64,000 bases of DNA, taken from Candidatus Uhrbacteria bacterium (GTDB lineage: Bacteria; Patescibacteriota; Patescibacteriia; 2-12-FULL-60-25). The notes under the pieces were generated by a model. The model worked only from the letters and a program-made list of their open reading frames with translations, did not search any database and was not told the origin of the DNA. A program made the position numbers and the translations under genes. Below, in pieces: positions 1-64,000 of this stretch; position 1 is the first letter of the stretch, and the number at the start of each line of letters is the position of its first letter. Location of the stretch: the NCBI GenBank assembly GCA_020854265.1, contig JADZFU010000004.1:186001-250000 (forward strand). Reading direction: 5' to 3'.

Positions 1-2
1 TC

Positions 3-158
3 TTTTTTAAAGATCCAGTGTATGGGCACGGGATAACGCGTTCGATAGTCCTGTACGTTCGGATTTGCGCGGGCAGACAGGATCTCATGGGCGTTCATAG
101 TCCTCACAAGATTGACTTATGCCCGAATTTCTCGCAAGCTCTGCCCATATATGTCTGA
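3..158 (+). CDS. 3' end of an unidentified protein (partial)
   Basis: An open frame enters from the left edge and ends at TGA 156-158, giving about 51 C-terminal residues. The visible part has no diagnostic motif. The stop lies inside the start region of the next gene (ATGTCTGA, 151-158), the same tight overlap seen between the following glycan genes. It is therefore probably the end of another member of that operon. Function cannot be assigned from this fragment. Confidence 0.5.
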   Translation, partial: FFKDPVYGHGITRSIVLYVRICAGRQDLMGVHSPHKIDLCPNFSQALPIYV

Positions 159-960
159 TGGCCGCATTCCGGTTTCCGTAGGTATACTGACTCTGAATTC
201 GGCGTCATGGCTTGGACCGACACTTGATAATTTATCGGATTTTTCCGACGTATATATCTGCGACGGAAACTCGACAGATGGAACGCAGGATTTAGCCCGC
301 AGCAAAGGAGTGCGCGTGGAGAAGCAGTTCGACAATGACGAGCCAAACCAGCGAATCAAAAGTTTTGGCGAAGCACGGACACGCTGCATGTCGTTTGCAA
401 AAGAGCCGTGGTCGCTTCGTGTTGATTCGGACGAGCTCGTTTCCCAAGAGCTCAAGGACGAGGTTCGCCGGATATCGACCAATTCGAAACCAAAGTTTTT
501 CGCTTACAAAATTAACCGAAAATATTTGTGGAAGGGGAAGGTCATTGACCGATGTATTACTTATCCGAACTGGCAGCCGCGATTTTTCCATCGAAGCGTG
601 CTGCTCGGTTATTCGAAAGCGACGCATGAACGACCGGAGCTTGTCCCTGGTACAAAATACGGAAGGCTAAGGCAGGCGCAGCTCGTTCCGCTTCCGGATG
701 AGTATTTGGCGTTTTGGAAAAAATTCGAGAACGGATTGTATTTTGACAAGATTCAGCATAAGGATGTTTCGCTTTATAGCTGGGTGTATGGAACCATACA
801 CACCGCGGCATGGCTTTGTATTTATACGTGGCGTTTGTTTTGGTCGCGTGTTTTGCCCGGGAATAAGCTTCCAATCGAGTTCGAGTTTGCCAGATTTAAA
901 TACCTGACGAAGGTCTGGTGGCTGACGACACGCTTCTTTTTTCAGAAGAAAAACATATGA
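151..960 (+). CDS. Family 2 glycosyltransferase (WaaE/KdtX-like)
   Basis: A 269-residue GT-A-fold glycosyltransferase. The N-terminus carries the nucleotide-sugar signature VGILTLNSASWLGPTL followed by DGNSTDGT, and RVDSDELVS around residue 100 supplies the metal-binding DxD-like acid pair. The arrangement resembles lipopolysaccharide-core WaaE/KdtX enzymes and general GT2 proteins. An upstream ATG at 112 is in frame, but 151 is preferred because it overlaps the preceding stop and the protein then begins just before the conserved first strand. The stop overlaps the next ATG (ATGA). It is probably cytoplasmic or membrane-associated and adds a sugar to a lipid-linked glycan. Donor and acceptor cannot be told. 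Confidence 0.8.
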   Translation: MSDGRIPVSVGILTLNSASWLGPTLDNLSDFSDVYICDGNSTDGTQDLARSKGVRVEKQFDNDEPNQRIKSFGEARTRCMSFAKEPWSLRVDSDELVSQELKDEVRRISTNSKPKFFAYKINRKYLWKGKVIDRCITYPNWQPRFFHRSVLLGYSKATHERPELVPGTKYGRLRQAQLVPLPDEYLAFWKKFENGLYFDKIQHKDVSLYSWVYGTIHTAAWLCIYTWRLFWSRVLPGNKLPIEFEFARFKYLTKVWWLTTRFFFQKKNI

Positions 961-1979
961 GAATGTCCTTGCTTGAGCATTTGGCATGTCCGTCATGCGG
1001 AGGGGATTTCGATGTGCACGTCATCCGCAAAAATGAGCCGGCCGGCATGGAAGAGATCCAAGAGGGCGCGCTCGAGTGCCGGAATTGCAAGATGCTGTTT
1101 CCGATAAAAAATTACATCCCACGTTTCATACCAGACCAGACAAATGAATTACAGACGGCCACCATTCGTAATTTCGGTTTTGAATGGCAGACATGGAATG
1201 CCTTTGGATGGGGTGACTCTGTTCCAATGGAGACGACGCGTGCGATTTTTGACTATAAGGTTCTAAAGAAGCGCGGCGAACTCGAAGGCAAGCTCGTATT
1301 AGATGGCGGATGCGGCAATGGGCGCTATACAGCCGTCGCATCAGAATACGGAGGTACGGTTATCGGAATTGATTTGTCGACGGCGGTGGATGTTGCTTTT
1401 GAAAATCTTAAACACGATCCAAAGGTACATATCGTGCAGGGCGATCTTTTTCACCCGCCGTTCAAAAAAGAACGATTTGATTTCATTTTTTCCAATGGCG
1501 TGCTTATGCATACGGGAAATGCAAAGCGCGCATTCCAAAGTCTTTGCCGTTTTTTAAAACCCGACGGCGAAATCACGATCCATTTGTATCACAAAGGAAA
1601 TTTCATATACGAAGCTGTGGACGCTAGCCTGCGCTGGCTTATTCTCAAGCTCCCACTCAAGACTGCGTTGGCCATATCGAAGGTTATGGCCAGCATTGCT
1701 TCGTGGATCCCAAAAGGGAATGCGTCAACTCTTGTGAATGGTTTTATCCGTCTCGAACCGCATCCGCATTATGTTTTTGATTGGTATACGGCGCCGATTG
1801 CCACGCATCATACGTATCCGGAAGTGTATCGCTGGTTGGAAGAGGAAAAACTTTTCCTTGTACACGATCACAATGCCACGGCACAGGGTTGGAAACGCAA
1901 GGTTATTCCGTTTTTATTTATGACCGTCAAGGCTTCAAAACTTCCACCGAACGGACTTCCGCTGCATACTCGTGAATAG
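957..1979 (+). CDS. SAM-dependent methyltransferase with N-terminal zinc ribbon
   Basis: A 340-residue protein. Residues 1-60 form a Trm112/YcaR-like zinc ribbon (CPSCGG, then CRNC about 25 residues later). A class I methyltransferase domain follows, with motif I VLDGGCGNGRY and the post-I acid in GIDLS. The C-terminal third contains helical segments. The start at 957 is fixed by the ATGA overlap with the previous stop; an in-frame ATG at 918 would lie well inside that gene. Zinc-ribbon methyltransferases are common in glycan clusters, where they probably methylate sugars or lipid-linked intermediates. The exact substrate is unknown. Confidence 0.8.
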   Translation: MRMSLLEHLACPSCGGDFDVHVIRKNEPAGMEEIQEGALECRNCKMLFPIKNYIPRFIPDQTNELQTATIRNFGFEWQTWNAFGWGDSVPMETTRAIFDYKVLKKRGELEGKLVLDGGCGNGRYTAVASEYGGTVIGIDLSTAVDVAFENLKHDPKVHIVQGDLFHPPFKKERFDFIFSNGVLMHTGNAKRAFQSLCRFLKPDGEITIHLYHKGNFIYEAVDASLRWLILKLPLKTALAISKVMASIASWIPKGNASTLVNGFIRLEPHPHYVFDWYTAPIATHHTYPEVYRWLEEEKLFLVHDHNATAQGWKRKVIPFLFMTVKASKLPPNGLPLHTRE

Positions 1980-1982
1980 CTT

Positions 1983-3326
1983 ATGTTCCAACGCGTTCCC
2001 AAGACGGTCTGGTATGCGGTGATAGCTGCACTCATTCTGCGCTTGATCGGCTTGATTTGGGTTCATGTTAGCGGAAATTCAGACCGTTTATTGTACGGCG
2101 ATGGGATTGGATATCTCGAGCTTGCCCGCAATCTCGTGCAGGGACATGGATTTGCCCTTTGGCGCGAGGGGCGTTGGATTATCGAGACCTTCCGGACGCC
2201 TGGTTTGCCGCTTTTACTTATCCCGTTCACGTTTATCCCAAATGGGTTGTCGGTATACCAGTTCGTATTGGCTATTGGTTCATCTTTTCTCCTTCCTTGG
2301 CTTGGGTATGAAGCTGGCAATAGGTTGTTTGGCGAGCGTACAGGCAAAATTGCGGCATGGCTGCTCGCAGTAGAGCCGCTCATGGTTTTTTTCAGCTGGC
2401 TGGCGCTCACGGAAATTCCTTTTTTGATATTGGGATTGTCTGCAATCATCCTTGCGTATGATGCGCGTGCATATCGACGGGCGGATTATGCGTTGTTCTC
2501 CGGTGTATGTGCGGCGGCGGCCGTATATGTACGTCCGGGAAATTATTTTTTGATGCTGCTTGGATACGGCATGCTCATTGTCGCTGATATCTGGAAACGA
2601 CGTTATGGATGGAGGCTGCCGGTCATTTCGCTTTTGCTCATGATCGCGCTTTTAATTCCATGGATGGGCCGCATGTATGCGGAGACTGGATCTTTTTCGT
2701 TATCGGCAACCGGCTGGCGCAATGTGTATACGGATTATCTGGCCAGCATACGCGCCGTAGAGCATGGAACAACATTCTGGGATGAAAAAGAAAAACTTAA
2801 ACTTGATGCGAATTTTCAATTTGGTCTTTCGCGATATGAACTGAATAATCCGGCAAACGGAGCGGTGCTGCGCGATTATGCATTGAAAGAGATTGTTCAG
2901 CGTCCGGTTACCGTCATCAAGCTTCAATCATTGATTTTCGTGTCATTTTTTACCAATGACAGCTATTCGTCATATTTGATGAGATTCGGCTTTTTGTCAC
3001 AGATTACCGGCCGCATTTCACCAACATACGTGATCCTGACGGAAGGTGTTTCAGGGATTGGAAAAATCGCATATGAGATGCAGCGGCAATGGTTCGTTCC
3101 CGTCTGGGGTCGCGTACTGACGCTTGGATTATTGTTTACAGCGATTGCCGGTGCATGGAAATATCGCCGTAAACCGGTCGTGTGGTGGTGTATCGTGCTC
3201 ATAGCTTGGACAGCACTCGCATCATCGGCAATCGGGTTGGGTGTCGAGGCAAGACTCCGTATCTCGATCATGCCACTGATTTTTTTCTTGGCGGGTGCCG
3301 CATTCGAGCGGAAGCAACGGCTATGA
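1983..3326 (+). CDS. GT-C membrane glycosyltransferase (PMT/ArnT-like, GT39/GT83 type)
   Basis: A 447-residue multi-pass membrane protein, with roughly ten to twelve hydrophobic helices. The first outer loop has an acid-containing motif, GDGIGYLELARNL, and is followed by FRTPGLPLLL, the pattern of dolichyl-phosphate-mannose-dependent PMT_2/ArnT enzymes. These use polyprenyl-phosphate-linked sugars as donors outside the membrane. The next gene encodes a polyprenyl-phosphate glycosyl synthase-like GT2, a natural donor-making partner. The two genes overlap by ATGA. The acceptor (lipid, glycan or protein) is not determinable. Confidence 0.75.
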   Translation: MFQRVPKTVWYAVIAALILRLIGLIWVHVSGNSDRLLYGDGIGYLELARNLVQGHGFALWREGRWIIETFRTPGLPLLLIPFTFIPNGLSVYQFVLAIGSSFLLPWLGYEAGNRLFGERTGKIAAWLLAVEPLMVFFSWLALTEIPFLILGLSAIILAYDARAYRRADYALFSGVCAAAAVYVRPGNYFLMLLGYGMLIVADIWKRRYGWRLPVISLLLMIALLIPWMGRMYAETGSFSLSATGWRNVYTDYLASIRAVEHGTTFWDEKEKLKLDANFQFGLSRYELNNPANGAVLRDYALKEIVQRPVTVIKLQSLIFVSFFTNDSYSSYLMRFGFLSQITGRISPTYVILTEGVSGIGKIAYEMQRQWFVPVWGRVLTLGLLFTAIAGAWKYRRKPVVWWCIVLIAWTALASSAIGLGVEARLRISIMPLIFFLAGAAFERKQRL

Positions 3327-4024
3327 AGATTGAGATTTGCGTGCCTGCCTATAATGAAGCGGAGACTATTCTCCGAGCGTTGTCGGTGTTACGGGAGGCT
3401 ATTCCAAGCGATATGGCAGTTGATATTGTTGTGGCCGAAAATGGGTCAACGGACGGCACGGCGGATTTGGTTGAGGGATCGGGACTCCCGAATGTGCGCG
3501 TGCTCCGCGTACAAGGAAAGGGGAAGGGTTTGGCGATCCGTACGGCGGCAGCGCAAAGCGATGCCGATATTTTTGGCTTCATCGATGCAGATTTGTCGGC
3601 TGATCCGTCGGTGATTCCGCATTTGATCAAGCGAATCGAGCAGGGGAGTGATATCGCAATTGGTTCGCGCATGCTTAATTCTGATTTGGTGAATCGCGGG
3701 GTATTACGGACATTCAGCTCTCGGATGTTTAATGTTTTAGCGAGAGTTATTCTTGGCGTTAGGTGCACGGACACGCAATGCGGTTTGAAGTTCATGAATG
3801 TTCGCGCTAGACAACTTATGTCGCGTGTTGAAGAGACGGGATGGTTCTTTGATTTGGAATTGCTGGCACTTGGTTCGGCTGGCGGCATGCGAATCGAAGA
3901 ACATCCTGTTCCGTGGGAAGAATTCCGTTTTCCCGAGCGTCAAAGCAAGCTGCGAGTCATGTCAGACGGGCTGCAGGCGATCCGTTCAATGTTTGAAATC
4001 CGGCGCAGAGTCAAAACCGTATGA
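3323..4024 (+). CDS. GT2 polyprenyl-phosphate glycosyltransferase (DPM1-like)
   Basis: A 233-residue GT2 enzyme. Conserved blocks in order are CVPAYNEAETI, VVAENGSTDGT, GFIDADLSADP (DxD), GSRM and DTQCGLKFM, the series found in dolichol/undecaprenyl-phosphate sugar synthases. There is no C-terminal membrane domain, so it is probably peripheral to the membrane. The start at 3323 comes from the ATGA overlap with the GT-C gene; the longer in-frame ORF would run far back into that gene. It probably charges polyprenyl phosphate with a sugar used by the upstream GT-C enzyme. The pairing is inferred from adjacency. Confidence 0.8.
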   Translation: MKIEICVPAYNEAETILRALSVLREAIPSDMAVDIVVAENGSTDGTADLVEGSGLPNVRVLRVQGKGKGLAIRTAAAQSDADIFGFIDADLSADPSVIPHLIKRIEQGSDIAIGSRMLNSDLVNRGVLRTFSSRMFNVLARVILGVRCTDTQCGLKFMNVRARQLMSRVEETGWFFDLELLALGSAGGMRIEEHPVPWEEFRFPERQSKLRVMSDGLQAIRSMFEIRRRVKTV

Positions 4025-4716
4025 AGCCTGAAGCATTCGAGTTATTGAGGCATGCAGAGATGTCTTGGTGGTATGAAGCTCGGGCACATGTTGTAAAAAA
4101 CATTCTCGACGAAAAACGGATCAGCGGGTCGATTCTTGATCTCGGTTGCGGGTTCGGCGGCATGCAGCCGTTTTTGAAGGCATATGGAAATGTATTTGGG
4201 ATCGAACCAAATATGGAAGCTGCGAAGATTTGCAGGGAACGCGGTTACCAGAACGTTTTTTCAAATATTCAGGAAGTTGCCGAATCAGGTTTACGCTTCG
4301 ATCTCATCGGGGCATTCGATTCTCTCGAGCATATCCAGGATGATGCTGCGCTCCTTGCCAGCTTGAAACCCATCATGAAAGAAAACGGATCGCTTCTTAT
4401 CAATGTTCCTGCCTATCCGAGTTTGTGGAGCTCGCACGATGTCCAGCATGAACATTATCGACGGTATACTGCAGCTTCTTTAGAAAAACTCCTTGAAGCG
4501 AATGGCTATCGCGTTGTCTATATTGGTTATTGGAATTTTATTCTTTTTCCATTGTTCGCGCTTAGCCGACTTATTGGAGTTGGGGGCGAGTCGAGCATGT
4601 CATCAACGATGTTGAACGGTATTTTCCGCTTGATCCTGAAAACCGAGGTTCGATGTATCCCCCGATTTGCCCTCCCGTTTGGGAGTAGCGTGATTGCGCT
4701 CGCTGTGCTTAGATAA
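4021..4716 (+). CDS. Class I SAM-dependent methyltransferase
   Basis: A 231-residue protein with motif I ILDLGCGFGGMQPF near residue 40, an acid ending strand 2 (FGIEPN) and motif IV-like GAFDSLEHI. This is the UbiE/Methyltransf_11-12 pattern. It overlaps the preceding gene by ATGA and is translationally coupled to it. A hydrophobic stretch near residue 165 could be a membrane contact. Within this operon it most likely methylates a sugar residue or glycan terminus. The substrate is unknown. Confidence 0.78.
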   Translation: MKPEAFELLRHAEMSWWYEARAHVVKNILDEKRISGSILDLGCGFGGMQPFLKAYGNVFGIEPNMEAAKICRERGYQNVFSNIQEVAESGLRFDLIGAFDSLEHIQDDAALLASLKPIMKENGSLLINVPAYPSLWSSHDVQHEHYRRYTAASLEKLLEANGYRVVYIGYWNFILFPLFALSRLIGVGGESSMSSTMLNGIFRLILKTEVRCIPRFALPFGSSVIALAVLR

Positions 4717-4726
4717 GGGCCAGCTT

Positions 4727-7258
4727 ATGCGCTTTTTGTTTGTAAACCCATTGCCGTTTCCGACGACGCGGGCGTATGGAATACAGCTGGCAAAAACCGC
4801 CGACGCCTTGATCGAAGCCGGTCATTCGGTCGAGTTATGGATTCCTTCCTATGAGGCGCCGTATCCAGGAAATCGCGACGTCGAGTCGCTAAAAAAAGCG
4901 TATGGAGTAAAGCATCTTCCGGTGTTACGGACGGTGGATATGGGCATTACGCCGCATCGTTCATTTGGCGTTCCGATTTTGAATGCATTATGGTTCCGTT
5001 TTGTTGTTCGCCAATACGCAAAACAGGCGAGACGTCTGCTAGAAAAAGAATCAGGAGATTCAGTTATTATTACTCGCGATCCGCTCATCGTACATGCGCT
5101 CAGGGGAATTTCACAAAAAGTTTTTTGGGAGCTTCATACGCTCGGTAAAATAAGTACGCAGAAAAAAGCGCTAGTCTCTGCGGATGGGATTCTGCCTATC
5201 AGCAAGTCTCTGGAGAGTGCTTGCGTGGCTCTCGGATTCCCGCATCACGGATCTCGGATTTTACCCTCGGGTGTAGACGTGTCTTTGTTTAGCAGCGCTC
5301 CTACGAAAGAGGAGGCAAGGAAGAAGCTCGGTATTGATCCCTCATTTGTTATTTTTGCATTTGCAGGCAGATTTCAAGAAGCATGGAAGGGTCGCGATAC
5401 GCTTTTGGGAGTTGCGTCGCGGTTAACCGGCGCTGAACGCCTGTATCTCGTCGGCGATCTCGGCGGGGGAGTTGATGCTTTTAAAAAAGAGGCGGAAAAA
5501 CAAAGAGTGAATTTGGATCGCGTCATTTTTGCCGGCCATGTCGAGCCGAGTTCCGTTCCTTTGTATTTAGCGGCGGCAGATCTTTTTCTTTTACCAAATA
5601 GCGCAAAGGAGCCGATTGGCCGCGAACACACATCGCCGATCAAGTTGTTCGAATATTTGGCAGTGGGTCGTCCGATAGTTGCGTCGGATTTGCCTTCTGT
5701 ACGCGAAGTGCTGGATGAAACGAATTCAAGCTTGTTTCCGGCCGATAATCCCGACGCTTGTATTGCGGCATGCCGTTCCATTATTTCGGACAATAGCCGC
5801 GCAGAAGAATTCGTGCGTGCCGGAAAAGAAAAAGCGGCCGCGTATGATTGGAAGTCGCGTGCGAACAAACTCATTTCTTTTGCCGAGGAGAGAGTGCGTG
5901 ATGCGAAAACGGTTATCGTACCGATTTTTGACGGAGCCATCTCAAAAAATATCGTGGACTCCGGCGCTCTTCAACCGTTGGTAGACCGCGGGCATCGCGT
6001 TTTACTATGGGTGTATGAAGCCAAAGCGGATTATTATCGAAAGCGTTACGGTCCAAGAGGGTATGAAGTGGCCGAATACGGAGAGCCGCGTATTCCGTTA
6101 TGGGCAACCATGCTCCAGAATTTTGCGATCGATTGTATTCCAACATACGCAATTTATTTGAAGCATGCGCGGCGCATGGTGGCCAAGAAAAAATATGTAC
6201 TCGGTGCCGTGCGTATTGCGCTGTGGGGGCTTGGCCATGTCGCGCCGATTCGTTTTGTATTCCAACGTCTCGCTTTGTTGTGGCAAGTACCGCTTAAGAT
6301 AAAGTCATTGGTGAGAATCGAACGTCCGGTTCTGGTTTTTTGTCCAACCATGGTATGGCTGGCAGAAGTGCAACTCAATCGTCATGCGAAGAATTTAGGT
6401 ATACCGAGTATCGGTATGGATAAAAGCTGGGACAATATCACCAGCAAACTTATTTTACCGATCAAGCCGGATCTATTAATCGTGCCGAATTCGCGTTGTC
6501 AGGACGAGGCTGTGCAGTATCTCGGTTTCCCTCGTGAAAAAACACGGCCGGTCGGATTGCCGCAATTTGATCGTTATGCCGAACCAGGATTAATGGAAAA
6601 CCGCGAAGGGTTTTTTAAACGGATGGGCTTGGATCCGGCGAAACCCATGCTTCTGTATTGTGCGGCAGGTTTGTGGATGGCCAAGGACGAACCGGATGTC
6701 TTGCTGTGGCTTGATGAACAGATCGAGAAGGGCCGTTTTGGTCCGCTGCAAGTATTGGTACGTCTTCATCCAAAATACGATTGCGGTGCGGACAAGCTTA
6801 CAGGGACAAAGCATCTCGTCTTCGATCGACCAGGGACATATGTCATGAAAGATCTTACGCAATGGGAGTATGAAGATCATGATCTTCGCCATCTGATTAG
6901 TTCGATACGGTTTGCAGCAGTGACAGCAAATACGGCTTCTACGATGAGTATCGAAGCGGCATATTTTGACAGGCCGGTCATCAATATCGCTATTGATCCA
7001 AAACCGGTTCCGCATATCATGTCTATCGAACGATATTATAAGCGCGAGCATTACAAGCCGATTATCGATGCAGGAGGAGCGACGCTCGCGAGAACATTTG
7101 AAGAATTTGGCGCTCAGATTGAGCGTTACTTGAAGGATCCGGCGCTTGATCATGAGGGGAGAGAGCGCGTGATTCGCGAACAGTGCATAGACCGACAACC
7201 TATAGCCGCCAAGCGGTTGGCTGATGTGCTTCTTTCACATCTCGGTTATTCTTCTTGA
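4727..7258 (+). CDS. Two-domain glycosyltransferase: GT4 fused to a second GT-B-like domain
   Basis: An 843-residue protein, about twice the length of a normal GT4 enzyme. Residues 1-390 are a complete GT4: N-terminal FVNPLPFPTTRAYGIQLA, then FAFAGRFQEAWKG, and the donor-binding EPIGREHTSPIKLFEYLAVGRPIVAS. Residues from about 392 begin a second Rossmann-like unit (VIVPIFDGAISKN) with CPTMVWLAEVQLNRHAKNL, DLLIVPNS and a late TANTASTMSIEAAYFDRPVI. That series recalls GT-B enzymes of the CDP-glycerol-transferase/capsule type. The start at 4727 fits the conserved first strand; an in-frame ATG at 4694 overlaps the previous gene. The fusion suggests two consecutive transfers by one polypeptide. The second activity is inferred. 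Confidence 0.72.
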   Translation: MRFLFVNPLPFPTTRAYGIQLAKTADALIEAGHSVELWIPSYEAPYPGNRDVESLKKAYGVKHLPVLRTVDMGITPHRSFGVPILNALWFRFVVRQYAKQARRLLEKESGDSVIITRDPLIVHALRGISQKVFWELHTLGKISTQKKALVSADGILPISKSLESACVALGFPHHGSRILPSGVDVSLFSSAPTKEEARKKLGIDPSFVIFAFAGRFQEAWKGRDTLLGVASRLTGAERLYLVGDLGGGVDAFKKEAEKQRVNLDRVIFAGHVEPSSVPLYLAAADLFLLPNSAKEPIGREHTSPIKLFEYLAVGRPIVASDLPSVREVLDETNSSLFPADNPDACIAACRSIISDNSRAEEFVRAGKEKAAAYDWKSRANKLISFAEERVRDAKTVIVPIFDGAISKNIVDSGALQPLVDRGHRVLLWVYEAKADYYRKRYGPRGYEVAEYGEPRIPLWATMLQNFAIDCIPTYAIYLKHARRMVAKKKYVLGAVRIALWGLGHVAPIRFVFQRLALLWQVPLKIKSLVRIERPVLVFCPTMVWLAEVQLNRHAKNLGIPSIGMDKSWDNITSKLILPIKPDLLIVPNSRCQDEAVQYLGFPREKTRPVGLPQFDRYAEPGLMENREGFFKRMGLDPAKPMLLYCAAGLWMAKDEPDVLLWLDEQIEKGRFGPLQVLVRLHPKYDCGADKLTGTKHLVFDRPGTYVMKDLTQWEYEDHDLRHLISSIRFAAVTANTASTMSIEAAYFDRPVINIAIDPKPVPHIMSIERYYKREHYKPIIDAGGATLARTFEEFGAQIERYLKDPALDHEGRERVIREQCIDRQPIAAKRLADVLLSHLGYSS

Positions 7259-7259
7259 T

Positions 7260-8639
7260 ATGCAGCCGACCGGTTCCGATATCGGCAAAGCCGTTTCATT
7301 CAATACGATCGCATCATGGGCCGCCAAAATTGGTCATTTTGCAGCGGCATTGATGATATTTCGGCTGGTTGACCCGGCTGCGTATGGCGAGTGGCGATTG
7401 ATATTGGCCGCTTGGGCATTGGTGCAAGGCTGGCTGGCATCAGCTGTGTCGGTCATCAACGTTGAATATATCCGTACCCATGCCGAAGGGGATCAGGCTG
7501 GCTTTGATGGCAAAGCAGCCTTTGCAGGTTATGCAAAAATTGTCGCGCTGGTATCCACACTTTTCGCCATTGGCTGTCTGCTTGCTCCAGAAATGGTCAG
7601 CCGTATCGTCGGTGCAGACGATCTTTTTTTGATCCGTCTTATCTCGGCATATTTCTTTTTGTATATCCCGCGTGCCATCGGTGCAGCTTGGATGCCCATG
7701 GCTTTTGCTTTTGGAAGGAGCTTGATTGTTACAACGGTTGAAACATTTTCCTACGTAGCGGGATTGTTGATTTTTTTGGTGTGGCAGGGCCAGGGCGTAG
7801 TCGGCATTGCTTATGCACAGATACTCTCGACCGTATTCGGCGTGATTTGCATCGCATATCTTTTTCCTGATCTTCGCAAAGCAATTCCATTCCATAAAAC
7901 CGGCGCACAAATCAAAGCGTTGTTCCGTATCATACGCCAACATGGAAAGTGGGCTGTTGCCACGGATGCTTTGAAAGATGCTTTGGATGCCGCGCGTTAT
8001 CGCTGGCTTTCGTTTGCAATCGGGAATGAAGCAGTCGGTTTATTTGGGTTGGCAGAATCGTTGCTTGGTCATGTGGTCTCGCTGGTTTCAGCGGGCGCGC
8101 CGATTGCCTCCATGATTCCGCGTTTTGTAAAAGACCGTGAACGGCTTATCGGAACGATGAAGCGCGCCTCCCGTGTCGGTACCGCGGTTTCGGCGGGGTT
8201 GTTCCTTTTTGGCTGGGTATTTGTACCTATCTTTATTCCGGTGCTTTTTCCGAAATATATCCCATCGCTTCCGCTGTATCTTGGTATCTCGCCTGTGGTG
8301 CTTGTGTCTGGATTCGGGCTCGTGATCAATGCGGTCTATCCTGCGCTTCGATTCCAAAAACCGTTATTCCTGATGCTGTCTATCCGTGCAATCCTGTCGT
8401 TATCGATTTTGTATCTTTTCATCCCGATATTTGGAATCTCAACATTAGCCATCGAGTTCCTTACCGGTTCGCTTGTATTTTTAGGCATGCGTTGGATGTA
8501 TTTGCGTGGTAAATTAGGCGAGAAATTGTTACTGCGAGACTTTCTCATTCCAAAAAAACAGGACTTGCTTGATATTTGGACTTTTGTCTGGAATCGTGTG
8601 CGTGGCTTGAAATCAAACATTTATGAACGAATTGCTTAA
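7260..8639 (+). CDS. Oligosaccharide/polysaccharide flippase (MOP superfamily, Wzx-like)
   Basis: A 459-residue integral membrane protein with about a dozen hydrophobic segments. The N-terminal KAVSFNTIASWAAKIGHFAAA resembles polysaccharide-biosynthesis exporters of the MOP (MATE/Wzx/MurJ) superfamily. The ATG at 7260 follows the previous TGA with one base between, and is preferred to 7224 inside the upstream gene. It probably flips the lipid-linked glycan made by the neighbouring glycosyltransferases across the cytoplasmic membrane. Family assignment rests on topology and context more than on invariant residues. Confidence 0.72.
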   Translation: MQPTGSDIGKAVSFNTIASWAAKIGHFAAALMIFRLVDPAAYGEWRLILAAWALVQGWLASAVSVINVEYIRTHAEGDQAGFDGKAAFAGYAKIVALVSTLFAIGCLLAPEMVSRIVGADDLFLIRLISAYFFLYIPRAIGAAWMPMAFAFGRSLIVTTVETFSYVAGLLIFLVWQGQGVVGIAYAQILSTVFGVICIAYLFPDLRKAIPFHKTGAQIKALFRIIRQHGKWAVATDALKDALDAARYRWLSFAIGNEAVGLFGLAESLLGHVVSLVSAGAPIASMIPRFVKDRERLIGTMKRASRVGTAVSAGLFLFGWVFVPIFIPVLFPKYIPSLPLYLGISPVVLVSGFGLVINAVYPALRFQKPLFLMLSIRAILSLSILYLFIPIFGISTLAIEFLTGSLVFLGMRWMYLRGKLGEKLLLRDFLIPKKQDLLDIWTFVWNRVRGLKSNIYERIA

Positions 8640-9381
8640 GCCAATCTTGAGCCGCGAGCCGATACGTTTTGAAAATGGTGCTGCTATTTTTTCCGAATCC
8701 GAATCATCGACGATAAAAGAGCGCAAAGCGCCAACTGATTATGGGAGCTGGTCACGCATCCGCAAATCTCACTACCTTTTTTATAAAAATCAACTTGCAA
8801 AAATAAATAAAGATTCGATTTTTCTAGATATCGGAGCTGGCGATCGTCATTTCCGAGAGCTTTTTGATCAATTTCCACATTATATTGCCGTTGATTTTGC
8901 AGCGTATCCCGATATTTCGATCGTATGCGATCTCACATCAAGCTGGCCTATCCGCGATTGGAGTGTTGATACGGTGATTGCATCGAATGTTTTTGAGCAT
9001 CTGCCTGATACAGCAGCCGCGTTGTCCGAAAGCGCACGTATTCTTAAGCCTGGCGGCAAGCTTCTTATCGCCGTTCCATTTTTACTCGGCGTACATCAGG
9101 CGCCGTATGATTTTGTCAGACATACGCATTATTCCTGGAAGCGCTTGCTCGAGCAGGCAGGATTTGAAATTTTGGAAATCAATGCATCCGGAAATTTATA
9201 CGACTTGCATGCGACCATGCGCGACAAGACTCATCCGCGTATGGGGATGACGGCTTTGAAATTTTCAAATCGGATTCTTAAATTTATCGAATGGTTATTT
9301 TCTCCATTCTATATGCGTACACCAAAAGATTTGGACTTGTGTCTTGGATATGAGATCTTGGCAATCAAACGTCCGATATGA
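8623..9381 (+). CDS. Class I SAM-dependent methyltransferase
   Basis: A 252-residue methyltransferase. Motif I is FLDIGAGDRHFREL near residue 66. An acid follows in VDFAAYPD, and SNVFEHLPDTAAALSE plus LKPGGKLLIAVPF complete the Methyltransf_11 pattern. It overlaps the flippase gene by 17 bases and the next gene by ATGA, so it is within the same operon. It is one of four methyltransferases in the first 11 kb, suggesting a heavily O-methylated glycan. The substrate is not identifiable. Confidence 0.78.
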   Translation: MNELLKPILSREPIRFENGAAIFSESESSTIKERKAPTDYGSWSRIRKSHYLFYKNQLAKINKDSIFLDIGAGDRHFRELFDQFPHYIAVDFAAYPDISIVCDLTSSWPIRDWSVDTVIASNVFEHLPDTAAALSESARILKPGGKLLIAVPFLLGVHQAPYDFVRHTHYSWKRLLEQAGFEILEINASGNLYDLHATMRDKTHPRMGMTALKFSNRILKFIEWLFSPFYMRTPKDLDLCLGYEILAIKRPI

Positions 9382-10268
9382 TCAAAGGAATACTCAAAAA
9401 AATTTATTACCGAGTACGCGCTTCAACCCCGGTATGGAATGCATTGAATGCAAAGTCCCGCAAAGAATTTATTTCGTTTGAATCGTCCTTGACCGGTGTC
9501 TCTAGGAGAATCGCTGATGATTTAACGCACGATGGAATTGCTATTTCAAATTTGGAAGAGCTAGGCGCACCCAGTCTAGAAGCATTTAGGCGATTTGTTG
9601 CAGAACGAAGCGCAATGGCTGCGAGCACGACCAAAAAAACATTTCTTCGTGAACTGATCGATTTGCGCCCATTATACAATCCGTCCGAACCGATTTGGGG
9701 TTTTGCTCTGCATCCGTCCGTCGTTGGCGCTGTCGATTTATATTTTGGTTTGGTTGCACGTTTTTATTATCTTTATGCAGCCGTGGCAGGAGTCATGCCG
9801 GACGGAGAAGAGGCGAAGCAGTCACAACGCTGGCATCGTGATCCCGAAGACAGGCAAATGTGCAAGGTATTCGTCTATCTTACGGATGTTGATGCGGGTT
9901 CCGGCCCATTTATCTATGCAAAAGAGTCGCATCGTATGGGTGCGTATTCGCATGTGTCGCCGCAAAAGCCGCCAGCAGGCTCATATCCGCCAGAAGGTCT
10001 TGTCGAAGCCAGCATTCCGGCTGAAAAAATCATGACATGTTACGGAAAAGCTGGAACGGTCATCTTTGCCGATACAGCCGGCCTGCATAGAGGCGGTTAT
10101 TGTACGGAACGCGAACGTATCATGGTGACCGCCGGATATGTATCAGACGCCTCGCCATGGCCGACGCGCTACGCTCTCCCGCCAGGGTTTGATCCTTCCA
10201 GTGTCGAGCCTCCTGTTCGTGCGGCGCTTGCAAGCCGGAAGCGATCGTGGGATTCTGCCGGCTATTAA
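9378..10268 (+). CDS. Phytanoyl-CoA dioxygenase (PhyH)-like Fe(II)/2-oxoglutarate oxygenase
   Basis: A 296-residue protein of the PhyH family. The iron ligands are visible as H153 and D155 in QRWHRDPED and a distal H237 in ADTAGLHRGG. A following arginine (ERERIM) could bind the 2-oxoglutarate carboxylate. Family members hydroxylate unactivated carbons using O2 and 2-oxoglutarate. In a glycan operon between two methyltransferases it may hydroxylate a lipid or sugar intermediate; that role is inferred. An O2-dependent enzyme is notable if the host is an anaerobic fermenter. Start by ATGA overlap. Confidence 0.78.
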   Translation: MIKGILKKIYYRVRASTPVWNALNAKSRKEFISFESSLTGVSRRIADDLTHDGIAISNLEELGAPSLEAFRRFVAERSAMAASTTKKTFLRELIDLRPLYNPSEPIWGFALHPSVVGAVDLYFGLVARFYYLYAAVAGVMPDGEEAKQSQRWHRDPEDRQMCKVFVYLTDVDAGSGPFIYAKESHRMGAYSHVSPQKPPAGSYPPEGLVEASIPAEKIMTCYGKAGTVIFADTAGLHRGGYCTERERIMVTAGYVSDASPWPTRYALPPGFDPSSVEPPVRAALASRKRSWDSAGY

Positions 10269-10269
10269 T

Positions 10270-11034
10270 ATGGAATCTGCAGCATCCATCGAGAAGCGCT
10301 ATTCTGACTCTGGCCGTTATTTTCGCGGGAAATATCATGAGCAGGGTATCGAGGCTATCAAGCAGCATGCCTCGCGTCATCCGTTTTTTAAAAACGTGTT
10401 ATATCGCGACTATCGTCCGCGTCATTTGCTCCGTTATTTGTGTATTGCAGAAGTTTTTCCGGAACCACTTACTGCAGAAATGATACTTGATGTTGGCAGC
10501 CGAGATCGCAGTTTGGAAGAGGTATTGAAGCGGCCATGTTCGCTCGTCGATAAAAATAATCCAAACTTACCTTCATGGGATTGGGAGAAAGAGTCTTTGC
10601 CGTATTCTGAGAGCGCATTCGATACCATTGTGTGTTTAGACACGCTTGAACACATCAACGATTTTCATGCCTCTTTTCAGGATTTATTAAGGGTATCCAA
10701 AAAGAATGTTATTATTTCATTGCCAAATTGCTGGCGTAAAATGTTCAAGCAGATGCTGAAGGGCAGGGGAGATGTTGCAAGCTACGGTTTGCCGCCAGAA
10801 AAACCGATGGATCGCCACAAGTGGTTTATGAATACGCAGGAGATCGAAGAATTTCTTGCATACCAGAGTGCGGCAGGCGAGCATCCGTATACGATCAAAA
10901 AAATCGTATACCATGTCCAAAATACTATTCCGCGCCACCGTATCCAGTATCCGCTTATGAAATGGTTATTGCCGGAACGGTATTTCAAAAATCTTTTAGT
11001 TAATAACGTATTCGTCTGGATTGAAAAGAAATAG
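10270..11034 (+). CDS. Methyltransferase-like protein with divergent SAM motif
   Basis: A 254-residue protein that ends the first operon. The expected motif I appears as ILDVGSRDRSLEEVL, with the usual GxGxG loop replaced by GSRDR. Later blocks (TIVCLDTLEHINDF and NVIISLPN) are typical of Methyltransf_11 proteins. The ATG at 10270 follows the previous TAA by one base; an in-frame ATG at 10138 would lie inside the dioxygenase gene. It may bind SAM weakly or act on an unusual substrate. A bidirectional terminator follows immediately. Confidence 0.7.
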   Translation: MESAASIEKRYSDSGRYFRGKYHEQGIEAIKQHASRHPFFKNVLYRDYRPRHLLRYLCIAEVFPEPLTAEMILDVGSRDRSLEEVLKRPCSLVDKNNPNLPSWDWEKESLPYSESAFDTIVCLDTLEHINDFHASFQDLLRVSKKNVIISLPNCWRKMFKQMLKGRGDVASYGLPPEKPMDRHKWFMNTQEIEEFLAYQSAAGEHPYTIKKIVYHVQNTIPRHRIQYPLMKWLLPERYFKNLLVNNVFVWIEKK

Positions 11035-11035
11035 A

Positions 11036-11065
11036 AAAAGCCCCTGCAGAATTGCGGGGGCTTTT
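11036..11065. terminator. Bidirectional intrinsic terminator
   Basis: A 9-bp stem (AAAAGCCCC at 11036-11044 with GGGGCTTTT at 11057-11065) has A's on one flank and T's on the other. It can therefore stop both the + strand glycan operon ending at 11034 and the - strand gene ending at 11069. Confidence 0.85.
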
Positions 11066-11068
11066 AGT

Positions 11069-12022
11069 TCAGGCTGCGCCTTCGATGGCATCGGCGAAAG
11101 CCGAGGGATCGAGCTTGCGGGAGATTTCCCGACGGGCAGCTTCTCGCTCGTCGTCCGTGACGGTTCTCCAGATGACGGATTCGAGACTCCAGGATTCCGT
11201 GATGGCCGTGCCCACGAGACCGGAGGCGTAGAGCGGGTGCTCTTCGAGGCCGGTCTGCTTCCGGAATTCTCTTGCGGTTTCTGGCGTCCAAACGCAGATC
11301 GGCTTTCTGCCATTTGCGGCAGAGATGTTGAGCGCCGTTCCGAAGCATGAGACCGTGTAGTCGGCGATGCGTGCCAGGTCGTCCGAGCCGAAGGGTGACT
11401 CCGCGAATCGGTCCGAACGTTCCAGATCGGGCATCGGAAATTTGGGATGATGCTTGAGGACGATGACGGTCTTGTCTACCGACACGAGCTCGAGCATTTT
11501 CTTGAAAATGGCTTTGGTGAACTCGCCGCCTTGTCCGGCGTAGAGAACCAGCTGCTTCTCGCCTCCGGTCAAGCGCAGGCGCTCCGACTGGAGCTCAGGC
11601 GAGACGCCCGGCTCTGCCACGACCGCGCTCCCGACCGCTTTCCAAGGCGTTTCGCCGTGGCGACCTTTCTCGATGAGCCGACCGGAAATGCTGTTGATGG
11701 TGACGATCAGCTTCGCGTCACCGTCTACGCGGTTTGCAGCGCCGAAAGAATCTTCGGCGATGACGAGCGGGATGCCGTTCACATTGGCGAAGTCGGCATA
11801 GAACTGCTCGAGATTGATCGGGGACGAGGCGCCTACCACGATGATGTCGTGGAGCAGGGCTGATCCGTCGCTCACGATCTCGGCGCCAGTTTTCTGCCAG
11901 AGCTCCGCGGATAGGCCTTCGGCCACGATCCTGACACGGTGCCCGCGCTTGATGAGTTCGCGGTATCCGGGCTCGACGAAATTGAAACTGCCTTTGTCCT
12001 TGGTGACGAGTAGAATGTGCAC
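11069..12022 (-). CDS. GT-B-like (glycosyltransferase/epimerase-type) protein, GC-rich
   Basis: A 317-residue protein with an N-terminal Rossmann-like start (MHILLVTKDKGSFNFVEPGYRELI), a mid-protein LVLYAGQGGEFTKAIFKKML, VIVLKHHPKF, and a C-terminal GTALNISAANGRKPICVW resembling the nucleotide-sugar site of GT-B enzymes. The exact family is not recognised. The start is GTG with a strong GGAGG Shine-Dalgarno 8 bases upstream. Codons are strongly G/C-ending (CTC, GTC, AAG, ATC), unlike the neighbouring AT-richer genes. Together with its own terminator this suggests horizontal acquisition. It could transfer the ulosonic acid made by the adjacent genes (inference). Confidence 0.55.
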   Translation of the reverse strand: MHILLVTKDKGSFNFVEPGYRELIKRGHRVRIVAEGLSAELWQKTGAEIVSDGSALLHDIIVVGASSPINLEQFYADFANVNGIPLVIAEDSFGAANRVDGDAKLIVTINSISGRLIEKGRHGETPWKAVGSAVVAEPGVSPELQSERLRLTGGEKQLVLYAGQGGEFTKAIFKKMLELVSVDKTVIVLKHHPKFPMPDLERSDRFAESPFGSDDLARIADYTVSCFGTALNISAANGRKPICVWTPETAREFRKQTGLEEHPLYASGLVGTAITESWSLESVIWRTVTDDEREAARREISRKLDPSAFADAIEGAA

Positions 12023-12074
12023 GAACAGCCTCCGGTGGGGAGTCTACATGTCTGTAATAAAATGTCAATCGGGA

Positions 12075-12620
12075 CTAGTTCGGCTTGGCGTACTGCTCTT
12101 GTTCAAATTTTTCTACAGCGCTTTTCCATGTTCCTTGCGCTTCCATGACCATACGAATTACTTCGGCAAGTACGCCTTCGCCGCCTTTGGCGGATGTGTG
12201 GATGGCGGCAATATCTTTAACTTCCGCGGCTGCATCTGCCGGACAAAAAGCGATTCCAACCTGCTTCATGCCGGCAAGGTCGTTCAGGTCATCGCCGATA
12301 TATGCAATCTCCGTTTTTACAAGTCCGTATTCTTTTTCGATAAAATTCATGAAACCCGTTTCCTTTAACTCGGATTTGTAGTGCGCCTTGATACCGTACT
12401 GCGCTACGCGTTTTTCTACGGCATTACTGCGGCGTCCCGTCACAAAAGCAACCTTGAGTCCGTTCATCAAAGCGAGACGGAGCGGGGGAGAGTCTTTGGC
12501 GCAAAAGGATTTGATTTCGACTCCGTCTTCGGTGAGATTGATTTTACCGTCGGTAAGAACACCGTCGACATCCGTCACGATCAAGCGTATGCGTTTCAAT
12601 TGTTCCGGAGTGGCAGACAT
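12075..12620 (-). CDS. KdsC-like HAD phosphatase (ulosonate-8/9-phosphate type)
   Basis: A 181-residue HAD hydrolase of the capless KdsC type. Motif I is VTDVDGVLTDG (D17, D19), motif II is FVTGRRS and motif III/IV is GDDLND. The late SAKGGEGVLAEVI matches the conserved C-terminal signature. Known members dephosphorylate Kdo-8-phosphate or Neu/Kdn-9-phosphate, forming the free ulosonate before CMP activation, which fits the nearby CMP-sugar synthetase and NeuB-like synthase. Base composition is like the bulk of the window, unlike its GC-rich neighbours. A TG-TATTAA -10 candidate ends 8 bases before the ATG, fitting a leaderless start. Confidence 0.85.
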   Translation of the reverse strand: MSATPEQLKRIRLIVTDVDGVLTDGKINLTEDGVEIKSFCAKDSPPLRLALMNGLKVAFVTGRRSNAVEKRVAQYGIKAHYKSELKETGFMNFIEKEYGLVKTEIAYIGDDLNDLAGMKQVGIAFCPADAAAEVKDIAAIHTSAKGGEGVLAEVIRMVMEAQGTWKSAVEKFEQEQYAKPN

Positions 12621-12645
12621 TTCCGCTATTAATACATAAAATGAT

Positions 12646-12682
12646 CAAAAAGAAAAGCCCTCCGATTCTTGGTCGGAGGGCT
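12646..12682 (-). terminator. Intrinsic terminator of the APH-like kinase gene
   Basis: Perfect 10-bp stem AGCCCTCCGA (12656-12665) / TCGGAGGGCT (12673-12682) with a 7-base loop. On the - strand it is followed by a T-rich run (complement of 12646-12655), immediately downstream of the stop at 12688. Confidence 0.88.
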
Positions 12683-12687
12683 CAGGT

Positions 12688-13731
12688 TCACTTCCAGGCG
12701 AAGTATTCGCCCATCTCGTCGACTTCGTTCAGGAGGCCGATGAAACGCTCGATTTGCGAGCAGGCCATATCGTCGGCGCGCTTACCCTCGGCGAACAGCG
12801 TCAGGTTGTAGCCGATCTTGCGCAGGAGGATCTCCCGCATGAAGTGCGGCATGTCCCGCAGATGCTCGTTCGTGATGTCGGGCATGGCGTCTTGGTACGA
12901 TTCGAGGAAGACGCGCAGGCCCGTGTTCAGGGAGTTCTCCCAGCGTTCGCCGCGCTCCTTGTTCCTGCAGACCATGTACTGGCGTACCAGCCGATGGCAG
13001 GCCATGCCGAGATCCATGCCGAGTGTCCCGAAGGACACATTGCCGAAATCGATGATGGCCGCGACGTTCGAACCGTCCATGATCAGGTTCTGCGGATGGA
13101 TGTCGCCGTGGACGAGCTGGAGCTGGGAGAGCGGCCCTCGATGCTTGTTGACCGCATTTTCCGTCGTGATCGACAGGGTGATCAGCCGCTCGCAGTGCTC
13201 GCGGTAGAGAGCGCGCGTACGGCTCTCGGGCATGTCGCTAGCGGCCTTGTCCCAGAGACTGATGTCCATGGTGCCGAACGAGGACTTCGGAAATTCGTCT
13301 GCCGCCGGATACTCCCGCATCTTGCGATGGAGATCCGCGATGGCCTCGGCGGCATTTGCGAGTTCGCCGATGCGGCCGCGGAAATGGTGGCCGTCGACGA
13401 AGTCGCCCAACTGCCACAACTTGCCCTCGTACTCGCGAAGGACGATCCCTCTCGACTTCGAGAGGTATTCGGTGAGGCGAACGATCCGGACGACGGCTTC
13501 CTCGGAATTCTTACTATCCGTACGAAGATGGAATGTACCGTCGGCATGCTCGACGCGAAAATTTTCCGACGTCGTACCTTCGTTGATGCGCCACGCGGCT
13601 CGGAGCGTCCTGCCGAATTTCGACATGACTCCATGGAGCAACCCGAGCTCTTTGGGAGTACAGGGTGTTTGGCTGATCTGCCACTTGCTGTGGACGTTCT
13701 CGGTGAAGAGGCCGGGGATGTTCCAGGTCAC
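12688..13731 (-). CDS. APH/choline-kinase-like small-molecule kinase, GC-rich
   Basis: A 347-residue protein kinase-like-fold phosphotransferase. The catalytic loop LVHGDIHPQNLIM places H208-G209-D210, and the metal-binding IIDFGNVSFG follows at D228, the Brenner-type pattern of APH/ChoK/homoserine-kinase-II enzymes. The start is GTG with GAGG upstream. Codons are overwhelmingly G/C-ending and the gene has its own terminator. In this module it may phosphorylate a sugar or amino-alcohol precursor, supplying the phosphate later removed by the two HAD phosphatases. That link is inferred; antibiotic resistance seems less likely in this context. Confidence 0.75.
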   Translation of the reverse strand: MTWNIPGLFTENVHSKWQISQTPCTPKELGLLHGVMSKFGRTLRAAWRINEGTTSENFRVEHADGTFHLRTDSKNSEEAVVRIVRLTEYLSKSRGIVLREYEGKLWQLGDFVDGHHFRGRIGELANAAEAIADLHRKMREYPAADEFPKSSFGTMDISLWDKAASDMPESRTRALYREHCERLITLSITTENAVNKHRGPLSQLQLVHGDIHPQNLIMDGSNVAAIIDFGNVSFGTLGMDLGMACHRLVRQYMVCRNKERGERWENSLNTGLRVFLESYQDAMPDITNEHLRDMPHFMREILLRKIGYNLTLFAEGKRADDMACSQIERFIGLLNEVDEMGEYFAWK

Positions 13732-13756
13732 GGAAACCTCGATGGGAATGAGCTAC

Positions 13757-13786
13757 TTGCTCCCTACCAAGAAAATAGAGTAATGT
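13757..13786 (+). promoter_or_regulatory. Possible promoter of the CMP-sugar synthetase gene
   Basis: TTGCTC (13757-13762), an 18-base spacer and TAATGT (13781-13786) lie between two divergent genes, 10 bases before the ATG at 13797. The boxes are only moderately close to consensus. Confidence 0.35.
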
Positions 13787-13796
13787 CAACCGATCT

Positions 13797-14525
13797 ATGC
13801 ATATCCTGGCCATTATTCCGGCGCGCGGCGGGTCAAAGGGCGTTCCTCGAAAAAATATCAAAATGCTTGCAGGAAAGCCGCTTATCGCTTGGACCATTGA
13901 AGCTGCAAAAGGAGCACCATCCGTCACGCGCATTATCTGTTCAACGGATGATCAGGAAATCGCCGACGTGGCAAAGCAATATGGAGCCGAGGTTCCGTTT
14001 TTACGGCCGGCCGAAATTGCCAAAGACCTTTCGACCGATGTCGAGTTTTTGACCCAGGCTCTTGATTGGCTGAAGACTAATGAAGGATATGAGCCCGATA
14101 TTGTTTTGCGTCTGCCCCCAACATCTCCTTTGCGTACGTCGGCGCATATCGAAGAAGGAATACGCGTACTGCTTGCCGATCCGGATGCGGATGCAAGCCG
14201 CCCTATCGCCGAGAGCCCAAAACATCCGTATAAAATGTGGAAGATTTCCGAAGATAAAAAATACCTGGAACCTTTTCTGCCAAAATCTTTCACCAACATG
14301 GATCAGCCGTACAATATGCCGCGGCAGATTTTGCCGGATGCGTATATCCATACCGGTGCCATGGATGTCATGCGGCGCGATACCATTCTTAAACTCAAAT
14401 CTACTTCCGGAAACAAGCTGGCATACTTTTTTATGAAGCTGGAAGACTCGGTCAATATCGATCATCCTATCGATTTTGATATGGCGGAAATCCTGATGCA
14501 AAAGCGCTTGCAATCGAATGGGTGA
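13797..14525 (+). CDS. CMP-ulosonic acid synthetase (NeuA/PseF/LegF-like cytidylyltransferase)
   Basis: A 242-residue cytidylyltransferase. The N-terminal IIPARGGSKGVPRKNI is the CTP-binding signature of acylneuraminate cytidylyltransferases. RLPPTSPLRT and the C-terminal DINxPxD-like NIDHPIDFDMAE complete the family blocks. The enzyme couples a free sialic-acid-like ulosonate to CMP. It sits beside a NeuB-like synthase and a KdsC-like phosphatase, giving a synthase-phosphatase-activation series. Composition and codons match the host-like genes rather than the GC-rich neighbours. Whether the sugar is Neu, Leg, Pse, Kdn or novel cannot be read from sequence alone. Confidence 0.87.
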   Translation: MHILAIIPARGGSKGVPRKNIKMLAGKPLIAWTIEAAKGAPSVTRIICSTDDQEIADVAKQYGAEVPFLRPAEIAKDLSTDVEFLTQALDWLKTNEGYEPDIVLRLPPTSPLRTSAHIEEGIRVLLADPDADASRPIAESPKHPYKMWKISEDKKYLEPFLPKSFTNMDQPYNMPRQILPDAYIHTGAMDVMRRDTILKLKSTSGNKLAYFFMKLEDSVNIDHPIDFDMAEILMQKRLQSNG

Positions 14526-14541
14526 CATGTTAAGAGAACGG

Positions 14542-14555
14542 GGCTACGTGTAGCC
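14542..14555 (+). promoter_or_regulatory. Short inverted repeat before the NeuB-like gene
   Basis: GGCTAC-GT-GTAGCC is a perfect 6-bp inverted repeat directly before the GGAG Shine-Dalgarno (14556-14559) of the gene starting at 14567. It could be an operator or a small hairpin influencing translation. No promoter with clear boxes was identified here. Confidence 0.3.
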
Positions 14556-14566
14556 GGAGAGTACGG

Positions 14567-16117
14567 ATGACCATCACCCTCCTGGACAGCAACAAGTTCG
14601 ACTTCAACGACCTGTTCATCTTCGAGATGGCCAACAACCACCAGGGCGACCTGGAGCACGGAAAGCGCATCGTCCGCGATGTCGCAGCCGTGGCGAAGAA
14701 GCACGGCGTGAAGGCGGGAGTGAAGCTGCAGTTCCGGGATCTCGATACCTTCGTGCATCCCGATTCCCGCGCCGACACGCAGAACAAGCACATTCCGCGT
14801 TTCCTCTCGACGCGCCTCTCGACGGAGCAATTCGCCGAGCTCGTGACCGAGATCAAAACGCAGGGGCTCATTTCCATCTGCACGCCGTTCGACGAACCCT
14901 CGGTGGACCAGCTCAAGAAGCTGGGCGTCGAGGTGCTCAAGATCGGCAGCTGCTCGGCCAAGGACTGGCCGCTGCTCGACAAGGCCGCCAAGGCGCGCCT
15001 GCCCATGATCGTGTCGACCGGCGGACTCACGACGGAAGACACCGACAAGCTCGCGTTCTTCCTCGAGCACCGCTATGCGCATTTCGCGCTCATGCACTGC
15101 GTGGCGATCTACCCGACGCCGCCCAGTGACTTGCAGCTCAGCCAGATCAGCCGCATGAAGCGCCGCTATCCGGACGTGACCGTCGGATTCTCGACCCACG
15201 AGAGGCCTGACAATGTCACGGCCATCCAGATGGCGTACGCGCTCGGCGCGCGAATCTTCGAGAAGCATGTCGGCGTCGAGACGGAGCAGTACAAGCTGAA
15301 CGCCTACTCGGCCACACCCGAGCAGGTCGACCGCTGGATCGCTGCCTATCAAGAAGCCGTGGCCTCGTATGGCCCGAAGACCCAGCGCGCCATCGACCCG
15401 AAGGAGATCGGCGATTTGCTGTCGCTCCAGCGCGGCATCTTTGCCAAGGTCCAGCTCAAGGAAGGGGAGGAGATCACGTCGGACGAGATCTTCTTCGCCT
15501 TCCCGATCCGCGAGGGGCAGCTGCCCAGCGGACGCTGGCGGACGGGGCTGCGGGCCAACCGCAACTACGCTCCCAACGAGCCGCTCGATATGGCTGTCAG
15601 GCCTCCGGGCTACTCCACCAAGGAGCATGTGCATCGTGCGGTGTGGATGCTGCGCGGCATGCTGAACGAGGCCGGGATCACTCTCAACCCCGAAAGCGAT
15701 TTCGAGGTCGAGCTGTCCCACCACTATGGCATCGAGCGGTTCCGCGAGATCGGCGTGACCATCGTCACGGTGATCAACCGCGAGTACTGCAAGAAGCTGC
15801 TGGTGGTGTTCCCGGGCCAGCAGCACCCGTACCACCACCACATCCGCAAGGAGGAGACGTTCCACGTGCTCTCCGGCGACTTCTGGTCGGAGCTCGAAGG
15901 GCGCAAGCGCCTCATCTACCCGGGAGACGTGCTCGTGGTCCCGCGAGGGGTCAAGCACCGATTCTGGTCGGAAGGCGGCGCGATCGTCGAAGAGGTTTCG
16001 ACCACGCACTACAACAACGATTCGGTCTACGAGGACCCGAGGATCGCCAACACGCCGCGCGAGCATCGCAAGACCAAGCTCGACGGCTGGGGACGGCACT
16101 TCGACTTCGACGACTAG
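14567..16117 (+). CDS. NeuB-like ulosonic acid synthase with SAF-like and C-terminal cupin domains, GC-rich
   Basis: A 516-residue protein. Residues about 1-280 are the NeuB barrel: EMANNHQGDLEHG, VKLQFRDLDTF, CTPFDEPSVDQL, MIVSTGG, LMHCVAIYP, TVGFSTHE and IFEKHVGVE, the PEP-condensing signature of sialic/legionaminic/pseudaminic synthases. A SAF/antifreeze-like region (about 285-340) follows. The last ~160 residues form a cupin with YHHHIRKEETFHVLSG and LVVPRGVKHRF, like sugar isomerases. The extra cupin could supply the precursor sugar to the synthase (inference). Codons are G/C-ending: 38 of 60 bases at 15781-15840 are G or C, against 20 of 60 at 18481-18540. Shine-Dalgarno GGAGAG is present. 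Confidence 0.85.
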   Translation: MTITLLDSNKFDFNDLFIFEMANNHQGDLEHGKRIVRDVAAVAKKHGVKAGVKLQFRDLDTFVHPDSRADTQNKHIPRFLSTRLSTEQFAELVTEIKTQGLISICTPFDEPSVDQLKKLGVEVLKIGSCSAKDWPLLDKAAKARLPMIVSTGGLTTEDTDKLAFFLEHRYAHFALMHCVAIYPTPPSDLQLSQISRMKRRYPDVTVGFSTHERPDNVTAIQMAYALGARIFEKHVGVETEQYKLNAYSATPEQVDRWIAAYQEAVASYGPKTQRAIDPKEIGDLLSLQRGIFAKVQLKEGEEITSDEIFFAFPIREGQLPSGRWRTGLRANRNYAPNEPLDMAVRPPGYSTKEHVHRAVWMLRGMLNEAGITLNPESDFEVELSHHYGIERFREIGVTIVTVINREYCKKLLVVFPGQQHPYHHHIRKEETFHVLSGDFWSELEGRKRLIYPGDVLVVPRGVKHRFWSEGGAIVEEVSTTHYNNDSVYEDPRIANTPREHRKTKLDGWGRHFDFDD

Positions 16118-16126
16118 GATTGACTG

Positions 16127-16164
16127 AAGGTGCGGATTCTGCTACACAGGATCCGCACCTTTTC
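16127..16164 (+). terminator. Intrinsic terminator after the NeuB-like gene
   Basis: An 11-bp perfect stem AAGGTGCGGAT (16127-16137) / ATCCGCACCTT (16151-16161) with a 13-base loop and a short T run, 9 bases after the stop. Some read-through into the next gene is plausible because no clear promoter precedes 16184. Confidence 0.8.
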
Positions 16165-16183
16165 TAATTCCAGAGAGGTTTTC

Positions 16184-16834
16184 ATGCGCGTGCTCGTGTT
16201 CGATTTCGACGGCGTCATCGCCGACTCCAACCACGTCAAGCAGAACTCCTGGTTCAAGATCTTCGAGAAGGACCCTCTCAAGGTCCAAGAAGCATTGAAG
16301 GCTTCGCTCGCCGTGATGCGGGAAGCCCCGCGGCGGCAGATCCTCGCCGACATCGCTCGGCGGCTCGAGCTCAATGCCCGAGCCACGGAGGAGTTCGTCA
16401 ACGCGTATGCGGACGCCTATCAGAAGGCGGTAGAGCAGGGCGTGGTCGCGGGCTATTACCCGCAGACCGATGCCGCTCTCCAAGATCTCCGCAAGTCGCT
16501 CGCGCTCTACGTGAGCTCGGCCACGCCGCAAGACGGCATGGACAAGACCATCGACGCGCTCGGTATCCGCGGATATTTCGCCGCGGTGTTCGGCAGTCCG
16601 CCGGACAAGACGACCACGCTCCGCAAGATCATCGCGGATGCGAGGCTCGTTCCTGCCGATGTCGTGTGCATCGGAGACGGCGAGTCGGACCGCAAGGCGG
16701 CCGCCGACGTCGGATGCCGGTTCCTCGGCATCGCGAACGAGTTCAACCGCTGGTCGCCGATGTCGGGCATCGAGCTCGTCGAATCGGTGGCTGCACTTCC
16801 CGCGTACCTGCTGACCCACAAGGAAGGAAGCTGA
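16184..16834 (+). CDS. HAD-superfamily phosphatase (beta-phosphoglucomutase/Gph-like), GC-rich
   Basis: A 216-residue HAD hydrolase with a C1 helical cap. Motif I is VFDFDGVIADS (D7, D9), motif II is YVSSATPQ, and motif IV is CIGDGESDRKAA. The family dephosphorylates phosphoglycolate and sugar phosphates. The ATG at 16184 has AGAGAGG 5 bases upstream and begins just before motif I; the longer in-frame ORF from 16130 runs through the terminator hairpin. One base separates it from the following oxidoreductase, so the two are co-translated. It could act on a precursor or on the ulosonate-9-phosphate. G/C-ending codon style as in the adjoining synthase. Confidence 0.8.
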   Translation: MRVLVFDFDGVIADSNHVKQNSWFKIFEKDPLKVQEALKASLAVMREAPRRQILADIARRLELNARATEEFVNAYADAYQKAVEQGVVAGYYPQTDAALQDLRKSLALYVSSATPQDGMDKTIDALGIRGYFAAVFGSPPDKTTTLRKIIADARLVPADVVCIGDGESDRKAAADVGCRFLGIANEFNRWSPMSGIELVESVAALPAYLLTHKEGS

Positions 16835-16835
16835 C

Positions 16836-17888
16836 ATGAAGAAGGTCAAGATCTACGGCGCCGGCTCCATCGGCAACCACCTCGCGCAGGCGGCGCGCCG
16901 CATGGGCTGGGGCGTCGACATGGTCGATCCCGACCAGTCGGCACTCGATCGTATGCGCGGGAGTCTCTATCCCGAGCGTTACGGCGCTTGGGACGAGACC
17001 ATCGGGCTCTTCACCCTCGGGCAGGAGCCCAAGAAGGGCTACGACTTGATCTTCCTCGGCACGCCTCCGGACGTGCGCATGGGTCTCGCCCGCGAGGCTC
17101 TCAAGGAAAGTCCCGAGATTCTCCTGCTCGAGAAGCCGTTGTGCGGTCCGTGGGACACGAACTTGAACGGGTTCATCGACGAGTACACCAAGCAGTCCGG
17201 CACCATCGCGGTGATGGGCTACGACCATGCCGTGTCCGCCTCGGCGGACAAGATGTGCATGATCCTCGAGACCGGTGCGATCGGCAAGATCCTCGCGCTC
17301 GACGTGCAGTTCCGCAGCCACTGGAAGGGGATCTTCAAGGCCCACCCGTGGCTCAAGGGTCCCGAGGATACCTACCTCGGGTACTGGAAGCGCGGCGGAG
17401 GTGCGAGCGGCGAGCATTCGCATGCCTTGCACCTCTGGCTCACCTTCGCCAAGGCGGCCAAGTTCGGCCGTCCGACGGCAGGGTCGTGTTTCATGGACAT
17501 GCGCGAGGAGAACGGGGCGCAGTACGATGCGCTCAGTGCCTTCACCCTCCAGACCGACACCGGCAAGGTCGGCCGGGTGGTGCAGGACGTCCTCTCGCTG
17601 CCGCAGAAGAAGTGGGCGCTCGCGCAGGGCGAGTTCGGCTCGGCCGAGTGGCTCTGCGAGAAGAGCTACGATCTCGTGCGGGTCACGCACGACGGACAGC
17701 CGCCGCAGGAGTACCGCTTCGACAAGACGCGGCCGGATGATTTCTTCCTCGAGATGCAGCATCTCGACGCGCTCATGCGCGGCGAGGTGAAGCCCGCGGA
17801 ATCGCCGATCTCGATGGACAGCGGCCTGCAAGTGATGAAGCTCCTCGAGCTCGCGCACAAGAACCGCAACAGCTCGTTCACGCTCTGA
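16836..17888 (+). CDS. Gfo/Idh/MocA-family sugar oxidoreductase, GC-rich
   Basis: A 350-residue NAD(P)-dependent oxidoreductase. The Rossmann start VKIYGAGSIGNHLAQAARRMG is followed by FLGTPPDVR and the family hallmark LLEKPLCGPW. The C-terminal alpha/beta substrate domain holds a GGGASGEHSHALHLW segment, whose histidines sit where family members place catalytic residues. A clear AAGGAAG Shine-Dalgarno precedes it. It probably oxidises, reduces or epimerises a nucleotide- or ulosonate-linked sugar. It ends the GC-rich series and is followed by a very strong terminator. Confidence 0.8.
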   Translation: MKKVKIYGAGSIGNHLAQAARRMGWGVDMVDPDQSALDRMRGSLYPERYGAWDETIGLFTLGQEPKKGYDLIFLGTPPDVRMGLAREALKESPEILLLEKPLCGPWDTNLNGFIDEYTKQSGTIAVMGYDHAVSASADKMCMILETGAIGKILALDVQFRSHWKGIFKAHPWLKGPEDTYLGYWKRGGGASGEHSHALHLWLTFAKAAKFGRPTAGSCFMDMREENGAQYDALSAFTLQTDTGKVGRVVQDVLSLPQKKWALAQGEFGSAEWLCEKSYDLVRVTHDGQPPQEYRFDKTRPDDFFLEMQHLDALMRGEVKPAESPISMDSGLQVMKLLELAHKNRNSSFTL

Positions 17889-17903
17889 TCTACTTGCCTC
17901 TCC

Positions 17904-17949
17904 AAAACAGCTGTGATGAAGTCCTCATCACAGCTGTTTTTCTTTTTTT
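17904..17949 (+). terminator. Very strong intrinsic terminator
   Basis: A 16-bp perfect stem (17904-17919 with 17925-17940), a 5-base loop and a T-rich tail to 17949 close the GC-rich segment. Confidence 0.93.
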
Positions 17950-17952
17950 CGT

Positions 17953-19719
17953 ATGACGCAGATCGCCATCATGGGGACGGGCATGGTCGGGGGAGCTATC
18001 GATCGATACTTCCGACTTCATGGCGTTCAAGCCGGTTTATTTGATCCGCCCAAGGGATTGTCGGATCCTTCCGTTCTCGCAAATGCCGACGTGATTTTTA
18101 TTGCAGTTCCAACCCCGTACTATTTGGACGGATCGGGATTTGATGATTCGTATTTGAGGGCCGCGATTGAGGCGATACCGGTTCCTGGGAAAACCATAGT
18201 ACTCAAGTCCACGATTTTGCCTGGCACAACCGAACACATGCAGAGGGAGTATCCGATGCACCGATTTTTGTTTAATCCGGAGTTCCTGACGGAAACCACG
18301 GCCGATCGTGATATGCAGTTTCCGAATCGGCAAATTGTCGGTTATACGGCCGAGAGCCGACGCGACGCCGAATTGGTCATGGGGATGCTTCCGCGCGCCC
18401 CGTTTGAACGGATTGTTCCGGCAACAGAAGCCGAAACCGTCAAATATTTCGGGAATGCGTTTTATGCACTCAAGGTCGCGTATGCAAACCAAATGTTCGA
18501 TTTATGCAAAACGCTTGGGATTGATTACGAGATTGTAAAAGAATGCGCAAAGGCCGAGCCCTGGATGGGAACGCACCATTGGGAGATCTTCCATAAAGGC
18601 TATCGCGGTTATGGAGGAAAATGTTTGCCAAAGGATACGCGCGCCATTATCCAGCTGGGGGACAGGGTCGGATCCGAGCTCACAATTTTGAAGCAAGCGG
18701 AAGAATATAATAATATTATTGCCAAGGCGCAAGGTATTGATATCCAATGGGAGGAGGGTTCGCCCAAAAAGCAAAGTACTCCCAGTTTTTTAAAAGCCAT
18801 GCCCAAACGGTATCTCGTTACTGGCGGAGCGGGATTTATCGGCTCGACTCTGGTCGATGCATTGATTTTGCAAGGGCACCAGGTACGCGTGATCGATAAT
18901 TTATCGACGGGAAAACGCGATCGCGTAAATGCACAAGCCGAATTTATCTTGGCAGATTTTACCGATTTGGATCAGATAAAAAACCATTTCCATGGTATTG
19001 ACGGCGTATTCCATGTCGGAGCTTTGCCGCGTATCCCGTTTTCGATCGAGCATCCGCTGCCTGCAGCCGTAGCAAATGTCATGGGCACGCTCAATGTGTT
19101 TGTTGCCGCACGCGATGCTGGCGTGAAACGCGTCGTGTACAGCGCTTCTTCATCCGCGTATGGGGCGCAAGAGACTTTGCCGCTTCGTCCGGATATGCCG
19201 GCAAATCCGTTGAATCCATACGCGCTGCACAAATATATCGGGGAAAAGATCGCGGAACAGTTCCATCGTTTTTACGGCATGGAAACCGTGTCGCTCCGTT
19301 ATTTCAACGTATATGGTCCGCGCATGGCCGATGAAGGTGCGTATGTTACGGTGATTTCCCATTTTGTACGCCAATACAAAGCGGGACAGCCGCTAACCGT
19401 TCACGGAGATGGCGAGCAATCACGCGATTTTACGCATGTGTACGATGTCGTGCGTGCGAATTTGCTTGCGATGGAAAGCGCACGTGTGGGACGAGGCGAA
19501 GTCTTGAATGTCGGAGCAGGCGAACGTCACAGCATGAACAAGATTGCGGATATTTTTGGCGGCCCGCGTACGTATACGGAAGCACGCAAGGGAGAAGCGC
19601 GTCATACACAGGCGGATATTTCGCTTACACGCGAATTACTCGGCTGGGAACCGCATATCCGGTTTGACGATGGGATACGCCAATTACTCCGCGATCAGGG
19701 GATCCATCCTGCGTTTTAA
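17953..19719 (+). CDS. Fusion: UDP-glucose/GDP-mannose dehydrogenase-like + NAD-dependent SDR epimerase
   Basis: A 588-residue protein. Residues 1-270 contain the UDP-sugar dehydrogenase Rossmann domain (IAIMGTGMVGGAI), the central FNPEFLTE and KYFGNAFYALKVAYANQ blocks, and the catalytic cysteine C224 in GYGGKCLPKDT. The usual C-terminal UDP-binding domain is missing. From M283 a complete extended SDR follows: LVTGGAGFIGSTLV, SASSSAYG and Y423xxxK427 in NPYALHKY. The family pairing suggests UDP-sugar oxidation to a uronate combined with C4 epimerisation or decarboxylation. An internal start at 18799 could also make the SDR alone. There is no promoter or Shine-Dalgarno between the terminator and the ATG. 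Confidence 0.8.
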   Translation: MTQIAIMGTGMVGGAIDRYFRLHGVQAGLFDPPKGLSDPSVLANADVIFIAVPTPYYLDGSGFDDSYLRAAIEAIPVPGKTIVLKSTILPGTTEHMQREYPMHRFLFNPEFLTETTADRDMQFPNRQIVGYTAESRRDAELVMGMLPRAPFERIVPATEAETVKYFGNAFYALKVAYANQMFDLCKTLGIDYEIVKECAKAEPWMGTHHWEIFHKGYRGYGGKCLPKDTRAIIQLGDRVGSELTILKQAEEYNNIIAKAQGIDIQWEEGSPKKQSTPSFLKAMPKRYLVTGGAGFIGSTLVDALILQGHQVRVIDNLSTGKRDRVNAQAEFILADFTDLDQIKNHFHGIDGVFHVGALPRIPFSIEHPLPAAVANVMGTLNVFVAARDAGVKRVVYSASSSAYGAQETLPLRPDMPANPLNPYALHKYIGEKIAEQFHRFYGMETVSLRYFNVYGPRMADEGAYVTVISHFVRQYKAGQPLTVHGDGEQSRDFTHVYDVVRANLLAMESARVGRGEVLNVGAGERHSMNKIADIFGGPRTYTEARKGEARHTQADISLTRELLGWEPHIRFDDGIRQLLRDQGIHPAF

Positions 19720-21107
19720 GTTCCTTGGCGGCGCAGAACAATTCCAACCGTACGGAGCAAAATGAGCGCATCGAGAAATAATGAGCGGTGTTTGATGTAA
19801 TACAAATCGTATTGGAGCTTTTTCAAGTTGTCTTCCAGGCTTGAGGTGGGTGTAAGAAACATGACTTGGGCCCAGCCCGTGAGACCAGGGCGCGTGAGGT
19901 GGCGCAATGCGTAATGCGGCATACGCTCTTCAAGCGGGGCGGTAAATTCCGGACGCTCGGGACGAGGTCCGATGAAGGAGAGGTCGCCTTTGAGGACATT
20001 CCAGACTTGCGGCAATTCGTCGATTCGGGTCATGCGCATGAAACGTCCCCAGCCAAACAAGCGCGGATCGGTTTTTGCATTTTGTGTGAATTGCGCTCCG
20101 TTTTTTTCCGCATCCATACGCATACTGCGGAATTTCACGATGGTAAATAATTTTCCACCCTTTCCAACGCGCGACTGCGTGTAGAAAATCGGACCAGGAG
20201 AAGAAAGTTTTGTCGCGATAAATACAAAGGGCATGATAGCGAGCGTGAATAGACCGAATGGAAGAGAGAGGAGAATATCAGCGACGCGTTTGGCTGTTTC
20301 GTACCACGTTTTCTCGGATTCTTTTAAGTGATGGAGGAACCATGTTTCCGTGACATGCGATAAGGGAATGCGCGCAGTGGTGGCTTCTTCCAATTCGGCC
20401 CGGTCGAGAATGGTAACTGGCGTAAAGAGCGATTTGTATAGCTCTTTTTTCAATTCCGGAAAATCATCAGGACGGACGCCGAGTACCACGGCGTTGATTT
20501 GTTCTTGTTTGAGCATGTCGGAATAGGCGTGCAGGCCATTAGCCCATTTGATGTCGGCGTGTCGATACGGTTCGCCGCTGGTCGCAATGGCCGCTACAAG
20601 CTCAAGCCCGAGCGCGCTGTCACGGAGGAGCGCGTCAACGCGCTGCACCTCTTCGGCCGGTCCGACGAATAATACGCGGCCTCGGCTAAAGAGAGCGGGG
20701 ATCAGCCGTCCAGCACTGATGCGCCACGCATATCCAAGCAAAAGACTTACGGAAAAATGTACCAAAAGCACGGCCCGCGGAGTGAGCCCAAAAGGAAGCA
20801 GATAGAAAAAACCGAAACCGATAACCAAATTGGCCAGCATTGCTTCCACGTAGGTGCGGAAAAGGCGGACGGGTTCGCGAAGCAAGGTCAGATTGTAGAG
20901 ACCGATAATGTAAAAACAGACTACCCAGACCAGAGAAAGGACGCTAAATGGCAGGAAATTTGATTCCCAACGGGGGAAGTCCAAATCGCCATACCGAAGC
21001 CAAAGGCTTAAAAACAGGGCCAGTTCAAAGACCAAGAGGTCTCCAAATACGATGAGGAGGGCTTTGAGGCGCTGGAAACCGATCATAGAGTACGCTAAAC
21101 TTCGCAT
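19716..21107 (-). CDS. Polyprenyl glycosylphosphotransferase (WbaP/WcaJ-type initiating sugar transferase)
   Basis: A 463-residue membrane protein. Four to five N-terminal helices and a CoA-binding-like soluble domain (RVLFVGPAEEVQRVD) precede the C-terminal catalytic domain: KRVADILLSLPFGL, SPGPIFYTQSRVGKGGK, FRSMR, RIDELPQVWNVLKGDLSFIGPRPERPEF and RPGLTGWAQV. It transfers a sugar-1-phosphate to undecaprenyl phosphate, the first step of glycan assembly, so it probably starts the pathway for this locus. The start may be 21107 or the second ATG at 21086. Its 3' end overlaps the convergent fusion gene by 4 bases. Confidence 0.87.
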   Translation of the reverse strand: MRSLAYSMIGFQRLKALLIVFGDLLVFELALFLSLWLRYGDLDFPRWESNFLPFSVLSLVWVVCFYIIGLYNLTLLREPVRLFRTYVEAMLANLVIGFGFFYLLPFGLTPRAVLLVHFSVSLLLGYAWRISAGRLIPALFSRGRVLFVGPAEEVQRVDALLRDSALGLELVAAIATSGEPYRHADIKWANGLHAYSDMLKQEQINAVVLGVRPDDFPELKKELYKSLFTPVTILDRAELEEATTARIPLSHVTETWFLHHLKESEKTWYETAKRVADILLSLPFGLFTLAIMPFVFIATKLSSPGPIFYTQSRVGKGGKLFTIVKFRSMRMDAEKNGAQFTQNAKTDPRLFGWGRFMRMTRIDELPQVWNVLKGDLSFIGPRPERPEFTAPLEERMPHYALRHLTRPGLTGWAQVMFLTPTSSLEDNLKKLQYDLYYIKHRSLFLDALILLRTVGIVLRRQGT

Positions 21108-21109
21108 GA

Positions 21110-22201
21110 ATGAGGCTCATCTATCAAGTGGCAAGCATTTTTTTGGTGTTTTTTGCCGTACCTGTGACGGCTTTTGCCATGGTACCAAATGACCCGCTTT
21201 ATGCGCGCCAATGGTATTTGAAACAGATCGGAGCCGAAGAGGCCTGGAAGGTAAGCATCGGCAAGCCATCGGTAACGGTGGCGCTTATTGATGCGGGTGT
21301 CGATATTTACCATCCTGATTTGTTGGATGCGTTTTGGGTTAATGGGAAAGAGCTTCCTGGCGACAAGATCGATAATGACGGAAACGGATATGTCGATGAT
21401 GTGCGCGGATGGAATTTTGCGATGAATACCGGGGATGTCCGCCCGGTCGGGAATGCAGATACGTTGGATGCCGTATGGAGCCACGGGACGGCCATGATGG
21501 CCCTGATCGCTGCCCGTCAAAATGATTTTGTCGGCATGAGCGGGATTGCGCCTGGCGTGCGCGTCATGCCGCTGGTCGTGCTTGGTCCTGACGGATTCGG
21601 CAACCTCGACCACGCCACCGAAGCGATTTACTACGCGATCCGCATGAAAGCGGATGTGATCAATCTCAGTCTTGCCGGATTTGAAACGGATGAAAAACTC
21701 GAGCGTGCGCTTGCAGAGGCCGAGCGGGCGGGAATTGTGGTTGTCGCGGCAACGGGAAATAGCGATATGCCGGAAGGGTTTGATTTGGATGTTGATCCTG
21801 TGTATCCCGTTTGCAGCGAGGATGCAGAGCACGCCATTATCGGCGTAACGGGGAGCGATGTGCTTGACCAGCATGCGGCATACGCAAATGTCGGTGCATC
21901 GTGCACGGATATCGCAGCACCGGGATACGATTTGCTGTCGGCGCGCCCGACCCAAGAGTCGAATGGAGCATCGGTTACGAGTTCGGGAATGTATTTTTCC
22001 GGATTGATCGGGACAAGCGCGGCAGCACCATTGGTGAGCGGTGCGGCAGCTTTAATAAAGAGCGTGCATCCGGAATGGAGTCCGGCTCGGATACGTGCCC
22101 AGCTGTTTGCGACGATTGATCCTATTGAGGAAGGTGTCGGGATCGGACAGAAGGGGAGCATGGGTTTTGGAAGGCTGAATATCGGTGCCGCTTTGCGTTG
22201 A
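21110..22201 (+). CDS. Subtilisin-like serine protease (S8), secreted
   Basis: A 363-residue protein with a signal peptide (hydrophobic residues 4-23, AFA cleavage-like end). The catalytic triad is visible: D61 in VALIDAGVDIYHPDL, H125 in WSHGTAMMALIA and S303 in LIGTSAAAPLVSG. N217 in AATGN is the oxyanion residue. There is no pro-domain of typical size, because the mature part starts at about residue 24 with NDPLYARQWYL. It is exported and may process surface proteins. The start codon lies 3 bases from the divergent sugar-transferase start. A TAAACT -10 candidate at 21096-21101 ends 8 bases before it. Confidence 0.88.
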   Translation: MRLIYQVASIFLVFFAVPVTAFAMVPNDPLYARQWYLKQIGAEEAWKVSIGKPSVTVALIDAGVDIYHPDLLDAFWVNGKELPGDKIDNDGNGYVDDVRGWNFAMNTGDVRPVGNADTLDAVWSHGTAMMALIAARQNDFVGMSGIAPGVRVMPLVVLGPDGFGNLDHATEAIYYAIRMKADVINLSLAGFETDEKLERALAEAERAGIVVVAATGNSDMPEGFDLDVDPVYPVCSEDAEHAIIGVTGSDVLDQHAAYANVGASCTDIAAPGYDLLSARPTQESNGASVTSSGMYFSGLIGTSAAAPLVSGAAALIKSVHPEWSPARIRAQLFATIDPIEEGVGIGQKGSMGFGRLNIGAALR

Positions 22202-22202
22202 T

Positions 22203-22625
22203 ATGATCAGGCAGTCGGTGCATTTTGTGAAACATGAATGGAAGAGTGCGATCAAATTTTTGATCGTAGGCGGTACTTCATTTTTGATTTATTTTTTCGG
22301 GTATGCCGTTTTAACCCGTTTTGTTTTTCCCACGGCTCCGCTGGTTCTGATGAGCGTGGTTGCTGTTACGATTTCAGCTCTCTTCAACTTTTTTGCCCAT
22401 CGGGATTGGACGTACCGCGCCCAGGAGAAGAAGCTTTCACAGCCTGTGAAATACATTTTTGTTGTCCTGACGAATACGGCGCTCAATACCTTCCTTTTTT
22501 GGTTCGGCGTTTCCATCTTGAAATGGTTTGATTTGACCGTGGCCGTATTGGCCGCCGGTCTTTGCGCGGTCTACACGTTTTTGGCACATCGTTTTTTCAC
22601 CTTCAGGTCCAAAAACGTGGTATAA
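22203..22625 (+). CDS. GtrA-family membrane protein
   Basis: A 140-residue protein with four predicted membrane helices. It shows the GtrA pattern: FLIVGGTSFLIYF near the N-terminus, a central FNFFAHRDWTYR and a C-terminal FLAHRFFTFRSK. GtrA proteins are thought to help move polyprenyl-linked sugars across the membrane and typically accompany polyprenyl-phosphate glycosyltransferases. The start at 22203 follows the protease TGA by one base, so the two are co-translated. Confidence 0.85.
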   Translation: MIRQSVHFVKHEWKSAIKFLIVGGTSFLIYFFGYAVLTRFVFPTAPLVLMSVVAVTISALFNFFAHRDWTYRAQEKKLSQPVKYIFVVLTNTALNTFLFWFGVSILKWFDLTVAVLAAGLCAVYTFLAHRFFTFRSKNVV

Positions 22626-22626
22626 T
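22618..22626 (+). promoter_or_regulatory. Extended -10 promoter element, leaderless type
   Basis: TGG-TATAAT is a consensus extended -10. It ends 6 bases before the ATG at 22633, so the predicted transcription start falls at or next to the start codon. No convincing -35 is visible. Confidence 0.75.
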
Positions 22627-22632
22627 CCGCCC

Positions 22633-23652
22633 ATGGCTACGAAGCACAAGGTTATTGACCGCAAGAATATTCTTGTAACCGGTGGTGCCGGTTTTATCGG
22701 TTCCCATCTGTGCGATGCGCTGGTCAAAGACCACCACGTCATCTGCATGGATAATTTTTCAACAAGCACGGTTGCGAATATCGAACATCTTTTACAAAAT
22801 CCGAATTTTGAATTCATCAATCACGATATTACCCAGCCATTCGATTTGGCGAGCTATCCGGAGCTGGAGCGTTTTAAGGTCAAGTTCCAAGGGATACAAG
22901 AGATCTACCATTTGGCATGTCCGATTTCCAAACGGCATTTCGAACAATTCAAAATCGCCACGGTTTTGACCAATTCGATCGGCGTAAAACACGTGCTTGA
23001 TGTCGCGGTCGCAAACCAAGCAAAAGTACTCTACGCTTCATCGTCGGTTTTATACGGTCCGCGCCAAGCGGAGCGTCCATATGTTTCGGAAGGAGATCCG
23101 TGTTTTATCGACCATCTCACATCGCGCGGCGCTTACGACGAGGGTAAGCGTTTTAGCGAGGCGATTTTGCAGACGTATGCCGATGTGTACGGTTTGGATG
23201 TCAAAATTGCACGTATTTTCCGTACCTATGGAACGCGCATGAAACTGTTCGACGGGAACTTACTGCCGGATATCATCAATAACGCGATTGACGGAACCGA
23301 TATCGAATTACACGCTCCGGAGGATGCGAAGATCAGCCTGTGTTATGTTTCGGATATTATCGACGGCATGGTGCGCCACATGAATACGCCGATTGAAATC
23401 ACGGTCGTGAATCTCGGGTCTGACCAAGAAATGTACCTCTCGAGCGTCGCCGCAATGGTGACCAAATTGGTCGAGTCATCTTCGCGCATCCGTTTTCAAG
23501 TCTCGTCCCATCCATTTTCAGAACCGGCGCTTCCGGATCTTACAAAAGCCCGCCAAGTACTTGGATGGATTCCGCTTGTCCGTGTCGAGGACGGGCTCCG
23601 CCAAATGATCGAATATGCGCGTTCCCGCCGACAACAGCAGAACGCATTCTAA
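22633..23652 (+). CDS. UDP-glucuronate decarboxylase (UXS)-like SDR, copy 1
   Basis: A 339-residue extended SDR. LVTGGAGFIGSHLCDALV binds NAD, YASSSVLYG gives the catalytic serine, and Y168/K172 lie in the YDEGKR motif characteristic of UDP-xylose synthases. RIFRTYGTRM has T where copy 2 has P. It probably converts UDP-glucuronate, which the adjacent dehydrogenase fusion could make, to UDP-xylose or a 4-keto relative. It has its own consensus -10 and appears leaderless. The gene is a tandem paralogue of the next one. Confidence 0.8.
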   Translation: MATKHKVIDRKNILVTGGAGFIGSHLCDALVKDHHVICMDNFSTSTVANIEHLLQNPNFEFINHDITQPFDLASYPELERFKVKFQGIQEIYHLACPISKRHFEQFKIATVLTNSIGVKHVLDVAVANQAKVLYASSSVLYGPRQAERPYVSEGDPCFIDHLTSRGAYDEGKRFSEAILQTYADVYGLDVKIARIFRTYGTRMKLFDGNLLPDIINNAIDGTDIELHAPEDAKISLCYVSDIIDGMVRHMNTPIEITVVNLGSDQEMYLSSVAAMVTKLVESSSRIRFQVSSHPFSEPALPDLTKARQVLGWIPLVRVEDGLRQMIEYARSRRQQQNAF

Positions 23653-23653
23653 T

Positions 23654-24676
23654 ATGGCCGACAAACCAATGTTCGAAAAAAAGAACGTGCTCGTGACCGG
23701 CGGTGCCGGATTTATCGGTTCGCATCTGTGCGATGCGCTTCTCAAAGATGCGCGCGTCATCTGTCTCGACAATTTTTCCACGAGCCAAGAGTCGAATATC
23801 GACCACCTGCTCAAAAATCCTGATTTCGAATTCATCCGCCATGACATTACCCAGCCATTTGATCCGGAAGCATTCCCAGAGCTGGCCCGTTTCAAAGTAA
23901 AGTTCCAAGGGATTCAGGAGATTTACCATCTTGCTTGTCCAACAAGTCCAAAAAAATTTGAGCAGTATCGCATGCAGACGCTGTATGCGAACAGTCTCGG
24001 CATGAAGAATGCGCTTGATCTCGGCGTTCGTTACAAGGCGAAAGTCATCCACACATCTACGTCGGTTGTATACGGGCCGCGTCCTGCAGACGGACATGGA
24101 TTCCGCGAAGAAGAATTTGGCGCAGTGGACGTGCTCAGTCCGCGCGCGTGTTATGACGAGGGCAAGCGCTTTGCCGAGTCGTGCTGCGCAACTTATAAAC
24201 AAGTGCATAATCTCGACGTGCGGATCGCACGTATTTTCCGAACGTATGGACCGCGCATGCCGCTGTTTGACGGACAGATGATTCCGGATTTCATCACGAA
24301 TGCATTAGACGGAGTTGATCTCGAGATTTTTGGCGACGAGACCTTCCGCACATCGCTCGTGTACGTAACCGATGTGGTAGATGGCATGATCAAAATGATG
24401 GCGGCGCCGCAGGATATCGGACCGGTAAATCTCGGCAGCGATATCGATGTACCGATTATGGATGTCGCGAACCGGCTGCTCGAGATGACGGGTTCTTCAT
24501 CCAAAATTACTTTCAAGGGCGAGCTATTGTTCATGACCCAGCTTGGACTTCCTGATCTGACCAAGGCAAAAGAACAGCTAGGCTGGATTCCGCTTATTAC
24601 GCTGGACGAAGGGCTCAAGAAAACCATTGATTATACGATTGCGAATAAGAGCTTGCTTAGTTTTAAGCAGTTCTAG
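23654..24676 (+). CDS. UDP-glucuronate decarboxylase (UXS)-like SDR, copy 2
   Basis: A 340-residue paralogue of the preceding enzyme. It has the same LVTGGAGFIGSHLCDALL, a long shared KVKFQGIQEIYHLACP segment, a THTSTSVVYG-type catalytic region (seen as IHTSTSVVYG) and Y167 in CYDEGKR. RIFRTYGPRM keeps the canonical proline. One base separates it from copy 1. Differences in the active-site loop and C-terminal half suggest the two copies may act on different UDP-sugars or form a heteromer (inference). Confidence 0.8.
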   Translation: MADKPMFEKKNVLVTGGAGFIGSHLCDALLKDARVICLDNFSTSQESNIDHLLKNPDFEFIRHDITQPFDPEAFPELARFKVKFQGIQEIYHLACPTSPKKFEQYRMQTLYANSLGMKNALDLGVRYKAKVIHTSTSVVYGPRPADGHGFREEEFGAVDVLSPRACYDEGKRFAESCCATYKQVHNLDVRIARIFRTYGPRMPLFDGQMIPDFITNALDGVDLEIFGDETFRTSLVYVTDVVDGMIKMMAAPQDIGPVNLGSDIDVPIMDVANRLLEMTGSSSKITFKGELLFMTQLGLPDLTKAKEQLGWIPLITLDEGLKKTIDYTIANKSLLSFKQF

Positions 24677-24688
24677 TAGTCTTCTGAC

Positions 24689-25351
24689 ATGTCCGTAAAA
24701 TCTTTTGAAGATCAACGTTGGGTTTCACAAGACCAGCCGGTTGAGTTTTGGCATACTAAAGCATTATCAGCCATTACTTCTGGCCCTGTTTTGGATGTCG
24801 GATGCGGCGTTGGTCTGCTTTTGGAGCTGTTAAAAGAAAAAAATATCCAAGCAATAGGTGTCGATGTATCTTCTTCTGGATTGAAAAAATCTATTGAAAA
24901 AGGCCTGGATGTTCGCGAGCATGATATCGAGCACGAGCCACTTCCTTTTGAGAACGGATCATTCGTTCATGTCACATGTCTTGAGGTCATGGAACATCTC
25001 CATCACCCTGAGCATGTTTTGAAAGAATGTGTTCGAGTATCAAATGGGGGGGTCTCGGTTTCGGTTCCGAATTTCAATTCAATATCCGCCAGAATCCAGG
25101 TTTTGTTGGGTAGAAGGCCTGAGAACAATTCACCTCAGAAAGGTCATATTTTTTGGTTCAACAAGTCCATCCTTGAAAAAATGATTGAGGCATCGAATGT
25201 CGAAATAGTTTCATTTTCTGGTCTAGGTTATTGGTCGAAGAAAAATTCATTTCAACGTTTGATCGGCCAATGGCTAGCCGATATTTGTCCTTCCGTGTTT
25301 GCTTTGTCGTTTTTTGTCACGCTAAAGAAGCGTATTCTTGTCCAAAAATAG
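24689..25351 (+). CDS. Class I SAM-dependent methyltransferase
   Basis: A 220-residue Methyltransf_11-type protein with motif I VLDVGCGVGLLLELL, GVDVSSSGL and a motif IV region LEVMEHLHHPEHVL. The region 24671-24688 after the previous stop contains a TAGTCT box ending 6 bases before the ATG, so it may also have its own leaderless start. Codons are more AT-rich than in its neighbours. It probably modifies a sugar in the pathway; the substrate is unknown. Confidence 0.77.
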   Translation: MSVKSFEDQRWVSQDQPVEFWHTKALSAITSGPVLDVGCGVGLLLELLKEKNIQAIGVDVSSSGLKKSIEKGLDVREHDIEHEPLPFENGSFVHVTCLEVMEHLHHPEHVLKECVRVSNGGVSVSVPNFNSISARIQVLLGRRPENNSPQKGHIFWFNKSILEKMIEASNVEIVSFSGLGYWSKKNSFQRLIGQWLADICPSVFALSFFVTLKKRILVQK

Positions 25352-25367
25352 AAAAGAAGGCTAAGGT

Positions 25368-26051
25368 ATGGGCATGAAGGCTATAGCCGTCATGCCGGCC
25401 ATGAATGAGGCTGGACGGATTGGCCCCGCGATTACCGGGGCGTTTAAGCATGTCCAAAACGTTATTGTGGTTGATGATGGATCCAAGGACGTAACGGTCG
25501 AAGAAGCAAAAAAAGCGGGCGCGATTGTTTTGAGGCATTCACTCAACCGCGGACAGGGCGCGGCGCTTAAAACCGGCACTCAAGCGGCCCTTATGCTTGG
25601 GGCAGATGTTATCGTGCATATTGATGCCGACGGCCAGCATGATCCGGACATGATTCCGCATATGCTCGCGCCGATTACGGAAGGAAAGTCTGATGTGGTT
25701 TTTGGATCGCGATTTCTCGGCGTTTCATCCGAAGGGATGCCGTTTGCACGGCGTCTGCTCCTTGGTGCTGCCATGGTTTTCAACCGTTTGATTCTCGGGA
25801 TTTCAAAACATATCACGGATCCGCAAAGCGGACTTCGCGCAATGACAGCCGATGCGGCTCGCAAAATCGATTTCAAACAGGACCGCATGGCGCACTGCTC
25901 GGAGATTTTGCGGCTCGTGTCGCGGTCGGATCTCCGTTGGATGGAAGTTCCGGTGCGCATCCGGTATACGGCCGACACGCTTGCAAAGGGTCAAAAGCCG
26001 GCAGATGCCTTTAAAATTTTATGGCAGCTGCTGCTCGGATCATTCCAATAA
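25368..26051 (+). CDS. GT2 polyprenyl-phosphate-type glycosyltransferase
   Basis: A 227-residue GT2 protein with AVMPAMNEAGRIG, VVDDGSKD, HSLNRGQGAALKTG, HIDADGQHDPDM (DxD) and DPQSGLRAM. This is the DPM/ArnC-like series lacking membrane helices. A Shine-Dalgarno GAAGG lies 7 bases before the ATG, one of few clear ones outside the GC-rich block. The next gene is a DUF2304 protein, a standing partner of such enzymes. It probably makes a polyprenyl-phosphate sugar at the cytoplasmic face. Confidence 0.82.
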   Translation: MGMKAIAVMPAMNEAGRIGPAITGAFKHVQNVIVVDDGSKDVTVEEAKKAGAIVLRHSLNRGQGAALKTGTQAALMLGADVIVHIDADGQHDPDMIPHMLAPITEGKSDVVFGSRFLGVSSEGMPFARRLLLGAAMVFNRLILGISKHITDPQSGLRAMTADAARKIDFKQDRMAHCSEILRLVSRSDLRWMEVPVRIRYTADTLAKGQKPADAFKILWQLLLGSFQ

Positions 26052-26052
26052 T

Positions 26053-26376
26053 ATGCTGATGCAACTTTTGTTGAGCGCTTTGTTTTTGGCCAGCTTGTGG
26101 CTGGTGTGGCGCCGCCGCAACCAAAATGCCGTCGGTACGCCCGTAGCCCTTCTTTGGACGCTCGGCGTGGCCGGCGGACTTGTTGTGACTTGGTATCCGG
26201 ATACCGCGAGTTTTTTTGCCGATCTTGTGGGCGTGGGGCGCGGAGCCGATTTGGTCGTGTATCTGGCCGTCGTTTTGTTATTCGTGCTTGTGTTTCAATT
26301 GCACGTTTCTCATGTACGCATGGAACGGGAATTGACCAAGCTGGTACGCGAAGAAGCGCTAAAAGATTTGGAATAA
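26053..26376 (+). CDS. DUF2304 small membrane protein
   Basis: A 107-residue protein with three hydrophobic helices and a charged C-terminal helix (RMERELTKLVREEALKDLE). Size, topology and position directly after a GT2 gene fit DUF2304, a family of unknown function that co-occurs with polyprenyl-phosphate glycosyltransferases and may anchor them. The ATG at 26053 follows the previous TAA by one base. Confidence 0.75.
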   Translation: MLMQLLLSALFLASLWLVWRRRNQNAVGTPVALLWTLGVAGGLVVTWYPDTASFFADLVGVGRGADLVVYLAVVLLFVLVFQLHVSHVRMERELTKLVREEALKDLE

Positions 26377-26377
26377 T

Positions 26378-27490
26378 ATGCGCGTTGTCCATTTTGTGTG
26401 CGAGGCACCGCCGGAAATCGGCGGCATGGGCAAGGCCGCACTTCGAGAAGTTTCAGGACTGCGCGCGCGCGGTATCGAGGCCAAGTTAATCGCACCAGAA
26501 ATTCAAGAAACAACGCAGGAAGCGTCTTTTGTTAAACGCTTGCCGTTTATTTGGCGTATCGGTAATGCCTCTACGCTGAATGGTTGGAAAGAAGAGGCTA
26601 AAAAAGCCGACGTGATCCACCTCCATTATCCGTATTATGGGACGGGAGAGTTCATGCTGCTCTCTTCGGAAACGCTTCCGCCGATCGTCGTGACATATCA
26701 CATGGATGCACGGGCAAGCGGATACCGCGAAATCTTGTTCCGTCTTGAACGGTTTTTTTTCCAGTTTGCGATGCTCAAACGGGCAAAAAAGATTTTGGTT
26801 TCGTCTTTTGATTATGCAAAGCACTCGACCGTATCAAAGATTTTTCAGCGTCTGCCGGATCGGTTTGTTGAGCTTCCTTTTGGCATAGATACGCATGCGT
26901 TTTCGCCGGGTCCGGCTACTCGCGCACGATTTTCCGTTCCGAATGGCGTCCCGTGTGTTTTATTTGTCGGCGGATTGGACAGGGCCCATGCCTTCAAAGG
27001 GATTGATATTTTATTACATGCCGTGTCGATGATTCCGGATGCACATGTGCTTTTGGCGGGAGACGGAGACTTGCGGCCAACCTACGAAGAGCAGGCTCGA
27101 ATGCTCGGTATCGCATCACGCGTCCATTTTTTGGGAAAGATCGATGACGTCACGCTAACCGACGCGTACCGGACGGCCGACGTGTTTGCATTCCCATCCA
27201 CGTCATCAGCCGAAGCGTTCGGACTTGTGGCGCTTGAGGCGCAGGCATGCGGCACACCGGTCGTTGCCTCGGATCTTCCGGGCGTGCGAACGGTCGTGAA
27301 AGACGGATTAACGGGATTTTTGGTTCCTGTCGGAGATGTCGAGCGGTTTGCGGATCGCATACAACAAATCGCGACGGATACGAATTTGCGCGCGCGCATG
27401 TCCGCAGAAGCGGTCAAGCATGCCTCCGGATACTCGCACGATGCCCATATCGACGGACTCGTGCGCGTCTATCAAGATATCCTTCGATGA
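26378..27490 (+). CDS. GT4 glycosyltransferase
   Basis: A 370-residue GT-B glycosyltransferase. The N-terminal domain has a glycine-rich acceptor loop, CEAPPEIGGMGKAALREV. The C-terminal domain shows LFVGGLDRAHAFKGIDILL, LAGDGDLRP and the donor-site series STSSAEAFGLVALEAQACGTPVVASDLPG, in which the EAFGLVALE region provides the EX7E acids. It is cytoplasmic, uses a nucleotide sugar and probably extends a lipid-linked glycan. It overlaps the next gene by ATGA. Confidence 0.85.
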   Translation: MRVVHFVCEAPPEIGGMGKAALREVSGLRARGIEAKLIAPEIQETTQEASFVKRLPFIWRIGNASTLNGWKEEAKKADVIHLHYPYYGTGEFMLLSSETLPPIVVTYHMDARASGYREILFRLERFFFQFAMLKRAKKILVSSFDYAKHSTVSKIFQRLPDRFVELPFGIDTHAFSPGPATRARFSVPNGVPCVLFVGGLDRAHAFKGIDILLHAVSMIPDAHVLLAGDGDLRPTYEEQARMLGIASRVHFLGKIDDVTLTDAYRTADVFAFPSTSSAEAFGLVALEAQACGTPVVASDLPGVRTVVKDGLTGFLVPVGDVERFADRIQQIATDTNLRARMSAEAVKHASGYSHDAHIDGLVRVYQDILR

Positions 27491-28506
27491 AGATCGCTAT
27501 TCTTGCAAATGCTTTTCCTCCCGCGCAAACGGGCGGAGCATCTCGGATCGCGGCTTGGCAAGCCGGTATTTTGGAGCAAGCCGGGCACCAGGTGCATGTC
27601 TGGCATCCGCCTATTCCTTGGTTTGATAAGCCGATTTTTTTGCGTTTGTACTACCATTTGGCCGACTTGCTCCCGCGTCAGGATTTGGTCAGAGAAATAC
27701 GCGCTTGGCAGCCAGAAGTACTCATTACGCATAATCTCACAGGCTGCGGATTTGCGACGGCCCGAATGATCCAGCGGCGCGGCGTGCGCTGGATCCATGT
27801 CTTGCACGATGTCCAGCTTTTCGAGCCATCCGGACGCATGACGGACCAAGCTTCGAATGCATGGAGAAAGGCGTGGGGGTTTTTACGACGGCTGAGCTTA
27901 GGAAAGCCCAATACGGTATTGTCGCCAACCAAGTGGCTGTTAGATCAGCATCGCCAGTATGGTTTTTTTCAGGATGTCGAGACGGCAGTTTTGCCTAATC
28001 CGGCTCCGCCTGTTGTTTTTGCGATGCGCATGCCATCCCCAAAACCGAAACTGTTTATGGTTGGTGCTACGCGTGAAAAAGGGATAGAGCTTGCCTTGGA
28101 ATTGCTTGAGCGCGTACCTGATATTGAGCTGGATGTCGTGGGCGAGGGGATGACCGAGGGCAGGGTACGTTTTTTGGGAAGATTGGACACGGTGCAGATC
28201 ATGGAAAAGATGCGCGAGTCGGATGTCCTGCTTGTACCGTCGCAAATCGCAGAAAATCAACCGACCGTTATTTTAGAAGCTTCTTCGGTCGGATTGCCGG
28301 TCATCGCTTCAGATGTCGGAGGAATAAAAGAGACGTTGAATGGTGCCGGCGTATTGTGTCCGGCTGATGATATTGAATCTTGGGTAAGGGCCGTGGCCGC
28401 TCTACGCGATCCATCCGTTTATGCCGATCAAGCATCAAAAATGTATGAGCTGGCCAGGCTGCATGATCCAAAAGAGTATGCGGATCACTTCATCAAGAAT
28501 TTGTAA
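27487..28506 (+). CDS. GT4 glycosyltransferase
   Basis: A 339-residue GT-B enzyme, somewhat short for GT4. The N-terminus is ILANAFPPAQTGGASRIAAW. The C-terminal half has FMVGATREKGIELALELL and a donor site IAENQPTVILEASSVGLPVIASDVGG. The start comes from the ATGA overlap with the preceding GT4 gene; the longer ORF from 27247 would lie inside it. Its last 22 bases overlap the end of the convergent membrane-protein gene. Confidence 0.82.
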   Translation: MKIAILANAFPPAQTGGASRIAAWQAGILEQAGHQVHVWHPPIPWFDKPIFLRLYYHLADLLPRQDLVREIRAWQPEVLITHNLTGCGFATARMIQRRGVRWIHVLHDVQLFEPSGRMTDQASNAWRKAWGFLRRLSLGKPNTVLSPTKWLLDQHRQYGFFQDVETAVLPNPAPPVVFAMRMPSPKPKLFMVGATREKGIELALELLERVPDIELDVVGEGMTEGRVRFLGRLDTVQIMEKMRESDVLLVPSQIAENQPTVILEASSVGLPVIASDVGGIKETLNGAGVLCPADDIESWVRAVAALRDPSVYADQASKMYELARLHDPKEYADHFIKNL

Positions 28507-30527
28507 ACACGCACGGTTCCGTTTTTGATGTCGCGTTCGCTATTTGCTTGCGCGGAAAGTTTTGAGGCAACACGTTCGGCGTCCCACCAATATTCATTCA
28601 AGACAACGTAGACGATTTTGCTTTCGCCAAGTCGAGCGGCATTTTGAATAGCATCGAAAGACGGATCAGGCGCAACGGCTTGAAGGAACTCTTGATAGAG
28701 AGCGCCGCCTGTCGGGATAGGATAAAAGAAGACATCTCCGGCATAGCGCTTGAAACCAAGCTCTTGTACCGCAGCGGCGCTTACGCTTTGGTTGGCGAGG
28801 ACGGTATACGGTTCTTTGCCTGCATCCTGCTCGATCCAGCGCACGGCATCGATGTCGGAACGGCCCACGCTCCAGCCGCGGCTTGCCTGTGCCGCATCAT
28901 GGCGCGGGAGGGCGTTATAGGTCTGGGCTCCCATCCATGCATACGAAGCGCATAGCACGTAACACGTAGTTAGGATGTGGGTGCGGGAGAGACGGGATAA
29001 AAGAAAGCCGAGACCAGCGGCGGCCGGAATCGCGACAATCAGATTGGCCATGATCGATAGACGGTCCGTGTAATTTCCGCGTTCATAATCGATAAGGAAA
29101 GGGAATTCGCCGGCGGCTTTCAAAATAAAGCCAGCAGCCAATAGCGAGCAGCCGGCAGCAAGCAAAGCGATCCAATATGCGCGGCGGTCTCTATCACGGA
29201 AAATGGAAATGATGGCAAGCAAGATTGATGCGGGAAGAATCAAAAAACCAACAAGGCTCGACCAATCGGCCCAAAGTGCCACGCGGTTTTGCGGCGGCGT
29301 GAAGGCGGAGAGCGATTTCCATATTTCATTCATGTCGATGATCCGCGACCAGTCCCAAACGACGGCATTGGAAGAAAGAGAACCGAGAAGAAGAAAGGCT
29401 GCCGGAATCGAGAGCCCGGCGGCAATTACTCCAAGTACGGCAAAAGAATAGGTTATGGGTTTGTAGCCGTAGTTTTTACCAAGCCGGATGCAAAACAAGG
29501 CTCCGGCAATCGCAGCAAAGGGGAGTCCTGCAAGCGGATGGATGGCAATGGACCAGAGAGCCAAAGGCAGCCAGGCGAATGGATGCAATTCTTCGTCGAG
29601 AGAAATTAGAATGCTAATCAGGCCGATAATGTAGGCGAATGATTGCGGAGTTGTGGCGACAAATGGGGCGAGGGGAATAAGCAGCAGTAAAGCAGGAATA
29701 CCGAGAAGATCTCTCGACTTTGCTCGAGATGACAAGAAGAAAAAGGGGATGAGGGCAAAAAATACCGGAACGAGCCAGCGGTCTATGAGCGAGATGTCGA
29801 GCGCGGAAAAGCGTGCGAGCCAAGTCGTGAAAACATATTGGCCGATATAGTATGGAGGTTTTGGATCGAGCGTACCGGTGTCGAGGATGATGTGTTCGCT
29901 CGCACGATGCAGGAATCCATCAAATCCAAACCCAAGCTCATAGAGTGCGGGCGCAATGGCGCTTATTGCAAAGGATGTAATTGAAACAAGGACAGCCGTG
30001 GCAAGTCTTGAGCGGCTTTTCCACGCCGCGAGCAGGGACGCGATAACAAGAGAAGCGCAAGCTGGAATGGTCCAAAAAGGCAGCATGACCCATGGGGAGC
30101 GGATTGCGACATCGGTTGCGGCACGAAACGATGCATAGACCACGCCGCCGCCAAGCAAGACTCCAATAACCAGGAGAGGGATAATCCAATACCAATTCGG
30201 TTTCTCTTCAGACTCGGTTGGGAGTTGGTGTTTTTTTGGCTGCCAAACCAATAAGGGAAGCAGGAGAAGCAAGCCGGCGGCCAAGGCCCATGCATCCGTG
30301 TGGCTACCCAATGTCCAGCCCAGATAGTAAAAAACGGTCTGGAAAAGCGATTGGGACGCGATAAGCAAGATGATTCCGATGCGTTCGCAATACATCCATG
30401 CGGCTAATAGAAATGCCGCGATCGCCAAAAACTTCCATATGATACTCCCGGGCAGCACCAATCCAATGATTAAAACCGCCACGATTAGCGCGGCGGTAAT
30501 GGGCATGTCGCGGTATAAACGGTTCAT
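28485..30527 (-). CDS. Large multi-pass membrane protein, possibly a GT-C-type transferase
   Basis: A 680-residue protein with about 14-16 hydrophobic helices and a C-terminal soluble domain of about 120 residues. The segment around residue 200 (GFGFDGFLHRASEHIIL) recalls acid-containing outer loops of GT-C enzymes, but no family motif is certain. An in-frame insertion encoding SSRAKSRDL, from a palindromic repeat, lies at about residue 270. It starts 5 bases after the stop of the upstream - strand gene (30533-30961), so the two form an operon. Its role in surface-glycan or lipid modification is only inferred. Confidence 0.6.
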   Translation of the reverse strand: MNRLYRDMPITAALIVAVLIIGLVLPGSIIWKFLAIAAFLLAAWMYCERIGIILLIASQSLFQTVFYYLGWTLGSHTDAWALAAGLLLLLPLLVWQPKKHQLPTESEEKPNWYWIIPLLVIGVLLGGGVVYASFRAATDVAIRSPWVMLPFWTIPACASLVIASLLAAWKSRSRLATAVLVSITSFAISAIAPALYELGFGFDGFLHRASEHIILDTGTLDPKPPYYIGQYVFTTWLARFSALDISLIDRWLVPVFFALIPFFFLSSRAKSRDLLGIPALLLLIPLAPFVATTPQSFAYIIGLISILISLDEELHPFAWLPLALWSIAIHPLAGLPFAAIAGALFCIRLGKNYGYKPITYSFAVLGVIAAGLSIPAAFLLLGSLSSNAVVWDWSRIIDMNEIWKSLSAFTPPQNRVALWADWSSLVGFLILPASILLAIISIFRDRDRRAYWIALLAAGCSLLAAGFILKAAGEFPFLIDYERGNYTDRLSIMANLIVAIPAAAGLGFLLSRLSRTHILTTCYVLCASYAWMGAQTYNALPRHDAAQASRGWSVGRSDIDAVRWIEQDAGKEPYTVLANQSVSAAAVQELGFKRYAGDVFFYPIPTGGALYQEFLQAVAPDPSFDAIQNAARLGESKIVYVVLNEYWWDAERVASKLSAQANSERDIKNGTVRVYKFLMK
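29707..29733 (-). repeat. Palindromic repeat element inserted in a coding sequence (SRAKSRDL type)
   Basis: The element contains TCTCGA (29712-29717) and TCGAGA (29724-29729) around a 6-base loop. Read on the - strand it translates in frame as SSRAKSRDL inside a membrane helix region. The sequence matches a short repeat I recall in many bacterial genomes, where it is often found between or inside genes. Only one copy was noticed in this window. Confidence 0.7.
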
Positions 30528-30532
30528 GGATC

Positions 30533-30961
30533 CTATTGGAACGGAGTGATGGGGTTCTGTCCAGATTTGGGTTTTACGGCGGGCATAAACATAACTGGAC
30601 GTTTTGTTTTTTCTGCAGCCGGAGCGTTCGAGATTTTTTTTCGTAATTCCTCAACGCTAAGATCCTGCAACGCGGCTTCTTGTTGCTGCATGCTGGCGAG
30701 TCTGCCCGCTATTTCGGTTTTATGTTTTTCTTGTTCTTCTTCGATTTGACCGATGACTACCTCGGCCTTTTCTTTGTCATCTGGCCCTATTTCGAAGCCC
30801 ACGTTTTTTAACATCTGCGATGCCATGAGGCGTTCTTGCGGATTTTGGCTTTTGGCGATTACTTCCAGAAACATCTGTTTAAAATCTTTTTTTATCAAGC
30901 CGGGCGAGACGGGTTTTTCGCCTGTACCGCCCATGATTTGGGTTTCTCCCACGTTTTTCAT
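30533..30961 (-). CDS. Hypothetical helical protein
   Basis: A 142-residue protein rich in E, K and Q, with a probable coiled coil (HKTEIAGRLASMQQQEAAL) and a basic, proline-rich tail. No family is recognised and there is no signal peptide. The ATG at 30961 is preferred to an in-frame TTG at 30979. A GATAAT box lies on the - strand at 30972-30977, 10 bases upstream. It is followed after 5 bases by the large membrane protein, suggesting a regulatory or accessory role for that protein (inference). Confidence 0.6.
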   Translation of the reverse strand: MKNVGETQIMGGTGEKPVSPGLIKKDFKQMFLEVIAKSQNPQERLMASQMLKNVGFEIGPDDKEKAEVVIGQIEEEQEKHKTEIAGRLASMQQQEAALQDLSVEELRKKISNAPAAEKTKRPVMFMPAVKPKSGQNPITPFQ

Positions 30962-31032
30962 ATGAACCAAGATTATCAAAAATTGCTGTGTATGGCTATT
31001 TTTGCGCTTTTTTCGTATGATGTAGTCGCGGT

Positions 31033-31614
31033 ATGCTCATGACTAATGAGAATATCAAGTACTTTCCACATGACCGATTGATGGAGTGGACGGTACTTCG
31101 ATTTGTTCCAAGTTTTGTACGCCCAAACCATTTCACGATCCTGCGGATGATCATGATTCCGTTCGTGCTGTATTTCTTTTTGATGAAACAGTGGGATATA
31201 GCACTTCCGATCTTCTTGATCGCGGCAGCAACCGATGCCATTGACGGTTCGCTGGCCCGCGTGCGCAAACAGATTACGTTGTGGGGAACCATGGCAGATC
31301 CGGTGGCCGATAAATTGCTTATTGGATCCACGGTCGTCATCTTTGTCGCGCAAGAAATTCATGTTTTATTTGCGGTCCTCATCGTCTTTTTTGAGTTATT
31401 GATCGTTATCGGCGCGTTGTATCGCAAGCATCGCGGCCTCTATGCTTCCGCCAACAATTACGGCAAGATCAAAATGCTGCTGCAAGTAACCGGTGTATCG
31501 CTCCTGCTCGTGGCCAAGCTTGCGGGATTTTCGCTAGCCGTACCATTTGCGACGGCAACATTCGCACTCGCTATCGCCTTTGCTATCGTGTCCCTGCTTA
31601 CCTATAGCTCATGA
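31033..31614 (+). CDS. CDP-alcohol phosphatidyltransferase (PgsA-like)
   Basis: A 193-residue membrane protein with about five to six helices. The complete catalytic motif is present: DAIDGSLARVRKQIT followed by G, then D and D in LWGTMADPVADK, i.e. D-x2-DG-x2-AR-x8-G-x3-D-x3-D. It transfers a phosphatidyl or similar group from a CDP-linked donor to an alcohol such as glycerol-3-phosphate. The alcohol cannot be told. Two ATGs (31033 and 31039) are possible starts. It leads an envelope operon running to 34425 and overlaps the next gene by ATGA. Confidence 0.85.
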   Translation: MLMTNENIKYFPHDRLMEWTVLRFVPSFVRPNHFTILRMIMIPFVLYFFLMKQWDIALPIFLIAAATDAIDGSLARVRKQITLWGTMADPVADKLLIGSTVVIFVAQEIHVLFAVLIVFFELLIVIGALYRKHRGLYASANNYGKIKMLLQVTGVSLLLVAKLAGFSLAVPFATATFALAIAFAIVSLLTYSS

Positions 31615-32879
31615 TCCACTCTCTCAAAAAATTGATACCAAAATCCGTTTTGGATGTTTACCACCGCATGCTCGCGCACGCGGCAGATATTTGGTATGGG
31701 CATCCGTCGCGCCGGATGATCGTGATCGGAGTTACAGGTACAAACGGAAAAACAACTACGAGCTATTTTATTGCCAAAGCCATCGAAGCCGCGGGGTATA
31801 AAACGGGATGCACGACGACCGCGATCATGAAAATCGGAAGCGAAGAATGGATCAATAAGACAAAGATGACCATGCCTGGCCGTTTTTATCTCCAGCGCAT
31901 GCTCAAAAAAATGGCTGATGCCGGATGCCGATATGCTGTCATCGAGACGTCTTCGCAAGGGCTGATCCAGCACCGCCATATCGGGATCAAGTATCAAATC
32001 GCCGTCTTTACCAATCTTACTCCGGAGCACATCGAGGCCCATGGAGGTTTTGAAAATTACAAAAAAGCAAAACGCTTATTGTTTGAGTCGGCTCCGACGG
32101 CCGTGCTGAACGCCGATAGCGAACATGCGGCGTACTATGCACAAACGCCGGGTCTCAAGGACGTGCATTGGTTCAGTACCCATACGGATCGCGGATTGCG
32201 CGCCAAAGATGTCGAGCTTCGCCCGACCGGTTCTTCGTTTACGGTCGATGGACACCGTATCGATCTTGGATTCCCAGGGGATTATAATATTTCCAATGCC
32301 ATGGCTGCGATGACGGTTTGTAAAGTGCTCGGGATTGATCTCGCGCTTGCAGCCAAAGGCCTGTCCGAGGTGACGCGCGTTCCTGGCCGTTTTGAACGCG
32401 TCGAAGAAGGCCAGCCTTGGAGAGTTATCGTGGATTACGCGCCTGAACCCGAGTCGTTCCGCCAGCTGTACCTCGCTTTGGATTCCATGCCTCGTACGCG
32501 AACCATTCATGTTTTAGGTTCTTGCGGGGGCGGACGCGATGTTGCCCGCCGTCCCGTGCTCGGGCGTATGGCAGCCGAGCGGGCAGATATCGTCATTGTG
32601 ACAAATGAAGATCCGTACGACGATGATCCACAGCAAATTATCGACCAAGTTGCAGCCGGAGCGGTCGAGGCCGGCAAGGTCGAGGGAAAAAATCTTTTCC
32701 GAATCGCCGATCGTCGGGAAGCTGTTTTTTTCGCGATGAAACAGGCACGGGAAGGGGATTTGGTCGTCATGACCGGCAAGGGCTGCGAGCCGTGGATCTG
32801 TGTTGCGAATGGCGGTAAACTGCCATGGGACGAAGTCGAAACCGCCAGAGAAGCCATACGTTATGTTCTCCATCCGTGA
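31611..32879 (+). CDS. MurE-like Mur ligase lacking the N-terminal domain
   Basis: A 422-residue Mur ligase. The ATP loop is GVTGTNGKTTTSYF; TNLTPEHIEAHGGFENYKKAK matches the MurE central signature; VPGRFERVEEG and VDYAPEPESF match the start of the C-terminal domain; TNEDPYDDDP lies where MurE has its DNPR-type amino-acid selector. The usual ~90-residue N-terminal UDP-MurNAc-binding domain is largely absent. It probably adds the third residue of the peptidoglycan stem. The altered selector leaves open which amino acid (Lys, Dap or another) is used. It overlaps both neighbouring genes. Confidence 0.8.
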   Translation: MIHSLKKLIPKSVLDVYHRMLAHAADIWYGHPSRRMIVIGVTGTNGKTTTSYFIAKAIEAAGYKTGCTTTAIMKIGSEEWINKTKMTMPGRFYLQRMLKKMADAGCRYAVIETSSQGLIQHRHIGIKYQIAVFTNLTPEHIEAHGGFENYKKAKRLLFESAPTAVLNADSEHAAYYAQTPGLKDVHWFSTHTDRGLRAKDVELRPTGSSFTVDGHRIDLGFPGDYNISNAMAAMTVCKVLGIDLALAAKGLSEVTRVPGRFERVEEGQPWRVIVDYAPEPESFRQLYLALDSMPRTRTIHVLGSCGGGRDVARRPVLGRMAAERADIVIVTNEDPYDDDPQQIIDQVAAGAVEAGKVEGKNLFRIADRREAVFFAMKQAREGDLVVMTGKGCEPWICVANGGKLPWDEVETAREAIRYVLHP

Positions 32880-33399
32880 CGTTATCCAGCTGCAGCCGAA
32901 TGAAAAGATTGAACTGTTTGTTCGGCGTTCGGTGTCGGCCATGCTCGGACAGCTTGTGCTCGCGGGTGTGCTGATTGCATTGCCGTTTTTCTTTTTATTT
33001 TCACTTCTCCGATCGGGGAGCATCGGTGCAATTATTCTCTGCTTGTTTTTGGCAGCGGGAATTTTGGTGGCCTTGCGCGCGTTTCTTATCTGGGATTCGC
33101 AAGTGTTATTGCTCACAAATCGCCGAGCTGTTTTTGTCGAACAAAAAAATCCCTGGCATCGCATCGTGCATGAAGTCGCATTGGTTGATGTGCAAAATGT
33201 CAGCTTCTCCAAAACGTGGATTGACGGTTTGTTTGGACGAGGAACTATCCGTTTGTCGTCTGGAGGCTCGGTGTCTGCTTTGGAAATCCCCGATCTCCCT
33301 CGGGTCAAGCCGCTGGCCGAGACAATCACAATTTTGAAACAGGACCTGAACGGCGTGCGTACCACCATGGACGGCGGTTTCCGAATGAAGCCGCTCTAA
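32863..33399 (+). CDS. Membrane-anchored bacterial PH-domain protein
   Basis: A 178-residue protein with two adjacent hydrophobic helices (about residues 28-75) followed by a beta-rich domain: VLLLTNRRAVFVEQ and VALVDVQNVSFSKTWIDGLFGRGTIRLSS. This is the bPH2/DUF304 pattern. The ATG at 32863 overlaps the ligase gene by 17 bases. Family function is poorly known; members often sit near envelope genes. Its place between MurE-like and FtsL/DivIC-like genes suggests an envelope or division role (inference). Confidence 0.7.
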   Translation: MFSIRDVIQLQPNEKIELFVRRSVSAMLGQLVLAGVLIALPFFFLFSLLRSGSIGAIILCLFLAAGILVALRAFLIWDSQVLLLTNRRAVFVEQKNPWHRIVHEVALVDVQNVSFSKTWIDGLFGRGTIRLSSGGSVSALEIPDLPRVKPLAETITILKQDLNGVRTTMDGGFRMKPL

Positions 33400-33405
33400 G
33401 GTATT

Positions 33406-33804
33406 ATGGAACGTATGAATGGCTTGAAGTGGCCTTTTTTTGCAGCAGCCAGCGGCGTGCTTTTTTTCGCAGTCGGTATTTCCACGGTTCGAGAAACGTA
33501 TCGCGAATGGAAGGTAGACCAAGAAATACGCCAAATGCAGGCCGAGGTTGAACGCTTGGAAGGCCGCAAGCTCGGCCTGGTCGAGCTCTTACAGCGCTTG
33601 GACTCCCAAGATGCGCTCGACAAAGAAGCCCGGACGCGGCTTGGACTCCGTAAACCGGGGGAGCGGGTCGTTATCTTGCGCGGACTGGAGGGTTCGCCCC
33701 AGACATGGGAAACTCCGAACGCCGTTCTTGCGGATTTGCCGCCGCCGGATACCCGTACAAATGCCGAACGCTGGTTTGATTATTTTTTTAAAAAACAGAA
33801 TTAA
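33406..33804 (+). CDS. FtsL/DivIC (septum formation initiator)-like protein
   Basis: A 132-residue bitopic protein with one N-terminal membrane helix (about residues 10-27), a coiled coil (RQMQAEVERLEGRKLGLVELLQRL) and the family-type EARTRLGLRKPGERVVIL motif. FtsB/FtsL/DivIC proteins form a complex that activates septal wall synthesis. A second ATG at 33415 lies 7 bases after a TATTAT box (33402-33407) and could be a leaderless start giving 129 residues. Confidence 0.8.
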   Translation: MERMNGLKWPFFAAASGVLFFAVGISTVRETYREWKVDQEIRQMQAEVERLEGRKLGLVELLQRLDSQDALDKEARTRLGLRKPGERVVILRGLEGSPQTWETPNAVLADLPPPDTRTNAERWFDYFFKKQN

Positions 33805-33807
33805 CCT

Positions 33808-34425
33808 ATGAACTTTCGCCTCAAACCAGCTTCGCTCATTGCGCTTTCCCTGATTGTATTGGTCGTATTCGGCGCTTCGGGCGCTTTGCTTTTTGGGGCG
33901 TATGTCCGCCACTCCGAGGGAGTGGTGATTCGAGCTGTCGGTTCGTGGCTGCCGGCAGCCAAGGTCGGATCAAGAAGCATTCGTTATGGGGAGTATCTTG
34001 ATCATGTGGATGCTGCGGCAAAATTTATGGCCATTCAAGGTCCGGCCGAGGGATTGTCCGGCGCAATGACCGATGCCGAGCGTGCCGGAGCGCTGGACCG
34101 TGCCGTCCGGATCCATGCCGTGCAGGAGATGGCTGACGAGATGAATATTGTTGTTACGCCGCTCGATTTGGACCGCGCCATCGATCAGACCTTGATGCAA
34201 GCCGGAACATCCACGACCATCGGGGAGTTCCGCGAGTATCTTGATAAAGTTTATGGATGGAATGAGGACGAGTTCAAGCGTTTTATTTTGGGGCCTGCCT
34301 TGCTTGAAGAGGGGGTAAAGCGCGCGTTTGTCCGTGATGGCAAGACCGAAGCCGATTTTACGGCCGAATTGGATCGCAGGATGAGCGAGCCATACGCCAA
34401 ACGTTATTTAAAGTTCAGTAATTGA
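33808..34425 (+). CDS. SurA-N-like membrane-anchored chaperone-type protein
   Basis: A 205-residue protein with one N-terminal signal anchor (about residues 10-32) and a helical extracytoplasmic domain. SWLPAAKVGSRSIRYGEYLDHVDAA, VVTPLDLDRAIDQTL and WNEDEFKRFILGPALL resemble the N-terminal helical domain of SurA/PrsA foldases. No parvulin domain is present. It may hold unfolded exported proteins. It ends the envelope operon and follows the FtsL-like gene after 3 bases. Confidence 0.65.
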   Translation: MNFRLKPASLIALSLIVLVVFGASGALLFGAYVRHSEGVVIRAVGSWLPAAKVGSRSIRYGEYLDHVDAAAKFMAIQGPAEGLSGAMTDAERAGALDRAVRIHAVQEMADEMNIVVTPLDLDRAIDQTLMQAGTSTTIGEFREYLDKVYGWNEDEFKRFILGPALLEEGVKRAFVRDGKTEADFTAELDRRMSEPYAKRYLKFSN

Positions 34426-34428
34426 TCC

Positions 34429-34457
34429 TTGCCAAGCGGTTTTTGGTCTGGTACTGT
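34429..34457 (+). promoter_or_regulatory. tRNA operon promoter
   Basis: TTGCCA (34429-34434), a 17-base spacer and an extended TGG-TACTGT (34449-34457) precede tRNA-Gly by about 31 bases. The same TTGCCA -35 and spacing occur before tRNA-Val. Confidence 0.8.
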
Positions 34458-34488
34458 CCCGTCCACGATCGAACCGCAGATTAGCCAC

Positions 34489-34563
34489 GCGGGTATCGTA
34501 TAGTGGCTATTATGAGTGCTTCCCAAGCACTAGAGACGGGTTCGATTCCCGTTACCCGCTCCA
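34489..34563 (+). tRNA. tRNA-Gly (anticodon CCC)
   Basis: Acceptor GCGGGTA pairs with TACCCGC, the loop TTCCCAA carries anticodon CCC (34522-34524), the T arm contains GGTTCGATTCC, and the 3' CCA is encoded. It reads GGG codons. One base separates it from tRNA-Thr, so both share a transcript. Confidence 0.95.
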
Positions 34564-34564
34564 C

Positions 34565-34640
34565 GCCGATGTAGCTCAGTTGGTAGAGCAGTGCTTTCGT
34601 AAAGCAAAGGTCGCCGGTTCAAATCCGGCCATCGGCTCCA
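34565..34640 (+). tRNA. tRNA-Thr (anticodon CGT)
   Basis: Acceptor GCCGATG pairs with CATCGGC, the loop TTCGTAA carries anticodon CGT (34598-34600), the T arm has GGTTCAAATCC, and CCA is encoded. The anticodon stem GTGCT/AGCAA has a G-A mismatch at its outer pair. It reads ACG codons. Confidence 0.93.
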
Positions 34641-34674
34641 TAAAAAATACTTCGCATATGCGGGTATTTTTTTG
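34641..34674 (+). terminator. Intrinsic terminator of the tRNA-Gly/Thr transcript
   Basis: AAAAATAC (34643-34650) pairs with GTATTTTT (34664-34671) around an inner CGCAT/ATGCG stem, followed by a T run. It starts directly after the CCA of tRNA-Thr. Confidence 0.85.
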
Positions 34675-34677
34675 TAT

Positions 34678-34712
34678 TTGCACATGTTCTGTTTTTGTTC
34701 TATATCTGTTCT
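34678..34712 (+). promoter_or_regulatory. dinB promoter with three direct TGTTCT repeats
   Basis: TTGCAC (34678-34683), a 17-base spacer and TATATC (34701-34706) form a promoter. TGTTCT occurs at 34685, 34696 and 34707, exactly 11 bases apart and overlapping the -10. One repeat per helical turn suggests a cooperative operator. GGAG before the ATG at 34735 gives a Shine-Dalgarno. Confidence 0.65.
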
Positions 34713-34734
34713 ATCCGCATAGAAGCGGAGAACT

Positions 34735-36027
34735 ATGGAATTTCCGCGTTCCGACAAGCTGATTGCCCATGTGGATATGAATTCATACTTCGCCTCGGTT
34801 GAGCAGCAGGCGAATCCGTTTTTGCGCGGGCGGGCGGTGGGAGTCTGTTCGTATCTGCACGAGTACGGCTGCGTCATTGCGGCATCTGTCGAAGCAAAAA
34901 AGCTCGGCATGAAGGTCGGGATGACGGTCAAGCAGGCGCGAGAGGTTGTCCCGGGTGCCGTTTTTGTCCAAAATGATCCGCCCAAATACCGCGCCGTAAC
35001 CTCGCGCGTATTTACGCTACTGCACACCTTGTCCGACCGTATCGAACATTATTCTATTGATGAAGCGTTTCTCGATTTGACCGGCTGGTACCGCGATGCG
35101 GCCGAGGCGTCGTTTGCCTTGTCGCGCATCAAAAAACGCATCACGCAAGAGGTCGGCGAGTGGCTGCGCTGTTCGGTCGGAATTGCGCCGACACGGTTTT
35201 TGGCAAAAACCGCGTCGGATCTTAAAAAGCCGGACGGGCTGACCATTATCGATTTCGAGAATCTCGATGATATTCTTTCGCGTCTTGATTTGGAGGATGT
35301 GTGCGGCATCGGTCCGCGCATCCGCAAGCGTATCGAGCGGCTCGGCTATCGCAATCTCATCCAACTAAAGTATGCGCCGACGGAAAATTTAATACGCGCG
35401 TTCGGTGTCTACGGATATTTTTTGAAAGCGAAGCTGCATGGATTGGATGTCGACCATGTGGAGCAGCATGACGAGCGCCTGCCAAAGTCGGTCGGACATT
35501 CGTATTGCGTTCCCGAACGCGTAAACCGCGAACGAAAGGTTCCGGCCACGCTTGTAAAATTGGTGGAACGAGCGGGCCGACGCATGCGCTCGCTCGGGCT
35601 CTTGGCGAATACCATATCCATCTCGGTGGGCTTCAAGCTCGAGGGCGGACCAAAGCCGCAAGGCCCGTTTTGGACACCGACGGCTGCCGCGGGAGGTTCG
35701 GTGCATACAAGTTTTCCAGAACCGACGGACGATTCTTTTGCATTAACCGAGATGACACTCAAACTGCTGCATGAATTATGGCATGGTGAGCGCGTAAATT
35801 TTTTGGCTGTGACACTTTTTGATCTTTCTTTGCCGACCGGACAAACGCGGTTGTTTACAGCCTTACCGGAGCGGCGGAGCGCGGTTTCAAAGGCAGTGGA
35901 CCTTATCCGTGATCGCTACGGGATGAATGCGGTTATGCTGGGCAATATGATGCGTTTGGAGGAAGAGGCTCCGGACCGTATCGGATTCCGTAAAACCGAA
36001 GGGGTGGATGTTGTGCGAAACTTATGA
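34735..36027 (+). CDS. dinB: DNA polymerase IV (Y-family translesion polymerase)
   Basis: A 430-residue Y-family polymerase. HVDMNSYFASVEQQ contains the first catalytic acids, VCSYLHEYGCVIAASVEAKKLGMKVGM is the fingers region, and HYSIDEAFLDLTGW holds the second catalytic pair. ADxxGIG-type LEDVCGIGPRIRKRIERLG provides the HhH region. A C-terminal little-finger domain runs to the end, with no clear clamp-binding tail. It copies past damaged bases. The upstream direct-repeat operator suggests damage-regulated expression, although no LexA gene is in the window. It is followed after 12 bases by rodA. Confidence 0.92.
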   Translation: MEFPRSDKLIAHVDMNSYFASVEQQANPFLRGRAVGVCSYLHEYGCVIAASVEAKKLGMKVGMTVKQAREVVPGAVFVQNDPPKYRAVTSRVFTLLHTLSDRIEHYSIDEAFLDLTGWYRDAAEASFALSRIKKRITQEVGEWLRCSVGIAPTRFLAKTASDLKKPDGLTIIDFENLDDILSRLDLEDVCGIGPRIRKRIERLGYRNLIQLKYAPTENLIRAFGVYGYFLKAKLHGLDVDHVEQHDERLPKSVGHSYCVPERVNRERKVPATLVKLVERAGRRMRSLGLLANTISISVGFKLEGGPKPQGPFWTPTAAAGGSVHTSFPEPTDDSFALTEMTLKLLHELWHGERVNFLAVTLFDLSLPTGQTRLFTALPERRSAVSKAVDLIRDRYGMNAVMLGNMMRLEEEAPDRIGFRKTEGVDVVRNL

Positions 36028-36039
36028 CAGGATCAAACC

Positions 36040-37176
36040 ATGCGATTCCTGCTCGACTATTTTGAGCGTCTGGATTGGGTGCTGCTTACTGCCGCGATGA
36101 CGTTAACTGCCATCGGGCTTATGGCTATCTACGGCATAGGGATTTCGCAGGAGCCGTCCAACCTTTTCCTGTTTTATAAACAGGTAGCCGTACTGGCGGT
36201 CGGTATCCTATCTATTGCCGGATTGATTTTTGTCGATTACCGCCATCTGCGCTCCGTCTCGCTGTTCATTTATCTCTTTGGTGCATTTTTACTGCTTTTG
36301 GTCGTATTCTTTGGCGTGACGGTCAATAATACGACTGGCTGGTTCCGATTCGGTGCATTGTCTTTTCAGCCCGTTGAAATCGCCAAGGTTGCACTCACGG
36401 TTTATTTGGCGGCATTTTATGTGAGACGCGGCCGAGGACGGCTTAGTTGGGCGACATTCGGTATCAGTTTTGCGGCAACGTCATTTTATGCAGGTTTGGT
36501 CATGCTGCAGCCGGACTTTGGTTCGGCCATGGTCCTATTCCTGATTTGGGGCGCGATGTCGGCATTTGCCGGACTGCCACGAAGCGCATGGATTATTCTG
36601 CCTTTGGTTGCTTTGGTTTGCGGCGGCGCTATTTGGACATTCGGGCTTCAAGAATATCAGCGCGGACGCATCGAATCATTTTTAAATCCCGAGGCGGATC
36701 CGCGCGGAGCCGGATACAATGCAATACAGGCGCGCATTGCGATCGGATCCGGAGGTATTTTTGGCAAAGGGATAGGGGAGGGGTCTCAGGCGCGTCTGCG
36801 TTTTTTGCCGGCTGCAGCAACGGATTTTATTTTTGCCGTCGTTGGCGAGGAAATGGGTTTTGCCGGACTCGCGCTCGTCTTTTTCTTGTTCATTCTCCTG
36901 TTAACGCGCATGCTCAAAATCGGGTATGAGAGCGAAGACGATTTTGCATCGCTTCTTCTCGTGGGTCTTGGCTCGATTTTCCTTATCCATTTGTTTGTGA
37001 ATGCGGGCATGAATCTCGGGATCATGCCGATTACCGGTATTCCTATGCCGTTTTTGTCTGCAGCTGCTTCGTATATGCTGATTGTGTTTTTGTGTATAGG
37101 TTTGGCAGAATCCGTGGCAGTCAGAAAGCGCGGTACGGCTGACGCCGAGGCAGGAGTGATGCTGTTTGAAAGCTAG
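36040..37176 (+). CDS. rodA: SEDS-family peptidoglycan polymerase (RodA-like)
   Basis: A 378-residue protein with about ten helices. TGWFRFGALSFQPVEIAKVAL and GSGGIFGKGIGEGSQARLRFLPAAATDFIFAVVGEEMGF are SEDS signatures; the latter is the RodA form. It polymerises glycan strands from lipid II with a class B PBP. The late motif normally reading PxPFxSYGGSS is GIPMPFLSAAASYML here, an unusual replacement. AGGA 8 bases before the ATG may be a Shine-Dalgarno. The gene lies downstream of dinB with a 12-base gap. Confidence 0.88.
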   Translation: MRFLLDYFERLDWVLLTAAMTLTAIGLMAIYGIGISQEPSNLFLFYKQVAVLAVGILSIAGLIFVDYRHLRSVSLFIYLFGAFLLLLVVFFGVTVNNTTGWFRFGALSFQPVEIAKVALTVYLAAFYVRRGRGRLSWATFGISFAATSFYAGLVMLQPDFGSAMVLFLIWGAMSAFAGLPRSAWIILPLVALVCGGAIWTFGLQEYQRGRIESFLNPEADPRGAGYNAIQARIAIGSGGIFGKGIGEGSQARLRFLPAAATDFIFAVVGEEMGFAGLALVFFLFILLLTRMLKIGYESEDDFASLLLVGLGSIFLIHLFVNAGMNLGIMPITGIPMPFLSAAASYMLIVFLCIGLAESVAVRKRGTADAEAGVMLFES

Positions 37177-38054
37177 TTTTGGAATCGTTCGCTCGACAAA
37201 TACGCATCCGGATCGAGAATATTCACGCTCGCACGAATTTCGGTACGGGTAATTCCCGGAAGGTTTTCATACCAATTTATGGAAATGGGTGCCGATTCTC
37301 CCGGTTTTACATCACGCCGCGTGATCGTGGTTACTCCGACAGGCGAAGTCCCGCGATATAAAATAACCGTGAGCTCGACATTCCAGTATCCATACGGCGA
37401 GTCGTTGACCATGGTGAAATCCGTGCGGCCGATTGTTTGCGTACCGATGACGAGATCGCGGGTGTAGGTGATATCTTGGAAATCAAAAGCGAGACGCGAT
37501 TCTGCAAAGGATTTGTAGTCGCGGTTGACCCACGCCGGATCGATCCGCATCCAACGGATATTGTCGACAATCAAGCGTGCTGAACGGCCGGTTGAACTCG
37601 CAAAACCAAGCTCGGTGAGATAACGCTGGCTTTGGGGGAGAATATACCCCTGGCGCGCGGGCGTTTGCATGCCGGAGATGTCGAATTTGTAATCAAATGC
37701 GGCATACCATTGCGGGTTTGGGTTGGAGAGCTCAACCAGCATGTCGCGGCGGCCGCTTGTGCTGTCGAATACGTAGACTTGCGAAGGCTGGAGGGGTTTT
37801 GGCGTGGCTGCGACCAGGCTTTCTGCCGTAATTTGGTTGGTGGCGATTTTTAGCGGGATGCGGGACTCGAATGGATAGGAAATTGCCAGCCAGTCGAGCA
37901 GGCTCCAAAGCACGAATAACCAGAGGACAACGTTAAATGCAATCAAGGATCCGTGCAGGATTTGCCGCAGGAGAATGCGGTTGCGAACCCAAAAAGAAGC
38001 GAGCTTAAGCTCCTGCTCGGTCATGCCGGAACCTATGATGTGATCATCGGGCAT
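37173..38054 (-). CDS. Hypothetical membrane-anchored extracytoplasmic protein
   Basis: A 293-residue protein with one membrane helix (about residues 35-60) after a short cytoplasmic N-terminus, then a beta-rich outer domain of about 230 residues with Ig-like character (FTMVNDSPYGYWNVELTVILYRG). No family is recognised. It ends 4 bases into the convergent rodA end. The ATG at 38054 lies 6 bases after an extended TGG-TATCAT -10 on the same strand, supporting this start over the in-frame ATG at 38024. Confidence 0.65.
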   Translation of the reverse strand: MPDDHIIGSGMTEQELKLASFWVRNRILLRQILHGSLIAFNVVLWLFVLWSLLDWLAISYPFESRIPLKIATNQITAESLVAATPKPLQPSQVYVFDSTSGRRDMLVELSNPNPQWYAAFDYKFDISGMQTPARQGYILPQSQRYLTELGFASSTGRSARLIVDNIRWMRIDPAWVNRDYKSFAESRLAFDFQDITYTRDLVIGTQTIGRTDFTMVNDSPYGYWNVELTVILYRGTSPVGVTTITRRDVKPGESAPISINWYENLPGITRTEIRASVNILDPDAYLSSERFQN

Positions 38055-38076
38055 ACCATCATGATACCATATCCAT
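38055..38076. promoter_or_regulatory. Overlapping divergent -10 boxes for two leaderless genes
   Basis: On the - strand TGG-TATCAT (complement of 38061-38069) ends 6 bases before the ATG at 38054. On the + strand TGA-TACCAT (38062-38070) ends 6 bases before the GTG at 38077. The same near-symmetric sequence serves both directions. Confidence 0.65.
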
Positions 38077-38895
38077 GTGGCCAGGATTTCCTGTGCGAAG
38101 GCAAAAGAATTGCTTCAAGAGCTGAAACTGAATCAGCGAGAGATTCGCGATCAGTTGAGGTTTTTTCATTCCACAGGCGACTTGGAAGTTTGGAACCGAC
38201 TTAGGATCATGCGAAGTAGGCAAGAAAATCTTTCTGCCGAGATGCGCTACGAACTGCCGATCGGAATGGATTTTGAAAGGGCGAAATTGATTATGGGGGA
38301 AGAAAGGTTTTTCGGAGCCGAAAAAACAAGAGCAAGAATTGATTGGTCAATCGGTTTCGATGAAAAAGAGATGGGGCCTATCCCGTTTTCTCCAAAGGAG
38401 CTGCATGATGCAGTAGAAGAAGGCAAATACTTGATCCACCGTTTTTCTAAAGACATTTCCGGAAATGATGTCACTATGACGTATTTGCGGATGAATGCTC
38501 CCGATTCTTTGCCACAGAAAAAATCTTTGGAAGGACTGTATGCAGGTTCTGAAGGGCGTAATTTACAAGATATGTCGGTAAAGTCCGGTTGGTATCTTTC
38601 AAGCTTGCGCACCGACCGCGTGTTTTCTCCGCATGCAAAACAGCCGATCGAGCCCGGACATTCGCTGGCTGAATTTTATTATGACGGAATCATAACGGGT
38701 GATTTTCAAAATAATTTTAATAAAAACCAAGTCACAAACACGACCGTTAAAGTACTTACGAATACGAAGACTCCCAATGGCATGCGATTGGCTGTCGCTA
38801 TTGCTTATTCACGCGCTTCAAATTTTCATACCATAGTGGAGCCGGTTTCTTCCCAGCGAGGAACCTACCTCATGACCTCCCAACGGAATTCTTGA
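38077..38895 (+). CDS. Unrecognised protein, family A member 1 (IMGE-F-GAE family)
   Basis: A 272-residue soluble protein starting with GTG. It shares with the genes at 50137 and 51093 an N-terminal I-x-C-x-x-AK pattern (RISCAKAKELLQEL), a central AKLIMGEERFFGAEK and a following MGPIPFSPKELHDA-EEGK block. The GTG start is supported by this alignment and by the -10 box 6 bases upstream. No known enzyme motif or membrane segment is visible. A similar central motif occurs, as I recall, in uncharacterised Patescibacteria proteins; no function is known to me. Confidence 0.65.
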   Translation: MARISCAKAKELLQELKLNQREIRDQLRFFHSTGDLEVWNRLRIMRSRQENLSAEMRYELPIGMDFERAKLIMGEERFFGAEKTRARIDWSIGFDEKEMGPIPFSPKELHDAVEEGKYLIHRFSKDISGNDVTMTYLRMNAPDSLPQKKSLEGLYAGSEGRNLQDMSVKSGWYLSSLRTDRVFSPHAKQPIEPGHSLAEFYYDGIITGDFQNNFNKNQVTNTTVKVLTNTKTPNGMRLAVAIAYSRASNFHTIVEPVSSQRGTYLMTSQRNS

Positions 38896-38903
38896 CATAA
38901 CGT

Positions 38904-41001
<2,098 letters not shown>

Positions 41002-41015
41002 TATCCACAAGATTG

Positions 41016-41044
41016 TTGATTATACGGTTGTTTCAAGCTATAAC
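41016..41044 (+). promoter_or_regulatory. Leaderless-type promoter
   Basis: TTGATT (41016-41021), a 17-base spacer and TATAAC (41039-41044), ending 6 bases before the ATG at 41051. This is the clearest full -35/-10 example of the leaderless arrangement in the window. Confidence 0.8.
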
Positions 41045-41050
41045 TGATAC

Positions 41051-41380
41051 ATGAGCATTCAACCATCGAGGCTGATCGTGGAATGCCCCTTGTGCCGGGC
41101 GTCTTATGGGGATGAGGCCGTCCATCTTTTGCGGGATGGCGGGAGTGCCCGACTCTTCCACTGCACCTGTCCTTCTTGCGGACGGTCGATGTTGGCCCTT
41201 ATGACCGACCACCAAGGTTGGGTAAGTACGGTCGGTTTGGTTACCGATCTTGAAATTTCCGACGCGATGCGGCTGGCTGAACGGAATCCGGTCGGATCGG
41301 ATGAATGCATCCATCTTTATCAAATATTCAATCAACAGAGCCAAAAATTCTGTGAATGGCTCATGTCTCCCGCCCCTTGA
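41051..41380 (+). CDS. Small zinc-ribbon protein of unknown function
   Basis: A 109-residue protein with two cysteine pairs, CPLC near residue 14 and CPSC near residue 39, likely forming one zinc ribbon. The rest is helical with no recognised family. Its own strong promoter ends 6 bases before the ATG. The L25 promoter overlaps its last codons, so it seems monocistronic or is read through into the L25 gene. Confidence 0.7.
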   Translation: MSIQPSRLIVECPLCRASYGDEAVHLLRDGGSARLFHCTCPSCGRSMLALMTDHQGWVSTVGLVTDLEISDAMRLAERNPVGSDECIHLYQIFNQQSQKFCEWLMSPAP

Positions 41381-41405
41381 CGGATTGCCGGCTTTTGCGT
41401 AATCT
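41377..41405 (+). promoter_or_regulatory. Promoter of the ribosomal protein L25 gene
   Basis: TTGACG (41377-41382), a 17-base spacer and TAATCT (41400-41405); the ATG is 24 bases further on. Unlike most promoters here it predicts a short real leader of about 15-20 bases. Confidence 0.75.
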
Positions 41406-41429
41406 AAGGTCACTTTTTCCGATTTATTT

Positions 41430-42122
41430 ATGACCTACGCATTGTCAGCCAAGCCCCGCACCAGCATGGGCAAGCGCTCCAAGGATGAACTCGCTGTCAT
41501 GCGCGTTCCGGCCGTTATGTACGGCTCCGGAGTCGCCAACCAGTCGATTTCGGTTCCGCGCTCAGAATTTATCAAGGTCTACCGCCAAGCCGGTTATTCC
41601 TCGCTTGTGGATATCACGGTCGAAGGATCCCAGCCGGTTAAAGCCGTCATCAAGGAAATCCAATTCGATCCGCTCACGGTCGAGCCGCGTCATGTCGACT
41701 TCCACCAAGTGCGCATGGACCAAGAAATGGAAGCCAAGATCCCGCTGGTATTCACCGGCGAATCAAACGCCGTCAAAGTCGATGCAGGTACGCTCATCAA
41801 ATCGCTCGACGAAGTCGAGGTCCGCTGTCTGCCTGGCGACTTGCCGCATGAGCTCACGGTCGACCTTTCCAAGCTTGCCACTTTTGACGATTCCATCACG
41901 GTTGCCGATATCAAGCTTCCGAAGGGTGTCGAACTCGTCACCTCGCCGGAAATGACCATCGCTACGGTTGCTCGTCCGCTTACGGAGGACGAACTCAAGA
42001 AGCTCGAAGAGGGTACGGTCGCCGATGTATCGCAGATCAAGACCGAAGCCGAAGAAAAGAAAGCTGCCGAAGATGCCAAGAAAGCCGAGGAAGAAGCCTT
42101 GGCTGCCGAAGGAAAGAAATAA
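41430..42122 (+). CDS. rplY: Ribosomal protein bL25 (CTC/TL5 type)
   Basis: A 230-residue protein of the long CTC form. The N-terminal L25 domain binds 5S rRNA (MTYALSAKPRTSMGKRSKDEL, then VMYGSG, FIKVYRQAG, IQFDPLTVEPRHVDF). The C-terminal TL5 beta domain follows, with IPLVFTGESNAVK, LPGDLPHELTVDLS and PEMTIATVARP. The tail of about 30 residues is Lys/Glu/Ala rich. Upstream proofs are a good promoter and length typical of CTC proteins. Confidence 0.93.
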   Translation: MTYALSAKPRTSMGKRSKDELAVMRVPAVMYGSGVANQSISVPRSEFIKVYRQAGYSSLVDITVEGSQPVKAVIKEIQFDPLTVEPRHVDFHQVRMDQEMEAKIPLVFTGESNAVKVDAGTLIKSLDEVEVRCLPGDLPHELTVDLSKLATFDDSITVADIKLPKGVELVTSPEMTIATVARPLTEDELKKLEEGTVADVSQIKTEAEEKKAAEDAKKAEEEALAAEGKK

Positions 42123-42127
42123 AAACC

Positions 42128-43201
42128 ATGGATATCCCGTCTCTGCTCGAGACAATCAAGCGGTTCCGCTGGCAATTTGCCATCGGAGCCGTTTTGCTTG
42201 TTGCCGTGTCGGTGGGAGGGCTCTACCTGATCTTTTCAGGAAAGACGCGAGCTTCGCGCGATGAAAAAAAGGACATCGCCATCACGCTCCCTCCGCCCGA
42301 GGATTTGCGCGAGCGGTATTTTGACGGCGTTATGGTTCCGGCCGGGATGGACGCCCTTGCTCCGCGTGCCGTGGTGATTGAAAACCATCCGGATGCACGT
42401 CCGCTGTCCGGCGTTTCCCAGGCGAGTCTCGTGATTGAGGCTCCGGTTGAAGGCAGTATTACCCGTTTGCTTGCGTTTTTTGCCCCATCTACAACGGTTA
42501 TGGAAGTCGGTCCGGTACGCAGTGCACGTCCGTATTTTGTCGATTGGGCGGATGCGTGGAATGCAACGTTTTTCCATGTCGGAGGAAGTCCGGAAGCGCT
42601 CGAAAAGATCCAATCCATGCCATCGTTTGCGGATGTAAACGAATTTGCTTATGCCAGATATTTTTGGCGCGATGCCGGCCGTGATGCGCCGCACAATGTC
42701 TACACGCGAGAGTCTTTGATGGATGAAGCAGTTATCAAAAAAGAACAAGCCGCGGCTAAAATTGACGATGCATGGCATTTTAAAGATATGGCATCATCCA
42801 CGGAACGCGGCGATATTAAAAAGATTGCGGTTCCGTTTGGCGGTTCGTTTAACGTTACCTGGAATTTTGACAGCGAGCGCGGCGTATACGTGCGTTCACA
42901 GGGAGCAAATAAGCAGATTGATAGGGGAGGAGCGAATCAAGTCGAGGCTGACAATGTGATCGTTATAAAAACCGAGCAAACCGTGCTTGATAGCGTCGGA
43001 CGTTTACGCATCCGTACCACGGGCAATGGACAAGCGATTGCGTACCGCGATGGAAAACGTTTTGCTCTGCGCTGGAATCGTTCCGCAGGACAGCCGATCC
43101 GATTTGAATCAACCGATGGATCGGAGTTTATTTTCAATCGTGGAAAAACGTGGATCGAAGTCGCTACGAATGATTCGGTGTTTGCAGGCTTAGAACGATA
43201 A
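42128..43201 (+). CDS. DUF3048 (YerB-like) membrane-anchored protein
   Basis: A 357-residue protein with one N-terminal membrane helix (about residues 17-37) and an outer DUF3048 domain: RAVVIENHPDARPLSGVSQASLVIEAPVEGSITRLLA (split over residues about 80-115) and VGPVRSARPYFVDWA. The family includes B. subtilis YerB and is of unclear function, possibly cell-wall related. It follows the L25 gene after 5 bases. Its last 38 bases overlap the convergent prmC gene. Confidence 0.85.
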   Translation: MDIPSLLETIKRFRWQFAIGAVLLVAVSVGGLYLIFSGKTRASRDEKKDIAITLPPPEDLRERYFDGVMVPAGMDALAPRAVVIENHPDARPLSGVSQASLVIEAPVEGSITRLLAFFAPSTTVMEVGPVRSARPYFVDWADAWNATFFHVGGSPEALEKIQSMPSFADVNEFAYARYFWRDAGRDAPHNVYTRESLMDEAVIKKEQAAAKIDDAWHFKDMASSTERGDIKKIAVPFGGSFNVTWNFDSERGVYVRSQGANKQIDRGGANQVEADNVIVIKTEQTVLDSVGRLRIRTTGNGQAIAYRDGKRFALRWNRSAGQPIRFESTDGSEFIFNRGKTWIEVATNDSVFAGLER

Positions 43202-44015
43202 AGCGCTCGCGGCCGCAATGGTCGCGGATGATTTCTGCTTCTGCATCCGGAAAAAGACTCTTCGAGAAATCGAGGAGTTTTTTTGCTTGAGGAGGATCGC
43301 ATTCCAAAAATACGTTTAGAGCTGGGTTCCCGCCTGCGCGGGAATGACAGAATGAAGAAATTTGTTCGAGTAGCTCGATGATAAGCTGATTGCCGTCTTG
43401 GCCGGTAAAAAGGGCGAGGTCGGGTTCGTATGCCGTGACGGATTTTGGCATGATGGCCTTGTCTGAATCCGGCAGGTAGGGGAGATTTGCGCAGATCGTG
43501 ATAGACGGATAGCGCTTTATCGCCTCGATTAGTTCGTAATGCAGCAGGAATCCTTTAAAAAAACTTACGTTTGCCCCAAGATGTTTCGCATTTCGTTTTG
43601 CGATGTCGAGCGCATCGGGAGAAATGTCGCTCGCAAATACAGGCCTGTTTGTCTCGAGAGCAAGCGTGATGGCGATGGCACCAGAGCCTGTTCCGATGTC
43701 TATAAATGCATCAGGACCGGTTTTTTTCGCCAGATCGATCATGTCTTCGGTTTCCGGACGCGGGATCAATACATGCGGATCGACATAAAAGTCGCGTTTG
43801 TAAAACGGTGCTGACTGAAGGATATACGCCAGTGGTTCGTCTTGGAGGCGACGCGCAACCAACTCGTCCAAGGCGAGTCTTTGTCCGACGGTCAGTTCTA
43901 CGGTATGACGATTCGCCGCGATCCATGTGCGGCTACTTCCCAGAGTTTTGGAGGCGAGCCATGGAGCGTCTTCGGTTTTCTTTTCGGCTTCGACCAGCCA
44001 TTCGTGCAGGGTCAT
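43164..44015 (-). CDS. prmC: Release-factor glutamine methyltransferase (PrmC/HemK)
   Basis: A 283-residue protein. The N-terminal helical domain precedes LAYILQSAPFYKRDFYVDPHVLIPRPETE, then motif I FIDIGTGSGAIAITLA and ANLPYLPDS in the place of the NPPY catalytic loop. It methylates the GGQ glutamine of release factors. The ATG at 44015 is preferred to 44027 because TATGAT ends 7 bases before it on the - strand. Two oddities are NLPY instead of NPPY and an in-frame CHSRAGGNP insertion from a palindromic repeat near residue 225. Confidence 0.88.
   Translation of the reverse strand: MTLHEWLVEAEKKTEDAPWLASKTLGSSRTWIAANRHTVELTVGQRLALDELVARRLQDEPLAYILQSAPFYKRDFYVDPHVLIPRPETEDMIDLAKKTGPDAFIDIGTGSGAIAITLALETNRPVFASDISPDALDIAKRNAKHLGANVSFFKGFLLHYELIEAIKRYPSITICANLPYLPDSDKAIMPKSVTAYEPDLALFTGQDGNQLIIELLEQISSFCHSRAGGNPALNVFLECDPPQAKKLLDFSKSLFPDAEAEIIRDHCGRERFIVLSLQTPNHS
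43324..43350 (-). repeat. Palindromic repeat element inside prmC (SRAGGNP type)
   Basis: TTCCCGC (43327-43333) and GCGGGAA (43338-43344) form a hairpin with a 4-base loop. On the - strand it translates in frame as CHSRAGGNP. This matches a widespread short bacterial repeat I recall seeing inside many annotated proteins. Confidence 0.78.
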
Positions 44016-44031
44016 GGCATCTATCATACAA

Positions 44032-44064
44032 TAAACCCCGAAAAGCGTTTGCCTCGGGGTTATT
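44032..44064 (-). terminator. Intrinsic terminator of tRNA-Val
   Basis: AACCCCGA (44034-44041) pairs with TCGGGGTT (44054-44061). On the - strand the stem is followed by TTTATT, just downstream of the tRNA CCA end. Confidence 0.78.
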
Positions 44065-44066
44065 GA

Positions 44067-44143
44067 TGGTGGACGTTGCAGGATTCGAACCTGCGACCTT
44101 TCGAATGTGAATCGAACGCTCTAACCAACTGAGCTAAACGTCC
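44067..44143 (-). tRNA. tRNA-Val (anticodon CAC)
   Basis: On the - strand the acceptor GGACGTT pairs with AACGTCC, followed by discriminator A and encoded CCA. The anticodon loop TTCACAT carries CAC, and the T arm has GGTTCGAATCC. It reads GTG codons. Confidence 0.95.
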
Positions 44144-44154
44144 AAAGTAGCATT

Positions 44155-44183
44155 ATCCTAAAGAATCCATTAGGATCTGGCAA
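44155..44183 (-). promoter_or_regulatory. tRNA-Val promoter in a symmetric divergent region
   Basis: On the - strand TTGCCA (complement of 44178-44183), a 17-base spacer and TAGGAT (complement of 44155-44160), with transcription expected about 5 bases before the tRNA. A second TAGGAT on the + strand (44171-44176) lies 9 bases before the ATG at 44186, forming a 7-bp inverted repeat. Confidence 0.65.
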
Positions 44184-44185
44184 GC

Positions 44186-45172
44186 ATGAACCATCTCACG
44201 GAAAAGGCCTCAGGCTACGTAAAAAACATCATGGAACGCTCGATCAAGCGCAAACCGCACGAGCGTGTTGTTGTGGTCTTTGACCGCCAGAGCGGACTCT
44301 CTCGGATCATGGCCGAAGCCTATCAAACCGCCATTCCAGACGGTGAGTTTATCGATTTTGACCAGGTTACGCCGGAGCAGATCTTAGAGAAGATCAATGC
44401 GCTTACACCCGGCGATATTGTCGTACTTGTCCAATCTACGAGTTTTCGTTTGAACCAATTCCGTTTCCGTTTGGAACTGTTCAATCGCAAATTAAAGACC
44501 GTCGAACATCTCCATTTGGACCGCATGAGCGAAGATCAATGGGAAACATGGATCGATGCACTGGCATTTGATCCGGAAACGGACGGCGTACTTGCCCGCG
44601 AATTAAAGACGCGGATTGATACTGCTTCGCATGTGGAGATTGCTTGCGGCCCGCATCGTCTGGTTTGGGAGGGCGGTATGGAGGAGGCAAAATTGAATAT
44701 CGGAGATTATACCGGGATGGAAAATATCGGCGGTACATATCCGATCGGCGAGGTATTTACCGAAGCGCGTGATTTATCAAAGGTGAACGGCGAGCTTTTG
44801 ATCTACGCCTTTGCCGGGGATGATTTCATGATGCGTTTTTACAAGCCGTTTCTCGCTATCGTCCGTAATGGATTGATCGAGGCCGGACCGGATGCACCGC
44901 AAGAGTTCAAAGACGTACTAAAAAAGATCGCAGAAACGGAACAGCCGATCGTGCGCGAATTTGGCATCGGATTGAACCGGGCCATCACACGCGAGCGTCC
45001 AGTGAACGATATTACGGCTTTCGAGCGCACATACGGACTGCACTTGTCATTGGGAGAAAAGCATAGCGTCTACAAAAAACCAGGCCTCGTTCCGCAGAAA
45101 ACACGTTTCCATGTGGATGTGTTTCCGGCATTTGATTCGGTCCATCTTGACAAATATTCGATTATTTTCTAA
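44186..45172 (+). CDS. Aminopeptidase-like protein (possible M29/AmpS relative)
   Basis: A 328-residue soluble protein. NIGGTYPIGEVFTEARDLSKVNGELLIYAFAG resembles the PxGEVFT region of M29 aminopeptidases (motif within about residues 180-212), and late EFGIGLNRAIT and GEKHSVYKK stand where that family has metal ligands. Several canonical glutamate/histidine ligands are not evident, so it may be a divergent or inactive member. It is followed after 11 bases by a small membrane protein. Confidence 0.5.
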   Translation: MNHLTEKASGYVKNIMERSIKRKPHERVVVVFDRQSGLSRIMAEAYQTAIPDGEFIDFDQVTPEQILEKINALTPGDIVVLVQSTSFRLNQFRFRLELFNRKLKTVEHLHLDRMSEDQWETWIDALAFDPETDGVLARELKTRIDTASHVEIACGPHRLVWEGGMEEAKLNIGDYTGMENIGGTYPIGEVFTEARDLSKVNGELLIYAFAGDDFMMRFYKPFLAIVRNGLIEAGPDAPQEFKDVLKKIAETEQPIVREFGIGLNRAITRERPVNDITAFERTYGLHLSLGEKHSVYKKPGLVPQKTRFHVDVFPAFDSVHLDKYSIIF

Positions 45173-45183
45173 GTTGGAAATCC

Positions 45184-45441
45184 ATGGAAATCATCGGATT
45201 AATTTTGGCCGGCATCGTCATGGCCTACGCTTACTGGCTCTATAAAATGGGTGCAGATATTTTGGATATTGATTCGTACTTCAATACGGCCGTTTTCACG
45301 TTTTTTATCCTGTTTATCGTGGTCGCCGGAGCCATGGCTGTTATTGTTCCGGATCCGGCCAAAAAGGCCAATTTGGGCGGATTGGTCCGAACCTGGATGA
45401 ATCCGGTCATTGCCTCCGAACAGCAGCTCCCGATGTACTAA
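45184..45441 (+). CDS. Small two-helix membrane protein
   Basis: An 85-residue protein with two hydrophobic segments (about residues 1-18 and 35-55) and a short C-terminal tail. No family is recognised. It follows the aminopeptidase-like gene and ends at a strong terminator. Confidence 0.6.
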   Translation: MEIIGLILAGIVMAYAYWLYKMGADILDIDSYFNTAVFTFFILFIVVAGAMAVIVPDPAKKANLGGLVRTWMNPVIASEQQLPMY

Positions 45442-45467
45442 AAAACCTCCCAAATGGGAGGTTTTTT
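45440..45467 (+). terminator. Intrinsic terminator
   Basis: Perfect 12-bp stem AAAAAACCTCCC / GGGAGGTTTTTT with a 4-base loop, overlapping the stop codon of the preceding gene. Confidence 0.92.
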
Positions 45468-45475
45468 AACGTCTA

Positions 45476-45504
45476 TTTTCGTTTAGGACATGGTGGGCTA
45501 AGCT
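45476..45504 (+). promoter_or_regulatory. Leaderless-type promoter
   Basis: TTTTCG (45476-45481), a 17-base spacer and TAAGCT (45499-45504), ending 6 bases before the ATG at 45511. Confidence 0.5.
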
Positions 45505-45510
45505 CTGGTT

Positions 45511-46026
45511 ATGCGTAAGCAAACCGCCTTGTTGTTTTTTGTCATTCTGATGACTTGTTTGATTTTTGTTTTGACGAGTTTACCGAACCCGAAACGAGTG
45601 CCGTCTGGCCGCATTGATCCGAAGCTGCAGCTGGTTTTACTTGATGAAAACAAAGGAATTGTCGCGGGATATTATGGAGAGGGCGAAAAGAAAATTATTT
45701 TCGAAGCAAGGCGAGATGACCGCAGAATCACGCTTTTCGAGCAGATACTCAAAAGAAATCAATGGGACCGTTGGACCACAGCGGCTGTGCATTACTGTTC
45801 TTTAAACGGAGATTGTTTTGCGATGCAGGCAGAAGCGGGTGGGCCATGGTTTCTTCCTGCAACGAGCACACACGCATATTCGGATGAACGTCGTCATTGG
45901 GAGGCTGAGTACACGGATCTGGCTGCACGCGCTCTCGTCGACTATCCGAATATCCCATCTGAATTGTATTGGGAAGTACAGGACCTTGTCTCTTTGGGTA
46001 ATTGGATGAATGCAGCTAACGAATAA
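45511..46026 (+). CDS. Hypothetical exported or membrane-anchored protein
   Basis: A 171-residue protein with one N-terminal hydrophobic segment (residues 5-24) and a soluble domain with two cysteines (HYCSLNGDCF) that could form a disulfide. No family is recognised. It has its own promoter and ends one base short of the convergent next gene, so it seems monocistronic. Confidence 0.6.
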   Translation: MRKQTALLFFVILMTCLIFVLTSLPNPKRVPSGRIDPKLQLVLLDENKGIVAGYYGEGEKKIIFEARRDDRRITLFEQILKRNQWDRWTTAAVHYCSLNGDCFAMQAEAGGPWFLPATSTHAYSDERRHWEAEYTDLAARALVDYPNIPSELYWEVQDLVSLGNWMNAANE

Positions 46027-46027
46027 C

Positions 46028-47356
46028 TTAGACGATGAGTGGAAGCTCGGTCAGGTCCATGTGTTCGCCGGTCAGGACGCTCTCAATGCGGTAGGAGCCG
46101 TGCGTGGGCGCTTCGATGTAACCGTTCCAGGCAAAGCGCGCCAAACCGCCAGAGTTGATCCAGTCAAAAAGCCACTCTCCAATCAAGAGCGGATCTAGCT
46201 GGGGCGTGCCGCCACCGACGGTTTCAAGCCATTTTTTATTGAAATCCTCCTGCGAACCGATAGGAGGTGCCATAAGAATTGGCATGCCGATTCCGGTATA
46301 AAACGATAGCTCGCTCGGCTTGGTCCAAAGGATGTCGGTGGTACGGAGGGTCTGGATAAAGGCGCGGAAATACGTCGAGCGATCTGGGTAATAGTGGATA
46401 TGCAGCTGCGTTTCGAGCGATGAGCTAAGGCCAAGTTTTTTGGCAGCCAATTTGAATTCGTCGGCCAGCTCTTTGCGTGTTCCGGCCTCGAGGTTAAAGG
46501 TAATTCTTTTCTCTTTAATGGCTTTTGACAATCCTTTCAACGCGTCAAAGGCAATTTGTTTTTGCGCCCCTGCACCGCCGACGGAAAACGTGAGTGTCAG
46601 AGAGTGCTTCTTTTTGAATTTGCAGAGCGCAGGCCCGAGCTCGTCATGCAGAATTTTTTGGTATTTTTGGATGAAGATGCCGTTCGGGTCGAGATTGCAG
46701 ATACGTGCGGCCAGATCTTTTTTTATGATGGACGCCTCCGGACCGCCGATCAGTTTTTTGGGGAGGGGAAAGCCGGTCAGGAAAATATTTTCAGACCGAA
46801 CACCGTAGAGCTTAAGACGTTCAACGACACGTCCATTGGATGCAAAGTATTTGATGCGGCTTTTTTTTGGATCAAGCGGCGCCCATGCACGCGAAATGTC
46901 CGCATCGCACGTTACGATATAGATATCGCCCGGGTAGCCGTATTCTTCTGCGGCAAATGCCGGAATGAAGAAACTGCTTACAAATGGCAATGGGCGTTTG
47001 GAAAGTTTCTCGACGAGATGTTTACCAAGTCCGCGGCGGATTTGACGGTAAATTTCTTTGAGCTGGTAGCTTGGCTTGCTTAAATCGCGCCGCGGATAAA
47101 AATCCGGAATCCGTTGAAACGTGTCCATGGCACCAAATGCCAGCGGACCTATTACCGGCAAGGGCTGAAGCCGGGAAATGGTTTCGTAGATTTTGCGTGT
47201 CTGCGTCCATTGTTCGCGTTCGGTGTCGGGAATGCCCGGGTAGGCATTGGCTGTGATGATTCCGCCGGATGCAAGATCTTCCAAACCAAATGCGGCCCGT
47301 TCATGGCCATATCCCATGTTAACGGAAACGACCCACGCATTCTTATGACGGTGCAT
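46028..47356 (-). CDS. GT-B-fold glycosyltransferase-like protein (MurG/MGDG-synthase-like)
   Basis: A 442-residue soluble protein. VVSVNMGYGHERAAFGL at the N-terminus resembles the GGGHRSAA loop of MurG/MGDG-synthase enzymes. A later FSVGGAGAQKQIAFDAL and DILWTKPSELSFYTGIGMPILM match the donor side (K-P-S-E in place of the usual acid-rich series). It may transfer a sugar to a lipid. Exact family uncertain. The ATG follows TGG-TATCAT by 7 bases, predicting a leaderless transcript even though it also follows 47373 in the same direction. Confidence 0.6.
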   Translation of the reverse strand: MHRHKNAWVVSVNMGYGHERAAFGLEDLASGGIITANAYPGIPDTEREQWTQTRKIYETISRLQPLPVIGPLAFGAMDTFQRIPDFYPRRDLSKPSYQLKEIYRQIRRGLGKHLVEKLSKRPLPFVSSFFIPAFAAEEYGYPGDIYIVTCDADISRAWAPLDPKKSRIKYFASNGRVVERLKLYGVRSENIFLTGFPLPKKLIGGPEASIIKKDLAARICNLDPNGIFIQKYQKILHDELGPALCKFKKKHSLTLTFSVGGAGAQKQIAFDALKGLSKAIKEKRITFNLEAGTRKELADEFKLAAKKLGLSSSLETQLHIHYYPDRSTYFRAFIQTLRTTDILWTKPSELSFYTGIGMPILMAPPIGSQEDFNKKWLETVGGGTPQLDPLLIGEWLFDWINSGGLARFAWNGYIEAPTHGSYRIESVLTGEHMDLTELPLIV

Positions 47357-47363
47357 GGGTCGT

Positions 47364-47372
47364 ATGATACCA
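47364..47372 (-). promoter_or_regulatory. Extended -10 element, leaderless type
   Basis: TGG-TATCAT on the - strand ends 7 bases before the ATG at 47356 and abuts the stop of the upstream gene. The same extended box occurs before 38054. Confidence 0.6.
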
Positions 47373-47813
47373 TTATTTCTTTTTTCGTTCGATACGTTTT
47401 TCGGTTTCGCCAGCTTCGTCTTTCATGTCAATCTCGGCGACGTATTTGTCGAAGTTTTTTTCGTAGCGCTCCTCGATAAGGCGTTCCAATGCTTCGCGTT
47501 TGATGCCGGATGTTTTATCCCCAAGCTCTTTATCGGTTTCTTTTTTGGCTCGATGCCAGGCCCATTCGTCGGTATAGGTGTACCAGACATATTCCCAGAG
47601 CTCATCTTCCAGCTGGTGGAACAGGGCGTGCGCCTGCTCTTCATTTATGCCCAGCATCTCTTCGAGTTTGACCAGATTTTCCGGATATTCGATATCTTCC
47701 AGACCTTTTTCTCTGCGCATGGCCGCATCCAAAATATAACGGATGAGCATGCCTTTATGCAGCTCGATCAGATCTTCTTTTGGAAGAGTGAGCGAGATGA
47801 ACGAGAGGGTCAT
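47373..47813 (-). CDS. Hypothetical acidic helical protein
   Basis: A 146-residue protein rich in E, K, L and Y, predicted mostly helical, with no cysteine, signal or membrane segment. It begins 2 bases after the DUF5671 gene stop, so the two are co-translated. No family recognised. Confidence 0.6.
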   Translation of the reverse strand: MTLSFISLTLPKEDLIELHKGMLIRYILDAAMRREKGLEDIEYPENLVKLEEMLGINEEQAHALFHQLEDELWEYVWYTYTDEWAWHRAKKETDKELGDKTSGIKREALERLIEERYEKNFDKYVAEIDMKDEAGETEKRIERKKK

Positions 47814-47815
47814 AG

Positions 47816-48928
47816 TTATGGTTGGGTAACGGGTTTTTCGTCGATGATATCAATGGTATAGCAGTAACGTCCGGCAGGGTGCTCCCAGAACCGGGTGGGT
47901 TCGCGGAACATGATAGGCGATGCGACTCCGTCGGAGTTTGAATCGGTTTCAAAGGCGGCACATAATTCGTATTTCATTGCTCCGAGTACGCGGTATTCGT
48001 ATGGCATTCCGGTTTCTGGATCTACGATTCCGGAAACATAGACATCGCGTCCTTTGGAAAGCGTGTCCAGACTTTCAGGCAGGGATTTGTTGATGCGATA
48101 CCATTGGTCGGCGGCATAAGAGACGGATTGCAGATCGGAAACGCGGCGTTCGTCCAAGCGGCGGGCGCGCTCCTTGGCAGGAGAACCGGATGTCCACAGG
48201 CCGGCTGCAGCAACAATTGTCACGGCTGCTAATACAAAGCCGATGAATGCTTTGACGGCCATAGGACGCTCTTTCGCCTTGGTTTTGCCGGGTTCTTTTT
48301 CTTCGCCGCGCAAATCCCAGAGGTAGTAGCCAAAAATCGATCCGGCGATCACCAATACAACGAGTACCTTGAGCAAGAACCGCGTCGTGATTTCTCCGCT
48401 CAAGAAATAACTGACCAGAGTAATTAAGTCTCCGATGATAACGCTTGCGGCTACAAAAAGCGTGACATAGGTGAGCCACTTACGAACTTTGGAGCCGCGC
48501 TTTTCCGGATCCTTGGACATGGCGGTGCGGAGTGAGCGTGCCATCCAAAAGAAAATCGGGAAGGTGATGATGAGCGCTGCGGTGGCCGAGCGGATAATGC
48601 CGGTTGTCGAATCGTAGAGATACGAGTAATCGCCGGCAGCTGCATCCGGGAATGCACGATTGATGAATTGGAAGAGAATGGTGCCAAGCGAGAACGTGCT
48701 GATGTAAAGCGTGAGGAACATCACGAGATACATGAATGCTTCGCGTGCCGAAAGATACGGTTTGCGTTTTGGTACGGCGATGGGGAAGTCGACATCCGCA
48801 TAGTTGGAAAGCGCCGCTTCAACATCGTCCGCCGGCCAGTTGGCTTGTTTTAGGGCTTCTTTGAGTTTTGACTTGGAAATTCCCTTAGATAAGCCTTCTT
48901 TTACGAATAGTTGGAGTTCAGTGCTCAT
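47816..48928 (-). CDS. DUF5671-domain membrane protein
   Basis: A 370-residue protein. Residues 1-50 form a short helical domain (ELQLFVKEGLSKGISKSKLKEALKQANW, a motif of UBA-like character). About seven membrane helices follow, starting at SAREAFMYLVMFLTLYIS, the DUF5671 signature. The C-terminal outer domain has a pilin-like segment (RVSDLQSVSYAADQWYRINKSLP) and two cysteines. The ATG at 48928 lies 9 bases after an extended -10, and the longer ORF is rejected. Function unknown; the domain is common in Patescibacteria. Confidence 0.75.
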   Translation of the reverse strand: MSTELQLFVKEGLSKGISKSKLKEALKQANWPADDVEAALSNYADVDFPIAVPKRKPYLSAREAFMYLVMFLTLYISTFSLGTILFQFINRAFPDAAAGDYSYLYDSTTGIIRSATAALIITFPIFFWMARSLRTAMSKDPEKRGSKVRKWLTYVTLFVAASVIIGDLITLVSYFLSGEITTRFLLKVLVVLVIAGSIFGYYLWDLRGEEKEPGKTKAKERPMAVKAFIGFVLAAVTIVAAAGLWTSGSPAKERARRLDERRVSDLQSVSYAADQWYRINKSLPESLDTLSKGRDVYVSGIVDPETGMPYEYRVLGAMKYELCAAFETDSNSDGVASPIMFREPTRFWEHPAGRYCYTIDIIDEKPVTQP

Positions 48929-48937
48929 AATATATGT

Positions 48938-48966
48938 ACTGTACCATTCATGAACGGATTGTCGAA
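48938..48966 (-). promoter_or_regulatory. Promoter of the DUF5671 gene
   Basis: On the - strand TTCGAC (complement of 48961-48966), a 17-base spacer and extended TGG-TACAGT (complement of 48938-48946), ending 9 bases before the ATG at 48928. Confidence 0.65.
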
Positions 48967-48981
48967 CGGATCCTGACGGCA

Positions 48982-48990
48982 TGCTAGGGT
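48982..48990 (+). promoter_or_regulatory. Extended -10 element of the malic enzyme gene
   Basis: TGC-TAGGGT ends 8 bases before the ATG at 48999, again leaderless in geometry. No clear -35 at normal spacing. Confidence 0.45.
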
Positions 48991-48998
48991 GTCTGCCT

Positions 48999-50129
48999 AT
49001 GGATTATTCGCAAGCTTCATTGGATCTACATGCGAAATTACGCGGAAAGATCCGCATCGAGCCAACCGTACAGATTGAAACGAAAGAGGATTTGTCGCTC
49101 GTCTATACGCCAGGAGTCGGGGCAGTTGCCAAGGCTATCGCCGAGAATCCTGCTCTTGCCGATACGCTTACCTGGAGAAAAAATACGGTCGCAATCATTT
49201 CCGACGGGACGGCGGTTTTGGGTTATGGAGATATCGGACCATTGGCTGCTTTGCCGGTACTCGAAGGGAAGTCGGCGATATTCAAACAATTTTCAGGAAT
49301 TGATGCCGTGCCGATTGTATTGAATACAAAAGATCCGAAAGAAATCATCGAAACCATCGTGCGGATTGCTCCGAGTTTTGGAGCGATCCAACTTGAAGAC
49401 ATTTCTTCTCCGCGCTGCTTTGAGATAGAACGCACGCTCATGGAGCGGCTTGATATTCCCGTCATGCACGATGACCAGCATGGGACTGCGATCGTCGTGC
49501 TCGCAGGATTGATCAATGCGCTGCGTATCACAAAACGCGAAATGCAAGACGTGAAAATTGTCATGAACGGGGCAGGCGCGGCTGGTTTGGCGATTGCAAG
49601 GCTGCTTGTCGATTTCGGAATGAAGAACGTGATCATGTGCGATCGTGCCGGAGCGATTTATGCAGGGAGGGAAGGTTTGAATGAAGAAAAAAGAGAGGCG
49701 GCTTCATTTACGAATTTGGAAAAACGGTCAGGATCGCTGTCCGAGATGACAAAAGGAGCGGATGTGCTTATCGGCGTGAGTGCGGCTGGTGCATTTACCC
49801 CGGAAATGATCAGGACCATGAACCAAAACGCAATCGTGTTTGCTTTGGCGAACCCCGTCCCAGAAATCCTACCGGAAGAGGCCAAGGCTGCCGGAGCGGT
49901 AATTGTCGCAAGCGGGCGCAGCGATTTTGCCAACCAAGTAAATAATGCCTTGTGCTATCCGGGATTATTTCGCGGGATGCTGGATAAAGGCGTGAAACGG
50001 GTTACGACGGAAATCAAGCTCAAGGCGGCACAAGCGATCGCTGATTCGGTTACGGATTTGGGTCCGGAAAACATCATCCCTTCGATATTCCAGAGCGGAT
50101 TACATGAATTAGTCGCCAAGGCTGTATAA
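48999..50129 (+). CDS. NAD(P)-dependent malic enzyme (short prokaryotic form)
   Basis: A 376-residue oxaloacetate-decarboxylating malate dehydrogenase without a phosphotransacetylase tail. LVYTPGVGAVAKAI, SDGTAVLGYGDIGPLAALPVLEGK (in pieces), QLEDISSPRCFEIE and MHDDQHGTAIV give the malate/metal site, and IVMNGAGAAGLAIARLL binds the dinucleotide. It converts malate to pyruvate and CO2 with NAD(P)H. Start at 48999 rather than 48981, because the family begins near DYSQASLDLHAKLRGKI and the -10 box excludes the upstream codons. Confidence 0.92.
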   Translation: MDYSQASLDLHAKLRGKIRIEPTVQIETKEDLSLVYTPGVGAVAKAIAENPALADTLTWRKNTVAIISDGTAVLGYGDIGPLAALPVLEGKSAIFKQFSGIDAVPIVLNTKDPKEIIETIVRIAPSFGAIQLEDISSPRCFEIERTLMERLDIPVMHDDQHGTAIVVLAGLINALRITKREMQDVKIVMNGAGAAGLAIARLLVDFGMKNVIMCDRAGAIYAGREGLNEEKREAASFTNLEKRSGSLSEMTKGADVLIGVSAAGAFTPEMIRTMNQNAIVFALANPVPEILPEEAKAAGAVIVASGRSDFANQVNNALCYPGLFRGMLDKGVKRVTTEIKLKAAQAIADSVTDLGPENIIPSIFQSGLHELVAKAV

Positions 50130-50130
50130 T
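50125..50130 (+). promoter_or_regulatory. Consensus -10 box, leaderless type
   Basis: TATAAT overlaps the end of the malic enzyme gene and ends 6 bases before the GTG at 50137. It supports GTG as both the first transcribed bases and the start codon. Confidence 0.6.
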
Positions 50131-50136
50131 GCAGCC

Positions 50137-51090
50137 GTGCCGTGGAAGAAGATTGATTGTAAGGAAGCGAAATATCATATGCATGCCTTGAAGGGGCATG
50201 TGTCGATATTGGAATTGGATATTGGTGAATTTAAAAAGACTGGTCAGGGAGAGTATGATATCCAGTTAACAAAAGAAGATGTTTTGGGACATTTGAATTA
50301 TTTGTATGACGGATTGCCTGATGTTGAGCTTTCCATCAAAAAAGCAAAAGAGATAATGGGGGAGTACTTCCTTGGAGCGGAGAGATTCGAGGAAATATTT
50401 GAGACGACTGTCGAAACAGAGTCCATGGGACGAATTCCTTTTACGATAGCCGAGCTCAAGAAAGCAAAAGAGCAAAACATGTTTCTCATGTTAAGAGCGG
50501 ATACTGCTGAGCCAGGCGATCCGATCCCTTCAGCTGCTCATACTGTATATGACGAATTAGGCGTGACATTTCCCCGTGACCATCAGATCGAGTGGATGCA
50601 GCCAGTGGAGAGGGCGTGGGTATTGGTAAGTACAGGTAGCTCGCAAGAGATGCCTCTTTACCTCAATCTTGAATCTTCTTGGAATCGCGCGCGCAAAATC
50701 ATTGGAGAGATAGAGACGTCGGATCAATTTCCAACGCCTGCTGAATTCGTTGAGAGGAATCTCGCTAGGATAGAAGAAATTTTTGACAAAGGAGATAAAA
50801 AGGTTGCCGCAGGGTTACTACATGACTCGATCGCGAATACCTCCTCAGAAGAGTCCCGTTTTCTTGTGAGAGGAAATGAGCTTTTATATGATGCATTGAT
50901 GATATGCGGGAGGGATGTTAAAGATCTTGCGATGTATCTCAAAAATAGGATTGTCGGCATGGAACGGAACAAGGATAATCAACCCAAGTTCGTGAAAATT
51001 TACCTCGATGAAAACACCAAGAGTGTAATGTATTCCCATCACGAGATTGATGAGAAGTGGCCAAAGATGGCGAATCAAATCCGCGTGTAA
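50137..51090 (+). CDS. Unrecognised protein, family A member 2
   Basis: A 317-residue soluble protein starting with GTG. It shares with 51093-52061 the opening PWKKI(D/N)C, LPDVELS-KAKEIMGE-F-GAER, then GR-PFT--EL-KAKE, and the closing QIRV. The gene at 38077 is a more distant relative. No membrane helix or enzyme motif is visible. The first 17 bases after the start's first base and the last 16 bases before the stop's final base match the next gene, showing recent tandem duplication. Confidence 0.7.
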   Translation: MPWKKIDCKEAKYHMHALKGHVSILELDIGEFKKTGQGEYDIQLTKEDVLGHLNYLYDGLPDVELSIKKAKEIMGEYFLGAERFEEIFETTVETESMGRIPFTIAELKKAKEQNMFLMLRADTAEPGDPIPSAAHTVYDELGVTFPRDHQIEWMQPVERAWVLVSTGSSQEMPLYLNLESSWNRARKIIGEIETSDQFPTPAEFVERNLARIEEIFDKGDKKVAAGLLHDSIANTSSEESRFLVRGNELLYDALMICGRDVKDLAMYLKNRIVGMERNKDNQPKFVKIYLDENTKSVMYSHHEIDEKWPKMANQIRV

Positions 51091-51092
51091 TT

Positions 51093-52061
51093 ATGCCGTG
51101 GAAGAAGATTAACTGCAGTAAAGCGAAGCATTATTTAAACGAGCTACATATTAATGCTCGTGATTTTAAAAGCCTCCTGAATGCATTAACTATTCATGGA
51201 GAATTTAAAAGTCCGGTTGAATCGCGGCTATTCGACATCAGTAAAAACAATATTCAAAATTATACGGATGCGCTATATAACGGTTTGCCGGATGTAGAGC
51301 TTTCGGTTGCGAAAGCAAAAGAGATAATGGGGGAAGATTTTTATGGAGCGGAGAGATATATAGAAGTGTTTGGTCAGGAGCTCTATTTGGATGAATTAGG
51401 CCGCGTGCCATTTACCGTTTCGGAATTACGAAAGGCAAAAGAAAAAGGAATGCGTTTAGTTGCTCGATATGACCTTAAAAATGTTACGCCGTCTATTGTT
51501 TCAGAAAAAATACAGGACTTAGGGATAAATCTACCGTCAGATTATTCAGAAAAACTTACTGAGAGAGTTGAAAATGGATGGGCGCTTGTGGGGGAGCGCG
51601 GCGAATTAACTCATTTGTATCAATACGCACAGCTTTCATGGGAACGTGCGCTTGAGTTTCTTGGACACGATTTTGATAATGAGGCATATAACGATGTTAA
51701 GCATTCAGTCGAGCTTATTAAAAAGGCGTATCTTGAAAATGATATTGATACGGCAAATGAAGATTTGATGGATTTAATGACCGGTACGTTTGCAAATGGT
51801 CCATATTTTTTGGTGAAGGCAAATGAAGCAATTTATGATGCACTACTTATTTCGAAAGGTGACCCGAAGCGCATGAGAGAAATGCTGGATTCAGTTGTTA
51901 CAGGAACCGTTGTTGAAAAGGAGAATAATAGGTGGGAATTTCTTGAACTAGATTACTTTTACGGCACAGGCCAGAATTTTGAATTTTCAAATATCCTTAC
52001 CAAGACCCATGGTTTGAATCGTGTTTTGGCGAATGGGATGCCATATCAAATCCGCGTGTAG
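51093..52061 (+). CDS. Unrecognised protein, family A member 3
   Basis: A 322-residue tandem paralogue of the preceding gene, starting with ATG two bases after its stop. The motif block is AKEIMGEDFYGAERYIEVF and GRVPFTVSELRKAKEKGMRL. It is more AT-rich than the surroundings. The C-terminal NGMPYQIRV matches its neighbour's ending. Without known homologues of defined function, no role is proposed; co-transcription with the first copy is likely. Confidence 0.7.
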   Translation: MPWKKINCSKAKHYLNELHINARDFKSLLNALTIHGEFKSPVESRLFDISKNNIQNYTDALYNGLPDVELSVAKAKEIMGEDFYGAERYIEVFGQELYLDELGRVPFTVSELRKAKEKGMRLVARYDLKNVTPSIVSEKIQDLGINLPSDYSEKLTERVENGWALVGERGELTHLYQYAQLSWERALEFLGHDFDNEAYNDVKHSVELIKKAYLENDIDTANEDLMDLMTGTFANGPYFLVKANEAIYDALLISKGDPKRMREMLDSVVTGTVVEKENNRWEFLELDYFYGTGQNFEFSNILTKTHGLNRVLANGMPYQIRV

Positions 52062-52075
52062 ACAAGCCAAGAATC

Positions 52076-52084
52076 TGGTATAGT
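52076..52084 (+). promoter_or_regulatory. Extended -10 element of ftsE, leaderless type
   Basis: TGG-TATAGT ends 7 bases before the ATG at 52092. No good -35. Confidence 0.65.
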
Positions 52085-52091
52085 AGGCGCT

Positions 52092-52778
52092 ATGATTGTC
52101 TTGGAAAATGTCACAAAGACGTATTATCCGGATTCCACGGGCTTGGAGGGGGTTTCGCTCAAGATAGAATCGGGAGAATTCGTGTCTATCGTGGGCCAAA
52201 GCGGGGCAGGGAAGACCACCCTTGCCAAGATTTTGATGGCCGAGGAGCAGCCCTCCGAGGGCCGTGTGGAAATCGGCGGTTGGGACATTACCCGTATCCG
52301 TCCTCGAGAAATCCCCGAGCTCCGACGGCAGATCGGCGTCATTTTTCAAGATTACAAACTTCTGCCAAAGAAAACTGTTTACGAGAATGTGTCGTTTGCG
52401 CTCGAAGTTGCGGGTGCCAAGTCCAAGCATATTCACGATGTTGTCCCGCAGGTCTTGCGTATCGTCGGTCTCGAAGAAAAAGCCAACCGTTTTCCGAGAC
52501 AGCTTTCCGGAGGCGAGCAGCAGCGCGTGGTGATCGCGCGGTCGCTCGTCCATCGTCCAAAGGTATTGCTAGCCGATGAGCCGACAGGAAATCTCGACAC
52601 GCTCAATACGCAGGACATTATGGATTTGCTCGTCAAAATAAATGCATTCGGTACAACCGTTGTATTGGTCACGCATAACCGCGAAGTCGTGAATGCACTC
52701 CGGCGCCGCGTCATTACCTTGAAAGACGGGAAAGTCGCATCTGACCACGCTCATGGCAAATACACATTGACCGTATGA
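52092..52778 (+). CDS. ftsE: Cell-division ATP-binding protein FtsE
   Basis: A 228-residue ABC ATPase. Walker A is GQSGAGKTTLAK, the Q loop is IGVIFQDYKLLPKKTVYENV, the signature is LSGGEQQRVVIARSLV, and Walker B is VLLADEPTGNLD. The FtsE-typical YYPDSTGLEGVSL opens the protein. With FtsX it couples ATP hydrolysis to activation of cell-wall hydrolases at the septum. It overlaps ftsX by ATGA and has its own promoter. Confidence 0.93.
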   Translation: MIVLENVTKTYYPDSTGLEGVSLKIESGEFVSIVGQSGAGKTTLAKILMAEEQPSEGRVEIGGWDITRIRPREIPELRRQIGVIFQDYKLLPKKTVYENVSFALEVAGAKSKHIHDVVPQVLRIVGLEEKANRFPRQLSGGEQQRVVIARSLVHRPKVLLADEPTGNLDTLNTQDIMDLLVKINAFGTTVVLVTHNREVVNALRRRVITLKDGKVASDHAHGKYTLTV

Positions 52779-53686
52779 CCATGGCATGGCGCATCTTTGC
52801 GGCCTCGTGGAAGCACTTTGCACGCAATCTCTGGATCGGACTGGCAACGGTCGTGGTTTTTACCATGGCATTATTGTCCGTGAATGTATTGCTCGGAGCG
52901 AATGCAATTGCCGAGCGCGTGGTTGCGCTGCTCGAGGAACGTATCGACGTTACGGTCACGTTCAATCCCGGCACGCCAGAGGGCGTGTTAAACCAAGCCC
53001 GTTTTTATATCGCTTCGCTTGACCAGACCGAGCGTGCGGAGCTCGTGAGTGCCGAACAGGCCCTGGAAGAATTCAAAAAACGAAATGCAAACAATCCGAA
53101 AATTTTGGAGGCGTTGACGGAACTTTCCGGTAATCCGCTCGGTGCACAGCTCATCATCAAGGCCAAGCATCCCGATGATTATCCATTTTTGCTCGATGTG
53201 GTACGCGGACCGCAGTATTCGTCGTTCGTCCGGACATCCTCGTATGATGACCATAAGACAGCCATAGCCCAGATCCAGCAAATCGGATCGCAGGTACGCT
53301 TGTTCGCATCCGGTTTGGTTGTCGTGTTCATTTTGTTCGGGCTCTTGGCTGCGTTCAATGCCATCCGCGTGGCGATTTATACCCAGCGCGAAGAAATCGC
53401 GATTATGCGGCTTGTCGGCGCGTCTTCATCATTCATTCGCATGCCGTTTGTGCTTGAAGGAGTGTGGATTGCCTTATTGGCAAGCATGCTGACATTCGGC
53501 TTTGTCGTGATTGGAATAGAAATCCTTGATCCAAGGCTGACCTTCTTGTTTGATGGAATGGATACGGGTCTCAAATCGTTTTTTGAAATGAACGCACTTT
53601 CTTTGATTTTGATTCAGGCCGGCGGATTGTCGGCATTGTCCGCGGCCGTATCCTGGATTGCGGTCGGGCGGTATATTAAACGCTGA
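52775..53686 (+). CDS. ftsX: Cell-division protein FtsX
   Basis: A 303-residue four-helix permease. The N-terminal helix (about residues 20-45), a large extracytoplasmic domain with LVSAEQALEEFKKRN and NPLGAQLIIKAKHPDDY, and three C-terminal helices containing AIYTQREEIAIMRLVGASSSFIRMPFVLEG match FtsX. The outer domain would contact peptidoglycan hydrolases or adaptors. It starts within the end of ftsE (ATGA overlap). Confidence 0.92.
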   Translation: MTMAWRIFAASWKHFARNLWIGLATVVVFTMALLSVNVLLGANAIAERVVALLEERIDVTVTFNPGTPEGVLNQARFYIASLDQTERAELVSAEQALEEFKKRNANNPKILEALTELSGNPLGAQLIIKAKHPDDYPFLLDVVRGPQYSSFVRTSSYDDHKTAIAQIQQIGSQVRLFASGLVVVFILFGLLAAFNAIRVAIYTQREEIAIMRLVGASSSFIRMPFVLEGVWIALLASMLTFGFVVIGIEILDPRLTFLFDGMDTGLKSFFEMNALSLILIQAGGLSALSAAVSWIAVGRYIKR

Positions 53687-53687
53687 T

Positions 53688-54020
53688 ATGAGAATGCATC
53701 CGACGGAGTCATTTATCCATGAAGCGAAGCATTCGCGGGTTGTTGAGGCAGCAAAAGACGAGCGCAAAGTGATTACGCACGAGTCTGTTGATCCTCGGAT
53801 CGAGAAACTCGCAAAAAAGGCGAGAGCAACTTTGTTGAAGGCAATTGATGCGAAGCCGAGATTGGTACGGGCAATGGAAAAAGCAGGCACCGATCTCGTT
53901 TTGCGCCGAGGAAGAATTGCGAATCGTCATGAGACGAGCGATTTTCCGATGATTGACCTGCCTATTGAATCGGATGGATCCGATTCTGCGGAGCGTGCGA
54001 GAATCGCCAAACTGATATGA
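53688..54020 (+). CDS. Hypothetical small basic/acidic protein
   Basis: A 110-residue soluble protein (start at 53688 after the ftsX TGA, or 53694) with a helical centre, RIEKLAKKARATLLKAID, and an acidic C-terminus. No family recognised. It sits in the ftsEX transcript and overlaps the next gene by ATGA. An association with division is only positional. Confidence 0.55.
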   Translation: MRMHPTESFIHEAKHSRVVEAAKDERKVITHESVDPRIEKLAKKARATLLKAIDAKPRLVRAMEKAGTDLVLRRGRIANRHETSDFPMIDLPIESDGSDSAERARIAKLI

Positions 54021-54526
54021 TCCTGCTTTTTGATGCCAATCAAGCATATCTCGGCGAGCTGCTGCTTGACGAAGGGCGTTTAAAACATTTTGTCCTTACG
54101 CAGATGGGAGAGAATCTCATCGGGTCGCATGCCGTGCAGTGGCAGACGCGCGGGATTGGCGTCTCGCGATTGATTCCGTCGGTGAAACCGGATGGATCGC
54201 GCGAAGATGTCGCATTCCAGCAATACGTCCAACCGCGCGAGCACGGGTTTGGGGATGCGTTCCGATTATGGGCGGCCGAGCACGGATATCATGCCGTAGA
54301 GATGGATGACCGGATGATGTCTTTGTGGGAGCTGCTTTTACGCTTGCCGTTTGAACCTGCCGAGCGTCACGCCGTGCTCCTTGCGATCCGGAGCACGCCA
54401 AACCAATTCCATGAATGGAGGTCTTGCCTCCAAGAGGCAGATACGGTAGTTTCTGGGCCGGCCAGACGTCCTGACCGTGACCGCCAAATGCTCAAGATAA
54501 AAGCCAAAGCAGGAAAAGTGTTCTGA
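54017..54526 (+). CDS. Hypothetical protein, no family recognised
   Basis: A 169-residue soluble protein of mixed alpha/beta character. MILLFDANQAYLGELL and WELLLRLPFEPAERHAVLLAI are its most distinctive parts. The C-terminus is basic. It is the last gene of the ftsEX-linked unit, 6 bases before tRNA-Gln. No function can be assigned. Confidence 0.6.
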   Translation: MILLFDANQAYLGELLLDEGRLKHFVLTQMGENLIGSHAVQWQTRGIGVSRLIPSVKPDGSREDVAFQQYVQPREHGFGDAFRLWAAEHGYHAVEMDDRMMSLWELLLRLPFEPAERHAVLLAIRSTPNQFHEWRSCLQEADTVVSGPARRPDRDRQMLKIKAKAGKVF

Positions 54527-54532
54527 TCCCGT

Positions 54533-54606
54533 TCGGGGATCGTCTAATGGTAGGACAGCAGCCTTTGGAGCTGTTTATCTAGGTTCGAGTCCTAGTCCCC
54601 GAGCCA
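54533..54606 (+). tRNA. tRNA-Gln (anticodon TTG)
   Basis: Acceptor TCGGGGA pairs with TCCCCGA, the loop CTTTGGA carries TTG (54565-54567), the T arm is AGGTTCGAGTCCT, and discriminator G plus CCA are encoded. It reads CAA and probably CAG codons. Confidence 0.94.
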
Positions 54607-54610
54607 AACG

Positions 54611-54637
54611 AAACCCTCCGTACAAGCGGAGGGTTTT
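54611..54637 (+). terminator. Intrinsic terminator of tRNA-Gln
   Basis: 10-bp perfect stem AAACCCTCCG / CGGAGGGTTT with a 6-base loop and a terminal T run, 4 bases after the tRNA. Confidence 0.9.
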
Positions 54638-54655
54638 GGTGTATAAAGGGACGGC

Positions 54656-55390
54656 ATGAACTCTTTCAAGATTGTTGCGGCGCTCGGAATGATTGTTTGG
54701 GCAGGCGCGGGCTGTCAAAAAATAGAAGTCGCACAAGAAATTCCGAAGATAACTTGGGAGGCGGTTTCGGATGGAATGGAGCGTATTGAATTGCCGCTTC
54801 GCGATGCAAGTTCAACCCATGTTATTGCGTATGCATTTGATACGGAAAAATTTTCTTTTGATTTTGCGTATTCAACTACCGCGAAGACCATTGCTTCGTG
54901 GATGCCGGAATATCCAAAAGCAGCAGCGATATTGAACGGGGTTTATTTCCATGAAGATTACACGCCGTCGGGAGATTTGATCGATGAAGGAAAAAGAACA
55001 ACAAATCGTAGATTTGATTTGGATAAAAGCGAGTATCTGGTACTCGCGCCGGTTTTTGGCATAGGTAATTCAACCGGATCTGAAGCGGGCCAGAGTTATC
55101 CTATGTTAGTTCGTGATGGCAAGGATGTAGTCGAAGTAGATAGCGGGAAAACAGCAAGACGGACATTTGCGGGCATTCGTGATGACGGGAAAGCGGTATT
55201 CGGTCTTTTGGATGAAGGGGAAATAAGTTTATACGCATTATCACGGGAATTGGCGCGCCCGGAATTAGGACTGGAGGCGGCGCTCAATCTCGATGGCGGA
55301 CCTTCTACCGGAATGGTGGTGCGCGAGCCGGATGAATCAATAAATAGTATTTTTGCTGTTCCGGTGGTAATTGTTATTACTCGTAAATAA
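54656..55390 (+). CDS. Lipoprotein with phosphodiester glycosidase (NAGPA/DUF2233) domain
   Basis: A 244-residue exported protein. The signal ends at a lipobox-like WAGAGC (C20). The NAGPA fold is seen as ILNGVYFHEDYTPSGDLI, RRTFAGIRDDGKAVFGLLDEGEI (two adjoining blocks) and LNLDGGPSTGMVVRE. Relatives hydrolyse N-acetylglucosamine-phosphodiester or wall-teichoic-acid-like linkages. It probably edits surface glycopolymers. TATAAA at 54642-54647 ends 8 bases before the ATG, so it is probably leaderless. Confidence 0.82.
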   Translation: MNSFKIVAALGMIVWAGAGCQKIEVAQEIPKITWEAVSDGMERIELPLRDASSTHVIAYAFDTEKFSFDFAYSTTAKTIASWMPEYPKAAAILNGVYFHEDYTPSGDLIDEGKRTTNRRFDLDKSEYLVLAPVFGIGNSTGSEAGQSYPMLVRDGKDVVEVDSGKTARRTFAGIRDDGKAVFGLLDEGEISLYALSRELARPELGLEAALNLDGGPSTGMVVREPDESINSIFAVPVVIVITRK

Positions 55391-55392
55391 CC

Positions 55393-55575
55393 ATGTTCAA
55401 GAATGGAGATATTGTCCCGCAAGACGGGTGGTATATCTGCGTGCCTTGCGGCTACGTAGACGAGTTTAAGGCCGGAGACGTTTTTCCGGTTTGTCCTGCG
55501 TGCTTGGCCGGAACGGAAGACGGCCCGGACGGATCAACAGATCCGCATGCGGATTATTGGGATTTTTTCGGCTAG
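55393..55575 (+). CDS. Rubredoxin-like metal-binding protein
   Basis: A 60-residue protein with two Cx2C pairs, ICVPCGY and VCPACLAG, spaced as in rubredoxin-type iron or zinc sites. Aromatic residues (W13, Y14) near the first pair resemble rubredoxins. It lacks the classic GxxPxxW middle motif, so a zinc ribbon is the alternative. It follows the preceding gene after 2 bases. Confidence 0.65.
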   Translation: MFKNGDIVPQDGWYICVPCGYVDEFKAGDVFPVCPACLAGTEDGPDGSTDPHADYWDFFG

Positions 55576-55694
55576 AAAAAGACCCGGCGAATTTCCGTTC
55601 CGTTTTGCGTATTGTTTTGCGATCGATATACCGCTACCGCGCATGCTGCGAGCAGGATCAAGGCGGTGATCGCCGCGAGCATTTGTCGGTTCAT
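55572..55694 (-). CDS. Possible 40-residue membrane/lipoprotein peptide
   Basis: A short - strand frame encodes MNRQMLAAITALILLAAC followed by about 22 polar residues; it has one hydrophobic helix and a lipobox-like LLAAC. TAGCAT on the - strand ends 6 bases before its ATG, as for other leaderless genes. It overlaps the convergent rubredoxin-like gene by 4 bases. Coding is uncertain because of its size. Confidence 0.35.
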   Translation of the reverse strand: MNRQMLAAITALILLAACAVAVYRSQNNTQNGTEIRRVFF

Positions 55695-55700
55695 ACGCGA

Positions 55701-56267
55701 ATGCTAACATGCAGTTTCAAAACTGTGGAATACGAATTGAAACGTCGCCGAGGCATGCGGCATATCCGGATATCTGTCCATCCCGGCGGCAGGGTTTTGG
55801 TGAGTGCGGGGCTTTTGCGTCCGGTTCAGGATATCGAGCGATTTATTGAGGCAAAACGCGTGTGGATAGAACGCGCAGCCGAACGATCCAAGGCGGCAGG
55901 GGAAAGCCTCTTGCACAAACGCGATCCGGAAGAATACCGCGCATTGAAAAACAAGGCGATGCGAATGATCTTGGATCGGCTTGAGTATTTTAATAAAACT
56001 TACCAGCAGACTTGGAACCGCGTCTGCGTCAAACAGCATCGGAGATTATGGGGCAGCTGCTCGCGGCGCGGGAATCTGAATTTCAATTACAAACTCATTT
56101 TACTTCCGCAAGACGTTGCCGATTACGTGATCGTGCACGAGCTTTGTCATCGAATCCACTTTAACCATTCGAAAAAATTTTGGAGCGAGGTTGCGCGTGC
56201 CATCCCGGATTATCCGCAAAAAAGAAAACACCTCCGGCTGGTGGCCAGAGGCGCTTCCTTGCGTTGA
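55701..56267 (+). CDS. YgjP-like zinc metallopeptidase (DUF45 family)
   Basis: A 188-residue protein with WGSCSRRGNLNFNYKLILLP, then the zinc site HELCHRIHFNHSKKFW (HExxH plus downstream H), the hallmark of DUF45/YgjP predicted metallohydrolases. The start may instead be the in-frame GTG at 55725, because TGC-TAACAT (55702-55710) could be an extended -10 preceding it by 14 bases. Physiological substrates of the family are unknown. It ends 2 bases short of the convergent helicase gene. Confidence 0.82.
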   Translation: MLTCSFKTVEYELKRRRGMRHIRISVHPGGRVLVSAGLLRPVQDIERFIEAKRVWIERAAERSKAAGESLLHKRDPEEYRALKNKAMRMILDRLEYFNKTYQQTWNRVCVKQHRRLWGSCSRRGNLNFNYKLILLPQDVADYVIVHELCHRIHFNHSKKFWSEVARAIPDYPQKRKHLRLVARGASLR

Positions 56268-56269
56268 TA

Positions 56270-57703
<1,434 letters not shown>

Positions 57704-57807
57704 GTTGAGTTCAGGTCTATCGAGACCCGAACCCGGAGTCACATAGCTATGACATCAACCGGCACGAGTCGTTATCTGCATATGGCAGAAAAACGATAGA
57801 GGTCACA

Positions 57808-57836
57808 AGCATAGCGGATTTTTCCGCTTACGTCAA
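57808..57836 (-). promoter_or_regulatory. Helicase gene promoter with an inverted repeat in its spacer
   Basis: On the - strand TTGACG (complement of 57831-57836), a 17-base spacer and TATGCT (complement of 57808-57813). AGCGGA-TTTT-TCCGCT (57813-57828) occupies the spacer, a likely operator. A 5-bp hairpin (57714-57727) lies just before the start codon. Confidence 0.78.
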
Positions 57837-57839
57837 TAG

Positions 57840-57848
57840 TGGTATCCT
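57840..57848 (+). promoter_or_regulatory. Extended -10 element of the AI-2E-family gene, leaderless type
   Basis: TGG-TATCCT ends 7 bases before the ATG at 57856 and lies next to the divergent helicase promoter, so the two may interfere. Confidence 0.55.
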
Positions 57849-57855
57849 ATTATCC

Positions 57856-58881
57856 ATGCAAACAAAGCCCCTTCAACAAGCATTTTTTCTTACCGCTTTA
57901 GCTGGCGTCTTGCTGCTCACAGCATACATTTTTTTGCCATATGCGGTCACAATCGCAGTATCGGCTACTTTTGCCGTTACGCTCTATCCGTTTTATAAGC
58001 GCGTTCTTGCCTTGGTGCGAGGACATGGCTCGATCGCATCGGCTTTGACCGTGCTTACTGCGATTGTGTTAATCCTCATCCCTCTCACCATTTTATTGTG
58101 GCAGGTCTTTACCGAAGCGCGCGATGCCTATGTTGTCATCCGCGATAACCGCGATTCCTATCTCCATCTCGTTGAAGACGTCATCCTTCAGCCGATTAAA
58201 ACATATATTCCGCAATTCGAGTCAAATACCGACCGGTATTTGGAAGAAGCGCTCGGTACGCTTACAAGCCAGCTTGCAGACATCTTTTCGGGAACCGTAC
58301 AGACGGTCATCAGTTTATTCCTCGGTCTGATCTCTCTTTACTATTTCTTGAAAGACGGCGAGCGGTTTGTGGCTTCGCTTGTTTCATTGTCACCGCTTGC
58401 GGATAAATACGACCACAAGATTTTCGAGCGTATGGCACAAGCCGTGCACTCGGTGCTTCGCGGCCAGCTTTTGATCGCTTGTATCCAGGGTTTGATGACA
58501 GGTGTCGGGTTCTGGATTTTTGGCATTCCGAACCCGTTTTTGTGGGGGAGTGTCGGGGCGCTGTGCGGACTGGTTCCCGGCGTTGGTACGGCGCTCGTGC
58601 TTGTTCCCGGTATCGTGTATCTCTTTGTGACAGGACAGACGCTGCCGGCAGTTGGGATGACAATTTGGGGGTCCGTGGCCGTCGGGCTCATCGACAATCT
58701 TCTCGGGCCAACCTTGATCGGGCAAAGCGCCAAGATCCATCCGATGCTTGTTTTGTTCGGTGTTATTGGCGGTATCTTGTTCTTTGGACCTATGGGATTC
58801 CTGCTCGGTCCGCTTACGGTCAGTCTGTTATTAGCCCTTTTGGATGTCTACCGAATGCTTATCCTCCGAACGCGGGACTAA
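57856..58881 (+). CDS. AI-2E family transporter (UPF0118/PerM-like)
   Basis: A 341-residue membrane protein with about seven or eight helices. SLYYFLKDGERFVASLVSLSPLADKYDHKIFERMAQAVHSVLRGQLL is the family core (in segments), and GIPNPFLWGSVGALCGLVPGVGTALVLVP plus GPTLIGQSAKIHPMLVLFGVIGG the C-terminal signature. Family members export autoinducer-2 or cations; the substrate here is unknown. It ends immediately before the convergent DedA-like gene. Confidence 0.9.
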   Translation: MQTKPLQQAFFLTALAGVLLLTAYIFLPYAVTIAVSATFAVTLYPFYKRVLALVRGHGSIASALTVLTAIVLILIPLTILLWQVFTEARDAYVVIRDNRDSYLHLVEDVILQPIKTYIPQFESNTDRYLEEALGTLTSQLADIFSGTVQTVISLFLGLISLYYFLKDGERFVASLVSLSPLADKYDHKIFERMAQAVHSVLRGQLLIACIQGLMTGVGFWIFGIPNPFLWGSVGALCGLVPGVGTALVLVPGIVYLFVTGQTLPAVGMTIWGSVAVGLIDNLLGPTLIGQSAKIHPMLVLFGVIGGILFFGPMGFLLGPLTVSLLLALLDVYRMLILRTRD

Positions 58882-59523
58882 TCAGGATTTACCGCGTCTC
58901 CAGTACGCCCAGATAATCAGTAGGCCAACGGCGAGTACCATCAATATTTGAATGATGTTTTCAATACTGCTTACGCCATCAAGCAGCTGTTTGGATTGAG
59001 ATAAGCCTGCATATCCCAGATATAGGTAAAACAAGTTACGGACAAAGGTGCCAAGAGCCGTTCCGATCAGGAAGGTGCGCAAGTTCATTTTGATAGCTCC
59101 GCAGGCGATGGAGACGGGTGCGCTTGGCATCACGGGGAGCGATCGGATGAATGCCAAAAGCAGGTCGTCTTTCCAGCCGCCGGTAAACCGTTTACCGAGT
59201 TCTTCGATTTGCTGGTGGGTGATGCCAAAAAATTTTCCAAAACGCGGGACGAGGACATCCTCAAGCTTGTCGGCGGCTGCATATAAAACCCATGCACCAA
59301 AGAGTTTGCCGAGCATTCCTAAAAAAGAAATGAGCAGAAGCGAAACAAGCGGACGACTTTGCTCTAACGCTATAGATCCCGCGATGGTCATCACGAGCGG
59401 GGAGGGGATAGGCGCGATGATTTCTTCGATAGTCGAACCGAGGATGACAAACGGTTCCAGCGGAATTTTTCCGGCGGTATCGGTCAGCCACTGTTCCAGC
59501 GGATGGACTAGTTCGGAGAGCAT
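58882..59523 (-). CDS. DedA/VTT-domain (SNARE-associated) membrane protein
   Basis: A 213-residue protein with five or so helices. EEIIAPIPSPLVMTIAGSIA and FIRSLPVMPSAPVSIACGAIKMNLRTFLIGTALGTFVRNLFYLYLGY are the conserved VTT/DedA blocks (F-x-R-x2-P at the second). The family includes undecaprenyl-phosphate and phospholipid scramblases/flippases, which would suit recycling of carrier lipid for the glycan operons. Translation is coupled to the lipoprotein gene (one-base TAATG overlap). Confidence 0.82.
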   Translation of the reverse strand: MLSELVHPLEQWLTDTAGKIPLEPFVILGSTIEEIIAPIPSPLVMTIAGSIALEQSRPLVSLLLISFLGMLGKLFGAWVLYAAADKLEDVLVPRFGKFFGITHQQIEELGKRFTGGWKDDLLLAFIRSLPVMPSAPVSIACGAIKMNLRTFLIGTALGTFVRNLFYLYLGYAGLSQSKQLLDGVSSIENIIQILMVLAVGLLIIWAYWRRGKS

Positions 59524-60716
59524 TATTTCAAGAGACGTCCCAAAGGTCCGTCGGTATTGATGTATTCCTCTATATCTTCATACGGAAAGAAGATTTGCGG
59601 CTGGCCGGCAACATAGGGCGTGATTTCGTAGACATTCCAGAAAAAGGTAATACCGGAGCGTGCGATGAGAAAATTTGTGTTGTTTCCGTAGAGACGTTTT
59701 TGCAAGTCAGGTGCGAGTTCGGATTCGTCTGCCGCACGTTTTTCAAAATCTGCACGGCTCTGTTCAAATAAGGATTCATTGAATTCCGAAAGTGCACGGA
59801 TAGCAATCATGCGCTGGACATGCTGCAGCTTGTCCGAGCGGATGATGTCGGACAGGACGAGCGGCTTGCCGGTTTTTGCGTCAAGGTTGACGCTCGTGAT
59901 CCATGGCATGCCATGGGCTCCGCCGGAATAAAAATACCCTTCGGCAGAAAGCGACAGAATGTCTTTTTCATTCAATTCGATCGTGAAAGAGGTGTCATCC
60001 GAGTAGCCGAGAGTTGCCGTTGTTTCGGCACCTTCGCCCATGAACTGGATTTGTTCGGTAATTTCCGGAAGACAGCTCGCAAAAAACGATTCCTTTTTTT
60101 CGTCGATGGTTTGGCGCGTACCCGAGGCGTTCTCAAGTCCAAACGCTTTTTCAAGTTCGCGGTTCATGGATGCGGCGATGACTCCATTGCCTTTTACGAC
60201 CGGGTAGGCCATGGAGAAGTAGCAACGCTCGATATTGGAATCGTCTTTTTGCGTTGCTTCTACGAGCCGCACGTCCAGCGGCGTCATGCCGGCCGGATTA
60301 TCCAAGTCGAATGACACTTCTTTTTGCGTTCCATCGGATGCCGACCAGGTGCCGGACAGCCGGCCTGCGTTCCATTGACCGGTGAATACGGCAGTATCCT
60401 CCCATAGAGGACGGCTGTAAAAGCGTAGCTCGATTTGGCTTGTGCCCGTTGGCGATCCCATGACGCCGCCCGTTAAGAGCTCGGTACCAGAAACGCTTTC
60501 AAATGTTCCGCTCAAACGGTCGCCAAGCCGGACAAGATTGATGGAAAAATCTTGGCCGTTGATTTGGCTTTTTAGCGGAGCAATATACGCGTTTGCATCA
60601 CCGGGAAATGATGTGTCCGGTTTGGCCGGAGCGGTTATCGAGACGGGCTGTGTTGCCGTACACCCGGCGGCAAGCAAAGGAAGGGTCAGTAGAACCGCAA
60701 AAAGACGTTTTATCAT
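59523..60716 (-). CDS. Lipoprotein with DUF4163/DUF3298-type domains
   Basis: A 397-residue exported lipoprotein; its signal ends at LLAAGC (C19). The C-terminal half has SAEGYFYSGGAHGMPWITSVNLDAKTGKPLVLSDI (in two blocks) typical of DUF3298, and the preceding segment resembles DUF4163, a pair found in PdaC/RsiV-like proteins that bind peptidoglycan or lysozyme. ATG at 60716 overlaps the upstream Smr stop by ATGA and also follows TGC-TATCAT by 6 bases. Function probably involves the outer envelope surface. Confidence 0.72.
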   Translation of the reverse strand: MIKRLFAVLLTLPLLAAGCTATQPVSITAPAKPDTSFPGDANAYIAPLKSQINGQDFSINLVRLGDRLSGTFESVSGTELLTGGVMGSPTGTSQIELRFYSRPLWEDTAVFTGQWNAGRLSGTWSASDGTQKEVSFDLDNPAGMTPLDVRLVEATQKDDSNIERCYFSMAYPVVKGNGVIAASMNRELEKAFGLENASGTRQTIDEKKESFFASCLPEITEQIQFMGEGAETTATLGYSDDTSFTIELNEKDILSLSAEGYFYSGGAHGMPWITSVNLDAKTGKPLVLSDIIRSDKLQHVQRMIAIRALSEFNESLFEQSRADFEKRAADESELAPDLQKRLYGNNTNFLIARSGITFFWNVYEITPYVAGQPQIFFPYEDIEEYINTDGPLGRLLK

Positions 60717-61015
60717 GGGTGCATGATAGCACGATGGAGAGCGATGCAAACCATGCCTCCGCGGTCCGCCTCGCGCAGACCAGCAACCAATTCTTTTTGG
60801 GCGCGCAGATGAGATAAAACGGCGTCGCGTAATCGTCCCGTACCGGCGCCGTAAACAACGCACACGACCGATTCCGAACGGAGGAAAGCGGCATGCAGGA
60901 ATGCATCCAGATCAGGCAAGGCGGTATTTAATGTATGTCCATGGATATCCAGAGTCGGTATGGATGCATCGAATTGCGCGGTGTAGAGCAAGGTGTCGAT
61001 CTCTGGCGGGGTCAT
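60713..61015 (-). CDS. Small Smr-domain protein
   Basis: A 100-residue protein that is almost only an Smr (small MutS-related) domain: LDIHGHTLNTALPDLDAFL, then VVYGAGTGRLRDAVLSHL, and the final GGMVCIAL. Family members act as nucleases in RNA or DNA repair and ribosome rescue. The LDxHGxT histidine and HGxGTG-like loop (here YGAGTG) are visible; the first position is Y rather than H. Its start follows an extended TGA-TACGCT box by 7 bases. It is the first gene of an Smr-lipoprotein-DedA operon. Confidence 0.8.
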   Translation of the reverse strand: MTPPEIDTLLYTAQFDASIPTLDIHGHTLNTALPDLDAFLHAAFLRSESVVCVVYGAGTGRLRDAVLSHLRAQKELVAGLREADRGGMVCIALHRAIMHP

Positions 61016-61022
61016 GCGTCGG

Positions 61023-61032
61023 AGCGTATCAT
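61023..61032. promoter_or_regulatory. Overlapping divergent -10 boxes
   Basis: TACGCT on the - strand (complement of 61023-61028) ends 7 bases before the ATG at 61015, and TATCAT on the + strand (61027-61032) ends 7 bases before the ATG at 61040. The two start codons are 24 bases apart, with -10 boxes that overlap by two bases. Confidence 0.6.
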
Positions 61033-61039
61033 GGATGCC

Positions 61040-61594
61040 ATGTCTAAACGCAAGTTATACCGGCTGGCGATATTGTTCATTGCAGGATTCATTTTTACGA
61101 TTTCTTTGCAGGCGCCGGCACAAGAAGATCGCCCGAGCGAAGTCGTGCGCCAAGCGGCAACGTCTACGAATGCCGTCATTACGAGAGTAGTAGACGGAGA
61201 TACAGTCGAAGCAAGATTGGATACGGGAGATGAAGCAACCGTACGGTTGCTTGGCATCAATACTCCTGAAACGGTTGATCCGAGACGGCCGGTAGAGTGT
61301 TTCGGAAAAGAGGCATCCAATTATATGAAGCAGATGGTTGACGGACAGAGAGTCCGTTTGGATGCCGATACCCAAGCGGATGATATCGATAAGTACGGAA
61401 GGCTGCTTCGGAATATCGTTTTGGACGATGGTACGGATATCAATGCGCGTATGGTGCGGGATGGATATGCGTATGCGTATATTGATTTTCCGCTCAACAA
61501 AAACCGAAAAGCCGAGCTTGTAAGGCTGGAGGAGGAGGCTCGTACAGCAGAACGGGGACTTTGGAGTCAGGAGACTTGCGCCGGCGCGAAATAG
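61040..61594 (+). CDS. Thermonuclease-like (SNase) exported protein
   Basis: A 184-residue protein with an N-terminal signal or anchor (LAILFIAGFIFTISL) and an SNase domain: VVDGDTVEARL, VRLLGINTPETVDP, YMKQMVDGQRVRL, DKYGRLLRNIV and MVRDGYAYAYIDF. These match micrococcal-nuclease-type calcium-dependent nucleases, with R in VRLLGIN and acid in DGDTVEA/NTPET. It degrades DNA or RNA outside the cytoplasm and may feed nucleotide scavenging, which is important for hosts with limited biosynthesis (inference). An upstream ATG at 61031 overlaps the -10 and is not preferred. Confidence 0.87.
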   Translation: MSKRKLYRLAILFIAGFIFTISLQAPAQEDRPSEVVRQAATSTNAVITRVVDGDTVEARLDTGDEATVRLLGINTPETVDPRRPVECFGKEASNYMKQMVDGQRVRLDADTQADDIDKYGRLLRNIVLDDGTDINARMVRDGYAYAYIDFPLNKNRKAELVRLEEEARTAERGLWSQETCAGAK

Positions 61595-61612
61595 GGGCTA
61601 AACAGCATACAT

Positions 61613-63100
61613 ATGAAGATCTTGTTTGATGGCTTTGCCGCTCATGAACGGACAGCCGATTTGGCAATTTGGCCGGTTTTTAAAGGCGCTGGATGGAAAC
61701 GGATTCCTGATGATACCCTGCTTTTTGTAAGCAGTGCCGAACATTTTGAGGGCGGATTCGGCGAATGGGTCGTGTTGCCGACACTCAACCGTTTTAAAGC
61801 GCGCAAATTTGCCGTAATGGGTATGGGAGAAAAATCCGCATTTGATGCGGATGCCATGCGCAGACTTGGAGCGAATATCATCAAGCGCGCCAAGGAAACA
61901 AAAGCAAAAACACTGCGTATTTCATTTTCGCTTTCTTCATTCGGCGAATTATCGGTGCGCGAAGCCGGCCAGGCCTTGGCCGAGGGCATGATTTTAGCCG
62001 GATATGGATTCCATTCTTATCACGCAAAGAATGCAGAGAAGGCAAAAAACCAATCCGTTGTTTCCGTAACGATTGCCGAATTAAGCGCTTCCGACCAAAT
62101 AAAGTTTTCCCGCGGCTGTGCAGATGCGGAAGCCGTATGCAGCGGAGTTTTGATCGCGCGGGATTTGGTGAATACGCCTTCGATGGACATGTTTCCGCTC
62201 GCCATGGCCGAGGCGGCTACGCGCGTTGCGGATCGTTCAAAACGGATTTCCATCAAGATACTTGACCGCAGCCGCATGGAGCGGATGAAAATGCAGGCAG
62301 CGTTGTCGGTTGCGCGCGGGTCGGAGCACGAGCCTGTCGGCGTGCATATGGTTTATAAACCGGCTGGAAAAGCCAAGAAACGCATCGTGATTGTCGGTAA
62401 AGCCGTGACATTTGATTCGGGAGGCCTCTCGATCAAACCGGCCGACGGCATGATGACTATGAAGATGGACATGGCTGGCGGCGCATCCGTCATCGGGTTG
62501 TTCCGTGCATTGGCGGATATCGATGTAGATGCCGAAGTCCATGGAATTTTTTTGGCGGTTGAAAATATGCCTTCCGGAAACGCCTATCGTCCGGGCGATG
62601 TCGTGCGTGCCATGAACGGGACAACCATCGAAATATTGAATACCGATGCCGAGGGACGCGTTGTTTTGGCGGATGCGCTTTGCTATGCGCAAACGCTGGA
62701 ACCAGACGCAATCATCGATTTGGCTACTCTTACGGGCGCTTGTATCGTGGCGCTCGGAGAAGATATTGCCGGGCTCATGACCAATGACCGAAAACTTGCC
62801 GACCGGATTTTGGCTGCAGCTGACGAGAGCGGCGAGCCGATTTGGGAGCTGCCCATGTATACCCCGTATGAAGAGCATGTGAAGTCGCGGATTGCTGATA
62901 TCAAAAATATCGGCGCACGCGGACAGGCGGGCACCATTGCCGGCGCCATGTTCCTCAAACATTTTGTCGGATCTACGCCGTGGGTTCATCTGGATATTGC
63001 CGGACCGGCCTATACCGAACGCGAATCGCGGCCCGATTTGCCGGCCGGTGCAACCGGCTTCGGAGTCAGAACGCTCGTGAGATATCTACAAGGATTGTAA
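61613..63100 (+). CDS. pepA: Leucyl aminopeptidase (M17, PepA-like)
   Basis: A 495-residue M17 metallopeptidase. The two-zinc catalytic domain is visible in VGKAVTFDSGGLSIKP (K, D ligands), MKMDMAGGASVIG, the hallmark NTDAEGRVVLADAL, and IADIKNIGARGQAGTIAGAMFL. It removes N-terminal residues from peptides in the cytoplasm. The N-terminal domain is degenerate, as usual. A weak -10 candidate precedes the ATG by about 8 bases. Confidence 0.93.
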   Translation: MKILFDGFAAHERTADLAIWPVFKGAGWKRIPDDTLLFVSSAEHFEGGFGEWVVLPTLNRFKARKFAVMGMGEKSAFDADAMRRLGANIIKRAKETKAKTLRISFSLSSFGELSVREAGQALAEGMILAGYGFHSYHAKNAEKAKNQSVVSVTIAELSASDQIKFSRGCADAEAVCSGVLIARDLVNTPSMDMFPLAMAEAATRVADRSKRISIKILDRSRMERMKMQAALSVARGSEHEPVGVHMVYKPAGKAKKRIVIVGKAVTFDSGGLSIKPADGMMTMKMDMAGGASVIGLFRALADIDVDAEVHGIFLAVENMPSGNAYRPGDVVRAMNGTTIEILNTDAEGRVVLADALCYAQTLEPDAIIDLATLTGACIVALGEDIAGLMTNDRKLADRILAAADESGEPIWELPMYTPYEEHVKSRIADIKNIGARGQAGTIAGAMFLKHFVGSTPWVHLDIAGPAYTERESRPDLPAGATGFGVRTLVRYLQGL

Positions 63101-63114
63101 ACGCGTGGTATACT
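63085..63114 (+). promoter_or_regulatory. Glutaredoxin gene promoter
   Basis: TCTACA (63085-63090), an 18-base spacer and extended TGG-TATACT (63106-63114). The leader is about 37 bases, an exception to the leaderless pattern. Confidence 0.65.
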
Positions 63115-63157
63115 GTCGACATAACGCGCAGAGCGAAACCAAAAATAAACGAACCTT

Positions 63158-63397
63158 ATGAATGTCAAAGTCTATTCCACACCGACCTGTCCTTATTGCA
63201 AACTCGCGAAAGATTATCTTCGCGAAAAACAAATTGCGTTTGAGGATATAGATGTTTCGGCTGATTCTGCCGCTGCCCAAACCATGGTCAAGCTTTCCGG
63301 ACAAATGGGGGTCCCGGTGCTTGATATTAACGGTTCCGTGATTGTCGGCTGGAACAAAACTGCGATTGAAGAAGCCTTAGCCGCGGTAAAAGCCTAA
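63158..63397 (+). CDS. Glutaredoxin-like protein
   Basis: A 79-residue thioredoxin-fold protein with the dithiol site CPYC (C11, C14), the cis-proline MGVPVLDING and C-terminal VIVGWNK. It reduces disulfides in the cytoplasm and resembles NrdH/GrxC-type proteins. It has its own promoter with a real leader. Confidence 0.9.
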   Translation: MNVKVYSTPTCPYCKLAKDYLREKQIAFEDIDVSADSAAAQTMVKLSGQMGVPVLDINGSVIVGWNKTAIEEALAAVKA

Positions 63398-63451
63398 GCG
63401 ATAGCCCGGGATTTGACGGAATAACGCCGGCGAGAAAAGATAGGCCGGATT

Positions 63452-64000
63452 ATGTCTGCTTCATTGCGTTTTTTGGCTGTTTTTTCGGCCCTTGTTCTTT
63501 TGGGGGCAGGTTGTTTTGGCGCATCTGACACTGGTCCGCAGGATGTCTCATCAAGCGCAATACATTTTATCCCTGGAGACTCATTCGAACTGAAGCCGGC
63601 TTCCGGAAATACTCGGACGGTTACCATCAAACGATTTGCTCCAATGAACCACGCTGAAATCGATTGGTCGATGACGGATAATTCCGCTTCCGTTACAGGA
63701 ACGGTAACAAATATCAATCTTCAAAATTCGCATTCTGCCCAGCTGCCTGCATATTGGTTAAAAGGGAAGCAATCTTTGGCAGATGAAAAAACAGGCATCT
63801 GGCTTTCGGATGATGCGTTTCAGGAGCTATCCCGTACAAAGCAGACGATTTTAAATTACGGCATTTTTGACGAAGATGCCCAAGCGATCGTAAAGTCTGA
63901 CCCAGCATTCAAATCCGCATACGATGCGTTACGCAGCCGCGCCGGCACCGATGGCAAAACGCACGATCTCACTTTGATGAAAGCCGATGCCGAGCCGCTC
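63452..64000 (+). CDS. Lipoprotein, C-terminally truncated by the window edge
   Basis: The frame is open from the ATG to the end of the window (183 codons). A signal peptide (residues 5-20, AVFSALVLLGAGC) ends at the lipidation cysteine C21. The mature part is polar and beta-rich, with no recognised family. The ATG follows the glutaredoxin stop after 54 bases. A GATAGG box ending 7 bases upstream is a weak -10 candidate. The protein continues beyond 64000. Confidence 0.65.
   Translation, partial: MSASLRFLAVFSALVLLGAGCFGASDTGPQDVSSSAIHFIPGDSFELKPASGNTRTVTIKRFAPMNHAEIDWSMTDNSASVTGTVTNINLQNSHSAQLPAYWLKGKQSLADEKTGIWLSDDAFQELSRTKQTILNYGIFDEDAQAIVKSDPAFKSAYDALRSRAGTDGKTHDLTLMKADAEPL

Follow-up and report, generated by a model that had tools for sequence, protein, structure and literature searches.

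A UDP-sugar dehydrogenase without the UDP-binding domain, fused to a putative C4-epimerase, and its compact relatives in Patescibacteria and viral contigs

How could a UDP-sugar dehydrogenase (UGD) work without the domain that binds UDP, and does an SDR joined to it take the place of that domain? These questions are raised by an intact ORF (17953-19719, 588 amino acids, no internal stop) in a 64,000-nucleotide stretch of the genome of a Candidatus Uhrbacteria bacterium, hereafter the window. Its first 275 residues correspond to a nucleotide-sugar dehydrogenase in which the core catalytic residues are present and the UDP-binding domain (PF03720) is absent, and residues 283-588 correspond to an extended SDR of the C4-epimerase class (Table 1).

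Pfam searches identify UDPG_MGDP_dh_N (PF03721, residues 42-137) and UDPG_MGDP_dh (PF00984, residues 159-254), both above cut-off, and an Epimerase domain (residues 288-521, E-value = 8e-63); UDPG_MGDP_dh_C (PF03720) is absent from the 588-aa protein at an E-value of 0.1. The UGD half scores below the cut-off of the NCBIfam model for nucleotide sugar dehydrogenases (TIGR03026, 143.1 against 189.8 bits). C224 is the cysteine of GGKCLPKD, and the roles of the catalytic set in Table 1 are those that we assume from studied UGDs. The SDR half exhibits the motifs TGGAGFIG (290-297) and SASSSAYG (397-404), and Y423 and K427 of YxxxK, aligned with WbpP. A first-pass annotation had described a UGD with its catalytic C224 in place and its C-terminal UDP-binding domain missing, followed by an SDR from M283. 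Pfam and the position of the motif confirm the former description, and the latter also holds, the codon being 18799-18801.

Table 1. Features of the fused ORF and of two downstream genes (window coordinates)
Feature	Residues	Position	Strand	Basis or comparison
Compact UGD, NAD-binding and central helical domains	1-261	17953..18735	+	Pfam, AF2 model, match to 1DLI
Catalytic-set residues of the compact UGD	T87, E110, K164, N168, C224, K227, D228			Aligned short UGDs
Trp at the place of Arg in solved UGDs	204	18562..18564	+	Alignment
Arg in GYRGYGGKC, candidate phosphate contact	218	18604..18606	+	Phe or Leu in aligned solved UGDs
Short-UGD C-terminal tail, IDIQWEEGSPKKQS	262-275	18736..18777	+	WxxGSP conservation
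Linker at the place of the relatives' stop	276-282	18778..18798	+	Junction comparison, low pLDDT
Extended SDR, putative NDP-hexose(uronate) C4-epimerase class	283-588	18799..19716	+	WbpP sequence match, structure matches
UXS-like SDR (UDP-glucuronate decarboxylase class)		22633..23652	+	Human UXS1 (2B69), E-value 2.9e-60
Second UXS-like SDR		23615..24676	+	Human UXS1 (2B69), E-value 1.1e-69; shares an ACYDEGKR stretch with UXS1

The identical uninterrupted layout is present in a sister genome of the same genus (G002), with 84% identity. Between the two proteins pN/pS is 0.12/0.75 for the UGD half and 0.11/0.69 for the SDR half; with little protein change and silent sites near saturation, both halves look to be under purifying selection. 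In G001 (88% complete), the remaining genome of the genus, neither half is seen at high score. The window's own genome (1.0 Mb, rated 100% complete) contains five matches to the fusion protein, among which the UGD half is covered by the query alone. Its one PF00984 match is the fusion itself, and no PF03720 was found in it by a search that was positive in 14 of 14 control genomes. The search of relatives proposed in the first-pass annotation thus finds the fusion in a second species, and the normal full-length UGD, which would have made the window's gene a candidate decayed copy, was not found in the genome, nor was any other UGD or PF03720. These observations, and a tree that sets the short UGDs apart from full-length ones (L085_8501 excepted, see below), make a sequencing or assembly artefact, or decay from a normal UGD, exceedingly unlikely.

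Comparison of 17 junctions, two fused (window and G002) and 15 unfused, suggests that the fusion arose through loss of the stop separating two neighbouring genes. In all 15 unfused cases the UGD ends in a WxEGSP tail with a stop no more than about 30 residues later, and the gap from this stop to the SDR start ranges from a few bases to a few hundred. G030 and G033 have both genes in one frame, separated by two stops, and in G151, from another family, one TAA and three further codons separate them. A linker of about 10 residues replaces the stop in the window and G002. Among 22 family genomes with an unfused short UGD, the SDR lies just downstream in 16 and not just downstream in four (G010, G017, G026, G035); two are cut by contig ends (G021, G023).

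Whole-protein searches of 144 genomes (own included) found no uninterrupted fusion beyond the window and G002 among the matches listed, and those of 379 phylum genomes and 380 class genomes, with the best three candidates per genome, found no further fusion among the matches listed; the samples overlap. In this sampling the fusion occurs in a single genus, and its novelty is modest. Two other candidates were rejected: a 632-aa frame of G140 looks by eye like an Arg-rich open frame and not like a second domain, and G031, where a search placed both halves in 739-aa open frames, has at the DNA level two genes with a small gene between them. This small gene (L094, about 7880-8260) lies between the short UGD and the SDR; we take it to resemble the four-helix-bundle (23S rRNA intervening sequence) proteins.

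Separate synthesis of the SDR had been proposed to be possible from an internal ATG (18799), which is present in the window. At the SDR start, however, G002 reads FLKKKRYLV against FLKAMPKRYLV in the window, with no ATG, GTG or TTG before the SDR, so that the ATG is not a conserved second start. The sole Shine-Dalgarno-like run seen by eye (GGAGGAGGG, 18750-18758) lies 40 nt upstream of the ATG, too far to serve it. The proposal is thus not supported. The lack of a start in G002, where the SDR works in the fused state only, also bears on the possibility that the fusion is incidental, a stop-loss product that drift has let stand and that brings no advantage over unfused enzymes. Such an origin would fit its presence in two genomes of one genus only, and the few changes needed where the genes are in frame with one (G151) or two stops (G030, G033). 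However, the frame has been kept open across a divergence of pS about 0.7, and we consider an incidental fusion somewhat unlikely.

The absence of the UDP-binding domain is a trait of a whole compact lineage and no quirk of the fusion. The lineage comprises UGDs of about 260-290 residues across Patescibacteria and viral contigs. We aligned 45 of 47 short UGDs (that of the window and 46 others), leaving out one with a long extra end (L089) and one contig-edge piece (L103). The alignment exhibits 26 invariant positions, and every residue of the catalytic set in Table 1 is invariant in 45 of 45. A profile of the short UGDs matches in 110 of 286 phylum genomes, with two sorts of match. High-scoring matches (>200 bits) span the full length of the profile and, except for the fused window, lie in frames of 264-360 aa; low-scoring ones (<160 bits) lie mostly in frames of >400 aa. 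The boundary is not perfectly sharp, since some low-scoring frames are nonetheless short (G398, G522, G554, G530). When UGD matches of viral contigs, four phage records and 17 further genomes were taken together, fewer than 100 residues follow the catalytic cysteine in 96 of 102 rows, a count leaning to the short form because its viral set was chosen by the short profile.

A tree of the shared core places 137 short and 46 full-length rows (183 in all) on opposite sides of one branch with an SH-aLRT of 99. It was obtained by a quick search, and its midpoint root serves for drawing only. Its short rows were mostly picked by the short profile, its full rows are all from the phylum except phage SP-15, and the low-scoring short frames were left out, as were L226 (the window again), L223 (the very divergent phage CP220) and L085_8501. 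Once L223 and L085_8501 are restored (185 rows), the tree requires two changes. L085_8501, on a branch of 2.7, was classed as full by its length, but by Pfam it is a UGD without PF03720 joined to a methyltransferase.

Loss of the third domain could also be apparent only, if that domain were encoded as a separate subunit. PF03720 frames near short UGDs were rejected as candidates: one just upstream of the short UGD in G202 reaches the contig end (37,411), and those of G243 (contig 15,205) and G216 (contig 8,128) are likewise contig-end frames, so that all three look truncated by the contig boundary. In the class sample (285 genomes) PF00984 is found in 172 and PF03720 in 129. Six family genomes contain both a short UGD and PF03720 (G004, G011, G013, G015, G027, G031), as probably does G014, where the short gene is in pieces at contig ends. 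This coexistence within one genome indicates that the short form has a history of its own as a paralogue and is no truncated copy.

The first-pass annotation had suggested that the SDR might make up for the absent substrate contacts, the fused chain forming one composite active site. The recurrence of the short UGD and SDR neighbourhood agrees with this, as does the binding of UDP-sugars by SDRs of this class. Among 62 unfused short UGD genes of the phylum, however, an SDR lies downstream (a profile match within 700 nt on the same strand, thus a neighbour only) in 27 and not in 30, five being at contig edges. An SDR may lie elsewhere in these genomes, as its orthologue does on the short UGD's contig in G026, and the 30 include one gene that leads a tandem pair of UGDs ahead of an SDR. 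Among 79 viral short-UGD rows (L188 being a fragment) the SDR is downstream in eight, upstream in 19, neither in 51, with one at an edge. A profile search with SDR orthologues, which counts SDR relatives only and whose model covers the SDR, found no close orthologue in G035 (97% complete, best 159.5 bits), which has a short UGD; in G022, which has the orthologue, the only UGD found is full-length. In G072 and G134 the orthologue neighbours a full-length UGD, and it is also present in G006 and G008, where PF00984 was not found. Moreover, the linker is predicted to be floppy in the full-chain model, and another UGD without the C-terminal domain (G004) is fused to a methyltransferase instead. The short UGDs with no SDR next to them, the SDRs in genomes where the UGD is full-length or none was found, and the methyltransferase fusion make the partner look metabolic, not structural. 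A composite site is thus very unlikely, and the first-pass view of the SDR as source of the contacts is set aside on the 30 of 62 genes and the orthologues beside full-length UGDs. The WxxGSP tail and an adjacent SDR tend to occur together (15 of 19 against 6 of 20; Fisher p = 0.004; four edge rows and two fused rows left out). We rejected this as a sign of docking, because the tailed rows form one part of the tree and the association is not independent evidence.

The AF2 model of the UGD half (mean pLDDT 92.9, pTM 0.89) matches UGDH 1DLI with a Z of 26.1 and an rmsd of 1.9 Å over 255 aligned residues (model 2-263, chain 1-334). The full-chain model (mean pLDDT 82.1, pTM 0.55) does not settle the placement of the domains; its pLDDT is below 50 at 266-281, the tether, and at 208-223, the substrate loop. 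Compared with UGDH (1DLI, 2Q3E, 3PLR), the fusion's UGD shares the Rossmann NAD domain, the central helical domain and the catalytic T/E/K/N/C/D set. Unlike UGDH, it lacks the C-terminal UDP-binding Rossmann domain, has a shorter N-terminal domain, carries W204 for an arginine and ends in the WxxGSP tail.

A study of human UGDH describes the second Rossmann fold as binding UDP and Arg260 as crossing the dimer to the glucose (PMC3184952). By alignment and by spacing to the catalytic cysteine, we infer that W204 stands at the place of this Arg260. Position 204 is R in 26, W in 10 and M in nine of the 45 aligned short UGDs, and 23 of the 45 have the WxxGSP tail. All 19 W/M rows have the tail, all 22 tailless rows keep R, and four rows have both tail and R. 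This distribution fits a gain of the tail first and a later loss of the arginine, possibly as a single event since the rows are related. Arg218 is R in 45 of 45 short UGDs and in 30 of 47 rows of a wider alignment including viral ones. Arg218 and the WxxGSP tail are candidates for UDP binding and leads for mutagenesis. In a tandem pair of short UGDs that precedes an SDR in G007 (L086, 7001-8704), the cross-dimer position is Met in the first and Arg in the second.

Tentatively, the short UGDs may be a separate, old class in which no UDP-binding domain is needed and the UDP-sugar would be held by Arg218 in the substrate loop and, in the window's family, by the WxxGSP tail, which would enter the partner subunit and replace the lost cross-dimer arginine; the lidless, open site would let the tethered epimerase take the uronate directly. 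Taken as a whole, this proposal is rather doubtful. The joint absence of the UDP-binding fold and the cross-dimer arginine makes another substrate or weak binding possible. In the extreme case the UGD half would be dead or redirected, acting on a substrate other than a nucleotide sugar or serving the SDR as an NAD-binding scaffold. The missing domain, the W or M at position 204 in 19 of 45 rows and a fold near (Z about 20) that of the beta-hydroxyacid dehydrogenases, enzymes without a third domain, could be read in this way. However, all 45 aligned short UGDs share the catalytic set with C224, and to our knowledge hydroxyacid dehydrogenases do not use such a cysteine; protein change between the window and G002 is low, and UGDs are clearly the nearest in structure (Z 26 against 20). 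We think a dead or redirected UGD half improbable.

It is probable that the fused protein is a bifunctional enzyme whose compact UGD oxidises a UDP-hexose to the UDP-uronate and whose tethered SDR inverts C4. In this scheme the compact UGD would oxidise its substrate, probably UDP-glucose and possibly UDP-GlcNAc, twice with NAD+ via C224; the SDR would then invert C4 of the UDP-uronate to yield UDP-galacturonate or UDP-GalNAcA, and the product would be destined for a cell-surface polysaccharide. The flexible tether would hold the two steps together and at equal dose. We infer here the reactions, their substrate and order, any channelling, and the activity of a compact UGD without UDP-binding domain. 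The most economical version is UDP-Glc to UDP-GlcA, and then to UDP-GalA by the fused SDR or to UDP-xylose by the UXS-like neighbours. An N-acetyl version, UDP-GlcNAc to UDP-GalNAcA, is possible by analogy with the TviB/TviC or WbpO/WbpP type of pathway, which performs this conversion. The occurrence of this type of SDR beside full-length UGDs in G072 and G134 also suggests a functional pair of dehydrogenase and epimerase.

Among PDB sequences the SDR half matches WbpP best (E-value = 5e-58), with UXS1 at about 1e-39. The best structure matches are 4ZRM (Z 40.2), WbpP 1SB9 (38.0), 6ZLK, a UDP-GlcA 4-epimerase (34.8), and UXS1 2B69 (34.8), and 7YS8 is also among the nearest solved C4-epimerase structures. 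The substrates of these solved neighbours include UDP-Glc, UDP-GlcNAc and UDP-GlcA, and UXS1 comes fairly close to the top structure match (Z 34.8 against 40.2). The proposed substrate follows from class resemblance. The first-pass annotation had envisaged a single enzyme that oxidises and epimerises or decarboxylates. The fusion, with oxidation and epimerisation as its simplest reading, agrees with the first alternative; decarboxylation is not favoured, as the SDR scores best with C4-epimerases, and it fits the two downstream UXS-like genes better than the fused SDR. According to a study of a UDP-GlcA 4-epimerase, a serine helps to hold the carboxylate, disfavouring decarboxylation (PMC11519531). 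By analogy, the SSS motif of the fused SDR is a candidate for the same role.

Short UGDs are also known from phages and a plasmid. Those of Campylobacter phage CP220 (256 aa) and phage C48C1 (319 aa) have no room for a third domain, and that of a Kitasatospora plasmid (262 aa) has no PF03720 by Pfam. All differ from the window's protein in being separate genes, although a nucleotide-sugar epimerase gene adjoins the unfused C48C1 gene, and they are about 28-34% identical to the window's UGD. The plasmid gene (L279, 3001-3789; protein WP_331727174.1) is annotated as a hypothetical protein and has an aminotransferase and a Gfo/Idh/MocA gene beside it. Other phage UGDs are longer (SP-15, Sf-FS3, Kuja and Molly_5, about 380-440 aa). 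Pairs of an Azospirillum plasmid, Vibrio phage Kuja and Maribacter phage Molly_5 looked similar in tblastn and were rejected, their UGDs being longer by coordinates (478, 413 and 426 aa, respectively).

The fused SDR resembles the UDP-GlcNAc(A) C4-epimerases WbpP, TviC and WbgU in being an extended SDR with YxxxK, and falls far below the curated NCBIfam cut-off for TviC (185 against 760 bits). ArnA, an SDR decarboxylase fused to a formyltransferase, likewise places two UDP-sugar steps on one chain, and differs from the window's fusion in its partner and SDR class; genes neighbouring the fusion exhibit weak NCBIfam matches to ArnA. UGDs were observed in other fused or apparently fused proteins. 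In G004, of the same family, a UGD without the C-terminal domain is joined to a SAM methyltransferase (L085, about 8690-10324; PF00984, PF03721 and PF08241, no PF03720). In G219 a cytidylyltransferase (PF02348) is followed by a full-length UGD in a 723-aa open frame (L125, 6632-8800), and a 788-aa phage protein with a UGD domain in BFVD is an apparent fusion. Among the matches listed in a literature search, titles and abstract openings mention no UGD-epimerase fusion and no UGD without UDP-binding domain, and no activity of any short UGD was found.

The locus looks like a surface-polysaccharide region. Upstream genes resemble NeuB/PseI and PseF below the NCBIfam cut-offs, and a polyprenyl glycosylphosphotransferase (EPS_sugtrans) on the other strand scores over its cut-off. 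The frames of the two UXS-like genes overlap by 38 nt (23615-23652), and the second may in fact begin at a later Met. UXS acts on UDP-GlcA, and the fused protein, as the only UGD-type gene found in the genome, is the sole candidate found to make UDP-GlcA for these genes. GalU, which makes UDP-glucose, is weakly matched (51.8 bits, cut-off 326.8). A terminator-like hairpin at 17904-17940 (16 pairs and a T-run, fold z -7.1) lies upstream of the fusion, its end 12 nt short of the start codon. No Shine-Dalgarno sequence was seen there by eye, and a promoter scan found no sigma-70-like promoter. A counterpart of the hairpin is not evident by eye in G002.

The widespread UGD lineage without C-terminal domain is more interesting than the fusion itself. 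The fusion offers a natural test of dehydrogenase-to-epimerase channelling. The lineage extends widely over reduced bacterial genomes and viruses, and lacks the UDP-binding domain but retains the catalytic machinery. If active, the compact UGD would be a minimal NDP-sugar dehydrogenase and would reveal the purpose of the third domain.
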